A stretch of DNA of 64,000 nucleotides from Prevotella sp. (GTDB lineage: Bacteria; Bacteroidota; Bacteroidia; Bacteroidales; Bacteroidaceae), in contig JAFZIY010000019.1 in the NCBI GenBank assembly GCA_017554105.1, positions 62,001 through 126,000 on the forward strand. The letters are read 5' to 3'. This document shows positions 1 to 64,000 of the stretch, piece after piece. Position 1 is the first letter of the stretch. Every line of letters starts with the position of its first letter. The notes below the pieces were generated by a model. It worked only from the letters and a program-made list of their open reading frames with translations, searched no databases and was not told where the DNA came from. Both the position numbers and the translations under genes were made by a program.

Positions 1-1094
1 TTCTGGGAGTTATATCTCTCGCATTTACATCTTGCTATAATTCGGAGCATGAGTTCCCAGACTATGAAGGAGGTACGACAGCCTATTTCGCATATCAGTT
101 CCCGGTACGTACGCTCATACTTGGCAACGACATTTATGACAATACGCTCGACAACAATCACAGATGTCGTATATGGGCAACAATGGGTGGTGCATATCAC
201 GGACGTGACGGATCAGTAAGTTTTGTTGTAGATGAGTCGCTATGCGACAACCTCTGGTTTGTTGATGATGGTGGAAACCCATCAGTTTTGGTGACTCCTA
301 TGCCATCAGACTATTATGAGCTTCTGTCCAACACCATTCCTTATAAGGGCGACACCCGCGGATATGTAGAGGTACAGTTCACGGATAAGTTCTTCCAGGA
401 CCCCAAGGCGATAGAGAACACATACGTCATTCCTCTTCGGATGACGGACGCAAAAGGCATCGACCATATTCTCACGGGCACACCTCGTGAAGGTCTTGAT
501 CCTTCTCGCACGAACACAGATGATTGGGATATTCTGGCAAAGGACTATGTGCTCTACTGCGTTAAGTATGTGAATCCATGGACGGGAAAATATATCCGCC
601 GTGGTGTTGACAATGTGACTGAGAACGGTTCGACCACACAGATTGTGCGCAAGGATTTCTCACTTGTCAACTCTGACCTTGAGCATTACACGGAAAATCC
701 AGTGAACGCAAACGATGAGGTATGCGGTATTACTACCAAGAACATGACACAGGCTATATTCCCTGTATCGTTCAAGACCTCTGGTGCTTCCATTTCTTGT
801 AACCTCATACTTACGTTCAGCGGCAATACATGTACCATATCCACTGACGACGAGAACGTGACTGTCACTGGTTCTGGTGAATTCATTGTCAAAGGAACTG
901 AGCGTCCTGAGTACAAGGACTATCAGTGGGGTAGCAATAATGGACAGCCTGTTCAGCGTGACATTCTCCGTCTGGCCTACGATGTGAACTTCGAGAGCAA
1001 GAACATACAGGTGTCAACGGCTGATACTCTTGTTGTTCAGACTCGTGAGTCAAACAAGAAAGAATTCTTCTCACCAAAATACGTTAAAGAATAG
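1..1094 (+). CDS. DUF1735/DUF5627-type lipoprotein, 5'-truncated by the window edge
   Basis: The reading frame is open from base 3, so the gene starts upstream of the window; an internal ATG at 183 is not the true start. The visible N-terminus contains a lipobox ending in FTSC (Cys codon at 33-35) followed by EFPDYEGGTTAYFAYQ, which I recognise from DUF1735/DUF5627 lipoproteins of Bacteroidetes polysaccharide loci. Later hallmarks include DYVLYCVKYVNPW and RRGVDNVTE. Such proteins are thought to be outer-membrane glycan-binding partners encoded next to SusC/SusD pairs; the SusC/D genes presumably lie upstream. The stop is 11 bp before the next gene, so the two are almost certainly co-transcribed. 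Family assignment is from memory of conserved motifs; glycan specificity (xylan) is inferred from the neighbours. Confidence 0.8.
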   Translation, partial: LGVISLAFTSCYNSEHEFPDYEGGTTAYFAYQFPVRTLILGNDIYDNTLDNNHRCRIWATMGGAYHGRDGSVSFVVDESLCDNLWFVDDGGNPSVLVTPMPSDYYELLSNTIPYKGDTRGYVEVQFTDKFFQDPKAIENTYVIPLRMTDAKGIDHILTGTPREGLDPSRTNTDDWDILAKDYVLYCVKYVNPWTGKYIRRGVDNVTENGSTTQIVRKDFSLVNSDLEHYTENPVNANDEVCGITTKNMTQAIFPVSFKTSGASISCNLILTFSGNTCTISTDDENVTVTGSGEFIVKGTERPEYKDYQWGSNNGQPVQRDILRLAYDVNFESKNIQVSTADTLVVQTRESNKKEFFSPKYVKE

Positions 1095-1105
1095 GAGACA
1101 AGAAT

Positions 1106-2758
1106 ATGAAAAAGTTTTTTAGAAACGGTCTCATAATGTTGGCTGCAGGGGCACTTGCGGTTTCCTGTGCCGACTATAATGTGACAGACGATTTCAGAGC
1201 CGAGGCCGACCCATCGTTCGTGGAGCCTTACAAGGACTTGGGACCTATAAAGTCTTATATCAACAGAGAGCAGTATCCTAACCTGTCTCTCGGTGCTACG
1301 CTCAAGGCGACGGATTTCAACAAGCAGGAGTTGGCTCATGCTGCGGCAATCACTAACTTCGACAATGTCACTTTCGGAACCTCTCTGATGTCGGGTACCA
1401 TCGTCAATTCCAAGGGTGTGATGAACTTCCTTGATATGAGCGACCTTCTCGACCATGTGGAGGAGATTGGTGCCGAGGTGTTCGGCAGCCCTATCGTTGC
1501 CAATGCCAATCAGGCTGACGAGTGGCTGAAGTATCTCACTTCTCCTATTGAGATTCCTGTTGATTATGTTGAGGGGAAGACAGTTAACTTCAACGAAATG
1601 AGTGTTGGAGATTACACAGGTACTGTGGAAAAGGGTAAGGCTGCTATTGTCAAATATGACGATCAGAACGTGCTTAGAATCGGTACTGCGGCTAATGTCC
1701 GCATCATTGAGGGTTTCGAGGTTGACCCGCTTGCCATATACACCGTTACATTCTGGGCAAAGGCAGACAAGGACATTACCTATAATGTAAACTTCTCTGG
1801 CAACAAAGTCGATGGATCCTATCTTCAAGGAAAGTGGCAGTTAAAGGCCGGTAAGTGGACAAAGGTTGTTGTGGAATCTCAAAGTGCACCGGACGTGACG
1901 GATGGTTACCTGAGAATTGACAATGACAAGGCTGGTGTAATGTATATCCAAAAGGTAGAGGTAGGCTACATGCCTGACAACCACCGTCCACAGACAGAAG
2001 AAGAGGTAAATGATACAATTCATCATGCTATCAAGGCATGGTGCGATGGTCTGATGAAGATCAACAAGGGACGTATCACATCGTTCGACCTCATCGACGA
2101 GCCTCTCGACACTAAGACACTCGAGAGCGGCCTCTACGATCTCAAACATTCCACCGATAAGATTTTCTGGCAGGACATCTTCGGAAGCGAGAACTATGCT
2201 CCTGTTGTTTCAAAGACTGCAAGTGAGGCATTCGTAAAGTATGAAGGTGACCCATCTGAACTGTTGTTCTTCATCAGTGAGTCTGGTCTTGAAGAAACCA
2301 AGAAGATAGAGAGTCTCAACTACTGGATAGGTATCTGGGAAGGAAATGGCGCTAAGATTGACGGTATCAATGCCAAGGTGAATCTTTTCTACAGCGAGGA
2401 TCCCGCAACACAGGCAGACAACGAGGCGTCTCTGAACACTCTCCTTGATAATCTTGCAGCCACAGGTAAACTGATACGCCTGTCTAACTTCGACATCAAG
2501 TATAAGGATGCCGAGGGCAACAATGTGGCAGCAAAGGACATCACTGCAGAGCAGCGTCAGAAACTCGCTGACTACTATGCTAAAGTCATCAGGAGTTACA
2601 TGAGCAAGATTCCAAATGAGAAGCAGGCAGGCATATGCAAGGGCAACATGGTTGACACAAACGACCCTGTAGGTCTCTGGGCTGTTGACAAAAATAGCAA
2701 GGACTGGGTGCGTACAGCCACCTACAAGGCATTCTGTGATGCTCTCAGTGGGGAATAA
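1106..2758 (+). CDS. GH10-like lipoprotein with inserted CBM, probably catalytically dead
   Basis: 550 aa. A lipoprotein signal ends at Cys21 (AVSC). The fold looks like a GH10 xylanase split by an inserted carbohydrate-binding module (about residues 150-290, CBM4/9-like: TVTFWAKADKD, GKWTKVVVESQ). The acid/base motif is recognisable as FDLIDEP (Glu332; usual VVNEP), but the nucleophile motif, usually [IL]SELD or ITELD, reads RLSNFD, so the nucleophile Glu is Asn461. The usual HTLVWH strand is also replaced (VFGSPIVANA, about 125-134). I therefore infer a surface xylan-binding protein built on a GH10 scaffold rather than an enzyme. An AGGAGA ribosome-binding sequence precedes the ATG, and the gene follows the DUF1735 lipoprotein by 11 bp. 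A distant GH10 with altered catalysis cannot be fully excluded. Confidence 0.8.
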   Translation: MKKFFRNGLIMLAAGALAVSCADYNVTDDFRAEADPSFVEPYKDLGPIKSYINREQYPNLSLGATLKATDFNKQELAHAAAITNFDNVTFGTSLMSGTIVNSKGVMNFLDMSDLLDHVEEIGAEVFGSPIVANANQADEWLKYLTSPIEIPVDYVEGKTVNFNEMSVGDYTGTVEKGKAAIVKYDDQNVLRIGTAANVRIIEGFEVDPLAIYTVTFWAKADKDITYNVNFSGNKVDGSYLQGKWQLKAGKWTKVVVESQSAPDVTDGYLRIDNDKAGVMYIQKVEVGYMPDNHRPQTEEEVNDTIHHAIKAWCDGLMKINKGRITSFDLIDEPLDTKTLESGLYDLKHSTDKIFWQDIFGSENYAPVVSKTASEAFVKYEGDPSELLFFISESGLEETKKIESLNYWIGIWEGNGAKIDGINAKVNLFYSEDPATQADNEASLNTLLDNLAATGKLIRLSNFDIKYKDAEGNNVAAKDITAEQRQKLADYYAKVIRSYMSKIPNEKQAGICKGNMVDTNDPVGLWAVDKNSKDWVRTATYKAFCDALSGE

Positions 2759-2763
2759 TAAAT

Positions 2764-2822
2764 AAGGAGTTAGGAGTTAAGGAGCATCACTCCTAAACTC
2801 CTAAACTCCTAAACTCCTAAGA
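2764..2822 (+). repeat. GGAGTTA / CTCCTAAA short tandem array forming a hairpin
   Basis: Immediately after the stop of the GH10-like gene, GGAGTTA heptamers (2764-2783) face CTCCTAAA octamers (2789-2820) across a short loop, so the transcript could form a long stem. It belongs to the same class of short arrays as those at 35488, 37138, 53065 and 53506. Confidence 0.75.
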
Positions 2823-2886
2823 ATAAACTATAATTACCTAAATTATATATTCATTCTATTTATTTATTAATCTAAATGTTTCTATT

Positions 2887-5205
2887 ATGAAGAAATTACT
2901 TACACTTATCGCCCTCTTGGCTTGTTTCATGGGGGCAAAGGCTGAGTGGGTAGAAGATTATTCTATCAACTACTCCACTTACAGCGGTTTCCCATTCTAT
3001 GTAATGGGTTATGTACCTGAGTGGGTAGACGGTGTCATGACCGACTACGGTGCAATGTTTTCCTACAAGACCGATTCTGAAATGGAAGAGTATGAATTTA
3101 AAGATGGTGAGTCTGAAGTTGGTACAGTTCTTACTCAAGCTGGAGTTACTTACCACAAGATTCAATTAGCTTCTGCTAGTTGGCATCAGTATTTCATTGC
3201 AGACGGAGTCCCTACCGAGGTTGGCGGTTCTTACACTGTGAAGGCACTTGTTCGTGCTTCAGAAACTGTTACTATCAACGTCAACATGGGTTGGGGTTGG
3301 GGTGACGGTGAAAGCAAAGGTGCTTCAGTTACAATCCCCGGAGGTACTGAGTTCCAAGAGGTTGAGTGGGAGTACAGCGAGATTGGCGGTGCTTCTTGTA
3401 ACCTCGTTGCCCAGCCAGGTGGTTCTACAGCAACCATCGAGTGGAAGAGCCTTACCGTTGGTCACAACCAGAAGGCACAGCGTCCAGTAGTATGGCAGGA
3501 GTGGCTGAACAGTGATGGCCAGCCGTTCGTCATGGATGGAACCTCAACAAACACCAAGTATATGGGTGATGCTGAGTTTGGTGCTTGGCCAAGTTGGTCT
3601 CTTGAGGAGACTGATGGTATCAACATCAACTGGAGAGGTGACCGCACTGGTGAAATCTGTGCATGGAGTTTGACCATGGGTCGCAATGCAGGTGACACAG
3701 GAGAAGATGGATCTGCAGACGGTAGAGCACGTCCATATCCTGCTGACATCGAGTTGGAACCAGGCACTACCAACCACGTGTTTGCTGTTCATGCTGATCA
3801 AATCGCGAAAATCGATGACGATAATTCTATCCAGTGGTCTAACCAGTTCTGGATTCAGTCTCCACAAGGTTGGAAAGAAGGCTCACAGATTAGGATAAAG
3901 TTCCGCTATAAGGCAGAGATTCCTGCCAAGGCTGCGACTCAGATTCACAAGCAGCATCCATCTGATTACTTGCATTGGCAGGGTGTTGGTGACGTGAACT
4001 TCACCACAGAGTGGCAGCAGTTTGACAAGACCATCACATTTGATGGAAGTCAGGCTACTGGTTGGTCTCTCGCATTCAACCTGTGTGCAGAGTCAACGGT
4101 TGACAGTCCTCAGGATCCTAATATATTCTATTTCGACGACCTTTCTTGGGAGACCATGAAACTCGACGAGGGTTACTTCGTTGCAGGTTGCAACACTATC
4201 GAAGGTCTTGAGTACGACTTAGACAATGCCATTGAGTTCGAAGAAGGCGAAGACTGGGACGAAGCACCTTGCTTAGTTGCTACTGTCGGTGCGAAAGACG
4301 CATACGTTAATCAGATTATGGTTTCTACTGTCCGTGGTAACGATGCAGCATTCAAGAGCAATACATTGAAGATTGATGGTGCGGTTTCTTTGGATGATCA
4401 AAAAGATTGGATATACACGTACGCAGCACAAAGCATGGCTAAGATTTCTCTCCCAGCCCAGGGTATCTGGAAAGTCTATCTTGACCCAGACTACACATCA
4501 ATGGCATTCGAAATGCTCGAGGGTACAGAAATTGTGTACGACGATATCGTTACTAACACATCAGAGATTGTTGTGAATGGTCAAGAGAGAGAGCCGACTG
4601 CTACTGAACAGCCTGCTGATGAGGAGGCTGGAACACCTGCTGGTACAGGTCAGGCATGGGACAACCAGTTCTGGATTGTTGCTAACCGCGAGCTTGATGC
4701 TGGTGAGGAAACTGTTCTCAAGTTCAAGTATAAGGCTTCTAAGGCTGCTAAGGTTTCTACACAGTGTCACGCTGCCCCAGGTAGTTATATCCATTGGGGT
4801 GCTATCGGTGATGTAAACTTCACAGAGGAGTGGCAGGACTTCTCGGTAGATTTCACTATTCCTAACGAATGTGCCGGTAAGGGTATGAAGTCTATCGCAT
4901 TCAACATGGCTGAAATCAAGGAGGCTTGCGATTATGAGCTCAAGGACTTCCAGTGGTATCTGAAGAACGAAGCTGCCAATGCTGAAGGCAAGACACCAGA
5001 GAATCTGATCAATGCAACTGGTACAACTAACTTCGTTAAGAAGGAAGGTGCAACCTCATCTCCAGTTACAGTTGGTATCGAAACCGTACTTGATAACAGT
5101 GGCAGAAAGGGCAATGGCGCTATCTACAACATAGCCGGCCAGCGCGTAACCAAGGATTACAAGGGCATTGTGATCAAGGATGGCAAGAAGTATATTTCTA
5201 GATAA
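2887..5205 (+). CDS. Secreted multi-CBM protein with C-terminal sorting-like tail
   Basis: 772 aa with a signal peptide (MKKLLTLIALLACFMGAKA). No catalytic domain is recognised. Two internal repeats are visible by eye: residues about 314-403 and 590-676 share NQFWI, KF(R/K)YKA, HW, GDVNFT and EWQ(Q/D)F, typical of jelly-roll carbohydrate-binding modules. A third related module probably spans about 75-193 (SYTVKALVRASETVTINVN). The last 30 residues (IYNIAGQRV ... DGKKYISR) resemble the C-terminal domains that direct type IX secretion or surface attachment in Bacteroidetes. It lies 128 bp downstream of the GH10-like lipoprotein and is followed by a strong terminator, so it is the likely last gene of this transcription unit. 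A xylan-binding scaffold is the simplest guess; a novel catalytic domain in 200-310 or 420-555 cannot be excluded. Confidence 0.7.
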   Translation: MKKLLTLIALLACFMGAKAEWVEDYSINYSTYSGFPFYVMGYVPEWVDGVMTDYGAMFSYKTDSEMEEYEFKDGESEVGTVLTQAGVTYHKIQLASASWHQYFIADGVPTEVGGSYTVKALVRASETVTINVNMGWGWGDGESKGASVTIPGGTEFQEVEWEYSEIGGASCNLVAQPGGSTATIEWKSLTVGHNQKAQRPVVWQEWLNSDGQPFVMDGTSTNTKYMGDAEFGAWPSWSLEETDGININWRGDRTGEICAWSLTMGRNAGDTGEDGSADGRARPYPADIELEPGTTNHVFAVHADQIAKIDDDNSIQWSNQFWIQSPQGWKEGSQIRIKFRYKAEIPAKAATQIHKQHPSDYLHWQGVGDVNFTTEWQQFDKTITFDGSQATGWSLAFNLCAESTVDSPQDPNIFYFDDLSWETMKLDEGYFVAGCNTIEGLEYDLDNAIEFEEGEDWDEAPCLVATVGAKDAYVNQIMVSTVRGNDAAFKSNTLKIDGAVSLDDQKDWIYTYAAQSMAKISLPAQGIWKVYLDPDYTSMAFEMLEGTEIVYDDIVTNTSEIVVNGQEREPTATEQPADEEAGTPAGTGQAWDNQFWIVANRELDAGEETVLKFKYKASKAAKVSTQCHAAPGSYIHWGAIGDVNFTEEWQDFSVDFTIPNECAGKGMKSIAFNMAEIKEACDYELKDFQWYLKNEAANAEGKTPENLINATGTTNFVKKEGATSSPVTVGIETVLDNSGRKGNGAIYNIAGQRVTKDYKGIVIKDGKKYISR

Positions 5206-5230
5206 ATATCCTTTGTCACTATAATAAAAG

Positions 5231-5263
5231 TAACCCTCCCGACCTCGGGAGGGTTATTTTTTT
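5231..5263 (+). terminator. Intrinsic terminator after the multi-CBM gene
   Basis: A 12-bp stem (TAACCCTCCCGA / TCGGGAGGGTTA) with a 2-nt loop is followed by a run of T residues, 25 bp after the stop codon. Confidence 0.9.
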
Positions 5264-5267
5264 CATT

Positions 5268-5367
5268 CCCCTCCTAAGTTAGGAGGGGTCAGGGGAGGTC
5301 TGAACAAATAAAGAATACTTTATATACAGACCCCACCCCAACCCCTCCCCTTGAGGGGCGGGGAGTC
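5268..5367. repeat. Two GC-rich palindromic repeats
   Basis: Copy 1 (5268-5305) carries CCCCTCCTAAGTTAGGAGGGG then AGGGGAGGTCTGAAC. Copy 2 (5329-5367) carries GACCCCACCCC, CCCCTCCCC and GGGGCGGGGAGTC. Each has a hairpin core with a C-rich flank. Related copies occur at 5547, 6039, 21253, 21331, 39625, 39724 and seven times in the suf region. Together with the 22-bp array (5378-5509) and a third copy (5547-5588) they fill the 467-bp gap 5206-5672, which holds no other gene. Confidence 0.85.
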
Positions 5368-5377
5368 CTGCTATTAT

Positions 5378-5509
5378 TGACCAATCCTGCCAGGTTTACT
5401 CAGCAATCCTGGCAGGTTTACTGACCAATCCTGCCAGGTTTACCGAGTAAATTCGCCGAAATTACTCTGCAAATTCGCCGAAATTGGTGAGTAAATTCGC
5501 CGAAATTAC
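5378..5509. repeat. Six-unit tandem array with exact 22-bp period
   Basis: Units start at 5378, 5400, 5422, 5444, 5466 and 5488, each 22 bp. Units 1-3 carry the core AATCCTGCCAGG (unit 2 CCTGGCAGG) and end GTTTAC. Units 4-6 carry the dyad core AATTCGCCGAA and end AATTAC or AATTGG. Most units begin TGA, CGA or TCA. There are no unique spacers, so it is not a CRISPR array. Related arrays are at 46288-46375 and 63819-63884. Confidence 0.85.
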
Positions 5510-5546
5510 TTTTCAACAGCATAGGTCTCCGCATCCCATAGCAGTT

Positions 5547-5588
5547 GACTCCCCGCCCCTTTTAGGGGAGGGGCAGGGGTGGGGTGTC
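5547..5588. repeat. GC-rich palindromic repeat, left flank of the DUF559 gene
   Basis: It begins GACTCCCCGCCCC, passes through TTTTAGGGGAGGGGCAGGGG and ends TGGGGTGTC. Its reverse complement matches the copy at 6039-6078 almost throughout, so the pair forms an inverted repeat around the DUF559 gene. Confidence 0.85.
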
Positions 5589-5672
5589 CTGCAGTTATAG
5601 AAGTACTATATGATATCTTTTCTATTCATGCAATAACTTTCCTCTTTTACGCGTTATAGATAAAACAAACCT

Positions 5673-6065
5673 ATGCACTACAACAAAGCCAAGGCTAACG
5701 CTGCCGAACAGAAAGACCAACGCAGGACTCTGCGCAGCAATATGACTCCCGCTGAAGCGACACTCTGGCGAGCAATAAAAGGACGCGGTGCTGGTGGATT
5801 GAAGTTCCGTCGTCAACAGGGTATTGGACCGTTTGTTCTTGACTTCTACTGTCCTGAACGGCGGTTGTGTGTTGAGTTAGACGGTAGTTCTCACGACTAC
5901 CGATATGATTACGACGAGCAACGCACTGCCTATCTCCGCGAGCAGGGAATCCGAGTGGTACGCTTCAGCAATGAACAGGTGTTCCATGCTATAAATGATG
6001 TCGTGGATGAGATTGTACGTGTGGCAAGAGAAGATATAGACCCCACCCCAAACCCCTCCCCTTGA
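5673..6065 (+). CDS. DUF559 (endonuclease-like) protein between inverted palindromic repeats
   Basis: 130 aa. The sequence has the DUF559 hallmarks: RRTLRSNMTPAEATLWRAIK, GLKFRRQQGIGPFVLDFYCP, LCVELDGSSHD, and GIRVVRFSNEQV. DUF559 belongs to the PD-(D/E)xK nuclease superfamily and resembles very-short-patch repair endonucleases; the likely metal and catalytic residues are the Asp of VLDFYCP and the Glu-Leu-Asp of CVELDG. No secretion signal. The last codons (PTPNPSP and the TGA stop) are supplied by the GC-rich repeat at 6039-6078, and a second, inverted copy lies 84 bp upstream. It separates two xylan-degradation genes and has no obvious functional link with them. Whether it acts on the repeats is unknown. 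Confidence 0.85.
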   Translation: MHYNKAKANAAEQKDQRRTLRSNMTPAEATLWRAIKGRGAGGLKFRRQQGIGPFVLDFYCPERRLCVELDGSSHDYRYDYDEQRTAYLREQGIRVVRFSNEQVFHAINDVVDEIVRVAREDIDPTPNPSP

Positions 6066-6078
6066 GGGGCGGGGAGTC
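6039..6078. repeat. GC-rich palindromic repeat, right flank of the DUF559 gene
   Basis: It runs GACCCCACCCC through CCCCTCCCC to GGGGCGGGGAGTC. It overlaps the 3' end of the DUF559 gene, encodes its last residues and supplies the stop codon. The remaining 6079-6345 holds no gene, only the promoter-like box before the esterase. Confidence 0.85.
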
Positions 6079-6300
6079 CCCTGTATATAATTCACCGAAC
6101 TTACGTTATTTACAGGTGATAATTCAAGCACGGAGCTGCTTGACCTCCGTTTACTCCGTTCCTCCGTGAGATATTAATTTGCGTTACATTATCGTTAAAT
6201 ATCTGCGACAGATGTTAATTCTCTCATATTACTCGCTCGTGTGTAACCTACGATAAAGAAATAGGGATTTTTTTTTTGATGATAATCAAAATATTTGTTG

Positions 6301-6309
6301 TACCTTTAC
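6301..6309 (+). promoter_or_regulatory. Promoter-like box TACCTTTAC
   Basis: A near-match to the Bacteroidetes -7 element TAnnTTTG, 37 bp before the esterase start, in an AT-rich tract. Confidence 0.5.
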
Positions 6310-6345
6310 ACCCGAAAATAATAACTCTAAAATATCAGATTCTTT

Positions 6346-7839
6346 ATGAAAAAATTTACTTTGTTAATAGCGGGATTATTAATGCTAACGGCAACCCTTG
6401 AAGTTAAAGCCGATGTGGACCCTAATTTCTACATCTACATTTGCTTCGGACAGTCGAATATGGAGGGCAATGCCCAATGGGAAGCTCAGGATGTGGGTAA
6501 TGTTGACCCACGCTTCCAGATGTTGGCTACCTGCAACTTCACCAGTCCTAGTCGCACCATGGGCAACTGGTACACGGCAACGTGCCCTATTGTCAGCCCA
6601 CAGGGGAAACTGGGGCCCACAGACTACTTCGGTCGCACTATGGTAGCCAATCTTCCCTCCGACCATAAGGTCGGCGTCATTGCTGTGGCAATGGGTGGCA
6701 GTCCTATCGAGATGTTCGACAAGGACTTGTATCAGCAGAAGATGGCTGATAACCCCAACGAGTGGTGGGTAACGTTAGCGAACATGTACTACGGCGGCAA
6801 TCCCTACGGTCGCATCATCGAGATGGCGAAGAAAGCACAGCAGGTAGGTGTCATCAAGGGCATCCTGCTGCATCAGGGTGAGTCGAACAATGGCGACGAG
6901 AATTGGCCTGGGATGGTGAAGAAAATCTATAGAGATATGCTGCATGACTTAGGTCTCAAAGCGTCGGAAGTTCCCATCTTTGTCGGTGAGACGGAGTATG
7001 AGAACATGGGTGGCGGCTGCTCTTGGCATAATCATGTTGTTGCTAAAATACCTGATGTTATTCCTACCGGTCATGTGGTTTCTGCCGAGGGCATTCCTGG
7101 CAATGGCACCGACCCCTGGCACTTCTCTGCCGAGGGCTATCGTATCTTCGGCAGGCGCTATGCCGAGAAGGTGCTTGACGTGATGAACCATCCTGAACTC
7201 TATACCAAAGACTACACCATCGACGAGCGTCTGACTGGCATGCCGAAAGACATAGCCAATAAGACATTTGCTATCGTCAACGAGGCAGAGCATACGGCTT
7301 TCTACTGCCCGTCTGGTCAGCAAATGGCCGAAGGCGATTTCAAGACTGCCTTGGATTTCTCCAATGAGGGATATCTATTCAGACTGGGAAAAATCTCTGG
7401 TGGCAACTCCTTTAAACTTATCACCCCTAATGACGAAGTTTATAAGGTGGATGGTGAAATTGCCTACCTTAACTCACAGGCTGCTGACGGCACTTGCTGC
7501 TTCTTCAACGGACTGAATGGTCAGAAAGGCTATGACATTCCTAATGGCGCAGTGTGGATTGCTGAGTATGTTGAGGGCAAAGGATGGAGTATGAAGAATG
7601 TCGGAACAGGCAAGTATCTTAAGGATTCCGCTCATCCTGCCATGTATGACGAGCCCACCTATTTCACTTTCTGCACGTTGAAGGAAGCCACGTCGGGCTT
7701 GAGTGAAGTGGGTATAACAAACCACGAAAATCGTGTTGTTGCCACAGGATGGTTCACTCTGGATGGCCGCAAACTCAATGGCAAACCTGCTCAGAGTGGC
7801 CTGTATATCTTTAATGGTAAGAAGGTAGTGATAAAATAA
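6346..7839 (+). CDS. Secreted acetylxylan-esterase-like protein (CE6/SASA type) with sorting-like tail
   Basis: 497 aa with a signal peptide (cleavage near KADVD). The N-terminal about 285 residues are an SGNH-type sialate-O-acetylesterase/CE6 domain: [11 protein letters not shown] with nucleophile Ser37, a glycine-rich oxyanion segment VAMGGSP, the conserved HQGES (176-180) and the Asp256-x-x-His259 motif in DPWHFSAEGYR. CE6 enzymes remove acetyl groups from xylan. Residues about 290-450 form an unidentified domain, and the C-terminus (GLYIFNGKKVVIK) is a type-IX-like sorting tail. It lies 10 bp before a GH10 xylanase, so the two are co-expressed, and it is paralogous to the CE6 half of the fusion at 13679. 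Substrate is inferred from context. Confidence 0.85.
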   Translation: MKKFTLLIAGLLMLTATLEVKADVDPNFYIYICFGQSNMEGNAQWEAQDVGNVDPRFQMLATCNFTSPSRTMGNWYTATCPIVSPQGKLGPTDYFGRTMVANLPSDHKVGVIAVAMGGSPIEMFDKDLYQQKMADNPNEWWVTLANMYYGGNPYGRIIEMAKKAQQVGVIKGILLHQGESNNGDENWPGMVKKIYRDMLHDLGLKASEVPIFVGETEYENMGGGCSWHNHVVAKIPDVIPTGHVVSAEGIPGNGTDPWHFSAEGYRIFGRRYAEKVLDVMNHPELYTKDYTIDERLTGMPKDIANKTFAIVNEAEHTAFYCPSGQQMAEGDFKTALDFSNEGYLFRLGKISGGNSFKLITPNDEVYKVDGEIAYLNSQAADGTCCFFNGLNGQKGYDIPNGAVWIAEYVEGKGWSMKNVGTGKYLKDSAHPAMYDEPTYFTFCTLKEATSGLSEVGITNHENRVVATGWFTLDGRKLNGKPAQSGLYIFNGKKVVIK

Positions 7840-7849
7840 AAATTTAAAT

Positions 7850-9955
7850 ATGAAAAAAACAATAAAACTCAGTCTGTTGTTGGTGGCGGTGATGCTGTCA
7901 CAAGTATCTTTTGCCCAGATCTCGACTAATCCCAACAAGTTCCTGGGCAACATAACCACATATAGCAACGTAGATGCTGGTAGTGGTTTCCCTGCCTATT
8001 ACACACTGTGGAACCAGATTACCTGTGAGAACGAATCGAAATGGTCCTCTGTAGAAGGAACGCGTGGTACTTTTAACTGGGGCTGCGACAGGGCTTTCAA
8101 CTATGCCAAGGATCATGGCTTTACCTATAAGTTCCACGCACTGGTATGGGGTGCACAGTATCCCAATTGGTTGGAGAGTCTTTCACCAAAGGAGCGTTTC
8201 TCCGCTCTCACCAATTGGTTCGACCATGCAAAAGCAAAGTACAACACCCTGCCAATGATTGACGTGGTGAACGAGGCTGTTGGCATGCACCAGCAGGGTA
8301 ACCCCATGATGAAGGAGACTCTCGGCGGTGGCGGCAAGACGGGTTACGACTGGCTCATTAAGGCCTTTGAGATGGCATACGAGCGCTGGCCTGATGCCAT
8401 TTTGATTTACAATGACTATAACTCCATCAGGTATGATATAGACGCCTACCTCACATTGGTGCAGACCTTGCGTGATGCTGGTGCACCGATTGATGCTTAC
8501 GGCAACCAGTCGCATGCTGTGTCTGGTATGAGCGCGACCGACTTGACTAATGCGTTGAACAGGCAGCAGAATACACTGAAAATGCCTATGTTCATCACTG
8601 AATTGGATATTGATGTGGCCAACGACGAACAGCAAAAGGCACAGTTTCAGACTATATTGCCTATAATGTGGGAAGCACCATATTGTGCTGGTATCACCCT
8701 GTGGGGTTGGGTACTTGGACGCACTTGGGTTGACAACTCTGGTCTTTATACTGGTGAAGGTGTAGAGCGTCCTGCCATGACATGGATTAAGGAGTATATG
8801 GCTACCGATGCCGCCAAGAACGCAGTGGGTCCTCTGCCTGGTACAAAGAAAGAGGCCTCCATCTATATCCGCCCCGCCTCTATGAAGGTGACAAGGAACG
8901 ATGTGCTACCCATCTATGTGCGTGCGCGTCTGGCAACCAAGACCATTGAGAAAATTGATTTCTATGTGGACGATGAACTGATTACAACATTAACCGAGGC
9001 TCCCTATAAGGTAGAATATCAAGCAACTGCACCAGGTTGGAAAAACACTAAGGCTGTGGTAACTGCTACTGATGGCTCTACATACGAGCGCTATGGTCGC
9101 TTTCAGGTTCTCACGTCCACAAAGAAACGCAAGCCGTATAATGATGTTGTTCCTGAGTTGCCTGGCACCATCGATATCGCCGAGTATGACGAAGGTGCTA
9201 ATGGTGTGACATACAGCGGCAATTCTTCGCGCACCAGCTATGCCATGAGTACCGACCAGTGGAGGGACTATACCGTGGATGTCTTGGAAGATGGCGTGTA
9301 TTCCTTCGATGCCGAGATAGCATCAACCTCTTCCAATGGAATGTTCCACCTGGCAGAATATGCGGAGGACAATCTCAACTATCTCACTGAGTATATTGAG
9401 GTGCCCAAGACAGGTGGCACCAGCAACTACAAGATGCTACATGGCATGTTGCAGATACCTCTGACAGCAGGTCGCCACATCATCTCTCTGATGGTTGACA
9501 AGGGTGGCTTCAACCTTAAGAGCATCAAATTTACCCGCTATGAGGAGGCTGAAGGATCATGTGTTGTGAAAGCCTTCAATACCACCTATGGCATCGGTGA
9601 TCACGTGCCTATCTCTGTCAAGGCTACAGCGAGGAACAGTAGTGTCAGCGAGGTAAGGTTCTATGCCGACAACATACTGATAGGTACCGATACCACATCA
9701 CCTTACGAGTACACATTCGTTCCTACCGAGAAGCGCACATACTCCATCACGGCCATTGCTGTTAATGCCGAAGGAAGGGAGAAGATGTCGAGTCCTCGCA
9801 GTCTGGTGGTCAACAGTGACACTCCAACAGACATACGTACTGTCACCAGCGAAGAGGAGACCAACACCCCAACCTATAATGTCATGGGTATGCCTGTAGG
9901 CGAAGGCTATCGTGGTATCGTCATCAAGAACGGCAAGAAGTACGTGGTGAAGTAA
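7850..9955 (+). CDS. GH10 endo-1,4-beta-xylanase with Ig-like and CBM domains
   Basis: 701 aa with a signal peptide ending at VSFAQ. The GH10 domain (about 27-325) has both catalytic glutamates: acid/base Glu142 in DVVNEAV and nucleophile Glu251 in ITELDID, as well as HALVWG and WGWVLGRTW. Downstream are an Ig-like module (about 335-425, IDFYVDDELITTLTEAPYKVEY), a CBM6/35-like module (about 430-572, RDYTVDVLEDGVYSFDAEIAS ... LTAGRHIISLMVDKGG), a second Ig-like module (about 575-668, VRFYADNILIG) and the tail GIVIKNGKKYVVK. It should cleave internal beta-1,4-xylosidic bonds at the cell surface or outside the cell. It contrasts with the degenerate GH10-like lipoprotein at 1106. Confidence 0.93.
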   Translation: MKKTIKLSLLLVAVMLSQVSFAQISTNPNKFLGNITTYSNVDAGSGFPAYYTLWNQITCENESKWSSVEGTRGTFNWGCDRAFNYAKDHGFTYKFHALVWGAQYPNWLESLSPKERFSALTNWFDHAKAKYNTLPMIDVVNEAVGMHQQGNPMMKETLGGGGKTGYDWLIKAFEMAYERWPDAILIYNDYNSIRYDIDAYLTLVQTLRDAGAPIDAYGNQSHAVSGMSATDLTNALNRQQNTLKMPMFITELDIDVANDEQQKAQFQTILPIMWEAPYCAGITLWGWVLGRTWVDNSGLYTGEGVERPAMTWIKEYMATDAAKNAVGPLPGTKKEASIYIRPASMKVTRNDVLPIYVRARLATKTIEKIDFYVDDELITTLTEAPYKVEYQATAPGWKNTKAVVTATDGSTYERYGRFQVLTSTKKRKPYNDVVPELPGTIDIAEYDEGANGVTYSGNSSRTSYAMSTDQWRDYTVDVLEDGVYSFDAEIASTSSNGMFHLAEYAEDNLNYLTEYIEVPKTGGTSNYKMLHGMLQIPLTAGRHIISLMVDKGGFNLKSIKFTRYEEAEGSCVVKAFNTTYGIGDHVPISVKATARNSSVSEVRFYADNILIGTDTTSPYEYTFVPTEKRTYSITAIAVNAEGREKMSSPRSLVVNSDTPTDIRTVTSEEETNTPTYNVMGMPVGEGYRGIVIKNGKKYVVK

Positions 9956-9981
9956 TACAAGCGAAAGCGGAACTTTAGCAA

Positions 9982-11970
9982 ATGAGTCACAAATCATTTT
10001 TCGGCACGTTAAAGAGCCACACCGCAACGTTGGTGTGGCTAACGGCGCTGATAGTCATAGCATGGTTGTTGCTTGACTATGAGCGCTATGTGTTATGGAG
10101 GATTCAGGAACTGAGCCTGTTTCTGGACACGTCGTTGTTCTTCCGCCAGCAGATGGTTGTGCCTGGTGGGCTGCTGACGTATGTCGGTTGCTTCCTTACA
10201 CAACTGCTATATCACCCTGCGCTGGGTGTCACGGTGCTGTGTGTGCTGTGGTTCCTGCTGATGTGGATGATGCGCCGTACGTTCGGGGTCGGCGAGCGTT
10301 GGGCCCCGTTGTTGTTGGTGCTGGTGGCGCTGCTACTGATAGCAAACGTAGATATGGGTTACTGGATGTACCCCATCAAACTGAAGGGCTGGTATTTTGA
10401 TGCCACCGTCGGCATGATTGTGACCGTCGCGCTGATGTGGGCATACCGCGCATTGTCGGCATACAGGATATGGCGCCGTGTGCTGCTCGTGGTTGCCACC
10501 GTTGCGGGCTATCCGCTGTTCGGCACTTACGCCTTGGCTGCTACGGTGCTGATGGGGCTGTGGTGCTGGCGACTGGACAAGAAACGATGGGCTGCAGCGA
10601 TAGACTGCATCCTGGCCGTGCTGACCGTTCTTGCCATACCGCTGTTGTACTATCATTATGTGTATTATCAGACGAACATAGTGAATCTATGGTGGGCAGG
10701 ACTGCCTATATTTAAGATTGTGGACTCGTATCCTGAGTTTAATGTGCCGTATGCACTACTGGGAGTATGTCTGATCTTGCTGACGGTCGGCAAATGGCAG
10801 GGCTCGGTTAAGCAGGAGCAGAGTGATGCCCGCGCCGAGACTGCTGAGAGTAAGACGATATGGGTTCTTCCTATGCAAGGGAACAAAGGTAAGGCTGGCG
10901 CTTCAAAGAAAAAGCCGACTCTCAAGAAGGTTATTGTTAAGAAGAAAGAAGTGAAACACAGGAACTACAAGGGCTGGTTACAGATAGCAGTTGTTGTGGT
11001 GGTACTGGCAGCGACGGTTTACGGCGTGAATTCCGCTTGGGTTAAGGACGAGAACTTCCATCGTGAGGCTTCCATGCAGTATTTCGTGGAGCAGGCACGT
11101 TGGGAGGATGTGCTGGTTGAGGCAGATAAACAACAAGACCCCCCGACGCGTGTGGTGGTGATGATGAGAAATCTGGCACTGACGCGACTGGGCAGACAGA
11201 GTACAGAGATGTACCAATATCCCAATGGCTCGAAGAAGCCTGCCTCGCCATTTCCCATACAGTTGTCGATGATTATTGGCAATCTGGTTTACTACCAGTA
11301 CGGCATGCTTAATGACAGTCACCACATGTGCGTGGAGGCAGGTGTGGAGTTCGGCTGGCGCGTGAACTACCTGAAATATATGGCACGGTGTGGATTGATG
11401 GCTGGCGAGGTAAACGTCATGTACAAATACACCGAGATGCTGAAGCACACGCTCTTCCACAGCCAGTGGGCGGAGAATCTGGAGAAATTACAGCAGCAGC
11501 CTGAACTTAGAAAGAATGACAAAGAGACGGGTCCTATCATGCACATGCTGCATTATCCCGATGTCGTCGGTATAGACCATGGATATGCTGAGAAATACAT
11601 TATGAACCACCTTGCGCAGATGGACAGCGACGACCCTGTTTTTCAGGAGCAGTGTCTGCTGGCTGCGCTGTGGACAAAAAGCAGTGCGCATTTCTGGCCA
11701 CGATTCCAGAAATACCTGAGTCAGCACCCAGGGGAACCAATACCACGTTACTTCCAGGAGGCTGCCTATCTATATGCCTCAGAGGAAGAGAATGCTCCGT
11801 TCGAGGTGCCTATAGATGAAGGTGTGAAGAAAACATATCAGGAGATGGTAAGCAAGTTGCCGCAATTTGACGACATGGATTTCAAAGATGTGCGCATGGC
11901 ACTTTATCCGATGTTTGGCGGTACTTATTTCTATGAGTATTTCCTGATGGATGACATGAGGTACATTTGA
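9982..11970 (+). CDS. DUF6057-family polytopic membrane protein
   Basis: 662 aa. The first about 270 residues contain a series of hydrophobic segments (for example LVWLTALIVIAWLL, LGVTVLCVLWFLLMWM, APLLLVLVALLLIANV, VLLVVATVAGYPLFG, ILAVLTVLAIPLLYY), then a lysine-rich loop (about 300-328), another membrane segment (LQIAVVVVVLAATVYGV), and a C-terminal soluble part that could be helical-repeat in nature. I recall this as DUF6057, of unknown function, usually paired with the TolB-like protein that follows here. It starts 26 bp after the xylanase stop and may be read through from it. Function not known. Confidence 0.65.
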   Translation: MSHKSFFGTLKSHTATLVWLTALIVIAWLLLDYERYVLWRIQELSLFLDTSLFFRQQMVVPGGLLTYVGCFLTQLLYHPALGVTVLCVLWFLLMWMMRRTFGVGERWAPLLLVLVALLLIANVDMGYWMYPIKLKGWYFDATVGMIVTVALMWAYRALSAYRIWRRVLLVVATVAGYPLFGTYALAATVLMGLWCWRLDKKRWAAAIDCILAVLTVLAIPLLYYHYVYYQTNIVNLWWAGLPIFKIVDSYPEFNVPYALLGVCLILLTVGKWQGSVKQEQSDARAETAESKTIWVLPMQGNKGKAGASKKKPTLKKVIVKKKEVKHRNYKGWLQIAVVVVVLAATVYGVNSAWVKDENFHREASMQYFVEQARWEDVLVEADKQQDPPTRVVVMMRNLALTRLGRQSTEMYQYPNGSKKPASPFPIQLSMIIGNLVYYQYGMLNDSHHMCVEAGVEFGWRVNYLKYMARCGLMAGEVNVMYKYTEMLKHTLFHSQWAENLEKLQQQPELRKNDKETGPIMHMLHYPDVVGIDHGYAEKYIMNHLAQMDSDDPVFQEQCLLAALWTKSSAHFWPRFQKYLSQHPGEPIPRYFQEAAYLYASEEENAPFEVPIDEGVKKTYQEMVSKLPQFDDMDFKDVRMALYPMFGGTYFYEYFLMDDMRYI

Positions 11971-12018
11971 ACTTTGAACATTGAACTTTAATCTTTGAAC
12001 ATTGAGTTTTGAACATTG
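11969..12018. repeat. Heptamer array (TTGAACW)
   Basis: TTGAACT/TTGAACA-type heptamers in register starting at the stop codon of the DUF6057 gene and filling most of the gap to the next gene. It is the same style of array as those at 35488, 37138 and 53065 but with a different unit. Confidence 0.75.
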
Positions 12019-12032
12019 CGCTTTGAGCAATT

Positions 12033-13535
12033 ATGAATAAATACATATTATTGTTATTGTCGGTGGTGACATTGATTACTGCTTGTGGACCGCAGGTGCC
12101 GGAGAACTATACGGCATCGGGTGAGCAACCAGACATATACCCCGACTACAAGGGGGTGATGGTGCCGGTGAACATGGCGCCGCTGACGTTTGAAATGAAC
12201 AAAAGGGCGGAGCAGATGGTGGCACGGTTCACGTCAGGCAACGAAGAACTGCTGTGTGGCGGCAGTAAGATACAACCCGATAGGGACGACTGGCAGCGAC
12301 TTGTGGCTACCGGTAAGAATATCGGGGTGGAGGTATATGCCCGCTACGACGGTCAGTGGACGAAATACAAGCCGTTCGACATCTATGTGTCGAAGGACAG
12401 CATCGACCCATATATCAGTTACCGCCTTATCTATCCGTCGTATGTGAGTTACGAGGAACTGACTATCAGCCAGCGATGTCTGGAGAACTACGACGAGAGC
12501 GTGATTTATGACAACATACTTTGCAGCACGGAGGGAGAGAGTGGCGGACAGTGCATCAACTGCCACAACTACCAGCAATATAATCCTGATCGCATGCAGT
12601 TCCATGCCCGTCAGAATATGGGTGGAACGTTGATAGCATACGACGGCAAGATGACGAAAATCAACATGAAGAACGATTCCATCCTGTCGGCAGGTGTGTA
12701 TCCCGCATGGCATCCGTGGCTGAAACTGATAGTATATTCGACGAACACAACAGGTCAGGTATTCCACATCACGAACCCTAACAAGATTGAGGTGTTTGAT
12801 GCCGAGAGCGACCTGATAGCCTACGATGTGGAGCGCAATGAGGTGACAAACATTGAGAACGACACTACGGAGATGGAGGTGTTCCCCTTCTGGGCTCCCG
12901 ATGGTAAGGCACTGTACTACTGCAGCGCGCACTTCGAATATCCCGACACCATAGAACATGGGGCTCAGGTTATTAGAAGGCGAAAGGAAGTGAAATACAA
13001 TATCTACAAGAAGTCATTCGACCCGAAGACGATGGAGTTCGGAGAGCGAGAACTGGTGTTCGATGCTGCGGCGATGGGCAAGAGTGCCACGTTGCCGAGG
13101 ATATCACCCGACGGACGTTGGCTGGTATTCGCAATGGCTGAGTATGGTGTGTTCCATATCTGGCACCGTGATGGCGACCTCTGGGCGATAGACCTGAAGA
13201 CAAATGAATCACGAGCATTGAACGAAATCAACTCTAAGGACACGGAGAGTTATCATTCATGGTCGAGCAACGGCAAGTGGATGGTGTTCAGCAGTCGAAG
13301 GTATGACGGTGAATATACGCGTCCGTTCTTCGCCCATATCGATAAGGATGGGCATTGGTCGAAGCCTTTTGAGTTGCCAAGCAGTGACCCGGACTATCAC
13401 CGCCAGTTTATGAAGTGCTACAACGTACCGGAATTCATGAAGGGTCCGGTGAAGATAACGCCACTGGAGTTTATGGATGTCCTAAAGGGCGAGGCTGTTC
13501 CCGTGAAGTATGTATCACGACTTAATCATAATTGA
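12033..13535 (+). CDS. TolB-like beta-propeller lipoprotein with c-type heme motif
   Basis: 500 aa. Lipobox ITAC (Cys18). Residues about 165-175 contain GQCINCHNYQQ, a canonical CxxCH heme-attachment motif. The rest carries PD40/TolB-propeller signatures: VFPFWAPDGKALYYCSA, LPRISPDGRWLVFAMAEYG, SYHSWSSNGKWMVFSSRRYDG. It is predicted to sit in the periplasm or at the outer membrane. It follows the DUF6057 gene by 62 bp, and in my recollection this pairing is recurrent. Heme binding would require a cytochrome c maturation system elsewhere. Why such a pair sits inside a xylan locus is unclear. Confidence 0.7.
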   Translation: MNKYILLLLSVVTLITACGPQVPENYTASGEQPDIYPDYKGVMVPVNMAPLTFEMNKRAEQMVARFTSGNEELLCGGSKIQPDRDDWQRLVATGKNIGVEVYARYDGQWTKYKPFDIYVSKDSIDPYISYRLIYPSYVSYEELTISQRCLENYDESVIYDNILCSTEGESGGQCINCHNYQQYNPDRMQFHARQNMGGTLIAYDGKMTKINMKNDSILSAGVYPAWHPWLKLIVYSTNTTGQVFHITNPNKIEVFDAESDLIAYDVERNEVTNIENDTTEMEVFPFWAPDGKALYYCSAHFEYPDTIEHGAQVIRRRKEVKYNIYKKSFDPKTMEFGERELVFDAAAMGKSATLPRISPDGRWLVFAMAEYGVFHIWHRDGDLWAIDLKTNESRALNEINSKDTESYHSWSSNGKWMVFSSRRYDGEYTRPFFAHIDKDGHWSKPFELPSSDPDYHRQFMKCYNVPEFMKGPVKITPLEFMDVLKGEAVPVKYVSRLNHN

Positions 13536-15637
<2,102 letters not shown>

Positions 15638-15658
15638 GATACGGATTCATAATAACTA

Positions 15659-15699
15659 ATTTAACGCGCTCACCTTTTATAGAGATGAGCGCGTTAAAT
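15659..15699. terminator. Bidirectional terminator between convergent genes
   Basis: A perfect 14-bp stem, ATTTAACGCGCTCA / TGAGCGCGTTAAAT, lies between the fusion esterase and the convergent pepD gene and has A/T-rich flanks on both sides. Confidence 0.85.
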
Positions 15700-15716
15700 T
15701 TATATATAATAGTGTG

Positions 15717-17141
15717 TCAGGCGAGTCGTCGCAGCAACTCTTTCAGTACGTGCCAGATATTGTCTATTGTCTCTATCTCAACACGCTCGCTGGTTGAGTG
15801 CGGCTCTATGATACGCGGTCCTATGGGTACTATCTCTATGCCGGGGAACTTATCCACGAAATAACCCATCTCCATCACGAAGTGCATCTCTACCTTGCGC
15901 GGACGGAATCCGAGCACGTCGATGAATGTCTGTTCCACAAGATGGATATAGTCTGACTCTGCATTCTCTTCCCATGCCGGTGTGTCCATAACCAGCTGGG
16001 TGGTCGCTCCGTGGTTGACGAGCACCTCAGCGATACCCTTTCCTATCTCCACCATATCCTCGTGGATGAAACTGCGCGAGTGTGTGGTGATGTAGAAGTG
16101 GTCGGCCTCGGTCCTTATCACTCCGATGTTGTTAGATGTCTCCACGGTGCCTTCCATGTGTTGGCTCATACGAATCACTCCGAAAGGAATCTCGCGGATG
16201 CTCTCAGCGAGGTCTTCCACTGCCTCGGGACATATCGTTGCTGTCGGAGTCTCGGTTGGCTGGCATGTTATGCGCACGTCGGGATCGCCTTCGGGCAGTA
16301 TGAAGTACAGGGCGATGAAATTCGATAATTTTGCCACATTGACCTCTTCCACGCCAACCACGGCTTCTGCCGATGATGCTATCGAGGCATTTGCCTCACC
16401 TGCCGTTATCTCACTCACAGCCATCTCGGGACATATCTCCCTGATGCGGTCGAGCAATATGCATATCTCCTTCACGGCACTCATGCGTCCCTTGCCGATG
16501 TCAACACCGCTGTGACCGCCCTTGCCGCCGCTTATCTCAATCTTGAAGAACTCCATTCCCTCCTTTACGTCGGTCTTGGTAAACGGCAGTTTGGCCGTCT
16601 GCAGGTATGCTCCTGCCGCTCCCACGGTGATGGTGTCATAGTCCTCGGAGTCGAGGTCAATCATCCGCCGTGCCTTGATGAAGTCTGTTGAGAGTGCAGC
16701 CGCTCCCGTCATGCCGTCTTCCTCGTTAGTTGTGACGAGCAGTTCCAGCGGTCCATGCACCAGGGTGTCGTCCTCCATGGCAGCAAGAGCCATCGAGAGT
16801 CCCATTCCGTTGTCGGCACCAAGTGATGTGCCGCGTGCCTTCATCCATCCGTTGTCCACGTATGCCTCTATGGCATCGTTGAGAGGGTCGAACTGTTTGC
16901 CCTTCTCTGCCACGCACACCATGTCCATGTGAGCATGCAGTACTATGGGCTGTGCATTCTCATGACCTGGTGTCGCCGCCTTCCTTATCACTATGCAGTT
17001 CTGTGCGTCGCGCTGATACTCCATGCCGTGACTCTCTGCGAACGAACAGAGCCAGTCGGCAATGCGCTCCTCGTGCCACGATGGGCGCGGCACTTTGTTT
17101 ATCTCACTGAAGATTTGATAGATTCTCTCGTTCCTTTCCAT
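15717..17141 (-). CDS. pepD: Aminoacyl-histidine dipeptidase (PepD-like, M20 family)
   Basis: 474 aa from the ATG at 17141, chosen because a purine-rich ribosome-binding sequence (GAAAGGA) precedes it and family members start MERNERIYQIF-like; an upstream in-frame ATG at 17273 would add 44 unconserved residues. It is a cytosolic zinc dipeptidase: HAHMDMV, SLGADNGMG and TNEEDGMTGA contain the expected metal ligands and catalytic acid, with the dimerisation (lid) domain in between (GGKGGHSGVDIGKGR). The length matches bacterial PepD (about 480-490). It releases amino acids from Xaa-His and other dipeptides. Convergent with the esterase gene. Confidence 0.92.
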   Translation of the reverse strand: MERNERIYQIFSEINKVPRPSWHEERIADWLCSFAESHGMEYQRDAQNCIVIRKAATPGHENAQPIVLHAHMDMVCVAEKGKQFDPLNDAIEAYVDNGWMKARGTSLGADNGMGLSMALAAMEDDTLVHGPLELLVTTNEEDGMTGAAALSTDFIKARRMIDLDSEDYDTITVGAAGAYLQTAKLPFTKTDVKEGMEFFKIEISGGKGGHSGVDIGKGRMSAVKEICILLDRIREICPEMAVSEITAGEANASIASSAEAVVGVEEVNVAKLSNFIALYFILPEGDPDVRITCQPTETPTATICPEAVEDLAESIREIPFGVIRMSQHMEGTVETSNNIGVIRTEADHFYITTHSRSFIHEDMVEIGKGIAEVLVNHGATTQLVMDTPAWEENAESDYIHLVEQTFIDVLGFRPRKVEMHFVMEMGYFVDKFPGIEIVPIGPRIIEPHSTSERVEIETIDNIWHVLKELLRRLA

Positions 17142-17303
17142 ATCCTTTCTATTTTTCTGCAAATTTAGTTTTATTTTCTGATTATTCCCAATAAAGCGAC
17201 AAAAAAAAGTGACTTGTGTCGTATTTGTCTCATATAGTGCGTTTTGTCTTAACATCTTGTTCAGAAAATACATCCTTTTGTTTGGTGCTATATAAAAACA
17301 GAC

Positions 17304-17312
17304 TACCTTTGC
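17304..17312 (+). promoter_or_regulatory. Promoter box TACCTTTGC
   Basis: Bacteroidetes -7 element, 40 bp before the LD-carboxypeptidase start. Confidence 0.75.
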
Positions 17313-17351
17313 AACATCAAAGAAAGGGTCAAACTAATAAAACAATATAAT

Positions 17352-18470
17352 ATGAAAAGGGAGATTTCAATATATGCAGCAATCATCGCTATACTTAGCA
17401 TGACAGTATTCACGTCATGCTCAAAGGACGATGACATAACAGTGAATCCACAGGTGAAGAGGCTCAGTTGCATAACACCTGAATATCTCGTTGCAGGCGA
17501 TAAGGTGGCTCTCATCTCACCGTCTTACCATACACCTATGGAGAATGTGGAGAAGACAGCCGAATTGTTGCGCAACTGGGGACTGGAACCCGTAATCGGA
17601 CAGAACGTTGATAAGATCTATGCAGGCAAGTATGCCGGAACTATAGAAGAGCGACTGTCAGACATACGTTGGGCACTTAATGACCCCAGTATCAAGGCGA
17701 TAATCTGTAACCGTGGCGGATATGGTACGATACAGCTCATCGACCATCTGATGCCGAACGAACTGTCCGCACATCCCAAGTGGCTCGTAGGCTTCAGCGA
17801 CATCACCACTTTGCATGAGATGGAGACATGTGCAGGTGTAATGAGCATCCACGGCACCATGAGTTCGTTCCTCGCCAAGGGTGGCGAAGACGAGACAAGC
17901 ACTGTAATGCGCGACCTGCTCATGGGTGTAGTGCCACGCTACGAGGTGCCCGCACACCCAAACAATAGGATAGGACAGGCACAGGGAGTGCTCGTTGGAG
18001 GCAATCTGATGACCTTCGCACCTGTGGTTGGCAGTTCAGTGGATGTCACAGCGTATGATGATATCATCCTTTTCGTTGAGGAGGTAGAAGAGTCAATGCA
18101 CAACATCGACCGTCAGTTTAACATGCTGCAACTGCGTGGAGTGCTGTCTCGCTGCCGCGGTGTGGTGCTCGGAGAGTTCTCCGACTGTCCTGCCGACCTC
18201 GACTACGAGAGTGTTGAGGCAATGCTCAGCCAGTATCTCTCCCGCTATAACATACCAGTGCTTTGCGGTTTCCCTGCCGGTCATGACAGTGTGAACCTTC
18301 CGCTGGTGATGGGAGCCCCTGTGACACTCGATGTACGTGCCGACGGTGCGACACTTTCGTTCAACATCAACGGCGAGCAACGTGTGGTTAACACCGGCGA
18401 GGCAAAGGCAAAGCAGGTAACAGAGATTACCGTTGATGAAATAAAGGAAATGGCAGGTAAAACAGAATAA
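17352..18470 (+). CDS. LD-carboxypeptidase lipoprotein (S66 family)
   Basis: 372 aa. A lipoprotein signal ends at TSCSKDDD. The S66 LD-carboxypeptidase fold is shown by DKVALISPSYHTP, NRGGYGTIQLIDHL, WLVGFSDITTLH (nucleophile Ser in GFSD), LFVEEVEE (catalytic Glu) and GFPAGHD (catalytic His). It trims the terminal D-Ala from tetrapeptide stems during peptidoglycan recycling. A lipid anchor is less usual than the cytosolic form known from proteobacteria but is common in Bacteroidetes. The next gene starts 24 bp downstream and is probably co-transcribed. Confidence 0.9.
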   Translation: MKREISIYAAIIAILSMTVFTSCSKDDDITVNPQVKRLSCITPEYLVAGDKVALISPSYHTPMENVEKTAELLRNWGLEPVIGQNVDKIYAGKYAGTIEERLSDIRWALNDPSIKAIICNRGGYGTIQLIDHLMPNELSAHPKWLVGFSDITTLHEMETCAGVMSIHGTMSSFLAKGGEDETSTVMRDLLMGVVPRYEVPAHPNNRIGQAQGVLVGGNLMTFAPVVGSSVDVTAYDDIILFVEEVEESMHNIDRQFNMLQLRGVLSRCRGVVLGEFSDCPADLDYESVEAMLSQYLSRYNIPVLCGFPAGHDSVNLPLVMGAPVTLDVRADGATLSFNINGEQRVVNTGEAKAKQVTEITVDEIKEMAGKTE

Positions 18471-18494
18471 GGTAAAATAAAAATATTAAGCATT

Positions 18495-19229
18495 ATGAAA
18501 AAAGTAGTAAAATTTTTTTCAGTAGCCGTTATCTTCTTGTTCGGAACGACAATGGCAGCACAGGCACAAGTGATGAAAGTGGCAGACCTCGAGAAATATG
18601 CTAAAGAGCGCTACGGCGACAAATGGCTTGACGCAGCAGCAAACCTCGCTTCTCATCTCACACTCGACAAGAACGAGAGTCTCACCTATCAGCAGATTAT
18701 AGAGGTGCCTGGCAAGACAAAGGAGCAGATATATGTCGCACTGAACTACTGGGTGACGGCAACATTCAGGGACAAGCAGGCGATAACACTCGACGATAAG
18801 GAGGCAGGATGCATCATCGTTTCTCCAACAATAAGGAAAATCGCCGAACATGTAGGTACCTTAAGCAAGTACGCAGTGAGCATCACACCGTTGATTCGTC
18901 TCGACATCAAAGAGGGTAGGGTGCGTGTTACCTATACTGTGCAGAACTACGACGTGCTCAATGATATCAGTGGCGGATGGATTAGTCCCAACGGTGACGA
19001 ACGTACTTTTGGCGACTCCAAGAGAAAGGCTGACGACAAAACGAACGAAAACCTCCGTGATGAGCAGTGGGAGATAGCACGTCATTATCCTTTTGTTCAG
19101 AAAGACCCTCAGAAACGTACTTGCTCTAAGGCTCTCGTGATGACACATGCCTACTCGAATGTCGTGATGGACAAGGTTGAGGAGGCACTGAGGAACGGCA
19201 TCGTAGGAAACGATGACGAGGACTGGTAA
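18495..19229 (+). CDS. Secreted DUF4468-like protein
   Basis: 244 aa with signal peptide (MAAQAQV). Residues about 50-160 match the pattern of DUF4468 domains (a TBP-like fold) found in Bacteroidetes: QIIEVPGKTKEQIYVALNYWVTATF, followed by DDKEAGCIIVS, then LIRLDIKEGRVRVTYTVQNY. Function unknown. It is 24 bp downstream of the LD-carboxypeptidase gene, suggesting an envelope-related role. Confidence 0.65.
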   Translation: MKKVVKFFSVAVIFLFGTTMAAQAQVMKVADLEKYAKERYGDKWLDAAANLASHLTLDKNESLTYQQIIEVPGKTKEQIYVALNYWVTATFRDKQAITLDDKEAGCIIVSPTIRKIAEHVGTLSKYAVSITPLIRLDIKEGRVRVTYTVQNYDVLNDISGGWISPNGDERTFGDSKRKADDKTNENLRDEQWEIARHYPFVQKDPQKRTCSKALVMTHAYSNVVMDKVEEALRNGIVGNDDEDW

Positions 19230-19235
19230 GTGAGG

Positions 19236-19284
19236 TATATAGGTTTAAGGTTATAAGGTGTGAGTTTGTGAGGTTTTAGGGTGG
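19236..19284. repeat. Octamer-like array (AGGTTTTA / AAGGTTAT)
   Basis: GGTTTAAGGTTATAAGGTG-type units with about 8-bp spacing begin right after the stop of the DUF4468 gene. The array resembles that at 22691-22790. The gap 19230-19546 also holds a single 22-bp unit, a terminator and a promoter. Confidence 0.6.
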
Positions 19285-19334
19285 ATTATCTTGGTAAAAA
19301 ACACCTAACAGGATAACAGGACATATCAAATGGC

Positions 19335-19356
19335 TGAACTATGTTATTAACATTGT
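19335..19356. repeat. Single 22-bp unit of the array family
   Basis: TGAAC then ATGTTATTAACATTGT forms one 22-bp unit matching those in the array at 63819-63884, with dyad core AATGTTATTAAC-type sequence. It sits just before the terminator. Confidence 0.6.
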
Positions 19357-19360
19357 TACC

Positions 19361-19406
19361 CCATTTGTATCTTCTTGAGAACCAGGAAGATACAAATGGT
19401 TTTTTC
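19361..19406 (+). terminator. Intrinsic terminator
   Basis: A perfect 14-bp stem CCATTTGTATCTTC / GAAGATACAAATGG with an 11-nt loop, followed by TTTTTTC. Confidence 0.9.
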
Positions 19407-19466
19407 TTATGGTATTTTTTGCCATAAAAATGCATTGTTATACTTGTGAAAATGATATTTTTATTC

Positions 19467-19475
19467 TATCTTTGC
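19467..19475 (+). promoter_or_regulatory. Promoter box TATCTTTGC
   Basis: Bacteroidetes -7 element, 72 bp before the SH3-like protein gene. Confidence 0.75.
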
Positions 19476-19546
19476 AACTGCATATCATCTATGATTTTGC
19501 GATAAAAGTTCTTGATATTAGCACAAACACATAAAACCTATCTATT

Positions 19547-20062
19547 ATGAAAAAGTTATTATTGCTGACCTTACTCATGGTCACTTCAATGGCAGTTAAT
19601 GCCCAGAATATTGTAACTGTTTGCGTGGTCGACCCCACGAGCACCTCGACAAACATCCGCAACGCACCTAACGGCAAGGTGGTAGCCCAGTTGGCCAATA
19701 GTGAGTTATGTACTGTTGACTTGATTAGTGTGAAGAATGGATGGTGGAGAATAAGTCCAGAAGTGGAAGTTTGGGGCGACGACGAGAAGACTATTCCGCT
19801 GACAGGCTCAACATCGGGCTATTGGATTCATAAGTCAATGCTGGGTTTTAACATTGCCGGTGACCCCGAAGGGTGCTTGCGCGCTGCTCCTTCCAAAGGT
19901 GCCCAGGCAGTAAGGATTGCGCAGTCAGATTATGCTGCACTCTATCTTGAGCCGCTCGTGATAGAAGGCTCGTGGATAAAGGTGATTTCCAAGGACAAGA
20001 AATACACTGGATGGATGCCTATCGACCGCATCTGCGCCAATCCACTCACTACCTGTCCATAG
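19547..20062 (+). CDS. Secreted SH3-like domain protein
   Basis: 171 aa with a signal peptide ending VNAQN. Two SH3b-like segments are visible: NIRNAPNGKVVAQLAN ... NGWWRIS (about 32-65) and CLRAAPSKGAQAVRIAQ ... EGSWIKVISKDKKYTGWMP (about 105-160). Bacterial SH3 domains often bind cell-wall peptides. It has its own promoter. The biological role is unknown. Confidence 0.65.
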   Translation: MKKLLLLTLLMVTSMAVNAQNIVTVCVVDPTSTSTNIRNAPNGKVVAQLANSELCTVDLISVKNGWWRISPEVEVWGDDEKTIPLTGSTSGYWIHKSMLGFNIAGDPEGCLRAAPSKGAQAVRIAQSDYAALYLEPLVIEGSWIKVISKDKKYTGWMPIDRICANPLTTCP

Positions 20063-20162
20063 CATTTCCGTTGCTGACAGTATCCTGGTAGGGCATAACT
20101 ATTTGTCCTACCTGTCACTCTAATAGACCAATTCCACCGAACTCAAGTTGATAATCAGCATT

Positions 20163-21155
20163 ATGAAAAGAGCATATATTCTGTCTTCCCTCATTTTTCT
20201 CCTTACATCCATATTGATTGGATGTATTGGGAGAAATCAGAATAGTGAGAAGGTGCCGGAGGAAAACGTTAAGAAAAAGCCGAAGATAGAAATAGTTGAG
20301 GGGTTCTTAATTGACAAAGTTGATTTGCACGGGAATATTTCTTACCAGTGGAAACAATCCGATAGTTTGTACAGAAATGCCCCAACGAAGGAGTTGGTGA
20401 GCATGGCTTCAACATCAAAAGAGCCGGTAAAAAGACTAATCTCGTTCCGTGCACTGTTATGGAAGGATCCTCACGAAGCGGTTAATCTGATAATCTCTGA
20501 AATAGATGATTCAACTATTGTGTACATTTCTACTTATGGATGCGGGACAGAAGATAGGGTTTCCAATGTAAGAATATTCATGGTACAGAGTAACCGAGAA
20601 GGTTATAATGTCACGGAGAATGATTCTATGCGTATTGACAGTGCTTTACTGTATTCTGACAATGCCCCGCTATATGATTACACATACGGTCTTTATAAGG
20701 AATTGCCGGTAAAGCCAGTGTATGAGGCACGACTGCGCCAGTTGTATAAACGTGACATTCGTGCTTTAGTGGCATTGGCAAGATTTCACCAAAATGAAGA
20801 AAAACAGGCTATCATAAACCTGTTGTCTCAAGCAAACAACAAGGATACGTGGGAGTTTCGCGATACAACACGCGTCACGTTACTTGCAGTTGCGGTATGG
20901 CCGAACAAGTCTTTCAAGCCTTCAGTACAAAAGATATGTGAAAACATTTTCTTTTCATCTCAAAAGTCCTATGGATGCGAAGAACAGGCATTCAGTGCTC
21001 TTATAGCCTATGATGAGCAATGGAGTTACAAGATGATTGAAAGGGCATTGTCAAAGCCAAAAGAATTCGATACTCGTTTGTGTTTCGAATATGCGTACGA
21101 GAATAATCCGTTACCTCGGTTTAAACCATTGTATCAGAAATATAAGTCGAAGTAA
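20163..21155 (+). CDS. Lipoprotein of unknown function
   Basis: 330 aa from the ATG at 20163, chosen because it gives a standard lipoprotein signal (MKRAYILSSLIFLLTSILIGC); an ATG 15 bp upstream is less likely. The mature part begins with a charged linker (EKVPEENVKKKPK). The C-terminal half (about 180-325) is helical and could contain HEAT-like repeats (ALVALARFHQNEEKQAIINLL, AFSALIAYDEQWSYKMIERAL). I do not recognise the family. It is probably a periplasmic or outer-membrane lipoprotein. Confidence 0.55.
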   Translation: MKRAYILSSLIFLLTSILIGCIGRNQNSEKVPEENVKKKPKIEIVEGFLIDKVDLHGNISYQWKQSDSLYRNAPTKELVSMASTSKEPVKRLISFRALLWKDPHEAVNLIISEIDDSTIVYISTYGCGTEDRVSNVRIFMVQSNREGYNVTENDSMRIDSALLYSDNAPLYDYTYGLYKELPVKPVYEARLRQLYKRDIRALVALARFHQNEEKQAIINLLSQANNKDTWEFRDTTRVTLLAVAVWPNKSFKPSVQKICENIFFSSQKSYGCEEQAFSALIAYDEQWSYKMIERALSKPKEFDTRLCFEYAYENNPLPRFKPLYQKYKSK

Positions 21156-21179
21156 AATATTATATATTAGTCAGAAAAA

Positions 21180-21216
21180 GGGAGATAGAGGTTTTGTGCT
21201 CCATCTCCTTTTTTTT
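21180..21216 (+). terminator. Intrinsic terminator
   Basis: GGAGATAGAG / CTCCATCTCC stem (one internal mismatch) followed by a run of eight T residues. Confidence 0.85.
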
Positions 21217-21252
21217 CTCTAATATTAATAAAAAGAAAGGTATATTATCTAA

Positions 21253-21369
21253 CCCCACCCCTGCCCCTCCCCTCAAAGGGGCGGGGAAACGTTAGGGATA
21301 CTCTACCTATAGAAAGTAATCACCCCTATTGACTCCCCGCCCCTTTGAGGGGAGGGGTAGGGGTGGGGT
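21253..21369. repeat. Inverted pair of GC-rich palindromic repeats
   Basis: Copy at 21253-21290 (CCCCACCCCTGCCCCTCCCC to GGGGCGGGG) and an inverted copy at 21331-21369 (GACTCCCCGCCCC to GTGGGG), separated by 40 bp. The pair lies just past the 3' end of uxuA and has the same arrangement as the pair flanking the DUF559 gene, but with no gene inside. Confidence 0.85.
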
Positions 21370-21390
21370 AAATTAATTACCCCCAAAGAA

Positions 21391-22653
21391 TCAATCGAAG
21401 AATCCGGGCTGGTGGTACTCGATGCCCAGTTCGCGGTCAACAGTGGCGATGATGCCCTGCACCTGTCCCAGTGCGAACATACGGCCGAGGAACGAGTAGC
21501 CTGCATTATAGCCTTTGGTCTCGTCGCCCAGCATCGTCATACCGTGGTCCACACGCATCGGCAGCAGTTTCTTACGGCGCTGCTCCTCCTGTTCGAAGAT
21601 ACGAGTCAGTTCGATGATGTCGGCACGACCGCCCAGATGACTTGCCTCCGTGAAGTTTCCGTCGGGGAAGATATGACAAGAGCGCAGGTGAACGAAGTGA
21701 GTCCGCTCGTGGAACTCACGTGCCAGCGGTGTCAGGTTGTTATGACCGCCTGCCGAGAGCGAGCCGGCGCAGAATGTCAGTCCGTTGTGCGGGTTAGGCA
21801 CTGCATTGAGGAACCACCGTATATCTTCCTCGTCGGTGACGATGCGCGGCAGACCCAGAATCTCGTATGGTGGGTCGTCGGGATGTACGCACATATCGAT
21901 GTCATACTCGTCGCATATCGGCATGATTGCCTCCAGCCATGTCTTCATGTTGTCGCGCAGTTGTTCGCGTGTCACGTCCTTATAGAGTGCGAGCAGTTCA
22001 CGGAACAGTTCCACTGGTCGTTCGTCGCCTTCCTTGAAGTTGCCCGATACGAATCCCTGTGTCTTTATCACGATGGTATCCACCATGTCGTGGTCGAACT
22101 GCGGTGTAGCCTTTGCCTTGATGGCATTCACCTCAGCCATGATGTCGCGTCCGCGCAGGATATCGGCGAGATGTCCCTTTGCCTCTCCGTTTGATATTTT
22201 CGTCCATTCCTCTTCCGCTCCTTCACGCTTCAGGATGTGGATGTCGAAATAAGCGAACTCACCCCAGTCGAAATAGAGGTTGCTTGAGCCGTTGGGGTTG
22301 GGGTGGAGCAGGTCGGTGCGTGCCCAGTCGAGCACAGGCATGAAGTTGTAGCACACACAGCGTATGCCTTCTTTTCCGAGATTGGCGAGCGACTCCTTAT
22401 ATACTTCTATCTGTTCGTCGCGGTCTGGTCCCCCGTATTTTATGGTCTCTGTTACTGGCAGCGACTCAACGACGCTCCATCGCATGCCGTAAGATTCGAT
22501 ATACTCGCGCAGGTCGCGTATCTGTTCGCGTGTCCACACTTGTCCGAGTGGCACGTCGTGGAGGGCGGTAACGATGCCCTCAACACCAATTTGTTTCAGC
22601 ATGGCAAGCGTAATCTTGTCTTTCTTGCCAAACCATCGCCATGTTCTTTCCAT
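21391..22653 (-). CDS. uxuA: Mannonate dehydratase
   Basis: 420 aa, cytosolic, UxuA family: MERTWRWFGKKDKITLAMLKQ at the N-terminus, GIVTALHDVP, CVCYNFMPVLDWARTDL, MCVHPDDPP, FCAGSLSAGGHNN, VHLRSCH and MRVDHGMTM. His and Cys residues in these motifs bind the metal. It dehydrates D-mannonate to 2-keto-3-deoxygluconate in glucuronate catabolism, which fits the glucuronic-acid side chains of xylan. Third gene of the operon regulator-uxuB-uxuA. Confidence 0.95.
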   Translation of the reverse strand: MERTWRWFGKKDKITLAMLKQIGVEGIVTALHDVPLGQVWTREQIRDLREYIESYGMRWSVVESLPVTETIKYGGPDRDEQIEVYKESLANLGKEGIRCVCYNFMPVLDWARTDLLHPNPNGSSNLYFDWGEFAYFDIHILKREGAEEEWTKISNGEAKGHLADILRGRDIMAEVNAIKAKATPQFDHDMVDTIVIKTQGFVSGNFKEGDERPVELFRELLALYKDVTREQLRDNMKTWLEAIMPICDEYDIDMCVHPDDPPYEILGLPRIVTDEEDIRWFLNAVPNPHNGLTFCAGSLSAGGHNNLTPLAREFHERTHFVHLRSCHIFPDGNFTEASHLGGRADIIELTRIFEQEEQRRKKLLPMRVDHGMTMLGDETKGYNAGYSFLGRMFALGQVQGIIATVDRELGIEYHQPGFFD

Positions 22654-22690
22654 ATATAATTTTATTAAAAGTTTCGTTCCTCAACTTTTT

Positions 22691-22790
22691 TGAGGTTATA
22701 AGGTTATGAGGTTTTGAGGTTATAAGGTGATATCACCTGAAAACCTGAAAGCGAAGCGACCTAAAACCTTATTACCTCATAACAACATAT
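22691..22790. repeat. Octamer array forming an inverted repeat between uxuB and uxuA
   Basis: GAGGTTAT/AAGGTTAT octamers (22691-22729) face complementary units (CACCTGAAAACCTG ... AAAACCTTATTACCTCATAA, 22734-22786), interrupted by AAAGCGAAGCGACC. The right end overlaps the last codons of uxuB (Val-Met-Arg-stop). The transcript would fold into a long stem within the operon. Confidence 0.75.
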
Positions 22791-24358
22791 TTATGCAGTG
22801 TCTTGCGGACAGCACCGTTTCCGGCATATAGTTCCTTGACCATTCCTTCTATCTGCTCGCCCAGTCCTGCCTCATAGAGGTTGACACCGAAGATGTCGGC
22901 ACGGCTGTAGAGTTGGCGCAGACAACTGTAGTCCTGGTCTTCCTTGCCCACCTCAAGCGGTGCCACGATAGCCTGAAGTTCCTCGAGCATTGGGTCGGGA
23001 GAGGGTTCAAATGGCTCGCCATTGTCCTTTATTCCCTTCAGATAACGTGCATAGCCTGCCAGTGTGAGAGGAATGAGCACGAGATTGCTCTTGTCGAGAC
23101 CGCGTGCCAGATACTTCTTTATCGTCTCACCGAAGCGGATGGGCAGTTTCTGACTGGTGTCAGATGCTATTCGCTGTGGTGCGTCAGGCATGAACGGGTT
23201 AGGCAGGCGTCGGTTGATGACGGCGCCGATGAACTCGTATGGGTTCAATACTCCTGGGTCGGTCACCACTGGCATCGCCTCGATGTAGCCTATCTTCTGT
23301 ATGAATGAGCGCAGGTCTTCGTCCGCCATCTCTGCTGAGATAAGGGTGTAGTCGAGCATACAGCCATAGATGGACATCGCGGTGTGCAGCGGGTTGAGGC
23401 ATGTCGTCACCTTCATCGTCTCCACCTTGTCAACGGTGTCGCGGGTGGTATAGAGTGCACCGCCCAGTTCCAGTGGCGGACGGCCATTGGTGTAGTTGTC
23501 TTCTATCACGAGATACTGCACCTCCTCAGCATTCACGAACGGTGCGGTGAAGGTGTGCTTCTCGGTCTCGATATAGTCGTTATCCTCGAAACCGTCGGCA
23601 GCAAGCATCTCTTTCACCTTTACATGCGGACGCGGAGTAATCTTGTCTATCATCGACCACGGGAAGGTAATCTTCGTCTCGTCCTTCAGATATGCGAGGA
23701 ACTCGGCGGGAACCAGTCCGTCACTTACCCATCGCTCGGCATATGCCATCACGCCAGCCTTCACCTTGTCACCGTTGTGCGAGCAGTTGTCCATCGACTG
23801 TACTGTCAAAGGTAGTTTCCCGGCCTTGAAACGCTCGAGTAGCAGGGCGCAGACCTTACCCATTGCAAACACTGGTGTCAGTCCACGTGCCAGATCTGCC
23901 TCGTTGTAACTGTATCCTTTCTCGGTGATGGTGAATGTAATCATCTGCAGTGACGGAGCACGGAAAATATCCACCAGACGGGCCCAGTCGTCAAACTGAT
24001 AGTCGGCTTTCAGACTCTCGGTTACCGAGGCAATCACCTTCTTTTCTATCGTACCGGTGGATTGCAGGCTTACGAGCAGAGAGAGGTTACAGTAAGGCTT
24101 GTATGCCTTGTCAATCACCTCATAGTCGAAAGTCTCTGCAACGATAACGCCACGGTCATACTGTCCGGTGTTCAGTGCGTCGTTGATTATTGCTGCGGGG
24201 AAAGCGCGGAAGATATTGCCGCCACCGAAGTGAACCCATGTCGGTTCCTCATAGGTGCGTTTCTTCACCGCTTCGATGTCGAACTTCGGGAGTTGATACC
24301 CCTTGGCTTCCCACTCGGCAACATTAGCGTTGCCAGTAATTAAATCTGTTAACTTCAT
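22772..24358 (-). CDS. uxuB: Fructuronate reductase / mannitol dehydrogenase family
   Basis: 528 aa, polyol-specific long-chain dehydrogenase/reductase. Seen: WVHFGGGNIFRAFPAAIINDAL (nucleotide-binding region near residue 42), TFTITEKGYSY, QSMDNCSHNGDKVKAGVM, and a C-terminal domain with FPWSMIDKITPRP (about 244) and KHTFTAPFVNAEEVQYLVIEDN. It interconverts fructuronate and mannonate with NAD(H), supplying UxuA. The last residues (VMR) are encoded by the start of the octamer array. Mannitol or tagaturonate specificity cannot be excluded, but the uxuA neighbour supports fructuronate. Confidence 0.9.
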   Translation of the reverse strand: MKLTDLITGNANVAEWEAKGYQLPKFDIEAVKKRTYEEPTWVHFGGGNIFRAFPAAIINDALNTGQYDRGVIVAETFDYEVIDKAYKPYCNLSLLVSLQSTGTIEKKVIASVTESLKADYQFDDWARLVDIFRAPSLQMITFTITEKGYSYNEADLARGLTPVFAMGKVCALLLERFKAGKLPLTVQSMDNCSHNGDKVKAGVMAYAERWVSDGLVPAEFLAYLKDETKITFPWSMIDKITPRPHVKVKEMLAADGFEDNDYIETEKHTFTAPFVNAEEVQYLVIEDNYTNGRPPLELGGALYTTRDTVDKVETMKVTTCLNPLHTAMSIYGCMLDYTLISAEMADEDLRSFIQKIGYIEAMPVVTDPGVLNPYEFIGAVINRRLPNPFMPDAPQRIASDTSQKLPIRFGETIKKYLARGLDKSNLVLIPLTLAGYARYLKGIKDNGEPFEPSPDPMLEELQAIVAPLEVGKEDQDYSCLRQLYSRADIFGVNLYEAGLGEQIEGMVKELYAGNGAVRKTLHKYVVMR

Positions 24359-24427
24359 GATTATTTTATGATTAGTATTTAAGTTTTACGTAATATCCGC
24401 TCCCCCTCATTTATAAAGTAGTAACCT

Positions 24428-25000
24428 CTATGTCTTTGACTTCATGTTCTCTCTTCCGCTTTCGAGGAGCATGCGGAACTCATGCGGCGTCATGCCGATA
24501 GCATCAAGGAACTTACGGTTGAAGGTGCGAACCACGGCGAAGCCCGCCTCTTGTGCACAGGCGGCAATACCCCATGAGGGTTGACTCTGCAAGTAATACA
24601 TTGAGCGCAGCAAGCGCATATAGTCAAGATAGTCATCAACGGTCTTATACTGTATGGAATGGCGGAATAGTTCTATGATGCGCGTCTGTGTGGAACCCAC
24701 CAGTTCTGCCAGTTCTTTCAAACCGAAGTCAGGGTCACGATAGTTGAGGTCTTGCTCCAGTCGTGTCTCGATTGTTGCCATCAGTTCATCGTCGTCGCGC
24801 AGGTCGGCGTGCTTCAGCAGTTCCTTGTGACGTGTTACCAGTTCCTTGAGCATCTGTATCCTTCGGCGAACGTCGTAGTAGGCATCCAACTGCTCACTGA
24901 GTCTAAGGTTACGGTTGATAAGGTCGATATTCGCTTTCTGTAACACTTCCACATGCTGTTGTAGTTCAGCAATGCGCTCTTCATATTCCTTGTTGTTCAT
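24428..25000 (-). CDS. AraC-type HTH regulator with coiled-coil N-terminus
   Basis: 190 aa. Residues 1-60 form a coiled coil (EERIAELQQHVEVLQKANID). The C-terminal about 95 residues are an AraC-type double helix-turn-helix: LKELAELVGSTQTRIIELFRH, then WGIAACAQEAGFAVVRTFNRKF and GMTPHEFRMLL. There is no sugar-binding domain. It is the first gene before uxuB (69-bp gap) and probably controls hexuronate catabolism, possibly autoregulated from the promoter at 25066. The effector is unknown. Confidence 0.8.
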   Translation of the reverse strand: MNNKEYEERIAELQQHVEVLQKANIDLINRNLRLSEQLDAYYDVRRRIQMLKELVTRHKELLKHADLRDDDELMATIETRLEQDLNYRDPDFGLKELAELVGSTQTRIIELFRHSIQYKTVDDYLDYMRLLRSMYYLQSQPSWGIAACAQEAGFAVVRTFNRKFLDAIGMTPHEFRMLLESGRENMKSKT

Positions 25001-25065
25001 ATAGTAGTTTTATATATGGTAAATGAATAGGTCGATACGAGTAAAAGGTCGGATGAATTTCAAGG

Positions 25066-25074
25066 GCAAAGATA
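25066..25074 (-). promoter_or_regulatory. Promoter box TATCTTTGC of the uxu operon
   Basis: Bacteroidetes -7 element on the minus strand, 66 bp upstream of the regulator start. Confidence 0.75.
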
Positions 25075-25153
25075 CAACAAAACATGCGAAACACAAAAGG
25101 AATAGCATCTTTTTTTATTCCGTTTCCCCATCTCCTGACGTCTCAGTCATCCC

Positions 25154-25534
25154 TTACTTCATAAACACGAAATAGACTGCACCGACGAGGCACAGAAAGG
25201 CAACGGCATGGTTCCAGTGCAATGACTCATTCTGAAACAGCAGGTGGGCGATGATGGCGAAGACCACCAATGACACACATTCCTGAATCACCTTTAACTG
25301 AACAAGGGAGAAGGGGCCGCCGTTTCCCTCGAAACCGATGCGGTTGGCCGGTACCTGACAGCAATACTCGAAAAAGGCTATTGCCCACGAGAAAGCGATA
25401 ACGCATATCAGAGGCCAGTGTGATGACGCGCCAGTCTGTTGCAGTTTCAGGTGACCATACCATGCCAGTGTCATGAAAACATTGCTTAGCACAAGCAATA
25501 AAAGGGTGTAAAATCCGCTCATTTCAATTATCAT
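25154..25534 (-). CDS. DUF486 (DMT-like) small membrane protein
   Basis: 126 aa from the ATG at 25534. A start at 25579 would lie upstream of the promoter box (25547-25555), so it is rejected; the Met four codons downstream (25522) is equally possible. Four hydrophobic segments (YTLLLLVLSNVFMTLAWYG, WPLICVIAFSWAIAFFEYC, SLVVFAIIAHLLF, AVAFLCLVGAVYFVF) and the FEYCCQVPANRIG motif match DUF486, distant relatives of drug/metabolite transporters. Function unknown. Confidence 0.85.
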   Translation of the reverse strand: MIIEMSGFYTLLLLVLSNVFMTLAWYGHLKLQQTGASSHWPLICVIAFSWAIAFFEYCCQVPANRIGFEGNGGPFSLVQLKVIQECVSLVVFAIIAHLLFQNESLHWNHAVAFLCLVGAVYFVFMK

Positions 25535-25546
25535 TAAAAAACGACT

Positions 25547-25555
25547 GCAAAGGTA
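25547..25555 (-). promoter_or_regulatory. Promoter box TACCTTTGC
   Basis: Bacteroidetes -7 element, 12 bp before the DUF486 start at 25534, implying a very short leader. Confidence 0.75.
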
Positions 25556-25621
25556 CTCTCTTTTTTTAATATATGGCATTATTATTTCATGGAATATGTT
25601 GTTTCATATAAAATAATTCGT

Positions 25622-25630
25622 TATCTTTGT
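25622..25630 (+). promoter_or_regulatory. Promoter box TATCTTTGT
   Basis: Bacteroidetes -7 element, 28 bp before the DUF4419 gene. Confidence 0.75.
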
Positions 25631-25657
25631 ACCATCATCTATAATACATAGAGAATT

Positions 25658-27058
25658 ATGAAAAAGACTATTATCACACTATTGCTTCTTCTTTCTGCGA
25701 TGGCAGGGCAGGCCGACGACAAGAAGATTATCTCGCGCTCGGAGGGAAGCATCACGTTTGTCGTTGACGAGAACCTCACACCCATAGAAGATAATGACAG
25801 ATATTTCAGGAGCGGAAAAGACATAGCAGAGAGAATCCTTAGTTCAGCGAACATCCCAAGTGATACCTATCATATCCTTGCTACCAGTTTTGCGGATGAA
25901 GAGTCGATGAGGTACTTCGGTGAGGATACATTCTTTCAGACTATTGTCAATGCCTATTCCAACCACAAGTCGATAATGCTTTCTCCAGACATGATATGGC
26001 TGCTTATCAGTCAGGGATTCGCCCGGTATGTCAATGCCCATTCGGAAGAAGTACGTTCACAACTGGTTAACCATTCCGACAAGATGGACCTTGTGATAGA
26101 GTCGGGAACGGACTTGCTTTCAGGACAGGCCGACTGGCCATCGCTCATTGACGGTTTCGCCTCGCAGATAAGTAAGTTCACCAAGGGCGACATCGCAACG
26201 ACTATTGCAGCCGACTTCTCCACCACGAGTCAGGCTGAGGCTGTGGCGTCGAAGATAACGCTGATGGAGAGCATGAGGTCTTTCTTCTCCTACGAGGTAA
26301 TATACGTTTCGTGTGGCATTCCCAGCATCACGCTGAAAGGTACTCCGGACGACTGGCAACGTGTGCTCGACAAGACACGGAGGCTGGCACCGTACGGTCT
26401 GGAGGGATGGACAAAGAGTCTGGAACCTATACTTAAGGAGTTTGTCTCTACTGCCGAGGGGAAGCCACGGCAGAAGTTCTGGAAGGGTATCGTAAAGAAG
26501 CAACGGGTGAAGGATCTTAAGGGTGGTGCATGCAATCCTGAAAAGCCCACCAAACTCGATGGATGGATATTGCAATTATTCCCCGACGAGAATGGTAATA
26601 CGCGCAACAGCGTCTACCATACCGAGGAAATGCCTTCCGAGCGTGTGCGTGTCGGCTTCAGGTATCGTGTGTTCAGTCCCGTGGAAGGGAAGGTCACGAG
26701 TGAGACGCCAATGGAACTATGGGCTGGCTTCATAGGTACTAAGGAGGACATTGCCGCCAACATGCTCATACCTAAGATAGGGTGGTTGGTGCGTATGTCA
26801 GAGAGTGATGATGAACTGTTAAGCCAATTCAGAGAGATGGACGAGGTGTCGGGAATAAACTTGATAATTGAGGAAGTTCCTGAGGTCCTCTCACGAATGA
26901 AGCATATAGAAAGCCTGAGCCTCACTTTCACCGATACCGTGGTATTGCCTGAATGGCTCGATGATATAACCATCGACTATTTCACTATCAAAGGTAGGAT
27001 GACGGACGCCGAAAAGGCCGAGATACAAAGACGCTTCCCCAAGGCGGTGATAAAGTAA
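25658..27058 (+). CDS. Secreted DUF4419 protein
   Basis: 466 aa with a signal peptide (SAMAGQADD). DUF4419 pattern: HKSIMLSPDMIWLLISQGFARYVN, then SFFSYEVIYVSCGIPSITLKGTPDDWQRVLDKTRRL and a Gly-rich segment before GWILQLFPD. DUF4419 is shared by bacteria and some fungi; no biochemical function is known to me. Has its own promoter; it converges on the LytTR gene. The C-terminal about 120 residues (LRMKHIESLSLTFTDTV-like) seem to be a separate small domain. Confidence 0.8.
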   Translation: MKKTIITLLLLLSAMAGQADDKKIISRSEGSITFVVDENLTPIEDNDRYFRSGKDIAERILSSANIPSDTYHILATSFADEESMRYFGEDTFFQTIVNAYSNHKSIMLSPDMIWLLISQGFARYVNAHSEEVRSQLVNHSDKMDLVIESGTDLLSGQADWPSLIDGFASQISKFTKGDIATTIAADFSTTSQAEAVASKITLMESMRSFFSYEVIYVSCGIPSITLKGTPDDWQRVLDKTRRLAPYGLEGWTKSLEPILKEFVSTAEGKPRQKFWKGIVKKQRVKDLKGGACNPEKPTKLDGWILQLFPDENGNTRNSVYHTEEMPSERVRVGFRYRVFSPVEGKVTSETPMELWAGFIGTKEDIAANMLIPKIGWLVRMSESDDELLSQFREMDEVSGINLIIEEVPEVLSRMKHIESLSLTFTDTVVLPEWLDDITIDYFTIKGRMTDAEKAEIQRRFPKAVIK

Positions 27059-27066
27059 CACGGTCC

Positions 27067-27936
27067 TTAATACTTCTTTCCCCTTATTATCTCCTTCATT
27101 TGAGACATTTTACTGCGCGAGACAGGAATCATATCGTTGCAGTGACGTATCTGTAGTTGCATGCTTCCTGATTTGGAGACAATCTGCTCCACATGAGAGA
27201 TGTTAATCAAGAATGAGCGGTGGCAACGCACTATCGTCTCACATTGTTGCAACTGCTCTTCAATCTGCTTTGAGGTGTTCCTCAGCATGTCAGTATGTAC
27301 TTCTCCCTCTTTTAGGTGGCACACCTTGACATAGTTGCCGATGACCTCGATATATAACAGGTCTTCTATCTGAAGCGTGACCGTTTCACTGGTACTGCCT
27401 GTGAGTGTTATGGTGTTGGGAACAGCAGCCAATGGTTGTTTTGCATTCGCAGAGTTCCGTAGAATCTCGTTTAGTTGTCGTGTCTCCTCCAGTTCCGTTG
27501 CCAGATACCTGCTGCGGAACTTAAAGCGCCAGTAAAGACCGATGGCAAAGCAAATGAATGCCATGATGACAAGCGTCTCAAAGAAATTGCTCCATGAGAG
27601 ATGGTTGGCGGGCACTCGGTCGCTAAGCATGAAATGGCGGTACAGGCATATCATAAGTGATATTAGTGGCGTATTGATGAGTTGGAACCACAGATTGCGC
27701 CGTATGATGTAACCGACACCTCTTTCCCGTGACCTCGGCATCTTGACAATATATTTCAGGACAATATCCGTGAACATACAGACAATAAACCCCAAGGCAT
27801 AGACTGCCAACAGGTGGACATATGCCTCCCACTGCCATGCGCCAAGTCCGAATGGCTTGAAAACACCCAACGCAAGCACTGCAAAACCTACGCTGATGGC
27901 ACGAACGGTAATATTCTCCTTTTGTTCCTTGTTCAT
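27067..27936 (-). CDS. Membrane-anchored LytTR transcriptional regulator
   Basis: 289 aa. Four predicted membrane helices (about 13-29, 36-63, 81-104, 117-136), a short coiled linker, and a C-terminal LytTR DNA-binding domain (about 175-285: LLYIEVIGNYVKVCHL, QCETIVRCHRSFLINISHVEQI, IPVSRSKM). It is divergent from the TonB-dependent receptor at 28317, and this pairing is common in Bacteroidales. Two similar 39-bp sequences in the divergent region may be its operators (27988-28026 and 28146-28184). Confidence 0.9.
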   Translation of the reverse strand: MNKEQKENITVRAISVGFAVLALGVFKPFGLGAWQWEAYVHLLAVYALGFIVCMFTDIVLKYIVKMPRSRERGVGYIIRRNLWFQLINTPLISLMICLYRHFMLSDRVPANHLSWSNFFETLVIMAFICFAIGLYWRFKFRSRYLATELEETRQLNEILRNSANAKQPLAAVPNTITLTGSTSETVTLQIEDLLYIEVIGNYVKVCHLKEGEVHTDMLRNTSKQIEEQLQQCETIVRCHRSFLINISHVEQIVSKSGSMQLQIRHCNDMIPVSRSKMSQMKEIIRGKKY

Positions 27937-27943
27937 TCGGATG

Positions 27944-27952
27944 GCAAAATTA
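27944..27952 (-). promoter_or_regulatory. Promoter box TAATTTTGC for the LytTR gene
   Basis: Bacteroidetes -7 element 7 bp upstream of the start codon, so the mRNA would be almost leaderless. Confidence 0.65.
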
Positions 27953-27987
27953 CTAAATAATTATCAATTCCCTCCGTTATTCATACC

Positions 27988-28184
27988 ATTTATCACAAAA
28001 ACATGCAATTTATCCCAAAATGCGGGTGTGACCGCAACTTTTCCATTGCTTCATTCCGTCTAATTGGCGAATCAAAAAAGAACGAGTAGTTATGACCTTT
28101 AAAAAAATGTATCTCAGTTTATTATTTAGGCACGCATGTAGTGTCGTTTGTCACAGAATCATGCAGAATATCCCAGAAGTATGG
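27988..28184. promoter_or_regulatory. Duplicated 39-bp putative operator in the divergent promoter region
   Basis: Site A is 27988-28026 and site B is 28146-28184; by hand they agree at 27 of 39 positions. Each contains two direct half-sites of the form TATC(A/C)CA(A/G)AA or TGTCACAGAA exactly 20 bp apart, the geometry expected of LytTR-domain binding. Site B ends about 20 bp before the receptor's -7 box; site A starts 36 bp from that of the regulator. Confidence 0.6.
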
Positions 28185-28203
28185 AGAAATCTGCAATTGT
28201 CTG

Positions 28204-28212
28204 TAATTTTGC
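28204..28212 (+). promoter_or_regulatory. Promoter box TAATTTTGC for the TonB receptor gene
   Basis: Bacteroidetes -7 element about 105 bp upstream of the receptor start. The 380-bp gap 27937-28316 holds only the two promoters and the duplicated operator. Confidence 0.65.
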
Positions 28213-28316
28213 AGTATCCGACGAACAGGGCAAGTGGGAGTCATCCGATATTGCTCGAGGAAGAGTTCGAGTAGATACGGCAATTGAATCATAGAATATA
28301 ATAACATGATGAATAA

Positions 28317-30680
28317 ATGAAAAGAATAAATTTAAGATTCGCAGCACTGATGGCTGCAATGATGATGACGGTGATGATGTTCGCCAAGACACAGGACTGG
28401 GGCGGACGAGTGATTAACGAGAAGGGCGAGCCGATGCCCTATGTAAATGTGGTGCTTCTGTCGCTGCCCGATTCCACCTTCGTGCAGGGGGCGATGACAG
28501 ACATGGACGGTGTGTTCAATATTGTGACGGATGTCAATCAGGGATTATTCAAGGTGACCTGCATGGGTTATCAGACCTTATATGTCAATGCAGGTCAGAA
28601 CCTGACCATCCAGATGAAGGAGGACACGCAGATGCTCAGCGAGGTAGTGGTGAAGGGGCAGTTGCCTAAGACCCACGTGAAGGGCGATGCTATGCGGACG
28701 ATCGTTGCAGGAACCATCTTAGAGAAAGCGGGAACCGTGAGTGACGCACTCTCCAAGATTCCCTCATTGGAAGCCGAACGCGACGGTGCTGTAAAGGTAC
28801 TGGGACGTGGCGATGCCGAGGTGTACATCAACGGCCGCAAGGTGCAGGACAACAGCGAACTCTCAAGACTGCGTTCCGACCAGATACAACATGTCGACGT
28901 GGTGCAGAATCCCGGTGCCCGCTATGCAGCCTCGACGAAAGCCGTCGTTCGCATCACGCTCAAGAAGGCACAGGGCGAGGGCATCAGTTTCCAGGATAAT
29001 ATGGGCGGCATCTATCAATACGGTCATACGCTGACCAACAACCTCGACGTGAACTACCGCACAGGAGGACTCGATGTCACCGCCTCGCTGTGGGCAGGCC
29101 GCTACGGTCACTGGAAGTCGCTGCAGGAGAACGACCTTACCTATTACGTTGGTCCCGACTTCTACCTCGGTCGCAGCAATCAGGAGAGAAAGAGTGTGTG
29201 GAAGGGGTGGTCGCCACAGTTGCAGGTGAACTATATGCTGAACGAAAACCACAGCTTCGGCGCCTTCTATAAATACGACCGGCATCCGAGTTACGATACC
29301 AACGGATTCTTCTATACCGACAACTACGTCAACGGCGTCTACAGCGAGCGCTCGGAGAGCCGTATCAGCGGCGACGACAACTTTCGCAAGCACATCTTCA
29401 ATGCCTATTACAACGGCAAGGTGGGCAATCTAAGCATCGACTGGAACGTGGACGGTCTCTTCGACAAGACTGTTGAGCATAGCAGCACGGAAGAAATGAC
29501 CATTGATGCCAACAACGTCCGCTCTTACCACGATGTGAAAAACGGCACCAAGAGCAGCAACAACTTCTGGGCTACGAAGCTCATCTTCAGCTATCCTGTG
29601 TTGAAAGGCAATCTCAGCGTCGGCGGCGAGTACAGCTACAACCACCGCACCGATGCCTACTCCTTCCTTTCAGCCGAGGCGCTGCCCGTGAAGGCCACCG
29701 ACACGGAAATCAACGAGAAGTCGGCTGCCGTCTTCGTGGAGTATAGCCGACAGTTCGGCAAGCTCTATGCCCAGGCAGGTTTGCGCTATGAGCACCTCAC
29801 CAACGACTACTTCAACTTTGGTGTGAGAGAGGACGAGGTATGCCGCGATTACGGCGACTGGTTCCCCACCGCCACGCTCTCCATGCCTGTAGGCAAGATG
29901 CAGCTCTCGCTCTCCTATCGCAAGGACATCGAGCGCCCCAGTTACTCCAACCTCACCAGTTCGACGGTTTACATCAACCGCTATACCTACCAGAGCGGCA
30001 ACCCCTACCTGCGGCCCACATATACCCATAACCTCTCGCTCAACGCAGCCTACAAATGGGCTGGCATGGTTGTGACCTATTCGCGCACCAAGGACAATGT
30101 GACGATGGCCACCGAACCCTTCCCAGGCGCTGACGATCCTATGGTAAGCCTTGTCCGTTCCATCAACGGCAGCGATGGCTACAACCAGCTGAGCCTCAAT
30201 CCCTATGCCAGACCCACCATCGGCTGCTGGCACCCCACATGGTTCATCTATGCCCAATTCCAGAACTACAAGTCGCCAAGTGCTGATGGCAGCGAAATCA
30301 CCCTCATCCGTCCGTATGTCAACATTGGATGGGACAACACCGTAGAGCTGCCTCATGGCTGGCGCTTGAGCGCAAGCATGCGCCTGGCGTCGAAGGGGGA
30401 CGTGAACAACTTCCGCCTCAACCGCACCTCCTTCAGAAACGACTATGGCGTACAACGCGACTTCAACCTGCGCCGCCTTGGCACCCTGACAGCCGACCTG
30501 CGGTGCTACGATGTGTTCAATACTAACAAGAACGGCGGCATCGTCTTTGGTATCCGCGAGATTACCGTCCGCAATCCAGCCCGCCGTACCTTCTCCCTCG
30601 ACCTCACTTGGAAGTTCAACGAGGCTCACTCGAAGTATCGTGGTAGTGGTGCTGGCGAAAAGCAGAAAGCAAGGATGTAA
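28317..30680 (+). CDS. TonB-dependent outer-membrane receptor with CarboxypepD-like N-terminus
   Basis: 787 aa, signal peptide ending near FAKTQ. N-terminal carboxypeptidase-regulatory-like domain (about 28-110: GRVINEKGEPMPYVNVVLL, TDMDGVFNI), then a plug domain (about 110-215: VVVKGQLPKTHVKGDAM, VSDALSKIPSLE, DAEVYINGRKV, VVQNPGARY) and an outer-membrane beta-barrel (about 230-787) of the kind with barrel-family OMP_b-brl_3. It would transport an unknown ligand; no SusD partner is adjacent. The regulation is probably by the divergent LytTR protein. Confidence 0.9.
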   Translation: MKRINLRFAALMAAMMMTVMMFAKTQDWGGRVINEKGEPMPYVNVVLLSLPDSTFVQGAMTDMDGVFNIVTDVNQGLFKVTCMGYQTLYVNAGQNLTIQMKEDTQMLSEVVVKGQLPKTHVKGDAMRTIVAGTILEKAGTVSDALSKIPSLEAERDGAVKVLGRGDAEVYINGRKVQDNSELSRLRSDQIQHVDVVQNPGARYAASTKAVVRITLKKAQGEGISFQDNMGGIYQYGHTLTNNLDVNYRTGGLDVTASLWAGRYGHWKSLQENDLTYYVGPDFYLGRSNQERKSVWKGWSPQLQVNYMLNENHSFGAFYKYDRHPSYDTNGFFYTDNYVNGVYSERSESRISGDDNFRKHIFNAYYNGKVGNLSIDWNVDGLFDKTVEHSSTEEMTIDANNVRSYHDVKNGTKSSNNFWATKLIFSYPVLKGNLSVGGEYSYNHRTDAYSFLSAEALPVKATDTEINEKSAAVFVEYSRQFGKLYAQAGLRYEHLTNDYFNFGVREDEVCRDYGDWFPTATLSMPVGKMQLSLSYRKDIERPSYSNLTSSTVYINRYTYQSGNPYLRPTYTHNLSLNAAYKWAGMVVTYSRTKDNVTMATEPFPGADDPMVSLVRSINGSDGYNQLSLNPYARPTIGCWHPTWFIYAQFQNYKSPSADGSEITLIRPYVNIGWDNTVELPHGWRLSASMRLASKGDVNNFRLNRTSFRNDYGVQRDFNLRRLGTLTADLRCYDVFNTNKNGGIVFGIREITVRNPARRTFSLDLTWKFNEAHSKYRGSGAGEKQKARM

Positions 30681-30738
30681 CGAAAAAAGAATTATGAAAG
30701 TTCGAGTGCTTGGATAGTAGATTATTGTAACAATTTAT

Positions 30739-30747
30739 TATCTTTGC
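30739..30747 (+). promoter_or_regulatory. Promoter box TATCTTTGC
   Basis: Bacteroidetes -7 element 20 bp before the acyltransferase gene. Confidence 0.75.
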
Positions 30748-30766
30748 ACTCGAAAACCCATGAAAA

Positions 30767-31789
30767 ATGAATTCTACTACGCGCTTTTGTTACCTCGACA
30801 ACCTGAAAGTGATGCTTACCATATTGGTGGTGTTCCACCATGCGGCATTGCCCTATTCGCCTGGTAGTGAGTGGGCTTACACCACAAGCCATCCTGAGGA
30901 AATGATGCCTTGGATATGGCATTTCCTATCGGTTAATGCTTCTTTCTTCATGGGATTGTTCTTCCTTATCTCAGGCTATTTCGTTCCAATGAGTTTCGAC
31001 CGTCAGGGACTGAAGAAGTTCGTATCGAAGAAACTGATGAGGCTGGGCATACCTGTACTGGTCATCGCTACGTTTCTATCTGTGCTTACAGGTCAGTTGG
31101 AGGTAGGCCATCTGTGGTACGTAGAGAGTCTCTTGTTTTTCTGTCTTATCTATGCTGTGTTGCGGCTGTTCGTGCGTCCTGTCAATGAGAGTTGCAGTTC
31201 ACGACCTACGCTTTTCGGCATGCTGATAGTGGCATTAATCATGGGCGTTGGAGGTCATTTCATCCGTCAGGTTAGTCCGCAGGACAATTGGATATGGCTC
31301 TTGAGCATTATTCATATCGAACCAGCCCATTATCTGCAATATGCCATGATGTTTGTGCTTGGTATTCTGGCATATCGTTTCCAGTGGCTTTCAAAGATGT
31401 CCAACACCACAGGTATCCTATCGCTCGTTATTGGTCTGGCCTTTGTTATAGGTAATTATCTTCGTGACGACGGTCCTTGGAATGGTTTTGTGTGGAAATG
31501 GTTCGGCATCTACGAGTCCCTGCTGTGTATCTTTTTCAGTTTCGGATTGTTATGGCTGTTCCGTGAATATGTCAATCACTCTGGCAGGTTCTGCCACTGG
31601 TGTGCCCAACAGGCATACGGTGCATACATAATACATCTGTTCGTACTGCTGTTCATTCAGAATGCGACGGACTCGTTGGTACTGCCTGGCATCGTCAAGT
31701 TCTTCCTAATAGGTACATTGGCAACCATCCTTTCCTTTATTCTTACGTATCTTATCCGGTTGATTCCAGGTGTAAGACGGGTTATTTGA
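30767..31789 (+). CDS. Integral-membrane acyltransferase (acyltransferase-3 family)
   Basis: 340 aa with about ten hydrophobic segments. The N-terminal motif RFCYLDNLKVMLTILVVFHHA contains the conserved His of acyltransferase-3 proteins, and GLFFLISGYFVP with KLMRLGIPVL follows. Such enzymes transfer acyl groups to sugars or polysaccharides of the envelope. Acceptor unknown. The next gene is 31 bp downstream, so an operon with the amide hydrolase is likely. Confidence 0.85.
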   Translation: MNSTTRFCYLDNLKVMLTILVVFHHAALPYSPGSEWAYTTSHPEEMMPWIWHFLSVNASFFMGLFFLISGYFVPMSFDRQGLKKFVSKKLMRLGIPVLVIATFLSVLTGQLEVGHLWYVESLLFFCLIYAVLRLFVRPVNESCSSRPTLFGMLIVALIMGVGGHFIRQVSPQDNWIWLLSIIHIEPAHYLQYAMMFVLGILAYRFQWLSKMSNTTGILSLVIGLAFVIGNYLRDDGPWNGFVWKWFGIYESLLCIFFSFGLLWLFREYVNHSGRFCHWCAQQAYGAYIIHLFVLLFIQNATDSLVLPGIVKFFLIGTLATILSFILTYLIRLIPGVRRVI

Positions 31790-31820
31790 TTTTAAAACAG
31801 TATAATATAGTAATATACAA

Positions 31821-32870
31821 ATGAAAAAGAAAATAGTAATAATCATTATTGCTTCTGTGCTTCTTCTGCTCTTGGTAGCAGTAGGCAGCGTATGTTTCAT
31901 GTTCCATAAGCAGTATTCTGCTGCGCAAAGCATCGAACAGGTGGCCGACGATATGTATACCATGACCTATAACGGCGACTATGGACTTGATGCTTTCCTC
32001 GAGCAGGGTGGGGCTAAGAACACTGCGGAACTGAGGGATTTTATTATCAAGGAGTTGTTTTATGGCATGGGTGCGCCCAGTGCACAGCCGACAGAGTTTG
32101 GATGCAGTTTCATCACAGTCAAAGACAAGGACGGCAAAGTCCTTACAGGACGCAACTTCGACTGGCCTGATTGTAAGTCTGACATCGCCGTCATCCATAC
32201 CTGTCCTGACCATGGCTATGCGTCGGTATCTACCGCGAACCTCTTTTTCCTTGGCATCGGCAAGGACTGGAAACCAGAGAGTATGCAGGACAAGATGATG
32301 ATGATAGCCGCATTATATACACCGCTTGATGGTATGAACGAGAAAGGACTGGTGGTTGCCGACCTTGTGGCGGGCGATAAGGTAAGGACCGACCAGGAGA
32401 CAGATCTTCCTGATGTTACTACAACCGTAGCCATTCGACTGTTGCTTGACAAAGCCGACAATGTGGAAAAGGCTCTGAGTTTGTTGAAGGGCATCGACAT
32501 GCATTCTGACATCGATTATTCACATCACCTGGCCATCAGTGATGCCTCGGGCCGTAGTGTCGTAGTGGAATGGGTGGATAATAAGATGCTGGTAGTGGAT
32601 TCGCCGCTCTGCACGAACCACTATTTGGCAGATAGTCCGAAAAAAGATTACTCGATATATAGTGAGGATTCCCATCGTCGTTTCAACTCGATGCAGCAAA
32701 TGAGGGACAGTTTGAAGACAATGACCTCGGACGATGTGAAGGAATCCATCTCCCGTGTTACATCAAAGGATATGACACGCTGGTCGGTGGTCTTCGACAG
32801 CAAAGCCCTTACCGCCACATATTATCAGTATTGCGATTTTAGCAAGCCTTATACAACAAGTGTGAAATAA
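31821..32870 (+). CDS. Linear amide C-N hydrolase (choloylglycine-hydrolase-like Ntn hydrolase)
   Basis: 349 aa with an N-terminal membrane anchor or signal (IVIIIIASVLLLLLVAVGSV). The Ntn core begins at Cys95 in EFGCSFITVKD, followed by LTGRNFDWP, then GMNEKGLVVADL and CTNHY. These fit penicillin V acylase/bile-salt-hydrolase-like linear amide hydrolases; many have a Cys at the mature N-terminus, here preceded by about 94 residues that would be processed. The substrate (bile salt, N-acyl amide, lipid amide) cannot be told. Shares a probable operon with the membrane acyltransferase. Confidence 0.85.
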   Translation: MKKKIVIIIIASVLLLLLVAVGSVCFMFHKQYSAAQSIEQVADDMYTMTYNGDYGLDAFLEQGGAKNTAELRDFIIKELFYGMGAPSAQPTEFGCSFITVKDKDGKVLTGRNFDWPDCKSDIAVIHTCPDHGYASVSTANLFFLGIGKDWKPESMQDKMMMIAALYTPLDGMNEKGLVVADLVAGDKVRTDQETDLPDVTTTVAIRLLLDKADNVEKALSLLKGIDMHSDIDYSHHLAISDASGRSVVVEWVDNKMLVVDSPLCTNHYLADSPKKDYSIYSEDSHRRFNSMQQMRDSLKTMTSDDVKESISRVTSKDMTRWSVVFDSKALTATYYQYCDFSKPYTTSVK

Positions 32871-32872
32871 AA

Positions 32873-32910
32873 GAATTGGGAGTTGTTTCTCGAGAAACAA
32901 CTCCCAATTC
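32873..32910. terminator. Perfect 38-bp palindrome, candidate bidirectional terminator
   Basis: GAATTGGGAGTTGTTTCTC meets its exact reverse complement with no spacer (centre TCGA), between convergent genes. There is no strong T-tract, so termination is a guess; the right-hand flank continues as a GGAGTTAGGAGTT-type repeat that encodes the C-terminus of the GH3 protein. Confidence 0.7.
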
Positions 32911-32916
32911 GTAACT

Positions 32917-35292
32917 TCAAACTCCTAACTCCGAAAAGTAATGGTCACGCAGTGGCTTGACAACTGGATTTCCTGTCAGGCTGATAGTCTCCTGCAACTT
33001 GATGTCGGCAGAGGAGGCACCTACCTTCACAACAAACTTACCGGGAGCGATGTTCCACTGTCGCTGTCCCTCGTTGCTATAGTATCCGAACTGTTCCGTA
33101 TAGAGTTTTACCTTTATGGTCTTGCTCTCGCCCGGTTGTAGCGGCACGCGTGCGAAGCCCTGCAACTGGATAGGACGAATCTTCTGCTCGGCGGAAGTGG
33201 GTGAGATGTATATCTGCGCCACCTCGTCGGCAGCCACCTTGCCAGTGTTCTTCAGTTCGAAGGTGAGGTTGATGGCTTCCGCTCCCGTTTTTACTTCCTT
33301 GTCCACCTTAAGGTTACTGTACTCGAAAGTGGTGTATGTAAGACCATATCCGAAGGGCCATTGTATGCGCGAGTCCTTTTCTGCGGAGTAGTTATAGCAT
33401 ATCGGCTCGTTAATCTCGGTATTGGGATAACTTACGGAGAGTTTTGCAGATGGCGATACCTTGCCATAGAGGATGTCGGCAACGGCATGTCCACCTTCCT
33501 CTCCGGGATACCATGCCTGGATGACAGCGGCACAGCGCTCAGCCAGACCGGCCACTACTTGCGCACGTCCTCCGAAGATTACCAGTACCACGGGCTTTCC
33601 TATCTTTATCAGTTCATTGACATACTCCTCCTGCTTTCCCGGCAGGCGCAGACCCTTGCGGTCGCGGTTCTCACCACATAGCATCACGTTCTCTCCCACG
33701 GCAGCAACGATGACATCGGCCTCGCCTGCCATCTTGAGTGCCTCCTGTCTGTCAGCCTTCTCGCCAGAGTCCACCTTACGGTGTAGCAGTTCATATTCCC
33801 ATGCACGCTCGTCGCCAAGTTCACCATAGACGGTCTCGATGTCCTCCGTCCAGTCGCAACCGCGTGAATATGTTATATTGACACCATCAGGCTTATTCTC
33901 CGTCATGCCCTCGAGCAGTTTCACGATATGTGGCTTGTCTTGGTCGGTAATGTTTTCCACCCTCTTCCAGAAATACGACATTGCAGGATAGGCGTAGTCG
34001 CCGCACATAGCCCATACTGAGTTGGCATTTGGACCGGTGACGAGAACGTTGAGTTTGCCGTCGGCATTTGGTTTCAGTGGCAGTATGCCGTTGTTCTCCA
34101 ACAGCACCACCGACTGCGTGGCGATGTCGTAGGCCGTCTGTCGCTCCTCAGGTGTGTCAAGCACGATGTTCTCCTTGGAGTAAAGATACGCGTCCTTGTC
34201 GAAGAGTCCGGCACGGAACTTATGGCGCAGCACGTCCTTCACGGCACGTTCCAGCACCTCAGGCTTCACCAGTCCCTTGTCGATGGCTACCTGCAATGAC
34301 TTGTAGTCGGAACCTTCCGGGAAGTCCACGTCGTTGCCTCCATTGATGGCGGCGGCAGCCTTCTCCTCAGGAGTGCTCAGGTCAGGCAACTGACTGATGG
34401 CGGTATAGTCGCTCACTACCATGCCGTCGAAACCGATATAGTTGCGGAGTATGTCTATCAGAATCTCAGAGTTGGCAACGCACTTGACATCATGAACGGC
34501 ATGATAGCCAGGCATGACTGCCTTGCTTCCAGTGAGGCGAATCATTGTCTCGTGGGGCAGCAGAATCTCTTCCATCAGTTCCTTCTCCTCGGCATCACCG
34601 CCACCGCCGTAGCCCAGATAGTGCTTTGAGCATGCACCAACACCTTTCTTCAGGTCGCCCTGCTGGAGACCGCGCACGAAGGCGGTGCCCATCACGGCAG
34701 AGAGATATCCGTCCTCGCCATATGACTCCTCAAGACGGTTGAAGGATGGCGTGCGACACACATCGACCATCGGTGAGAGAGCCAGTACACCACCCATCTT
34801 ACGCATCAGCGTACTCGTCTGAAGCGTCTTCAGTTCTGCCAGTTGTGGATTGAACGACCCTGCCTGTCCTATCTGCTGCGGATATATCGTGGCGCCCAAG
34901 GTGTTAACGCCACTGAGCACCTCCTCGTGGAGTAGGGCAGGGATGCCGTTGGGTGTGTTGTGAATAAGCCAGTCCTGAACGGCAGCGGCACGGTCGCGCA
35001 GTTCGTTGGGGTCTCGTGGCTTCTGCATGGCAAACTGTGAGAAATGACCTATGCCATAGGGTATCAGTTCCTTACACTTGGCGGTATCCAACTTCCCTTG
35101 CTCATCGAAGAGTTCGTCCATATACATACTCCTCAACTGTGCGATGCGCTCCTCGTTGGACATCTTGTTATAGAGTTCATCCACCTGCTGTTCCACGTTT
35201 GGCGCAGCGTTACAACCCGTCATCAATGCGGCCATGCACGACAGAGCAGGCACGCCGAGATTCTTCATCCCTTTCCGAATTCTGTGATTCAT
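32917..35292 (-). CDS. GH3 beta-glucosidase/xylosidase lipoprotein
   Basis: 791 aa from the ATG at 35292. An upstream ATG (35394) is rejected because the promoter box TATCTTTGT lies at 35365-35373. Lipobox near MTGC. GH3 N-domain with KHYLGYGGG and the nucleophile Asp in MVVSDYTAI; GH3 C-domain with DVIVAAVGE, then a fibronectin-III-like domain (ELKNTGKVAADEVAQIYIS). It should release glucose or xylose from non-reducing ends. The final residues (ELGV) are encoded by the GGAGTTAGGAGTT repeat, suggesting that the repeat replaced the original 3' end. Confidence 0.92.
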   Translation of the reverse strand: MNHRIRKGMKNLGVPALSCMAALMTGCNAAPNVEQQVDELYNKMSNEERIAQLRSMYMDELFDEQGKLDTAKCKELIPYGIGHFSQFAMQKPRDPNELRDRAAAVQDWLIHNTPNGIPALLHEEVLSGVNTLGATIYPQQIGQAGSFNPQLAELKTLQTSTLMRKMGGVLALSPMVDVCRTPSFNRLEESYGEDGYLSAVMGTAFVRGLQQGDLKKGVGACSKHYLGYGGGGDAEEKELMEEILLPHETMIRLTGSKAVMPGYHAVHDVKCVANSEILIDILRNYIGFDGMVVSDYTAISQLPDLSTPEEKAAAAINGGNDVDFPEGSDYKSLQVAIDKGLVKPEVLERAVKDVLRHKFRAGLFDKDAYLYSKENIVLDTPEERQTAYDIATQSVVLLENNGILPLKPNADGKLNVLVTGPNANSVWAMCGDYAYPAMSYFWKRVENITDQDKPHIVKLLEGMTENKPDGVNITYSRGCDWTEDIETVYGELGDERAWEYELLHRKVDSGEKADRQEALKMAGEADVIVAAVGENVMLCGENRDRKGLRLPGKQEEYVNELIKIGKPVVLVIFGGRAQVVAGLAERCAAVIQAWYPGEEGGHAVADILYGKVSPSAKLSVSYPNTEINEPICYNYSAEKDSRIQWPFGYGLTYTTFEYSNLKVDKEVKTGAEAINLTFELKNTGKVAADEVAQIYISPTSAEQKIRPIQLQGFARVPLQPGESKTIKVKLYTEQFGYYSNEGQRQWNIAPGKFVVKVGASSADIKLQETISLTGNPVVKPLRDHYFSELGV

Positions 35293-35364
35293 ATACTTGT
35301 TCTCTTTTGGTTTCCTTGTGTTATTCTTGAATATAAGACATAGTCTTTCATTACAGGAACGAGG

Positions 35365-35373
35365 ACAAAGATA
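35365..35373 (-). promoter_or_regulatory. Promoter box TATCTTTGT
   Basis: Bacteroidetes -7 element on the minus strand, 73 bp before the GH3 start. Confidence 0.7.
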
Positions 35374-35487
35374 GCAATATTTTTCCACTTCCATTTCATT
35401 CCTGTGCCAAAAAGCATGAATGATTAGTTTTTTTTGACATTTACCCTGTCATTTATGCCCCCTTAATTCTTTGTTCAGCCCATAGGG

Positions 35488-35522
35488 ATTCCTAACTTCT
35501 AATTCCTCACTCCTCACTCATG
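35488..35522. repeat. Heptamer array abutting an esterase stop codon
   Basis: In-register heptamers ATTCCTA, ACTTCTA, ATTCCTC, ACTCCTC, ACTCATG (read on the plus strand). The last heptamer overlaps the stop codon of the hydrolase gene on the minus strand. Confidence 0.8.
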
Positions 35523-36107
35523 TATGTTACCCATTTTCTCAATAAGTGGCACATACCACGTGCGCACCTCTTCCGCAGTGGGAGTATGGTTGCCGGGGAA
35601 ATGGAAACTGTGTGTGTAATACTTTAGGAACAACGGCTCGAAGTGCGCCAGCGTGTCCTGCTCACCAAACAGTCCCCAGATTCGGTCCTTATACGATGGG
35701 TTATAATTGTCGAACTGCTGACGTTCCATCTCCGCGAACTCACTGATAAGTGCCTCGTCGATGGTGAAATCCTGCTTCCCGTCAAGGCGGGGTGACTTGT
35801 ACTGATGCTGTCCTATCCTCGGATTCAGGAACTCAGTCATTCTGAAGTGCGGATTTCCCAAAAGTGCGGGCACTCCCACCACTGACGCAACCATCTGGGC
35901 ATAGAATGCTCCGCAACTGTTACCCACCAACAGGTCAGGATGCTCACGCTCACACAGTTCTTTTATAAATGCGAGCGCCTTCTTGGGATGCATCGGAAGG
36001 TCGGGCGTAACAACCACCGCCTTGTCTTCCAACGATTCCCTCAGCGCCACGGCGGGCACACACTGCCCACTGGCATAGAATCCGTGCAGGAAAATAATCT
36101 TCTTCAT
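35514..36107 (-). CDS. YqiA-type alpha/beta-fold esterase
   Basis: 197 aa from the ATG at 36107, supported by the preceding GAGGGGAGA ribosome-binding sequence; an ATG further upstream (36164) lies beyond the promoter box. YqiA/UPF0227 pattern: IIFLHGFYASGQC, then LVGNSCGAFYAQ (nucleophile Ser in GNSCG), GEQDTLAHF (Asp) and FPGNHTP (His). Probably a small cytosolic esterase; substrate unknown. Confidence 0.85.
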   Translation of the reverse strand: MKKIIFLHGFYASGQCVPAVALRESLEDKAVVVTPDLPMHPKKALAFIKELCEREHPDLLVGNSCGAFYAQMVASVVGVPALLGNPHFRMTEFLNPRIGQHQYKSPRLDGKQDFTIDEALISEFAEMERQQFDNYNPSYKDRIWGLFGEQDTLAHFEPLFLKYYTHSFHFPGNHTPTAEEVRTWYVPLIEKMGNIHE

Positions 36108-36132
36108 CCAGTTCTCCCCTCGTAATTTGAGG

Positions 36133-36141
36133 TCAAAGGTA
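36133..36141 (-). promoter_or_regulatory. Promoter box TACCTTTGA
   Basis: Bacteroidetes -7 element on the minus strand, 26 bp before the esterase start. Confidence 0.65.
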
Positions 36142-36247
36142 CGAATAAGCGAGGGAAACACCAAACATTTCCCCTCTTTCGCACGATAAAGATAATTAAA
36201 ATAGTAAAAAACGTGGCAGTATGAAGTATTATGTTATCGAAAATGTT

Positions 36248-36256
36248 TATATTTGC
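36248..36256 (+). promoter_or_regulatory. Promoter box TATATTTGC
   Basis: Bacteroidetes -7 element 60 bp before the ROK gene. Confidence 0.65.
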
Positions 36257-36315
36257 AGGTGCATTGACGGAATAATCGGAGAAATCAGAACTATCTATAA
36301 ATGAAACCTTAATCT

Positions 36316-37140
36316 ATGAAAATCGGAATTGACTTAGGAGGAACGAACATGCGAGTGGGGCTGACTGACGGTGCCTCGCTGGTGAAGAGTGTGATTGAGC
36401 CCTGTCCTGCCAAGGAGGCGGAGGACGTGGTGCTCAGTCAACTGAAACGACAGATTACACAGTTGATGTGTCCTGAGGTGACTGGTATCGGTGTCGGCGT
36501 GCCGTCGGTGGTTGACCATCAGCAGGGCATAGTGTATAACGTGGCAAATATACCCTCGTGGCAGGAGGTGCACCTGAAGGCTATACTTGAGAAGGAGTTT
36601 GGTGTGCCCGTAGCGGTGAACAACGATGCCAACAGCTTTGCCCTGGGCGTATGGCGCTATGGCGAAGGTCAGGGCACCAGTGACATGGTGGGTCTGACGA
36701 TGGGCACAGGCATCGGTGCTGGTATCATCATCGGTGGCAGGCTATACAACGGCGTGAACACGGGTGCTGGTGAGATAGGCTCGCTGCCCTATAAGGATGC
36801 TGACTATGAGTTTTATTGCAGCAGTCGCTTCTTCAGTCAGTTGCACGGTGACACTGGGGCAAACTTCGGCAAGCGCGCACAGGCTGGTGACCCTCAGGCA
36901 CAGGCTGTATGGCAGGAGTTCGGGCATAACGTGGGCGAACTGATGAAGGCCGTCCTGTTCACCTATGCCCCAGAGGCTATCATCATAGGAGGCGGCATTG
37001 CGAGTGCCTTCCCTCTTTTTGAGACGGCAATGCGCGAGACACTGGCATCGTTCCCTTATCCTAAGAACGTGGAGGCCACACGTATTACACCGTCAACGTT
37101 GTCTAATGCGGCGATACTTGGAGCGGGAGAGTTAATTTAG
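36316..37140 (+). CDS. ROK-family sugar kinase
   Basis: 274 aa, cytosolic. ATP-binding IGIDLGGTNMRVGL, the sugar-binding VNNDANSFALG, and GLTMGTGIGAGIIIGGRLY. The usual ROK zinc motif (CxCGxxGCxE) is absent (EIGSLPYKDADYEFYC), as in several Bacteroidetes ROK kinases. Position before a GH2 exo-glucosaminidase-type gene and near GH20 and the NagB half suggests an amino-sugar or hexose substrate. The stop codon overlaps a heptamer array. Confidence 0.88.
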   Translation: MKIGIDLGGTNMRVGLTDGASLVKSVIEPCPAKEAEDVVLSQLKRQITQLMCPEVTGIGVGVPSVVDHQQGIVYNVANIPSWQEVHLKAILEKEFGVPVAVNNDANSFALGVWRYGEGQGTSDMVGLTMGTGIGAGIIIGGRLYNGVNTGAGEIGSLPYKDADYEFYCSSRFFSQLHGDTGANFGKRAQAGDPQAQAVWQEFGHNVGELMKAVLFTYAPEAIIIGGGIASAFPLFETAMRETLASFPYPKNVEATRITPSTLSNAAILGAGELI

Positions 37141-37168
37141 AGTTGAGAGTTTTGAGATTAGAGTTATG
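37138..37168. repeat. Heptamer array between ROK and GH2 genes
   Basis: AGAGTTG, AGAGTTT, TGAGATT, AGAGTTA, TGAG in register, starting at the stop codon of the ROK gene and ending in the GH2 start codon. Confidence 0.75.
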
Positions 37169-39625
37169 AGAAAAAGAATTATAATGGCTATGATGATGCT
37201 CGCAGGGGCATTGACGGCAAGTGCCACAAGCCTCACGCTGGGGAAGTGGCAGGTGAAGATGGGTGAAAACTGGATTGAAGCCAGTGTACCCTCGACACTA
37301 ATGGGTGTATTAACTGCCAACGGTATCGAACCGGAGGCACTCACGGCAGAGGACTATGCCAGGATTGACAAGAAACGGTTTGAGAAGAGTTGGACGTATC
37401 GCACGACGTTCAATATGCCAGCGCTGAAGGACGGGGAGCATGTGATACTATGCTTCGATGGTATCTGCTATCGTGCCAATGTGTGGCTCAATGGTCAGCA
37501 GATAGCCAACAGTCAGGAGATGGTGGGTTCCTTCCGCCAGTTTGAGTATGACGTGACAGCCAATATCGGTCAGGAGAACGTGCTTGAGGTGGAGGTGTTC
37601 CGTGCCCAGCCGGGAGATCCCAACATAGGCTTTGCCGACTGGAACCCGCGGCCTGCCGACGAGAGTATGGGCATCTGGCGTGAGGTAAGGGTGAAGACCT
37701 GCGGACCAGTGTCTGTGGCTCATTCTGCCGTACGCTCAAGGGTTAATAGCAAAACGCTCGACGAGGCATGGCTAACCGTTGCGACTGAACTGACAAACCA
37801 CAGCGACAAGCCAGTGTCGGGCGTGGTGGAAGGTACAATAGAGGGTCGTAACTTCGCATATCCCGTGAGTCTCAAAGCCCACGAGAAGCGTGCCTTCGTA
37901 CTGCCCTCGGAGATGCGCTTGGAGCATCCACGCCTCTGGTGGTGTCATAACATGGGTAAGCCTGAACTCTGCAACATGCATTTGGAGTTCGCGGAGAGCG
38001 GGAAGGTGTCGGACACTGAGGACATCCGTTTCGGCATCCGTGAGATACGCAGTTATCTGACAGATGAAGGTCATCGTGTATTCACCCTCAACGGACAGAA
38101 AGTGCTGCTCCGTGGTGCTGGATGGACCGACGATATCTATCTGCGCGACACGCCGGAGACCAACCGTCGACAATTGGAATATGTACGTGACATGAACATG
38201 AACACCGTTCGCCTGGAGGGTTTCTGGGGTACCTCGCAGAATCTCTATGACCTCTGTGACGAACTGGGACTGATGATTCTCGTTGGGTGGAGTTGTCACT
38301 GGGAGTGGGAGGACTACCTCGGTTCACCCACCGAGGAACCCTACGGCGGCATCATAACTCCAGAGCAGATAGCACTCATCGCACAGTCGTTCCAGGACCA
38401 GGTGATGTGGCTACGCTATCATCCCTCGATTATCGGGTGGTTCGTGGGCAGCGACAGAATACCCAAGCCTGAGTTGGAGAAGAGTTACCATGAGTTTCTC
38501 AGTAAGCAGGACGACCGCGACTACCTGATTTCCGCAAAGGGTCTGACAAGTGAGATATCTGGACCGTCGGGTACGAAGATGGAGGGTCCATACGAGTACG
38601 TGGGACCATCTTACTGGTATCTGCCTGAGGCTCCCGGCGGTGCTTTCGGCTTCAACACCGAGACGGGCATAGGTGCTCAGTTGCCTGTGAAGGAGTCGCT
38701 TGAGAAGATGTTGGGTAAACAACTATTCCCCATAGACAACCGTTGGAACGTTCTCTGCACCGCCTCCAATTCGGAGATGAATACTTTAGGGAAACTGAAC
38801 GAGGTGATTCACCACCGTTTCGGCGACGCGAAGAACATTGACGAATACCTCTATCGTGCCGACATGCTAAGTTATGAGAGTACGAAAGCGATGTTCGAGG
38901 GCTTCCGCGCACATTGGCCACACACCACAGGTATCATACAGTGGATGCTGAACGGTGCCCGTCCGGGAATCTACTGGCAACTATACGACTACTACAAGCA
39001 GCCCAATGCTGCCTATTATGGTGTGAAGAAGGCCAATGCGCCCGTGCAGTTGATATACGACTACCATGCCAAGGCTGTCTATGCCGTCAATGAGACACTG
39101 CAATGCGATACGCTTACGGCTTCGATGCAGTTGTTGAAGAATGGAGCAGTAAGCAGCGACAACCGACAGATAGAGGTGGCACCTGGAACGGTGGTTAAGG
39201 TCTTCGACATCGATACCTCGGGTGCGTCCGCCGCTTTCCTCTTCCTCAAACTGAAGGGTAAGGACAATAAGGAGGTGGCAACCAATGAGTATTTCCTGGT
39301 GGCGGAGAATGATACCTACGACTGGGAAAAGACCTCTTGGGTGCACACTCCTATCACGCACTATGCCTCTTATGCCATGCTTGACGGGATGTGCAGCAAG
39401 GATTATCGGCTGAATGTCAAGAAGATGGCAGATGAGAAATATGAGGTGACGGTAAGCAACCCCACGGACAAGGTGGCCTTTATGATTCGTCTCACGGCGA
39501 AGGATGAGAAGGGACAGTTGATTTGTCCTGCCTATTGGTCGGACAACTACCTGACACTGGCTCCTGGCAAGACGCGTACCGTAAGCCTGACTACTCCAGG
39601 CAATAAGAATCCCCGAATCGAATAG
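37166..39625 (+). CDS. Secreted GH2 exo-beta-glucosaminidase/mannosidase-type glycosidase
   Basis: 819 aa, signal peptide (GALTASATS). GH2 sugar-binding and Ig-like domains (WTYRTTFNMP, NVWLNGQQIANSQEMVG, ADESMGIWREV) and a TIM barrel with RGAGWTDDIYLRDTP, GSD (428-430) and GFNTETG with Glu499. The Asp430/Glu499 pair matches the acid/base and nucleophile motifs of CsxA-type exo-beta-D-glucosaminidases, rather than the Glu/Glu pair of beta-galactosidases. Whether the substrate is glucosamine or mannose is not settled. Stop codon is directly followed by a GC-rich repeat. Confidence 0.85.
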   Translation: MRKRIIMAMMMLAGALTASATSLTLGKWQVKMGENWIEASVPSTLMGVLTANGIEPEALTAEDYARIDKKRFEKSWTYRTTFNMPALKDGEHVILCFDGICYRANVWLNGQQIANSQEMVGSFRQFEYDVTANIGQENVLEVEVFRAQPGDPNIGFADWNPRPADESMGIWREVRVKTCGPVSVAHSAVRSRVNSKTLDEAWLTVATELTNHSDKPVSGVVEGTIEGRNFAYPVSLKAHEKRAFVLPSEMRLEHPRLWWCHNMGKPELCNMHLEFAESGKVSDTEDIRFGIREIRSYLTDEGHRVFTLNGQKVLLRGAGWTDDIYLRDTPETNRRQLEYVRDMNMNTVRLEGFWGTSQNLYDLCDELGLMILVGWSCHWEWEDYLGSPTEEPYGGIITPEQIALIAQSFQDQVMWLRYHPSIIGWFVGSDRIPKPELEKSYHEFLSKQDDRDYLISAKGLTSEISGPSGTKMEGPYEYVGPSYWYLPEAPGGAFGFNTETGIGAQLPVKESLEKMLGKQLFPIDNRWNVLCTASNSEMNTLGKLNEVIHHRFGDAKNIDEYLYRADMLSYESTKAMFEGFRAHWPHTTGIIQWMLNGARPGIYWQLYDYYKQPNAAYYGVKKANAPVQLIYDYHAKAVYAVNETLQCDTLTASMQLLKNGAVSSDNRQIEVAPGTVVKVFDIDTSGASAAFLFLKLKGKDNKEVATNEYFLVAENDTYDWEKTSWVHTPITHYASYAMLDGMCSKDYRLNVKKMADEKYEVTVSNPTDKVAFMIRLTAKDEKGQLICPAYWSDNYLTLAPGKTRTVSLTTPGNKNPRIE

Positions 39626-39761
39626 ACCCCACCCCTTCCCCTCCCCTTCAAGGGGCGGGGAGTCGTTGGTGCAGGCTTTATAATTCTTTATCTTGTATTG
39701 TGATTAATGCCCTATCACTGATGTTTCCCCGCCCCTGTGAGGGGAGGGGCAGGGGTGGGGT
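39625..39761. repeat. Inverted pair of GC-rich palindromic repeats
   Basis: Copy at 39625-39664 (GACCCCACCCC to GGGGCGGGGAGTC) and inverted copy at 39724-39761, filling most of the gap between convergent GH2 and GH20 genes. The first copy overlaps the last base of the GH2 stop codon. Confidence 0.85.
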
Positions 39762-39791
39762 AGTAAATTTATGGTCAATATCAGGAAAAGC

Positions 39792-41387
39792 TCAGAATTG
39801 CCAACGACTGGGGAGTTGACGCCCTGGCCAGAGATGCTTGGCATAATGATATTTGTAGAGTTCATAAAGACGCGTGAGACGTGTCAGGCGCCTTTTAAAT
39901 GCCTCATAGTCCTTATGCTCCGGTTGGGTCCACTGCACCTCGGCAAGCGCTGCCATGCGAGGCAGTGCCTGATATTCCACCAGTCCCTCTGTCAGCAGAT
40001 ACTCTGCCCATAGGTTGGCCTGAGTACCATGGATATGAGCCTTGGCTTCTGCCGATAGCGTTTCCGGTGCGGGTTCCAGCGAGTACACCTTTTCCACAGG
40101 GATGAATCCTCCACAGCGGGTGGGCTCAAACTCTGCTTCCTCTGACTGCAGATAGTCGAAATAGACATGTGAGGTAGGTGTCATCACAACATCATGACCT
40201 TGTTCGGCAGCCTTTGCGCCTGGCTCAGAACCTCGCCACGACATTATCATGGCATCCTGCGGACAACCGTCCAATATCTCATCCCAGCCGAGGGCGCGAC
40301 GATGATGGGAGGTCAGATAGTTAAACACCTTCTGGGTGAAGTAAGGCTGAATCTGATTCTTTGTGAGTCCCAGTGCCTGACATTTCGGACATGCCTCCCA
40401 CTTCACAGTAGGAGCCTCGTCGCCACCGATATGAATAACCTCAGACGGGAAGATGTCCATAATCTCGGCAAGTACACCCTCTATGAACTCGTACACCTTA
40501 GGATTGCCAACGCAAAGCACATCGGTATAAACACCCCAATAGTGACCTACTTGATAAGGACCGCCCGTGCAACCCAGTTCAGGATAGCATGCCAGGGCTG
40601 CCAGCATGTGACCGGGCATGTCTATTTCCGGAATCACAGTGATATGACGCTGCTGGGCGTATGCCACAATCTCGCGTGCCTGCTGCTGTGTGTAGAATCC
40701 GCCATGAGGTGTCTCGTCGTCCAGGTCGGAGTTAGTGCCAAGGACGGTGCCTGAGCGTTGTGACCCTATCTCTGTCAACTTGGGGAAACGCTTGATTTCG
40801 ATGCGCCAGCCCTGGTCATCAGACAGATGCCAGTGGAAGGTGTTCATGTTATGGAGCGCAATAAGGTCGATGAACCTCTTGACGAAGTCGACGCTCCAGA
40901 AATGGCGCGAGCAGTCGAGCATCATACCGCGATAGCCGAAACGGGGTGCGTCGGTGATGATGACCGCAGGCATCACGGTACCATACGTCACGGCCTTGCG
41001 CAGTGTCTGTATGCCGTAGAACACACCTGCCGCCGAGCCTCCCTGGATGGTGACGCCCTTTTGTTCGACGGTTAGCACATAACCATCCTTATTTGTTATT
41101 TTCGGCGAGACGGTGAGTTCGATGTAACGCACATTCTTGTCACGTTTCTGAGCCATCTGAAGGTTGAGGCTAACGGCTTCCTTCAGGTATTGCTGCAGAA
41201 AGGCAGCCTCTTGTTGCAGACTGGCATCGCAAAGAATCGACACCTCGCCGTCGAGTATAAATGATTTGCCTTTCTGCATGACGATGCTTTGTGGCAGTGG
41301 TACTATGTCGTAACTGGCCATGTCGCCAGCCCATAAACCTGTGCTCATACCCATGAGCAATAATAGAATGGTTACTAATTTCTTCAT
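39792..41387 (-). CDS. Secreted GH20 beta-N-acetylhexosaminidase
   Basis: 531 aa with a signal peptide (GMSTGLWAGD). GH20 domain 2 (about 25-145) then a TIM barrel: GYRGMMLDCSRHF, FHWHLSDDQGWRIEIK, IDMPGHMLAALA, and the catalytic Asp323-Glu324 pair in VIHIGGDEAP. It removes terminal GlcNAc/GalNAc using the substrate's N-acetyl group. It lies 6 bp downstream of the NagB-half gene, so they form one operon. Confidence 0.95.
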   Translation of the reverse strand: MKKLVTILLLLMGMSTGLWAGDMASYDIVPLPQSIVMQKGKSFILDGEVSILCDASLQQEAAFLQQYLKEAVSLNLQMAQKRDKNVRYIELTVSPKITNKDGYVLTVEQKGVTIQGGSAAGVFYGIQTLRKAVTYGTVMPAVIITDAPRFGYRGMMLDCSRHFWSVDFVKRFIDLIALHNMNTFHWHLSDDQGWRIEIKRFPKLTEIGSQRSGTVLGTNSDLDDETPHGGFYTQQQAREIVAYAQQRHITVIPEIDMPGHMLAALACYPELGCTGGPYQVGHYWGVYTDVLCVGNPKVYEFIEGVLAEIMDIFPSEVIHIGGDEAPTVKWEACPKCQALGLTKNQIQPYFTQKVFNYLTSHHRRALGWDEILDGCPQDAMIMSWRGSEPGAKAAEQGHDVVMTPTSHVYFDYLQSEEAEFEPTRCGGFIPVEKVYSLEPAPETLSAEAKAHIHGTQANLWAEYLLTEGLVEYQALPRMAALAEVQWTQPEHKDYEAFKRRLTRLTRLYELYKYHYAKHLWPGRQLPSRWQF

Positions 41388-41393
41388 ATCTGT

Positions 41394-42530
41394 TTAGAAT
41401 TTGTATTCCACAAAAGCCTCCATGGCCTCGTAGCAGGCCAGGCCCAGGTTATCGTAACGCTTGGCGGTCTCGCGGTTTCTGTCCTCAGCACGCTGCCAGA
41501 ACAGTCGCTCGTCATTACCCATGAAGGGAGCGCTCTCCATCTGACTCTGATGGCGCAGTATGGAGTTTCGTTTCTCGCGCAACTCCTCAGGACTCATAGG
41601 CACGCACATCTCGATGTCTGCTACATCCCATTCAGACCATGCACCACGGTACATCCACACGCGACAGTCCTTCAGCCACTCAGCGCCAGCCTTCTTTACC
41701 TCGTCGATGGCCGCCAGAACGGCATCGGTGCATTTACGGTGTGTGCCGTGAGGGTCGGCAAGGTCGGCAGCCACATATATCTGATGAGGCTGAATCTCTG
41801 AAATCAGTTCGATGATAGGCGTGACGTCCTTCTCCGTCATAGGTAACTTCTCAATCCTGCCACTCTCGTAGAATGGCAGGTCAAGGAAGTGGATATGCTT
41901 GCTGCCGATGCCGTTATACTCGCATGCCAGACGAGCCTCCCCGCGACGAATCAGTCCCTTCAGTCGCAGTATCTGCTCATTGTCGGAATCACCCTCTTTC
42001 TTGTTCCTGATAAAGTCCTTCACCGCCTGATACGATTGCTTTATCACCTCGTCGCTGCCATTAGCATAGATGGTGTTGAATCCGTTGATGAAATGCATGA
42101 AGCGACGAATCTCCACGTCGCCCACGGCTATGTTGCCACTAGTCTCGTAGGCCACATGTACGTCATGTTTCTGTTGCATCAGTCGGCGTATGGTGCCTCC
42201 CATGGAAATGACATCGTCGTCGGGATGTGGCGAGAACACTATCACTCGCTTGGGATAGGGCTTTGCACGCTCGGGACGGGTAGTGTCGTCAGCATCGGGC
42301 TTCCCACCAGGCCAGCCTGTGATGGTGTGCTGTAACTCGTTAAACACCTCAATGTTTACCAGACCGGCCTTATTGTCGAATCGCTCCAGTAGATGACCGA
42401 GACCGTTGTCAATATAATCCTTGGTGGAGAGTTTCAGCAGTGGCTTGCCTGTTTTCTGACAAAGTTCAATTACTTGTCGCCTCAACTCATGGTTGGGCAT
42501 CTGGATATTTGAGGTTAAATTGAAATTCAT
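41394..42530 (-). CDS. PIG-L/LmbE domain: free-standing C-terminal half of the NagB fusion
   Basis: 378 aa from the ATG at 42530 (an upstream in-frame ATG at 42638 precedes the promoter box at 42562-42570). The protein strongly resembles the C-terminal half of the fused glucosamine-6-phosphate deaminase of Bacteroidetes: FNELQHTITGWPGGKP, VFSPHPDDDVISMGG (PIG-L metal motif), AYETSGNIAVGD, ADPHGTHR, MYRGAWSEWD and SILRHQSQMESAPF. The NagB isomerase domain (about 270 residues) is absent here. A deacetylase-like activity is likely from the PHPDDD motif; the biological role of this half is unknown. First gene of an operon with GH20. Confidence 0.85.
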   Translation of the reverse strand: MNFNLTSNIQMPNHELRRQVIELCQKTGKPLLKLSTKDYIDNGLGHLLERFDNKAGLVNIEVFNELQHTITGWPGGKPDADDTTRPERAKPYPKRVIVFSPHPDDDVISMGGTIRRLMQQKHDVHVAYETSGNIAVGDVEIRRFMHFINGFNTIYANGSDEVIKQSYQAVKDFIRNKKEGDSDNEQILRLKGLIRRGEARLACEYNGIGSKHIHFLDLPFYESGRIEKLPMTEKDVTPIIELISEIQPHQIYVAADLADPHGTHRKCTDAVLAAIDEVKKAGAEWLKDCRVWMYRGAWSEWDVADIEMCVPMSPEELREKRNSILRHQSQMESAPFMGNDERLFWQRAEDRNRETAKRYDNLGLACYEAMEAFVEYKF

Positions 42531-42561
42531 AAGGTTAATAATAAAAGTAATAAATCTGGTT

Positions 42562-42570
42562 ACAAAGATA
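42562..42570 (-). promoter_or_regulatory. Promoter box TATCTTTGT
   Basis: Bacteroidetes -7 element on the minus strand, 32 bp before the start of the NagB-half gene. Confidence 0.7.
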
Positions 42571-42746
42571 AATAAAATATCCGTACCTTGATATAAAATT
42601 TCATGAAGATTAATACAAAAATGTGCATTCCCTGACAAATAATCTCATCATGATTTCCAGAGAATTGTTTGCAAATACCAACATTTTTTCCGAACTTTGC
42701 GACATGGTTATGACATAATCCTTACACTTAAATCGATAGCGAGCAA

Positions 42747-43943
42747 ATGAAAACTGACGACATTAACAATACTGATGACGGAAAGAAGACAGGTTCGTCA
42801 GACGAACCAGTCTATAGGGTGCTGGGTGAATCGGGCATGGTGGAGGATGAGGACGGGAACGTGTACAGCGTCTCTGAAGTCTATGGCTATGAAGAAACGC
42901 CTAAGTCCTTCTTCAACGACCCTCCTCCAGCATTTGAGGACAAGACCAGTCCTGCCTATTGGGATTTCTACTATGACCCACGTTACTGCGGGCCAAGTCG
43001 TGAGGAGTATATCGAAAAGATGATACGTCAATACAGCAGTCCCAGTTATCGGGAAAGGGAAAAGGAGAAGGTTCCGGTTATTACTGGACCTGCAAAGGAG
43101 AAAACTTCTGCAATGCCAGAACCTGCAAAAGAGGAAGTACCTGTAATTGCTAAGTCAGTAAAGGAGAAAGCCGACAGGGAACAGAGAGAAGCAGAGCGTG
43201 ACGGGTTGCACCCAGTCTATCATCTTTATGTGTCGGGCAGGCATTTCTGCGGAATAGAGAACCGCAATAAAGAAAAGGTCGTTCCGGATAAAGTGTATTA
43301 TTTAGGTGGGTTTTATTATAACGGATTAGCCAGAGTACAAAGACGGAAGACAGGAAAATTCGGGTTCGTTGACATACATGGCAATGAGGTAATTCCGTGT
43401 ACTTGGAGGTCTGCCGGGGAATTCAGTGAGTATATGGCATGCGTGCAGGACACCAACCGCAGGTGCGGTTACGTGGATGTGACAGGTCGACTTATTATTC
43501 CATGCACATGGGAAGAAGGTTGGCCGTTTCATGAAGGACTGGCAAGGGTGCAGTCTGACAAGAAGATAGGCATGATAGACCAGAGCGGCAGACTTGTTAT
43601 CCCATGTATATGGAAAGGAATGAGTGATTTCAGCGAAGGTCTTGCGGGAGTGAGGGATGAGAATGGCAAATGCGGCTATGTAGATAAAACCGGCAAGGTG
43701 GTGATACCATGCCAATGGAGGCAGGTATGGACGTTCTGTGAGGGGCTCGCCGTAGTTCAGGATTTCAATAAACGGTTAGGATTTATCGATAAAAGCGGAG
43801 AACTGGTGATACCGTGCCGATGGAAGAAAGCGATATTCTTCAAGAACGGAGTGGCCAGAGTGTCCGACTCAAAGTCCTTTTTCCTTAAAGACAAATGGGT
43901 ATATATTGACAAGCAAGGCCGAATACTGCCAAACAAAGATTAG
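42747..43943 (+). CDS. WG-repeat protein
   Basis: 398 aa with no signal peptide. N-terminal about 150 residues are low-complexity and charged, with near-repeats such as EKVPVITGPAKEK. From about 175 there are six WG-type beta repeats of about 38-40 residues with GFVDIHGNEVIPCTW, GYVDVTGRLIIPCTW, GMIDQSGRLVIPCIW, GYVDKTGKVVIPCQW and GFIDKSGELVIPCRW. An unusual constant Cys-x-Trp follows each IP. WG-repeat proteins are thought to mediate binding; the partner is unknown. It adjoins a duplicated tRNA end. Confidence 0.85.
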   Translation: MKTDDINNTDDGKKTGSSDEPVYRVLGESGMVEDEDGNVYSVSEVYGYEETPKSFFNDPPPAFEDKTSPAYWDFYYDPRYCGPSREEYIEKMIRQYSSPSYREREKEKVPVITGPAKEKTSAMPEPAKEEVPVIAKSVKEKADREQREAERDGLHPVYHLYVSGRHFCGIENRNKEKVVPDKVYYLGGFYYNGLARVQRRKTGKFGFVDIHGNEVIPCTWRSAGEFSEYMACVQDTNRRCGYVDVTGRLIIPCTWEEGWPFHEGLARVQSDKKIGMIDQSGRLVIPCIWKGMSDFSEGLAGVRDENGKCGYVDKTGKVVIPCQWRQVWTFCEGLAVVQDFNKRLGFIDKSGELVIPCRWKKAIFFKNGVARVSDSKSFFLKDKWVYIDKQGRILPNKD

Positions 43944-43982
43944 AGGACGTGTCCTTGGGTTGTTGGAAAAGCCTTATAATAC

Positions 43983-44180
43983 AAAAAAGCCTACCGAAGT
44001 AGGCTTTTGCGCTCCAGGATGGGCTTGAAATTTGTTGAGTGCAACGAGACTCTTCGACCGAACGTTTACAGTCAGCGTAGCTGGGGTAAACGAAATGGTG
44101 AGGGAGAAAACCTTGGTGAAAGCCCATGAAAACGAAAAAAGCCTACCGAAGTAGGCTTTGCGCTCCAGGATGGGCTTGAA
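43983..44180. repeat. Direct repeat of tRNA-Asn 3' end plus terminator
   Basis: Copy A 43983-44029 and copy B 44135-44180 agree over 46 bases apart from one extra T. Each holds an inverted AGCCTAC/GTAGGCT terminator stem and about 20 bases of the tRNA 3' end. The 105 bp between shows no gene. It may be a remnant att site or a collapsed tandem tRNA pair. Confidence 0.75.
44135..44158 (-). terminator. Terminator of the tRNA-Asn gene
   Basis: On the minus strand AAAGCCTAC / GTAGGCTTT with loop TTCG, followed by TTTTTT, right after the tRNA 3' end. Confidence 0.8.
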
Positions 44181-44234
44181 CCAACGACCCCCTGATTAAC
44201 AGTCAGGTGCTCTAACCAACTGAGCTACTGAAGC
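44161..44234 (-). tRNA. tRNA-Asn (anticodon GTT)
   Basis: On the minus strand a 74-nt cloverleaf: acceptor GCTTCAG / CTGGAGC (one G-U), D arm GCTCAGTTGGTTAGAGC, anticodon stem CCTGA / TCAGG with loop CTGTTAA (anticodon GTT), and T-loop TTCAAGC (one mismatch in the T stem). CCA is not encoded. A terminator follows. Confidence 0.95.
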
Positions 44235-44374
44235 ATTAAGGCATTGCGTTGAATGCGGGTGCAAAGGTAGAAAGTTTTTCGGAAACGTGCAAATTTTTTT
44301 GCCGTTTTTTTACTTTGGCGACTAAAAAGAATAAAAAATAATGTAAAATAGATGTGTTTAACATTATAATAATG

Positions 44375-44383
44375 TACCTTTGC
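44375..44383 (+). promoter_or_regulatory. Promoter box TACCTTTGC
   Basis: Bacteroidetes -7 element, 36 bp before the S41 protease start. Confidence 0.75.
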
Positions 44384-44418
44384 AAGCGGAAGGTTTTGAC
44401 CATTCCAAGAACTTGTAT

Positions 44419-46125
44419 ATGAAGAAAAACTTTTCTCTATTTATGAAGACGACCTTTTCTTTAGGGTGCATCTATATGAGGTGCATCGTTGTGTCGGTGG
44501 CGCTGATGCTCTCTATGGGGGGCTTTGCTCAGCAGGACCATAATTTCCAAGTGGCTAAGAACTTGGACATCTTCAATGCCATCTACCGGAATCTTGACAT
44601 GATGTATGTGGACACGCTTGATGCCAACGAGGTGATAGGCACAGGCATAAATGCCATGTTGCAGTCGCTTGACCCTTACACCGTGTATTATCCTGCCTCC
44701 GATGTGAAGGACCTGAAGATGATGATTACGGGAAAGTATGCGGGCATAGGTGCTCTGATTAGGTATAACGCTAAACTGAAGCGCGTGGTGATTGACGAGC
44801 CGTATGCCAACACTCCTGCCGCGGAGGCGGGATTGAAGAAGGGTGACATTATCCTGAGCATTGATGACTCCACGATGGTGGACAAGGATGTGTCGTATGT
44901 GAGCAGTCGCCTGCGCGGTGATGCCGGTACTACCTTTGCCCTGAAGATACAGCGCCCAGGCACAGCCAAGCCTATAACAAAGAAGATAACGCGACGCGCC
45001 ATACAAATGCCCGCAATCCCGTATTACGGGGTAGTGGAGGGCGATTATGGATATATCAACCTCAACTCGTTCACCGAGGACTGCTCCAAGGAGATGCGCC
45101 GTGCCTTCGTTGACCTGAAAGGGAAGGGTATCAAGGGTCTGGTGTTTGACCTGCGTGGTAATGGCGGTGGCTCGTTGGACGAGGCGGTGCATATAGTGAA
45201 TATGTTCGTAGAGAAGAACCTGACGCTGGTGACCACGAAGGGTAAACTGTCGCGCTCCAACCGTGAGTATAAGACGACGAAGGAGCCGATAGACACGGAA
45301 ATGCCTATAGTGGTTCTTGTGAACGGTGAGACGGCATCGGCGAGTGAGATTACGGCAGGTTCGCTACAAGACCTTGACCGTGCTGTGGTGCTCGGCATGC
45401 GGACCTACGGCAAGGGATTGGTGCAGACACCGATAGACCTGCCATATAACGCTAACCTGAAACTCACCACTGGCAAGTATTACATTCCTAGTGGGCGCTG
45501 CATACAGGCAATCAACTACAAACATTCGCGCGGAGGCTACACTGAGCATATCCCTGACTCACTGACGAAGGTGTTCTATACCACAGGCGGCAGGGAGGTG
45601 CGCGATGGTGGAGGCATCAAGCCCGACGTGGAGGTTAGACCTGACTCACTGCCTAACATAGCATACTATCTCAGTGTCTCAGGACGCGACTCCACGGAGG
45701 TAATGTTCGAATATGTGCTCGACTATATTGCCAAGCATCCTACCATTGCACCGGCAAGAGAGTTCGACCTTACTGACAGCGACTACGAAGAGTTTAAACG
45801 TCGTGTCATTGCAAGTGGATTCACTTATGACCCTGAGACGGAGAAGGCCCTGTCGGCTCTGAAGAAACTGGCGAAGTTCGAGGGTTACTACGATGGTGCG
45901 AAGGCTGAGTTTGATGCCCTTGAGGCAAAACTGAAACACGACTTAGCGCATGATCTTGACTACAACAAAACAACACTGAAGAATCTTCTACGCAGCGATA
46001 TCGTGGCTGCATATTATTTCCAGGAGGGTGCGATACAGAACTCTTTGCTCAACGACAAGCAGTTTGCAGAGGCCATCGCATTGCTGCGAGATGGTGAGAG
46101 GTATAAATCGATATTAAAGAAATAA
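44419..46125 (+). CDS. S41-family C-terminal processing protease
   Basis: 568 aa from the ATG at 44419; an in-frame TTG at 44380 overlaps the promoter box and is rejected. The ATG at 44443 or a further internal Met is possible. Hydrophobic N-terminus (VVSVALMLSMGGFAQQ) suggests a signal peptide; a PDZ-like domain (about 85-165, VVIDEPYANTPAAEAGLKKGD) precedes the S41 core with LVFDLRGNGGGSLDEAV, VNGETASASEI (Ser) and TYGKGLVQ (Lys). It cleaves C-terminal segments of periplasmic proteins. A terminator follows at 46157. Confidence 0.93.
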   Translation: MKKNFSLFMKTTFSLGCIYMRCIVVSVALMLSMGGFAQQDHNFQVAKNLDIFNAIYRNLDMMYVDTLDANEVIGTGINAMLQSLDPYTVYYPASDVKDLKMMITGKYAGIGALIRYNAKLKRVVIDEPYANTPAAEAGLKKGDIILSIDDSTMVDKDVSYVSSRLRGDAGTTFALKIQRPGTAKPITKKITRRAIQMPAIPYYGVVEGDYGYINLNSFTEDCSKEMRRAFVDLKGKGIKGLVFDLRGNGGGSLDEAVHIVNMFVEKNLTLVTTKGKLSRSNREYKTTKEPIDTEMPIVVLVNGETASASEITAGSLQDLDRAVVLGMRTYGKGLVQTPIDLPYNANLKLTTGKYYIPSGRCIQAINYKHSRGGYTEHIPDSLTKVFYTTGGREVRDGGGIKPDVEVRPDSLPNIAYYLSVSGRDSTEVMFEYVLDYIAKHPTIAPAREFDLTDSDYEEFKRRVIASGFTYDPETEKALSALKKLAKFEGYYDGAKAEFDALEAKLKHDLAHDLDYNKTTLKNLLRSDIVAAYYFQEGAIQNSLLNDKQFAEAIALLRDGERYKSILKK

Positions 46126-46156
46126 GACTTAGTCGCAAGAGTGACTGACATTGACT

Positions 46157-46197
46157 GCGCCTTCGGCATTCTATATTGATGCCGAAGGCGCGGTTTT
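46157..46197 (+). terminator. Intrinsic terminator
   Basis: A 13-bp stem GCGCCTTCGGCAT / ATGCCGAAGGCGC, then GGTTTTG. Confidence 0.85.
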
Positions 46198-46287
46198 GTA
46201 TTCTTATCTACCGTTAACTGGATGGCGATTTGTGTCCTTTCAGACGGCGAAACGATATGTTTCGGATTGAGATTGGACATCTTTTGG

Positions 46288-46375
46288 AAAGCAATCCTGC
46301 CAGGTTTGTTGAGTAATCCTGCCAGGATTGGTCGGCAATTTCGGCAGTTTTGGTGACCAATTTCGCCGATTTTGC
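46288..46375. repeat. Four-unit tandem array with exact 22-bp period
   Basis: Units start at 46288, 46310, 46332 and 46354. Two carry AATCCTGCCAGG and two carry AATTTCGGCAG or AATTTCGCCGA cores. They are the same families as in the array at 5378-5509. A fifth decayed unit may follow to 46397. The 513-bp gap 46126-46638 holds the terminator, this array and the 27-bp inverted repeat, and no convincing gene. Confidence 0.85.
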
Positions 46376-46429
46376 TTTGCGATTCCGCAGGACCCGATAT
46401 TAAAATAACGTGAATTCGACGAATTCTAT

Positions 46430-46524
46430 GTAGGGGCGAACCCCTGTGTTAGCCCGTATGGTCACTGCAATTCATGTTCTTGTATTATCTGATGTTCCGG
46501 GCTAACACAGGGGTTCGCCCCTAC
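46430..46524. repeat. Perfect 27-bp inverted repeat with 41-nt loop
   Basis: Left arm 46430-46456 (GTAGGGGCGAACCCCTGTGT then TAGCCCG) and right arm 46498-46524 are exact reverse complements. I recall similar GGGGCGAACCCC-type repeats as dispersed in many genomes. Small ACGAATT-like sequences flank it. Confidence 0.9.
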
Positions 46525-46638
46525 AAGAAAATGTCGGATGGAATTCAACGTTTTCATCGAACTCACATTAAAATATGAGGGCTGTCGGATGTCCGGCAGC
46601 CCCCATAAATAGGATTTCGATATTAATTGATCGAGTTA

Positions 46639-46878
46639 TTATTTAAAGATATTCGATGGCTTAATATGCTTCTCCATATCTTCATCCCAGGCGGAATTGC
46701 GTAACGTTGGAATTACCGCTTCAGTCTCTTCGTCGGTCTCTTCCCAAACGGTGTCGGTATCTTTGCCTTCAGTATAAATGCCATCATTCGACTGATTAGC
46801 ACCTTCACCAAATGCAATTTGCTCACCAAGGTTGAGAACTACAAAATCTGTTGTCGGTCTTTTATATATTTTCTTCAT
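46639..46878 (-). CDS. Small 79-aa protein encoded with the large secreted protein
   Basis: 79 aa, no signal peptide: MKKIYKRPTTDFVVLNLGE at the start, then an acidic middle (EGKDTDTVWEETDEETEA). It resembles a class of small Bacteroidales proteins that begin MKKxYxxP and lie at the ends of operons, of unknown function. It is 14 bp downstream of the large gene, so it is translated from the same transcript. Real but unassigned. Confidence 0.6.
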   Translation of the reverse strand: MKKIYKRPTTDFVVLNLGEQIAFGEGANQSNDGIYTEGKDTDTVWEETDEETEAVIPTLRNSAWDEDMEKHIKPSNIFK

Positions 46879-46892
46879 GATGCGGTCCTCCT

Positions 46893-49800
46893 TTATTTAA
46901 CGGTTATCTTTGTATTGTTTACGATGTAGATACCTGCGGGCAGGCTGACCGTTGTCGTGTTGCCACCGCTGACGCTGACATTCTTGAAGATCATGCCGTT
47001 GAGTGTGCGGATTGCGAACTTCTGGTCAGTTGTAGCGGTGATGGTGATGAAGCCCCTGCCTGAGCGGATCATCATATCAGCCTTTGTGCCCAGTCCCTCA
47101 AGACCAGTGGTGAATCCGGCGTTCTCCATTTCATCGAGGTCGTAGGAGATGTAGAAGCCATTCATCTTCGCTCCAGCTGATGCGCTGTAGGTGTAAACAC
47201 CGCGGAACGGGTAGCTCATCAGGTAACGTTGAGTGCCGGGCCAGAGTGTGTGAAGGTCAACGTACTTGTTCTTCGAGAAGTAGAACACGTCTTCGGAGAC
47301 AGCGCGGTCGAACTTTCCACCTGAATATGAAGCATAGTTCGTGAAGTTGTAATCCGTATCACCATATTTGGCCTGTGCCGTTTCTCCCTGAATAAATCTG
47401 CCAGAGAAAATCGAATCGGCTTCATGAGTTATCTCATTTGTACCTGTCGGCGTTTTGACAAAAACAGGTGTCTTAACAATCGATGAACCCTTCTGTGTGG
47501 CGATGAACGAGATGGTGTCAGGTAACGACTCATTGCTTACTACCTTAATCATATAAGGCTTGTTAGCCTCGGTTGATCCAGTCTGTAGTGGTTCGAAGTA
47601 AGCAGTTCCATAGTTTACGGTGCTGTTTCCTTGGGTTTTCATCTGAGCACCAGATACCATTGTGTTTACTGTGAACGAACTTCCATCTTCGTTGGCGTGC
47701 AGGCCATTCTCATCCAGCTTAAGCGTGAAAGGCAGCATGATTGTGGCATTCACGGCCTGTGCGTAATCAGACTGGGTCAGCACTCGGGTATAAGTTGCTT
47801 TGTTTGCAGCATCCACCTGTATGTCGTAAGGTGTGTAGAATGGGTACTTGTCGGTCAGCTCAATATCCTTTCCAGCCTGTAATCCTCTTGTACTCGACGT
47901 ACTCGGTTTTTCATAAGCCACATTGACGAGAGTCGATGTGGTGTTTTCTGGTAAGAACACAAGTGCATTGGGGTTAAGTTCTTTCTTTAAGTCAGTCAAC
48001 GTTTTATATACAGAATTCTGACTACTATTGAGCATCGCATAAAGTGGCGTACCATCCACGTAAAGTATCTGCTTCATGCTTGCAGGTGCAGTTGAATTGT
48101 TGTCATCAAGAGTTTTATCAATAGGTGATATTTTCCAATCACTTGTTGTGACATGACCGGCTAATGTGGCATTATAAGCATTAGCATGATTAGCAGCTAT
48201 TTCTTGCCCGGCCGCATATGACGTGCCACACACGTTATTTACTGCGGTTGCTTCTTCTGCTGTAAGGAATGCTCCAGCAGCAATAGCTCCATGAAGAGTT
48301 GCATTAACAGAATCACATTCTGCTTGATCCTTATATCTCACACCTTCACGTCCCTGAATGTGGTCGAGGATTTCCTGATAAGTCAGATAGCCCGTTACCT
48401 TCTGGCCAGTATTAACATCTGTATCAGCGACATCAAGTGTCAGACCCCACATGCTGTCTTCCTTGTCGTCTCCAGTACCGTCATTGTATAACGTCTTATT
48501 GTAAATCTTCGTCCATGTTAACTTTGGAGTGAAGGTCTTAGCTATCAATTCTATCTCCATTCGATAGAAGGCATAGTAGCGGTGCTGCCAACCATCTGTA
48601 GGAGCAATGTTCCAGCGAGTTTCGTCAGCGGTAAACACATAATATGTGCCAGTTTTTTGATTCTGTTTACTTGCATTCAGCACACAGGGGATGAATTTTC
48701 CAAGGCTATCGCTTGGTGCAATTGGGTAGTAGGCTGTTGAATCACCAGGATTCTTGGTCTCCAAATATTTCTTGACAGAGAAAGGATACTCTGTGAGGTA
48801 GCCCGTCGTAGCATGACCTGCTTTGGCCAAGTCTTCAGCATTGTTAAACTTGAAACGGTATTTACCTGCATCGACAGTATAAACCTTGTCTTCGTAAGTG
48901 TGGTTAGGGCTATATTTGTTGTTGTTATATAGACCGCCATCTTCATGTCCATCAACTTCAATGAAATAGGGTGATCTTACAAAACTGTAACGGGCAGCCC
49001 CATTTCCTCCGTCATAATAGGTTTCGTCACCATACTTACTATAAAGTCCAGAGAAGGTGAAAGTCAGATCCTCGTTTCCATAATCTGCAGGAACATAGAA
49101 GATGAACCTGTCACCTGCTACAGAGAAGTTATCAGCCGTAAACGTCTGTGTCAGTTGCAGCACATCTCTGTCATCATGGCAGACAATATCCATCTTGTCG
49201 ATATATGGATCAAGTGCCTGTAAATACAAGTCGACTGTAATAAAAGCCATTGCATTCGCACTAAAAGGTATCAATTCGCCATTGGCGTTTTTACGTAAGA
49301 TCTCAAACTTAATGGCATCGTTGTTCAATATACCCAAATCTTTGCTTCCAGTTGCATTACTTGAGTTAACCGCAATCAAGCTGTCTGCTGTCGTGATTTT
49401 TTCGCCTGTGCGATCATAGAGCCGTATATAATAATCTTCACTCCCTAAAGCATAATTAATTTTGGCACCCACAATACGATAGCCAATTGGAACCATGTTG
49501 CCAGCTTTGTTTTTTATCTGTATGGGTGGTTCCACATAATAGATGTCACTTTTCAGACCGTACCAATAGTCACCACCATTATTAACCTTATAAATATTCT
49601 TTGTGGCTGCCACACCTTCTTTTGGCACATTGCCGCCAAGTTCGGTATTCATTCCATAAGCATCATCCTGGTAAATATAGTTAAATGCATCAAGATTCTC
49701 CACTTCGCCCCATGTGTATGTGAACGCAGTGTTGTTTGTTCCTGGCTGTGTGTGGTTGGTCATCTCACCAATATCGATCTTGTTGGTTTTGAAGGCTGCG

Positions 49801-50690
49801 GAATCCACACTTACAGCTGTATTAGAAGCTTCTGTCGGTTTTACATTCGCCGTAAAAGTTCCCTCTGCTGTAAACGTGATTTCAAACGACTCGATGGTCA
49901 AACCATAGAAACAATAGTTTTTTACAAGCCTGAAATAGATTTGGTTACCCATATCGTCTTCGGACTGACTGGTACGGCTGATGGTGTATTTCTTGTTTAC
50001 ATCACTTGGGTTGATGTCGGTATCGCCATCATCCGCTGTAGCAGTAGCTAAAATATCTGATGCAGTTTGTCCAATTTGTCCATTTTGCCAGTTTGTACCA
50101 AGTTCAATGTATCTTACTTGGTCTTCATTGTATCCAGAACTATTACAATCAGCTCTGCTGGAGTGTCCACTGTTTGTTTCGTTATCGGGCCACATTTTCG
50201 TTTCGTAGAAGCGCATGGTGGCAGTCTGACCTTGATTCAAAGGTTCATCGTTATCATTAATACTTGCAAAATCTCCTGTACCCACATTGGAATTGTCTCC
50301 AACCAAATCGTTAGCCAAAACCAAGGTATAGCCTGTGATACGATAACCCTTGGGGAGAGAAACAACTATGTATGATGGTCGGCGACCACCCACAATTGTT
50401 ATTTTACCATTACGTTGACCAAAGACGGCTGATGGTTCCAGTACTTCACCATTCGTAAGGCCATCTCGGTCAGTACCTGTCATAGACAGTGCCAACTGCT
50501 CGTGACGCCACAAGGATCTGTAACCTTGTGCAAAACCTGTTTCATTTTCGTCTGTCACAGCCGCCAACAAACTACCATGAATGAGGTCAATGGTCACATT
50601 CTGTGCCACACTTTGCGTGGTTCCGGTTACCATCATGAGTAACATGAGAATCCACCTGCTAAGTGTTTTGTTAGATAATCGTTTTTTCAT
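46893..50690 (-). CDS. Large secreted protein with C-terminal sorting-like tail
   Basis: 1265 aa with signal peptide (MLLMMVTGTTQSVAQNVT). The sequence is rich in Asn, Thr and Tyr and appears to be built of beta domains (e.g. GYRITGYTLVLANDLVGD, YYAFYRMEIELIAKTFTPKL). No catalytic or binding motif recognised. The end (LPAGIYIVNNTKITVK) is a type-IX-like C-terminal domain, so it is probably exported to the surface. It has a long 5' leader (about 280 bases) and a duplicated promoter. Family unknown. Confidence 0.7.
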   Translation of the reverse strand: MKKRLSNKTLSRWILMLLMMVTGTTQSVAQNVTIDLIHGSLLAAVTDENETGFAQGYRSLWRHEQLALSMTGTDRDGLTNGEVLEPSAVFGQRNGKITIVGGRRPSYIVVSLPKGYRITGYTLVLANDLVGDNSNVGTGDFASINDNDEPLNQGQTATMRFYETKMWPDNETNSGHSSRADCNSSGYNEDQVRYIELGTNWQNGQIGQTASDILATATADDGDTDINPSDVNKKYTISRTSQSEDDMGNQIYFRLVKNYCFYGLTIESFEITFTAEGTFTANVKPTEASNTAVSVDSAAFKTNKIDIGEMTNHTQPGTNNTAFTYTWGEVENLDAFNYIYQDDAYGMNTELGGNVPKEGVAATKNIYKVNNGGDYWYGLKSDIYYVEPPIQIKNKAGNMVPIGYRIVGAKINYALGSEDYYIRLYDRTGEKITTADSLIAVNSSNATGSKDLGILNNDAIKFEILRKNANGELIPFSANAMAFITVDLYLQALDPYIDKMDIVCHDDRDVLQLTQTFTADNFSVAGDRFIFYVPADYGNEDLTFTFSGLYSKYGDETYYDGGNGAARYSFVRSPYFIEVDGHEDGGLYNNNKYSPNHTYEDKVYTVDAGKYRFKFNNAEDLAKAGHATTGYLTEYPFSVKKYLETKNPGDSTAYYPIAPSDSLGKFIPCVLNASKQNQKTGTYYVFTADETRWNIAPTDGWQHRYYAFYRMEIELIAKTFTPKLTWTKIYNKTLYNDGTGDDKEDSMWGLTLDVADTDVNTGQKVTGYLTYQEILDHIQGREGVRYKDQAECDSVNATLHGAIAAGAFLTAEEATAVNNVCGTSYAAGQEIAANHANAYNATLAGHVTTSDWKISPIDKTLDDNNSTAPASMKQILYVDGTPLYAMLNSSQNSVYKTLTDLKKELNPNALVFLPENTTSTLVNVAYEKPSTSSTRGLQAGKDIELTDKYPFYTPYDIQVDAANKATYTRVLTQSDYAQAVNATIMLPFTLKLDENGLHANEDGSSFTVNTMVSGAQMKTQGNSTVNYGTAYFEPLQTGSTEANKPYMIKVVSNESLPDTISFIATQKGSSIVKTPVFVKTPTGTNEITHEADSIFSGRFIQGETAQAKYGDTDYNFTNYASYSGGKFDRAVSEDVFYFSKNKYVDLHTLWPGTQRYLMSYPFRGVYTYSASAGAKMNGFYISYDLDEMENAGFTTGLEGLGTKADMMIRSGRGFITITATTDQKFAIRTLNGMIFKNVSVSGGNTTTVSLPAGIYIVNNTKITVK

Positions 50691-50970
50691 AATCGCATTA
50701 TATTATTTATTTAAAAATTTTGTTTGTATATCATTTAATAATAGAGATTAGGTAGGGTTCCTACGGGAACAGTATTCGCCAATAGGATATTAGTCGTAGC
50801 GGTGACGCTACGGCACAGCATGAATAACCATCGTGCGCCTCTCTGCCGCACAATGCCCCTTGTCGTTTGGTCGTTGTGTCTTCATACTTTATAGCTCTAT
50901 GTTGTTATTAAAACTTATAGGGTCCGATTTCTAATTTTAGTTACTTATAGGCGTCATGACATATTTCTGT

Positions 50971-51032
50971 GCAAAGATAATATAAAATAACAAACAAATA
51001 GTAAAAACATCAAGAAAATCTGCGCAAAGATA
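50971..51032 (-). promoter_or_regulatory. Tandemly duplicated promoter of the large secreted protein
   Basis: On the minus strand, TATCTTTGC boxes at 50971-50979 and 51024-51032, 53 bp apart, in copies that share ACAAACAAATAGTAAAAAC. Either can drive the same gene; the mRNA leader would be about 280-330 bases. Leader contains a hairpin around 50792-50815 (TAGCGGTGACGCTA). Confidence 0.7.
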
Positions 51033-51226
51033 ATAAAAAAAAGACAAACAAATAGTAAAAACGCTAAAAAAATTCGATTTTTAACACTTTTCGCTGAAAA
51101 AACGAACAGATTAGTAGTTGCTGTAACATATGCAACTATTAGCACTTCACTCGAGGTGTTCCGCTGTTTTTCGCTGTAGATATTAAGAAAAGAAGGGAAA
51201 TATTTGCATAGTTGGGGAAAAGTTAG

Positions 51227-51235
51227 TACCTTTGC
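51227..51235 (+). promoter_or_regulatory. Promoter box TACCTTTGC of the rimP operon
   Basis: Bacteroidetes -7 element 61 bp before rimP. Confidence 0.75.
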
Positions 51236-51248
51236 AACCGTTCAGTGG

Positions 51249-51280
51249 AATGTGGGACCTGAGAAGGGTTCCACATTTTT
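51249..51280 (+). ncRNA. Attenuator-like hairpin in the rimP leader
   Basis: AATGTGGGACC / GGTTCCACATT (11 bp, one G-U) with a 7-nt loop, then TTTTT, between the promoter and the rimP start (51296). A terminator here, before the operon, suggests regulated readthrough. Confidence 0.65.
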
Positions 51281-51295
51281 ATTTAAACTTATTGT

Positions 51296-51760
51296 ATGAT
51301 TGACAAAAACATTGTAAGAGATTTAGTTAACCAGTGGCTCGAGGGAAAGGAATATTTCCTCGTTGACATTGAAGTGAATGCCGACGACAAGATTGTTGTT
51401 GAGATTGACCATGCCGACGGTGTGTGGATTGAGGACTGTGTGGAACTGAGCCGTTTCATAGAGGAGCATCTCAACCGTGATGACGAGGACTATGAACTGG
51501 AGGTGGGCTCTGCAGGACTGGGCCAGCCTTTCAAGGTGGAGCAGCAGTATCTGAACTTCATCGGTAAGGAAGTGGAGGTTCTCGGTGCCGACGGCAAGAA
51601 GGTGAAGGGTGTACTGAAGACTGTCAACGGCAGGGACTTCACCGTGGGTGTTGAGGAGAAGGTGAAGGTTGAGGGCAAGAAGCGTCCTGTAATACAGGAG
51701 ATAGAGCATGCCTTCAATATGGACGAGGTGAAATACTGCAAGTATCTCATCAAGTTTTAA
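51296..51760 (+). CDS. rimP: Ribosome maturation factor RimP
   Basis: 154 aa, cytosolic; helps assemble the 30S subunit. Motifs: YFLVDIEVNADDKIVVEIDHADGV-like core, ELSRFIEEHL, and YELEVGSAGLGQPF. First gene of rimP-nusA-infB. Confidence 0.92.
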   Translation: MIDKNIVRDLVNQWLEGKEYFLVDIEVNADDKIVVEIDHADGVWIEDCVELSRFIEEHLNRDDEDYELEVGSAGLGQPFKVEQQYLNFIGKEVEVLGADGKKVKGVLKTVNGRDFTVGVEEKVKVEGKKRPVIQEIEHAFNMDEVKYCKYLIKF

Positions 51761-51799
51761 AGGGTAAAACTATCGAATATAAACAAAAACAATATAACA

Positions 51800-53056
51800 A
51801 TGGCAACAAAGAAAGAGACCATCAGCATGGTCGAAACTTTTAAGGATTTCAACGAGTCGAAACATATCGACCGTACTACTCTCGTGAGTGTGCTTGAAGA
51901 GAGTTTCCGCAACGTGATAGCAAAGATCTATGGTTCTGACGAGAACTTCGACGTCATCGTGAACCCTGACAAGGGTGACTTTGAGATTTACCGCAACCGT
52001 GTCGTTGTGGCTGACGGAGAGGTTGAGGACGAGAACAAGGAGATCTCTCTCAGTGAGGCACGCAAGATAGAAGACGACTATGAAGTTGGTGAGGACGTGT
52101 CGGAGCGTGTTGATTTCGCCAAGTTCGGTCGTCGTGCTATCCTGAACCTGCGCCAGACTCTTGCATCGAAGATACTTGAGTTGGAGCATGACTCTCTGTA
52201 TAATAAGTATAAGGACCGCGTAGGTCAGGTAATCAGCGCCGAGGTTTATCAGGTGTGGAAGCGCGAGGTACTGCTCGTTGACGATGAGAACAACGAACTT
52301 GTATTGCCGAAGAGCGAGCAGATACAGAAGGACCAGTACCGCAAGGGCGAGACACTGCGTGCTGTTATTCTGCGCGTTGACAATGAGAACAACAACCCGA
52401 AGATTATCCTTAGCCGTACCAGTCCGGTGTTCCTTGAGCGTCTGCTTGAGGCTGAGGTGCCAGAGATTGCCGACGGACTTATCACCATCCAGCGCGTGGC
52501 TCGTATGCCGGGTGAGAGGGCTAAGATTGCAGTGGAGAGCTACGATGAGCGCATCGACCCAGTAGGTGCTTGTGTGGGAGTCAATGGTGGTCGTGTTCGT
52601 GGTATCGTGCGTGAACTGTGCAACGAGAACATCGATGTCATCAACTACACTGCCAACACCAAGCTGTTCATCCAGCGTGCGCTCAGTCCTGCCAAGGTAT
52701 CGAGTCTCACCGTTGACGAGGAGAACCACAAGGCAGAGGTTTACCTGAAGCCCGAGGAGGTGTCGCTTGCTATCGGCCGTGGCGGTTTGAACATCAAGCT
52801 TGCTTCGATGCTTACAGGCTTTACTATTGACGTATTCCGTGAGGTTGACGAGAATGAGGCAGACGAGGATATCTATCTGGACGAGTTCTCTGACGAGATT
52901 GACCAGTGGGTTATTGATGCCATCAAGGGTATCGGTCTAGACACTGCCAAGGCTGTTCTTAACGCTCCCCGCGAAATGCTTATCGAGAAAGCCGACCTTG
53001 AGGAGGAGACCGTTGACAATGTCATCCGTATCCTGAAAGCCGAGTTCGAGCAATAG
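51800..53056 (+). CDS. nusA: Transcription elongation/termination factor NusA
   Basis: 418 aa, with the NusA N-terminal domain (about 1-125), an S1 domain (about 130-200, GQVISAEVYQVWKREVLL), and KH domains (VARMPGERAKIAV, VGACVGVNGGRVRGIVREL, VSLAIGRGGLNIKLASML). It binds RNA polymerase and nascent RNA. 40 bp after rimP. Confidence 0.95.
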   Translation: MATKKETISMVETFKDFNESKHIDRTTLVSVLEESFRNVIAKIYGSDENFDVIVNPDKGDFEIYRNRVVVADGEVEDENKEISLSEARKIEDDYEVGEDVSERVDFAKFGRRAILNLRQTLASKILELEHDSLYNKYKDRVGQVISAEVYQVWKREVLLVDDENNELVLPKSEQIQKDQYRKGETLRAVILRVDNENNNPKIILSRTSPVFLERLLEAEVPEIADGLITIQRVARMPGERAKIAVESYDERIDPVGACVGVNGGRVRGIVRELCNENIDVINYTANTKLFIQRALSPAKVSSLTVDEENHKAEVYLKPEEVSLAIGRGGLNIKLASMLTGFTIDVFREVDENEADEDIYLDEFSDEIDQWVIDAIKGIGLDTAKAVLNAPREMLIEKADLEEETVDNVIRILKAEFEQ

Positions 53057-53064
53057 CTCTATTA

Positions 53065-53099
53065 AGTTAGGAGTTAGGAGTTAGGGGTTAGGAGTTAAG
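53065..53099. repeat. GGAGTTA heptamer array, left flank of the four-helix-bundle gene
   Basis: GTTAGGAGTTAGGAGTTAGG then GGTTAGGAGTTAAG: four in-register heptamers, 9 bp after the nusA stop. The array at 53506-53542 is its inverted partner. Confidence 0.85.
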
Positions 53100-53109
53100 T
53101 TGAACGTGT

Positions 53110-53505
53110 ATGGAAAATTTCAGAGACTTCATTTTTAACAAGTGTGTAGATTTCTCCATCAGGATTACAAAACTCCATACTTATCTAACCAAAGAGAAAC
53201 ATGAAATGGTTATCTCTAAACAAATACTCCGAAGCGGGACAAGCATAGGTGCCAATCTGGCAGAAGCACAATATGGCATAAGTAGGAAGGATTTCCATTC
53301 GAAATGCTATATTTCTCTCAAGGAGACAGCCGAGACGATGTATTGGTTGGTTGTTCTTTATCGGTCAGGTCTTCTGAATGAAGATGAGTACGAGTCATTG
53401 AACAAAGATGCCGAGGAATTGAAACGGCTTTTCATGTCGATAACTAAGAATACAAAAGAAATAATACGGGAAAAAGAAGATGGAGAAATAGAAAAAGGAG
53501 AGTAA
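53110..53505 (+). CDS. Four-helix-bundle protein (23S rRNA intervening-sequence family) inserted between nusA and infB
   Basis: 131 aa. Hallmarks of the four-helix-bundle family (also found as the 23S rRNA intervening-sequence protein): FKCVDFSIRITKLH-like first helix, ISKQILRSGTSIGANLAEA, then KCYISLKETAETMYWLVVL. The family has the same fold as the accessory Avd proteins of diversity-generating retroelements. It is bracketed by inverted heptamer arrays and separates nusA from infB, which are normally adjacent. Function unknown; it may be domesticated or mobile. Confidence 0.85.
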   Translation: MENFRDFIFNKCVDFSIRITKLHTYLTKEKHEMVISKQILRSGTSIGANLAEAQYGISRKDFHSKCYISLKETAETMYWLVVLYRSGLLNEDEYESLNKDAEELKRLFMSITKNTKEIIREKEDGEIEKGE

Positions 53506-53542
53506 AACTCCTAACTCCTAACTTATAATTCCTAACTGTTAG
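53506..53542. repeat. CTCCTAA heptamer array, right flank of the four-helix-bundle gene
   Basis: CTCCTAA, CTCCTAA, CTTATAA, TTCCTAA, CTGTTAG in register, beginning at the base after the stop. Inverted relative to 53065-53099. Confidence 0.85.
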
Positions 53543-53546
53543 ACAT

Positions 53547-56345
53547 ATGAGTGTAAGATTAAATAAGGTAATTAGAGAACTAAACATAGGACTTCAGACG
53601 GCAGTTGAATTCCTTGAGAAGCGCTCGAATCTCGGCGAAGTGAAGGCAGAACCGAGTTTCAAGCTCAATGATGCGCAGTATGAAGCGCTCATCGAGGCGT
53701 TCAAGAAAGACAAGGAAGTGAAGGTTGATGCCAACAAACTGTTCACGAAGAAGTCGAAGGACAAGGAAAAGAAGAAAGCCGAGCGCATAGAGGCTAAGGT
53801 GGAGACTGCTCCACAGCAGAAGTTTACTCCGCTCGGAAAAATCGACCTTGAGAGCCTGGGCAAGCCTGCACCTAAGAAAGAAGAGAAGGTGGAGCCTGCC
53901 GTGGAGAAGAAAGTGCCCGAGGTGAAGAAACCTGAGGTGAAGGTGGAAAAGGCTGTTTCTAAGCCAAAGGCTGAGGAGCCTGTAGTGGAGGAGAAGGAAG
54001 AGCCTAAGACACAGGAGCAGCCTGTTCAGGAAGAGCAGCCGAAGCAGGAACCCGCTGAAGAGCCGGTTCAGCAGCCTAACGAGCAACCAGAGCCAGATGA
54101 GGATGAACTGGAAGACAACAACGTGTTCACCCTGAAGAGCGAGAAGAAACTTGCTCCAAAGGTTAAGGTGCTCGGCTCCATAAACCTTGACGAACTGAAC
54201 CAAAGCACTCGTCCCAAGAAGAAGTCGAAGGAGGAGAAACGTCGTGAGCGCGAGGAAAAGGCCGCTCAGTTGAAACCTCAGAACGGCGAGAAGAAGAAGC
54301 GTCAGCGCATCACAAAGGAGCGTGTTGATATAGAGGCTGCAGGTCGCCAGGCATCGCAGCAGCAGAATGGCGGTGGCAAGGGACAGCAACAGGGCAATGG
54401 CAAGAAAAAGAAGAAGAACCGTCCGCAGAAGCCTCTTGAGGTGAACGAGGAAGACGTAGCACGTCAGGTAAAGGAGACTCTGGCGCGACTGACCTCGAAG
54501 ACTCAGAACAAGAAAGGCGCCAAGTATCGTAAGGAGAAGCGTGAGGCTGTCCACGAGAAGATGGATGCCCAGGAGGCAGAGGCACGTGCAGAGAGCAAGG
54601 TACTGAAACTGACGGAGTTTGTTACCGTCAGCGAACTTGCCACGATGATGAACGTCGGCGTGAATCAGGTAATTGGAACCTGTATGTCGATAGGCATTAT
54701 GGTAAGTATCAACCAGCGCCTTGACGCAGAGACGATAAACATCGTTGCCGACGAGTTCGGCTTCAAGACAGAGTATGTCAGTGCCGAGGTTCAGGAGGCA
54801 ATCACCGAGGAGGCAGATGACGAGAACGACCTCCTGTCGCGTGCTCCTATCGTTACCGTGATGGGACATGTCGATCATGGTAAGACCTCGCTGCTCGACC
54901 ATATCCGCAACACCAACGTCATCGCCGGTGAGGCGGGAGGTATCACGCAGCACATCGGTGCATACAATGTGACACTCTCTGACGGACGAAAGATTACGTT
55001 CCTCGACACTCCGGGACACGAGGCGTTCACCGCCATGCGTGCACGTGGTGCTCAGGTAACGGATATCGCAATCATCATCATCGCAGCCGACGACTCCGTG
55101 ATGCCTACCACAAAGGAGGCCATCGCCCACGCACAGGCTGCCAACGTGCCAATGGTATTTGCCATCAACAAGATAGACAAGCCTGGTGCTAACCCCGACA
55201 AGATTCGTGAGGATTTGGCTAATATGAACCTCCTCGTGGAAGAGTGGGGCGGTAAGTACCAGTGTCAGGAGATTTCTGCCAAGAAAGGCATGGGTGTTGA
55301 CGAACTTCTCGAGAAGGTGCTTCTCGAAGCCGAGATGCTCGACCTCAAGGCTAATCCTAACCGTAATGCCACAGGTTCCATCATCGAGTCAAGTCTCGAC
55401 AAGGGGCGTGGATATGTCAGCACGGTGCTCGTGTCAAACGGTACGCTGAAGGTAGGCGACGTAGTGCTCGCAGGAACGTCATACGGACGCATCAAGGCGA
55501 TGTTCAACGAGCGTAACCAGCGCATACAGCAGGCAGGACCATCAGAGCCCGCAATAATACTGGGTCTCAATGGCGCCCCTACTGCAGGTGACTCGTTCCA
55601 TGTGATGGGCTCGGAGCAGGAGGCTCGTGAGATTACAAACAAGCGAACACAGTTGCAGCGTGAGCAAAGTCTGCGTACCACGAAGACTGTGGGTCTCGAC
55701 GAGATATCACACCGTATTGCTCTCGGTGAGTTCCACGAACTCAATATCATCGTTAAGGGTGATACTGATGGTTCTATCGAGGCATTGGCTGACTCGTTCA
55801 TCAAACTCTCTACCGAGAAGGTTCAGGTGAACGTCATCAACAAGGCAGTGGGTCAGATCAGTGAGAACGACGTAATGCTTGCAAGTGCTTCAGATGCCAT
55901 CATTGTAGGATTCCAGGTGCGTCCTTCTGCCGATGCCCGTAAGGTGGCAGAGCGTGAGGGCGTTGAGATAAACACCTATTCAATCATCTATGATGCCATC
56001 GATGAGGTGAAGTCAACGATGGAGGGTATGCTCGACAAGGTGAAGAAAGAGATTGTCACTGGTGAGATTGAGGTTAAGCAGGTGTTCAAGATTTCCAAGG
56101 TCGGCACTGTTGCCGGTGGTCTTGTCATCGACGGCAAGGTACACAACAAGGACAAGGCGCGTGTTGTGCGCGACGGTATCGTCATCCACACCGCTCCTAT
56201 CGATGCCCTCAAGCGCTATAAGGACGATGCCAAGGAAGTGGCAACGGGCTTGGAGTGTGGTATCTCGCTCGTCAACTTCAACGACATCCAGGTCGGAGAT
56301 ATCATTGAAACATTCACCGAGATTGAGGTTGAACAGAAACTGTAA
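53547..56345 (+). CDS. infB: Translation initiation factor IF-2
   Basis: 932 aa. N-terminal IF2_N domain ([19 protein letters not shown]), a long Lys/Glu/Pro/Gln-rich linker (about 60-330), and the GTPase core ([39 protein letters not shown]) followed by IF2 domains II-IV. It brings initiator tRNA to the 30S subunit. The start codon is 5 bp beyond the right-hand heptamer array. Confidence 0.96.
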
Positions 56346-56350
56346 AAAGT

Positions 56351-56381
56351 AACCCACCCTATTTTCCTCCCCAAGGGAGGG
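56351..56381. repeat. GC-rich palindromic repeat between infB and sufB
   Basis: ACCCACCCTATTTTCCTCCC and GGGAGGG, a hairpin with an ACCCACC flank; inverted relative to the copy at 56437. Confidence 0.8.
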
Positions 56382-56405
56382 ATTTATGACAGTATAATAA
56401 AAGAT

Positions 56406-57911
56406 ATGGATACTGAAATCAGCAAGGGAAACCAAGCACCCCTCCCCTCGGGAGGGGATGGAGGTGGGTTGGACTTCGTCCGTCAGGTTGCTGAACAGAA
56501 ATATGAGTTCGGCTTCACGACGGATGTGCATACGGAGATTATAGAGAAGGGGCTGAACGAGGATATCGTTCGGCTCATCTCTGCTAAGAAAGGGGAGCCC
56601 GAGTGGATGCTGGAGTTCCGCCTGAAGGCTTTCCGTCACTGGCAGACTCTGAAACAGCCTACGTGGGGACATGTGCATATACCACCCATCGACTACCAGG
56701 AGATTTCATACTATGCCGACCCAATGGCAAAACCGAAGAAGGAAGGACCGAAGAGCGTTGACGACATCGACCCAGAGTTGATGAAGACCTTCGACAAACT
56801 GGGAATACCCCTTGAGGAGCGTCTCGCCCTTAGCGGTACTGCCGTGGATGCCATCATGGACTCGGTGTCGGTGAAGACCACTTTCAAGGAGAAACTCCGT
56901 GAGAAGGGCATTATCTTCTGCTCCATCGGTGAGGCAATCAAGGAGCATGGCGACCTCGTGAGGCAGTATCTCGGTACTGTGGTGCCATACAAGGATAATT
57001 TCTATGCCGCTCTCAACAGTGCGGTGTTCAGCGACGGCTCTTTCGTTTATATCCCCAAGGGCGTGCGCTCGCCGATGGAACTGAGCAGTTATTTCCGCAT
57101 CAATGCCCGTAATACAGGACAGTTCGAGCGCACTCTAATCATTGCCGACGACGATGCTTACGTCTCTTATCTTGAGGGATGCACAGCACCGATGCGCGAC
57201 GAGAACCAACTGCATGCCGCTATCGTGGAGATAATCGTGAAGGACCGTGCCGAGGTGAAATATTCTACGGTGCAGAACTGGTATCCCGGCGATGAGAATG
57301 GTAAGGGCGGTGTACTCAACCTTGTAACCAAGCGCGGTGACCTGCGCGGTGAAAGTTCGAAACTTTCATGGACACAGGTGGAGACAGGCTCGGCGATAAC
57401 ATGGAAGTATCCGTCGTGCATACTGCGTGGCGATAACTCACAGGCAGAGTTCTACAGCGTGGCTGTCACCAATAACTATCAGGAGGCGGACACGGGAACG
57501 AAGATGATTCACATCGGACGCAACACCCGTTCAACCATAATATCCAAAGGAATATCGGCAGGACACTCACAGAACTCATACCGAGGACTGGTGCGTGCCG
57601 CTTCAACGGCAGACAACGCGCGCAACTACAGTTCGTGCGACTCTCTGCTTCTTGGCAGCGACTGCGGTGCCCACACCTTCCCTTATATGGATGTGCACAA
57701 CGACACTGCCATCTTTGAACACGAGGCAACGACTTCGAAAATCAGTGAGGACCAACTGTTCTATTGCAACCAGCGCGGCATTCCCACCGAGCAGGCGGTA
57801 GGACTCATCGTCAACGGCTATGCCAAGGAAGTACTCAATAAACTCCCGATGGAGTTTGCCGTTGAGGCTCAGAAACTATTGAGCGTATCGCTGGAGGGAA
57901 CGGTAGGATAG
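56406..57911 (+). CDS. sufB: Fe-S cluster assembly scaffold SufB
   Basis: 501 aa, cytosolic; partner of SufC and SufD. Core: [69 protein letters not shown] and [19 protein letters not shown]. The N-terminus has residues 11-22 ([12 protein letters not shown]) translated from a GC-rich palindrome (56437-56470) that is not part of the family; a similar insert sits at the same residue positions in SufD. First gene of sufBCD. Confidence 0.95.
56437..56470. repeat. GC-rich palindromic repeat inside sufB coding sequence
   Basis: CACCCCTCCCCTCGGGAGGG then GATGGAGGTGGGTT; encodes residues 11-22 of SufB in frame. Confidence 0.85.
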
Positions 57912-57915
57912 GATT

Positions 57916-58026
57916 AGCCCCCTAAGTTAGGGGGATGGGGGTCTGAACAGGCGCAGATTCTCTTTATAAACAATTAATGGTCTGATAGACGCTTGTTCAG
58001 ACCCCTAACCCCTAACTTAGGGGGCT
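57916..58026. repeat. Inverted pair of GC-rich palindromic repeats between sufB and sufC
   Basis: Left 57916-57949 (AGCCCCCTAAGTTAGGGGG, ending GGTCTGAACA) and right 57993-58026 (TGTTCAGACCCCTAACCCC, ending GGGGGCT). The right copy also supplies the GGGGG tract 6-10 bases before sufC. Confidence 0.85.
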
Positions 58027-58031
58027 CGAAA

Positions 58032-58784
58032 ATGTTAGAAGTTCGAAACTTACATGCAAAAATAGGAGACAAGGAGATTCTGAAAGGAATCAACTTGACT
58101 ATCAACAATGGCGAGACCCATGCTATCATGGGACCCAACGGGTCGGGTAAGTCAACACTCAGTGCCGTGCTCGTAGGCAATCCGCTCTATGAGGTGACGG
58201 AAGGCGAGGCTTATTTCAACGGCAAGAACCTCTTGGAGATGAAGCCAGAGGACAGGGCTCACGAAGGACTTTTCCTCTCTTTCCAGTATCCTGTGGAGAT
58301 TCCAGGTGTGTCGATGACCAACTTCATGCGTGCCGCAGTGAACGAGAAACGCAAGTATCTCGGACAGGACCCGCTCAGTGCAGCCGATTTCCTTAAGATG
58401 ATGCGTGAAAAGCGTAAGATAGTGGAACTTGATGCTAAACTCTCCAACCGTAGTGTCAACGAGGGATTCAGCGGTGGAGAGAAGAAACGCAACGAGATAT
58501 TCCAGATGGCTATGCTCGAGCCGAAGCTGAGCATTCTCGATGAGACAGACTCTGGTCTTGATGTCGATGCCATGCGCATCGTGGCAGAGGGAGTGAACAA
58601 ACTGTCAACACCAGAGAGTTCATGCATAGTGATAACCCACTACGACCGTCTGCTGGAGATGATACGTCCGCAGTATGTCCATGTGCTCTATCAGGGACGC
58701 ATCGTGAAGACTGCTGGTCCGGAACTGGCAAAGGAGATTCAGGAGCATGGGTATGATTGGTTAAAAAAGGAGCCCACCCCCTGA
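58032..58784 (+). CDS. sufC: Fe-S cluster assembly ATPase SufC
   Basis: 250 aa from the ATG at 58032 (MLEVRNLHAK); a longer in-frame start at 57993 falls in the repeat and is rejected. ABC ATPase: Walker A GPNGSGKST, signature FSGGEKKRNE, Walker B LSILDETDSGLD, and H-loop ITHYDR. The last residues (EPTP) and the TGA stop are encoded by the GC-rich repeat at 58771. It drives SufB/SufD. Confidence 0.96.
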   Translation: MLEVRNLHAKIGDKEILKGINLTINNGETHAIMGPNGSGKSTLSAVLVGNPLYEVTEGEAYFNGKNLLEMKPEDRAHEGLFLSFQYPVEIPGVSMTNFMRAAVNEKRKYLGQDPLSAADFLKMMREKRKIVELDAKLSNRSVNEGFSGGEKKRNEIFQMAMLEPKLSILDETDSGLDVDAMRIVAEGVNKLSTPESSCIVITHYDRLLEMIRPQYVHVLYQGRIVKTAGPELAKEIQEHGYDWLKKEPTP

Positions 58785-58805
58785 CCCCTCCCAAAGGGCG
58801 GGGTG
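58771..58805. repeat. GC-rich palindromic repeat at the 3' end of sufC
   Basis: AGCCCACCCCCTGACCCCTC then CCAAAGGGCGGGGTG; supplies the last sufC codons and the stop. Confidence 0.85.
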
Positions 58806-58849
58806 ATAGAACTCCTGAATAATATTAGAAAGAATCAGACAAGAAGACA

Positions 58850-60256
58850 ATGGACAAAATAGACGCCACCACTAATGAAACTCCCATCCCTTCGGGAGGG
58901 GTTGAGGGTGGGTATCAATACATCGAACTCTACCAGCAGGCACGCCAGATGATTTTCAGTCATTCTGTCGATGTCATGAACGCGCTGCGTGATGAGGCTT
59001 TCAGTGACTTCCAGCGCTTAGGGTTCCCTACGAAGAAGGTGGAGAGGTATAAATACACCGACATCCCATCGCTCTTCGCACCCGACTATGGGCTGAACCT
59101 TAACCGTTATGATATTCCCGTTGACCCTTACGAGGCGTTCCGCTGTGACGTTCCAAGTCTCTCGACACTCCTTTATTTCGTTGTCAACGATGCTTTCTAT
59201 CAGGAAGTGTTGCCCAAGGTATCGCTGCCAGAGGGTGTGATTATCGGCTCGCTCAGGGATAATGCCGACATCGTGAAGACATACTATGGTCGCTTGGCGA
59301 AGACAAGTGAGGATGGCATCACTGCCCTCAACACTATGCTGGCGCAGGACGGACTTCTCGTTTACGTACCACGTGGAGTGCGTGTGGAACGAACCATACA
59401 GGTGATAAACATTTTAAAAGCTCCCTCCCTATTGGGGAGGGCAGGGGGAGAGGCCTTCATGTCCAACCGCCGTGTGCTTATCATAGCGGAGGAAAGTGCC
59501 GAGATGAAACTGCTCTTCTGCGACCACACTGCCGATGACTGCAATTTCCTCACCACTCAGGTCATTGAGGTGTTTGCTGGAGAGAACTCTAATGTGGACC
59601 TCTATTGCATGGAGGAGACACACGCAAAGAACATCCGTCTGAGCAATGTATATGTGCGACAGGAGAGCAACAGCAAGGTGAAGCATAACATTCTGACGCT
59701 GCACAATGGAACCACACGAAACAAACTCGACCTTGTGTTGGCAGGTGATGGTGCAGAATGCCAGTGCAACGGCTGTGTGATTGCTGACAAGCATCAGCAT
59801 GTTGACAATAATACGCTCATCATCCATGAGGCACCGCACTGCACTTCAAACGAACTGTATAAGTATGTCCTCGGACAAAGTGCCACGGGAGCTTTTGCCG
59901 GTCGCGTCTATGTCGCTCACGGAGCACAGAAGACATCATCGCAGATGACCAACCAGAACCTCACCTCAACACGTGAGGCACGCATGTTCACGCAGCCTAT
60001 GCTGGAGATATATGCCGACGACGTGAAGTGCGCACACGGTTCCACCGTAGGACAACTGAACGATGCGGCACTGTTCTATATGCGTCAGCGAGGTATCCCC
60101 GAGAAGGATGCGCGTATGCTGTTGCAAATTGCTTTCGTGCGTGAGGTCATCGACCAGGTGGAACTGACACCCCTGCGCGACCGTCTCCACTACCTCGTGG
60201 AAAAACGATTTAGGGGAGAACTGAGCAAGTGCGAGGGTTGTAGACTGTGCAATTAA
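58850..60256 (+). CDS. sufD: Fe-S cluster assembly protein SufD
   Basis: 468 aa. Core: YKYTDIPSLFAPDYG, LLVYVPRGVRVERTIQV, MSNRRVLIIAEESAEMKL, GTTRNKLDLVLAGDGAEC and the C-terminal HGSTVGQLND, ALFYMRQRGIPEKDAR. Two palindrome-derived inserts: residues 11-21 (TPIPSGGVEGG) and about 191-202 (APSLLGRAGGEA), the second within the core between VINIL and MSNRR. The protein must tolerate both, as it is likely essential. Confidence 0.95.
   Translation: MDKIDATTNETPIPSGGVEGGYQYIELYQQARQMIFSHSVDVMNALRDEAFSDFQRLGFPTKKVERYKYTDIPSLFAPDYGLNLNRYDIPVDPYEAFRCDVPSLSTLLYFVVNDAFYQEVLPKVSLPEGVIIGSLRDNADIVKTYYGRLAKTSEDGITALNTMLAQDGLLVYVPRGVRVERTIQVINILKAPSLLGRAGGEAFMSNRRVLIIAEESAEMKLLFCDHTADDCNFLTTQVIEVFAGENSNVDLYCMEETHAKNIRLSNVYVRQESNSKVKHNILTLHNGTTRNKLDLVLAGDGAECQCNGCVIADKHQHVDNNTLIIHEAPHCTSNELYKYVLGQSATGAFAGRVYVAHGAQKTSSQMTNQNLTSTREARMFTQPMLEIYADDVKCAHGSTVGQLNDAALFYMRQRGIPEKDARMLLQIAFVREVIDQVELTPLRDRLHYLVEKRFRGELSKCEGCRLCN
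58881..58913. repeat. GC-rich palindromic repeat in the sufD N-terminus
   Basis: CTCCCATCCCTTCGGGAGGG then GTTGAGGGTGGGT; encodes residues 11-21 of SufD in frame. Confidence 0.85.
59420..59455. repeat. GC-rich palindromic repeat inside the sufD core
   Basis: GCTCCCTCCCTATTGGGGAG then GGCAGGGGGAGAGGCC; encodes about residues 191-202 of SufD. Confidence 0.8.
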
Positions 60257-60260
60257 CAAA

Positions 60261-60292
60261 AGAAAGGGAACCGTTTGGCTCCCTTTCTTTAT
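60261..60292 (+). terminator. Intrinsic terminator of the sufBCD operon
   Basis: AGAAAGGGA / TCCCTTTCT stem followed by TTATT, after sufD. Confidence 0.8.
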
Positions 60293-60308
60293 TGTTTGTT
60301 TATTTAGT

Positions 60309-61067
60309 TTACTTTACCACGGTCTTCTTACCATTCTGGATGATGACTCCCTTAGTGGTGTTGGTCACCTTTTGACCATTCAGGTTGTAGATGTTGTTGT
60401 TATCAGCATTCTTTATATTTACGCTGTTGATGCCTGTAACATCTGACGGTGAGAGGTGGACGATGCGCAATTCCTTGGCAGTGGCGCTCTGCTGGTTCCA
60501 TGTAAAGCCACAACGGGTGGGCAGGAACTTCTGGTCGGCATTAGTCTTAAACAAGACAGCCTCCAGAGGTGTCACGTCCTGCTGGGCGGGGATGCCGTAG
60601 CGACCAGTTTTCCCAATGGTATCCCATGAACTGCTGAAGGTCACGGAGTTACCGTTGTTATCGGTCATGTGGATGGCGGTCAACTCATTGTCTATCATTA
60701 TGGCATCACTGCATTTTACGCGCAGGTACTGATTCTTTGGAGAATAGACCAGGTAAGGCACGCCAGCCTGAATGCCATCTGCAGTGCACTCTAAGAAATA
60801 GAGGTTCAGAACAGCACCTTCTTGTTGAATATACAGGAAGCGTTCAATTTTGATATCACCCAATTGTTCGGCGCTAACCGACATGGGCAGACACAGCGTA
60901 TTGTAGCCTGCATAGAAATGGCGGTTCAACTGAACGTCCTCGCCGTTTTGTAGCAATTCTATATCCAGTTTCGGCGAACTGGCATAGATGTTCTTCACTT
61001 TGTTTTGTGCAAAAGCCGTAGTACTGACTGTCGTTGCCAGCATCATTGCAAGTAGTAACTTTTTCAT
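60309..61067 (-). CDS. Secreted protein with C-terminal sorting-like tail
   Basis: 252 aa with a signal peptide ending SAFAQN-like (TTAFAQN). No family recognised; the middle (YNTLCLPMSVSAEQLG, YLVYSPKNQYLRVKC) resembles modules of large Bacteroidales surface proteins. The C-terminus (IYNLNGQKV ... NGKKTVVK) is the type-IX-like tail shared with four other proteins here. It is opposed to sufD and sits between sufD and sufS, splitting the usual suf cluster. Confidence 0.7.
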   Translation of the reverse strand: MKKLLLAMMLATTVSTTAFAQNKVKNIYASSPKLDIELLQNGEDVQLNRHFYAGYNTLCLPMSVSAEQLGDIKIERFLYIQQEGAVLNLYFLECTADGIQAGVPYLVYSPKNQYLRVKCSDAIMIDNELTAIHMTDNNGNSVTFSSSWDTIGKTGRYGIPAQQDVTPLEAVLFKTNADQKFLPTRCGFTWNQQSATAKELRIVHLSPSDVTGINSVNIKNADNNNIYNLNGQKVTNTTKGVIIQNGKKTVVK

Positions 61068-61098
61068 AGGCTAATATGTTTTAGGTGATAGTATTGGT

Positions 61099-61107
61099 GC
61101 AAAGATA
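61099..61107 (-). promoter_or_regulatory. Promoter box TATCTTTGC
   Basis: Bacteroidetes -7 element, minus strand, 32 bp before the 252-aa protein. Confidence 0.75.
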
Positions 61108-61150
61108 GAAAATTAATACGAATAATGAGTAAAAAATTATGTTATTTTTG

Positions 61151-61159
61151 TACCTTTGC
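61151..61159 (+). promoter_or_regulatory. Promoter box TACCTTTGC
   Basis: Bacteroidetes -7 element 22 bp before sufS. Confidence 0.75.
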
Positions 61160-61180
61160 CACGTAATTTAGGAAAAAGAC

Positions 61181-62449
61181 ATGTACGAAATACAGAAAAT
61201 ACGTGAGGATTTCCCCATACTGAGCCGCGAGGTATATGGCAAACCGCTGGTATATCTCGACAATGCCGCCACGACACAGAAGCCGCGGCAGGTGGTTGAC
61301 GCGTTGGTGGAGGAGTACTATAACGTCAACGCCAATGTGCATCGCGGTGTGCACTACCTCTCGCAGCAGGCAACCGACCTGCACGAGGCGGCACGCGAGC
61401 GTGTGCGACGTTTCATCAACGCTGGCAAGACAGAGGAGATAGTCTTCACGCGAGGCACTACGGAAAGCATCAATCTCGTGGCTTCATCCTTCGCGGAGCA
61501 GTTCATGAAGGAGGGCGACGAGGTGATTGTCTCTGTCATGGAGCATCACTCCAATATCGTACCTTGGCAGTTGCAGGCGATGAGGCGTGGAATACGTCTG
61601 CGTGTCATTCCCATGACCGACGACGGCAGGCTGTGTCTTGACGAGTATGAACGACTGTTCAACGAACGCACATGCATCGTCAGCGTGGCTCATGTGAGCA
61701 ATGTGTTGGGTACGGTGAATCCCGTAGCCGACATCATACGCATTGCCCACGAGCACGATGTGCCGGTGATGATAGACGGGGCACAGAGCGCTCCCCACTT
61801 CAAAGTTGACGTGCAGGCGCTCGACTGCGACTTCTTCGCATTGTCAGGTCATAAGATGTACGGTCCCACAGGTGTAGGTGTGCTCTATGGCAAGGAGAAA
61901 TGGCTGGAGCAATTGCCGCCATATCAGGGTGGGGGAGAGATGATAGACCGCGTCACCTTCGAGCATACCACCTTCGAGCGGCTGCCGTTCAAGTTCGAGG
62001 CGGGAACACCCGACTATGTCGCAACCAATGGACTGGCATGTGCCATCGACTATCTTGAGAGTCTTGGAATGGAGAACATTGCGGCGCATGAGCAGGACCT
62101 GACACGCTATGCCATGCAACGGCTCGGCGAGATAGAGGGAATGCACATCTACGGCCCCTCCATCGATGACTCCCAGAATGGCTCAATGGCTCACGATGCG
62201 GTAATCTCTTTCAACGTCCAACAGCCATCATCAATCACCCATCACCCAGACTTCATCCATCATTTGGATCTCGGCACACTTCTCGACCGCCTCGGCATAG
62301 CCGTGCGCACGGGACATCACTGTGCCCAGCCGCTGATGGACCGTCTCGGAATACTCGGTACCGTGCGTGCTTCCTTCGCTCTTTATAACACCCGTGAAGA
62401 GGTGGATGCACTCGCCGCAGGCATCGCACGAGTGGCACAGATGTTTTGA
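61181..62449 (+). CDS. sufS: Cysteine desulfurase SufS
   Basis: 422 aa, PLP-dependent: PLVYLDNAATTQKP, VHRGVHYLSQQAT, SGHKMYGPTGVGVLYG (PLP lysine), and RTGHHCAQP (catalytic Cys). It supplies sulfur to SufBCD. Residues about 349-361 (PSSITHHPDFIHH) look like an in-frame insertion from a heptamer array (62225-62262). The 3' 125 bp are duplicated at 63650. Confidence 0.95.
   Translation: MYEIQKIREDFPILSREVYGKPLVYLDNAATTQKPRQVVDALVEEYYNVNANVHRGVHYLSQQATDLHEAARERVRRFINAGKTEEIVFTRGTTESINLVASSFAEQFMKEGDEVIVSVMEHHSNIVPWQLQAMRRGIRLRVIPMTDDGRLCLDEYERLFNERTCIVSVAHVSNVLGTVNPVADIIRIAHEHDVPVMIDGAQSAPHFKVDVQALDCDFFALSGHKMYGPTGVGVLYGKEKWLEQLPPYQGGGEMIDRVTFEHTTFERLPFKFEAGTPDYVATNGLACAIDYLESLGMENIAAHEQDLTRYAMQRLGEIEGMHIYGPSIDDSQNGSMAHDAVISFNVQQPSSITHHPDFIHHLDLGTLLDRLGIAVRTGHHCAQPLMDRLGILGTVRASFALYNTREEVDALAAGIARVAQMF
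62225..62262. repeat. Heptamer-like array inside sufS
   Basis: CATCATC, AATCACC, CATCACC, CAGACTT, CATCCAT-type units; encodes about residues 349-361 of SufS. Confidence 0.6.
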
Positions 62450-62454
62450 TTAAA
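62330..62454 (+). repeat. 125-bp direct repeat, first copy (native sufS 3' end)
   Basis: Matches 63650-63774 with seven mismatches at an exact offset of 1320 bp. Includes the last sufS codons and stop. All mismatches are third-codon, synonymous in the sufS frame. Confidence 0.95.
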
Positions 62455-62474
62455 GAAGTAAAACAATCAGGCTT

Positions 62475-63656
62475 ATGAAAAAAATCTTGATGATAGCAAT
62501 GATGCTGGTAGCAAGTGCTGCCGCCTTTGCCATTGACAGCGACGCCCTCAAGGCAGTCATGAGTTCAAATAACTATGCTGAAGCCGCAAGACTGCTCAAG
62601 CAGAACATCGGTCAGATGGCAGGCAACGCAGAGAAGGCCAAGGCTTACAACCACTTGGTTGACCTTGCAATGAAAACAGTATATGAGCAGGCCGCTATCA
62701 TTGCCGAGAATCAACCATGTGACACATTTGAACTGGCCAACGCTATCTGTGATGCCATTGAGAGTGCTGTAGAGTGTAACAAGTACGACCAGCGGCCTGA
62801 TGCAAAGGGTGTGGTAGCACCATCATACAGCAATCTAAACGCACAACGCGTATGGGCCGTACGTTACCACTTGGTAAACATCGGTCAGAATCAGGCTACC
62901 AATGGTAACACAAAAGCCGCTTTGAAGTACTGGGGCACTTTTGCGCTCTCTAACGAAGAGCCACTCTTTGCCGAACAGGATCACGCACCAGAGAGCGACT
63001 TCATCGGTCAGGTGGCATTCTTTGCAGGCCGCTATGCCTACGATGAGGGAGATATGGCTGCCGTACGCCGCTATCTTGCAATTGCCAAAAAGGATCCAAG
63101 AGAGAAAAGAAACGCTATCAACCTCGAGATATTTGCCATACGCTACAACCTGAGGAGTCACAATGACTCTCTAAGGGCTATCAACGAGCTGAAGGCCATG
63201 TACAAGGCTGAACCAGAGGACGATGCCGTGCTCGACGCTCTTAACGGCATGTACGACGGCATGAACGACAGAGCAGCTCAGGAAGCACTACTCGACAATC
63301 ACCTGGCTAAGTATCCCAATAGTTTTGCAGCTCTTGCCAACAAGGGGCTTCTGGCTATAGAAGACAACGACCCTGTCAAGGCTATCGAGTGGTTGCAGAA
63401 GGCTATAGTCTATATGCCCGATAATGCTGTCATCTACACCTATCTTGGAATCTGTTACCTTTCTTTGGCTTCAAACACTCAAGACAACGCAAAGATGAAA
63501 GAGTACTACAAGCAGGCCATTTGTGCCTTTGACAAAGCTAAAGAAATCGATCCTGACAAGCAGATGTCTATCTGGGGCGACTATCGCTATCAGGCTTACT
63601 GTGGACTCTACGGTGAGAACGACGCACGTACCAAAGCTGCCGAGGCAGACCGCTGA
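62475..63656 (+). CDS. Secreted TPR protein flanked by sufS 3'-end repeats
   Basis: 393 aa, signal peptide (SAAAFAIDS). TPR-like repeats: NYAEAARLLKQNIGQMAGNAEKAKAY, FAALANKGLLAIEDNDPVKAIEWLQKAIVYMPDNAVIYTYLGICYLSL and YKQAICAFDKAKEIDPDK. The stop codon lies within the second sufS-end repeat (CGC TGA). Likely periplasmic or surface. It is 25 bp after sufS. It could be a general envelope TPR protein. Confidence 0.8.
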   Translation: MKKILMIAMMLVASAAAFAIDSDALKAVMSSNNYAEAARLLKQNIGQMAGNAEKAKAYNHLVDLAMKTVYEQAAIIAENQPCDTFELANAICDAIESAVECNKYDQRPDAKGVVAPSYSNLNAQRVWAVRYHLVNIGQNQATNGNTKAALKYWGTFALSNEEPLFAEQDHAPESDFIGQVAFFAGRYAYDEGDMAAVRRYLAIAKKDPREKRNAINLEIFAIRYNLRSHNDSLRAINELKAMYKAEPEDDAVLDALNGMYDGMNDRAAQEALLDNHLAKYPNSFAALANKGLLAIEDNDPVKAIEWLQKAIVYMPDNAVIYTYLGICYLSLASNTQDNAKMKEYYKQAICAFDKAKEIDPDKQMSIWGDYRYQAYCGLYGENDARTKAAEADR

Positions 63657-63774
63657 TGGACCGCCTCGGAATACTCGGCACCGTGCGTGCCTCCTTCGCT
63701 CTTTATAACACCCGCGAAGAGGTGGATGCGCTTGCCGCAGGCATCGCCCGAGTGGCACAGATGTTTTGATTAAA
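63650..63774 (+). pseudogene. Second copy of the sufS 3' end (sufS remnant)
   Basis: Same 125 bp as 62330-62454, coding for the last about 40 SufS residues and its stop, with no start of its own. Seven synonymous differences. Confidence 0.9.
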
Positions 63775-63818
63775 TATACAAGAAGTGCCAAACCGTTTTG
63801 TCACTTATATCAAATGAT

Positions 63819-63884
63819 GGAACAATGTTATTAACTTTGTTGAACAATCTTAATAACTTTGTCGAACAAAGTTAATAACATTGT
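63819..63884. repeat. Three-unit tandem array with exact 22-bp period
   Basis: Units start at 63819, 63841 and 63863 and carry GAACAA with dyad-like cores TTATTAA or TTAATAA, ending CTTTGT or CATTGT. Same architecture as the array at 5378. The rest of 63775-64000 has no gene; ACGAATT-type repeats run from about 63972. Confidence 0.8.
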
Positions 63885-64000
63885 TAGGCGTTTTGTATGT
63901 TATTGATAGCCAAGTAGTTGCAAATAACGAATTTTAATGCAATATTTGAGCGGAAAACTGCATAAAAAACTACGAATTTCACGAATTAAACGAATTATTT

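Follow-up and report, generated by a model that had tools for sequence, protein, structure and literature searches.

In the 64-kb stretch of Prevotella DNA that we analysed (the window), the iron-sulphur assembly genes sufB (56406..57911, plus strand, 501 aa), sufC and sufD (58850..60256, plus strand, 468 aa) contain or adjoin seven C/G-rich palindromes, and direct reading of the window letters confirmed all seven that a preliminary description had reported. A C-rich tail with a hairpin in the infB-sufB gap (56351..56382, minus strand) forms the first arm of an inverted pair spanning the sufB start codon at 56406, and a hairpin with a GGAGGTGGGT tail (56438..56470, plus strand) lies in frame at SufB residues 11-22. 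An inverted pair with the tail GGGGGTCTGAACAG fills the sufB-sufC gap (57916..58026, no strand; arms at 57916-57950 and 57992-58026), while a tail and hairpin at 58770..58804 on the minus strand code for the SufC C-terminus and its stop (EPTP, then TGA). Two further copies are in frame in sufD, one with a GGGTGGGT tail at residues 11-21 (TPIPSGGVEGG; 58880..58913, plus strand) and one with a GGGGGAGAGGC tail at about residues 191-202 (APSLLGRAGGEA; 59420..59454, plus strand). The three in-frame placements, the palindromic end of sufC and the pair occupying the sufB-sufC gap thus stand as first described.

The accompanying claim that the palindromes are translated holds to differing degrees. 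The mid-SufD copy is unambiguously in frame, and there is no in-frame ATG, GTG or TTG between the N-terminal SufD copy and the conserved QYIELYQ; in SufB, however, an in-frame TTG (codon 22, 56469-56471) lies immediately 3' of the palindrome and could be the true start, so that translation of this copy is likely rather than certain. The start codons of sufB and sufD are alike straddled by an inverted palindrome pair, and the shared residue positions of the inserts in the two proteins therefore fit a tolerant segment right after the start codon. At the sufC-sufD junction, insertion was apparently accompanied by loss of host DNA; the analysed sequences gave no sign of target-site duplication, excision or transposition. 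The solved SufD structure 1vh4 matches mainly the C-terminal half of SufD.

Comparison with relatives (one genome per species) identifies these segments as insertions, since in relatives either the residues are missing or a different palindrome occupies the site. The SufB segment is missing from all 20 fetched relatives, and among the 53 of 80 named SufD loci in which the SufB N-terminus is readable, only one (L189) has a palindrome there, and a different one. At the SufD N-terminus, readable in 77 loci, other palindrome-coded peptides occupy the same place in six (L118, L135, L160, L168, L189 and L192), and the mid-SufD site is also hit in L118 and L191. The same reading extends to other proteins: in this genome, ValRS (compared with 29 loci from other species), aminopeptidase P (29) and UGD (16) carry insertions too, as does the LeuRS of another genome (G043), compared with nine other species. 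In-frame palindromes missing from orthologues, as in Rickettsia palindromic elements (RPEs) and intragenic REPs, were therefore found in SufB, SufD, ValRS, aminopeptidase P, UGD and LeuRS. Loops of similar length do occur in some relatives (KATPQNAQRQVP in SufD), as would be expected of ancestral or convergent low-complexity loops, but the inserts consist of palindrome DNA with the hairpin and tail of the family, confined to one or a few species per site; this explanation is refuted at the sites tested and retains next to no probability.

The palindromes belong to a high-copy, genus-wide superfamily made of a hairpin and a C/G-rich tail, frequently in inverted pairs. Genome-wide counting, which the preliminary description had proposed, found the exact core CCTCCCN{2,5}GGGAGG 60 times and the backward control not once, and a genome search for CCTCCCNNNNGGGAGG with at most two mismatches returned 208 occurrences against 70 for its control. 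In a 464-kb sample of the genome (the window and 20 evenly spaced 20-kb stretches), a hairpin finder detected 52 hairpins whose left arm is C/T-rich and right arm A/G-rich, compared with eight in one first-order Markov shuffle. Tails include GGGTGGGT, GGGGTGGGGTC and GGGGGTGAGGC, and 18 of the 38 tailed copies in the sample lie within open frames of recognisable genes. We considered selection for stop-free frames and rejected it: elements have on average 5.08 of six frames open against 5.12 in shuffles of their own bases, and all six are open in 9/38 elements compared with 41% of shuffles, so that base composition accounts for the openness of their frames.

A linked gene that the preliminary description missed lies elsewhere in the window, where a DUF559 (PF04480) endonuclease-like gene (5673..6062, plus strand), one of five DUF559 genes in this genome, ends inside an adjoining palindrome that supplies its last codons and stop (DPTPNPSP, then stop). 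This palindrome (6038..6074, minus strand) has its tail toward the gene, as does a GGGGTGGGGT-tailed palindrome upstream (5551..5585, plus strand); a GACCCCACCCC-tailed palindrome also lies upstream (5327..5363, minus strand). The tail family of this gene recurs in the window in two gene-less inverted pairs (21251..21369 and 39624..39761, no strand), the first a dimer not spanned by any open frame of 120 aa. For three palindrome kinds of the window the same kind adjoins a DUF559 copy in the same genome (G000): the right arm and tail of the SufB palindrome share 20/21 bases with the palindrome adjoining one copy (G000:C29:95140), and the hairpin and GGGGGTCTGAACAG tail of the sufB-sufC gap pair are identical in kind to the palindrome adjoining another (G000:C15:93685). 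The mid-SufD kind was found beside none of this genome's DUF559 copies. Judged by shared ends, the three kinds would qualify as MITE-like derivatives of a gene-bearing element of the same genome and the mid-SufD kind would not.

This association is widespread. Among 68 distinct DUF559 loci (40 of the fetched loci were hand-picked), 65 have one or more palindromes no farther than 350 bp from the gene and 36 have an inverted pair around it with tails outward; tails point inward in 10, the window's own included, 19 are one-sided or mixed, and three have no palindrome. By comparison, 0.025% of random 350-bp segments were bracketed and 5% had any flanking palindrome (the window's own genome only), and bracketing was found at none of 60 ValRS and aminopeptidase P loci. 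Across 100 genomes, palindrome count follows DUF559 count (Spearman 0.70, p 4e-16, relatedness uncorrected): none of the 39 genomes lacking DUF559 has 20 or more copies, whereas 35 of the 61 with DUF559 do. Exceptions to this trend, for a pattern that covers one core, are nine DUF559 genomes with 0-1 exact copies and six genomes lacking DUF559 with 11-16. Tails also resemble each other in close DUF559 relatives, the similarity to the nearest relative being 0.469 compared with 0.314 in permutations (0/2000 as high) and 0.425 once neighbours of at least 70% identity were removed (again 0/2000); only this nearest-neighbour test was positive, an all-pairs Mantel comparison of DUF559 protein and tail showing no trend (rho 0.04, against values of up to 0.22 in permutations).

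Tailed hairpins in inverted pairs and at high copy number are also the form of REPINs, and the genome encodes two Y1 transposases, one of them RAYT-like (NF047646, 69.8 bits, under the cut-off of 80), so that the palindromes might be ordinary REP/REPIN elements moved by a RAYT (TnpA-REP) transposase; palindrome count does correlate weakly with RAYT (rho 0.32, p 0.001). However, the genome's own RAYT is bracketed by a different, GTAG-type repeat (GTAGGGGCGAACCCC), repeats of that type were found at 8 of the 16 RAYT-like loci examined (several others having no clear repeat), and this RAYT has no match in 64 of the 100 genomes. C-rich palindromes occur on both sides of only 1 of 30 RAYT-like loci, and there (L092, in G038) the RAYT unit appears nested within a palindrome pair. 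On these grounds we set RAYT aside as the driver and regard it as a very unlikely one. The nested unit does imply that palindrome pairs can receive other genes, and it suits a different proposal, in which the palindromes are moved by something else (replication slippage or an unseen transposase) and DUF559 merely recognises them, inserts into them and hitch-hikes. Bracketing and covariation would be explained equally well in this way; yet copy number tracks DUF559, each of three palindrome kinds in the window is matched by a DUF559 of its own, and in LeuRS the DUF559 domain and its palindromes are absent as one block from nine other species. We therefore consider hitch-hiking unlikely, at a small but appreciable probability.

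The LeuRS case is one of several in which the nuclease itself sits within a host protein. DUF559 is also in frame within an ABC-F ATPase, a DegT aminotransferase, an epimerase and an SF1-type helicase (in two species, at the same site), and forms in-frame fusions with IspF, an amino-acid kinase and guanylate kinase. Ten plasmid DUF559 loci were fetched from Cyanobacteria, Deinococcus and Alphaproteobacteria; the finder placed palindromes on both sides in six, in another two the second side bears an inverted repeat or hairpin, and the two from Picosynechococcus have a palindrome on the right only. With the window protein as query, no DUF559 was confirmed in viral contigs. The protein is homologous to EDxHD/Vsr-type nucleases (PDB 3hrl, 1e-36; 3r3p, a mobile intron protein that we take to be I-Bth0305I, 6e-5), and E68, D70, G71, H74 and D81 are invariant across 17 sequences. 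PMC9403480 likewise places a DUF559 gene in the EDxHD family. Counting against a mobile-element reading, PMC12907096 proposes that Caulobacter VsrA, a DUF559 protein, is a repair enzyme.

Stable hairpins within genes resemble bypassing elements and inteins, and the inserts could accordingly be absent from the protein, through ribosome bypass or RNA or protein splicing. We regard this as highly improbable: wherever a tailed palindrome was placed within a suf gene at the 80 loci the frame is preserved, a property that bypass would make unnecessary, and a Pfam scan of the window DUF559 and nine long frames found DUF559 and host domains only, with an intein-type splicing domain in none of the ten proteins.

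We hypothesize that the suf palindromes are copies of mobile-element ends and, probably, non-autonomous copies of DUF559-endonuclease elements. A full element would comprise a C-rich tail and hairpin, the DUF559 gene (coding for a small nuclease of one domain, a relative of the Vsr/EDxHD homing endonucleases), and an inverted hairpin and tail. DUF559 may cut a target, plausibly with the palindrome as the recognised site, and repair or replication would then copy the element; copies that had lost the gene would persist, either singly or paired in inverted orientation, and would spread in trans. Because the C/G-rich hairpin and tail seldom contain stops, frame-keeping insertions would be translated, rather than skipped, as Pro/Gly-rich loops (PxPSGGxxGG, PLPxREGxG) that conserved proteins would tolerate in loops, at termini and at gene junctions, some genes bearing the entire DUF559 domain in frame.

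The likeness to RPEs drawn in the preliminary description is a fair one, these too being palindromic repeats in frame in conserved proteins, and PMC3733652 describes intragenic REPs in several species. The present elements differ in their C/G-rich tail, Prevotella host and linked DUF559 gene, and lack the terminal GTAG or CGTC tag of the families in PMC3733652. Like REPIN-RAYT systems, they have hairpins with tails, arrangement in inverted pairs and one linked nuclease gene, close relatives of which have tails in common, but the nuclease is Vsr/EDxHD-related and not an HUH tyrosine transposase, and insertions occur within coding genes, in some cases together with an in-frame nuclease domain. 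Homology to 3r3p recalls EDxHD homing endonucleases of introns and inteins, and the in-frame location within conserved proteins recalls inteins; unlike these, the DUF559 elements have palindromic ends and high-copy gene-less derivatives, and no splicing domain in the ten proteins scanned. Yeast mitochondrial GC clusters and fungal double-hairpin elements are GC-rich mobile palindromes, some lying in coding sequence and some with endonuclease genes. They resemble the present elements by description and, unlike them, are organellar.

No description of a link between DUF559 and palindromes was found in the literature searched, which left most subscription journals out of reach, nor in the accessible portions of three papers on DUF559 (PMC12907096, PMC9403480, PMC12308824). 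On balance, we lean slightly toward a cross-phylum class of mobile elements apart from transposons, REPIN-RAYT and inteins, in which a Vsr/EDxHD-type nuclease (DUF559) with cognate tailed palindromes copies itself into genes, is kept as a translated insert, seeds gene-less palindromes in numbers that can reach the hundreds in one genome and adds loops to essential enzymes. The evidence indicates a little-recognised type of mobile element concealed within functional proteins. For an abundant, unexplained class of C/G-rich palindromes in bacteria it offers a candidate enzyme, and for DUF559, still labelled a domain of unknown function, a candidate role. It also shows how conserved proteins, LeuRS and SufD among them, can naturally acquire loops or even a complete nuclease domain, and where such inserts come from becomes a question that can be tested using a single small protein and short DNAs.

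The segment from 56351 to 59455, which runs from the end of the infB-sufB gap through sufB and sufC into the early part of sufD, contains all seven C/G-rich palindromes claimed in the preliminary description. Each is a hairpin, C/T-rich in its left arm and A/G-rich in its right, with a tail rich in C and G. The three in-frame copies reported in SufB (residues 11-22) and SufD (residues 11-21 and about 191-202) were confirmed, and the copy at the end of sufC does provide the SufC stop. An inverted pair (58770-58913) spans the sufC-sufD junction with stop and start codons within the element, and the sufB start is likewise straddled by a pair (56351-56470). The sufC-sufD junction has been hit repeatedly: inverted pairs lie across it in the window and in two other fetched loci (L160 and L192), with the SufC stop and SufD start inside the element. 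Between sufB and sufC, the inverted pair of 111 bases (57916-58026) resembles one at the same gap in locus L184 (3116-3223), and at least one of its arms occurs in L146 (3093-3111). This pair could fold into a cruciform or RNA hairpin of very large size. Outside suf, palindromes of the window occur at 5327-6074 and, as inverted pairs with tails outward, at 21251-21369 and 39624-39761.

The SufB segment is missing from all 20 fetched relatives, and hence the view that it was inserted, rather than inherited from an ancestor, is upheld by alignment. Among 80 named loci, the SufB N-terminus was readable in 53, with a palindrome there only in L189, of a different kind; the SufD N-terminus was readable in 77, six of which carry palindrome peptides of other kinds in that position. 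The mid-SufD site holds an inverted pair in L118 and another palindrome in L191. At least one palindrome that passes the tail criterion ("tailed") is in frame in sufB, sufC, sufD or putative sufS (identified by eye) in 10 of the 80 loci. Other short repeats, with translations such as SEEFASA and QWSMVNSQWSM, turn up repeatedly in relatives (L118-L197), in the open frame directly ahead of SufB or SufD, and are perhaps a second repeat family.

The palindromes are abundant well beyond suf. A search of the whole 3.12-Mb genome found the exact core 60 times (backward control, 0); across the genus, assigned to Prevotella on the basis of named relatives, it occurs at least once in 85 of 100 genomes, with a maximum of 274 per genome, and across the order in 68 of 198, being numerous in only a few. 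A 464-kb sample (the window plus 20 evenly spaced 20-kb stretches) contains 52 hairpins of this form versus 8 in one Markov shuffle, and 38 meet the tail criterion, which is strict and misses, for example, the copies at 56351 and 58770. Fourteen of these 38 match a four-run G-quadruplex pattern, for which the sample (window and L068-L087) has 20 motifs in total on both strands.

For 18 of the 38 tailed palindromes, the surrounding frame is free of stops and belongs to a recognizable gene, a count that leaves out copies upstream of start codons and copies in doubtful frames; host genes were confirmed by Pfam or homologues for 13 and named by eye for five. Four of the 18 copies sit in Mu-like prophage genes, two in SufD, two as an inverted pair in Mfd, and two at C-termini, one of an SDR and one of a patatin-like protein; the other hosts are SufB, ValRS, an aminopeptidase P, a UDP-glucose dehydrogenase (UGD), an RluA-type pseudouridine synthase, a dynamin-like GTPase, a Fur-like protein and a UPF0227 protein. 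The prophage region (L079, G000:C29:1-20000, G000 being the window's genome) was confirmed by Pfam for the prohead protease only. A match in IspD (L080:15972) has no tail and was treated as a chance hairpin. The inserts of ValRS (29 loci aligned), aminopeptidase P (29 loci) and UGD (16 readable loci) are missing or different in other species; L228 has its own palindrome-like peptide in ValRS, and L254 a decayed-looking one in aminopeptidase P. A second UGD gene in genome G028 (L313, G028:C36:348400-350300; 532-aa open frame) has inserts at three sites, palindromes in two, and one insert occupies the same loop as the UGD insert of the window's genome.

The REP transposase RAYT was rejected as the mover, as the genome's own RAYT is flanked by different repeats: on either side of the RAYT-like gene (L017 1325-2100, G000:C15:248480) stand inverted pairs of the GTAG repeat GTAGGGGCGAACCCC, a REP family of its own in this genome. 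In genome G038, a RAYT gene appears nested within a C-rich palindrome pair (L092 1094-2154, G038:C30); a 94-base query taken from the left arm gave 68 matches in that genome at E up to 10. An IS200-like transposase gene (L016 1416-2022, G000:C29:322848) lies between CCCAGGGC...GCCCTGGG hairpins, near a TonB-receptor-like frame (named by eye) with the palindrome-like peptide SPLGGKSGSHR.

A different gene is closely linked to the palindromes. In L135, two sufC-sufD junction palindromes bracket a small gene identified as DUF559 (Pfam, 1.2e-32), and a PF04480 search found this domain in 61 of 100 Prevotella genomes, with five copies in the window's genome, one of them in the window. We fetched 70 loci (30 given by the search and 40 picked from its list) besides the window and L135, a non-random set of 68 distinct loci after four duplicates, several of the 40 having been picked for long open frames. 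An inverted pair with tails outward surrounds DUF559 in 36 of the 68; tails point inward in 10, 19 are one-sided or mixed and three are without a palindrome. Outward pairs were found in 0.025% of random segments of the window's genome, 0/60 ValRS and aminopeptidase P loci and 1/30 RAYT-like loci. Over 100 genomes, palindrome count correlates with DUF559 count at a Spearman coefficient of 0.70, versus 0.32 for RAYT (kinship ignored). Tail likeness between closest DUF559 relatives exceeds all 2000 permutations, also with relatives of at least 70% identity left out, although an all-pairs Mantel test of DUF559 protein against tail was flat. That DUF559 simply hitch-hikes in the palindromes seems to us unlikely. 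Within the window's genome, the palindrome kind of the SufB and SufD N-termini is found beside the DUF559 at C29:95140, the kind in the sufB-sufC gap beside the one at C15:93685 and the kind of the intergenic pairs beside the window's own DUF559; the mid-SufD kind had no match beside the DUF559 genes of this genome.

DUF559 itself can be carried in frame within predicted proteins, with open frames of 540-1311 aa continuing through it and its palindromes. The hosts are an ABC-F ATPase (L364), LeuRS (L366), a DegT aminotransferase (L370), an epimerase (L372) and, in two species (L365, L368), an SF1-type helicase, where the site is just past the GPPGTGKT motif. Other frames join it to an amino-acid kinase (L373) and a guanylate kinase (L379), and to two partners identified only by eye, a GNAT (L346) and an agmatine deiminase (L371). 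The window's own genome has a copy immediately 5' of ispF and in its frame (L362 440-1360, G000:C29:95140), a putative fusion for which an internal start is possible instead. The LeuRS site is empty in nine other species, two of which have palindromes of their own in LeuRS (L400, L403), one in a loop that the DUF559-bearing LeuRS of genome G043 also uses; the predicted G043 protein (1213 aa) retains the other conserved blocks, including KMSKS.

Among PDB entries, DUF559 matches the endonuclease-like protein 3hrl at 1e-36; its alignment to 3r3p, a mobile intron protein that we take to be I-Bth0305I, is weak but significant (6e-5). EDxHD is described in a review as a homing endonuclease family exemplified by I-Bth0305I (PMC3943268), a DUF559 gene has been assigned to that family (PMC9403480), and DUF559 also occurs in a Vsr-like protein with a proposed role in mismatch repair (PMC12907096). 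Given these alignments and papers, DUF559 is likely a cutting enzyme. The association is also seen outside Prevotella. Searching plasmids at the protein level gave 40 records, and among ten of the better-scoring, a hairpin finder showed DUF559 flanked on each side by C-rich tailed palindromes in Sphingomonas, Deinococcus proteolyticus, two Synechocystis and two Pseudanabaena, some with tails other than outward. Deinococcus NW-56 and Azospirillum have a palindrome on one side and, across the gene, an inverted repeat or a hairpin, and two Picosynechococcus loci have a palindrome on the right side only. In Pseudanabaena galeata, DUF559 and its palindromes are in frame within a 4.9-kb coding sequence.

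The most economical reading, and to our minds a probable one, has DUF559 making a cut at its target or close by, and repair or replication inserting copies of the element, gene-bearing or gene-less, with the hairpin and tail serving as the recognized end. Such a system would operate as REPIN-RAYT does, with another nuclease, and as an intein does, minus the splicing; it departs from each in a defining feature. Stop-free frames are explained by base composition alone, and insertions that break the frame would be lost while those that fit loops, termini and junctions would stay.
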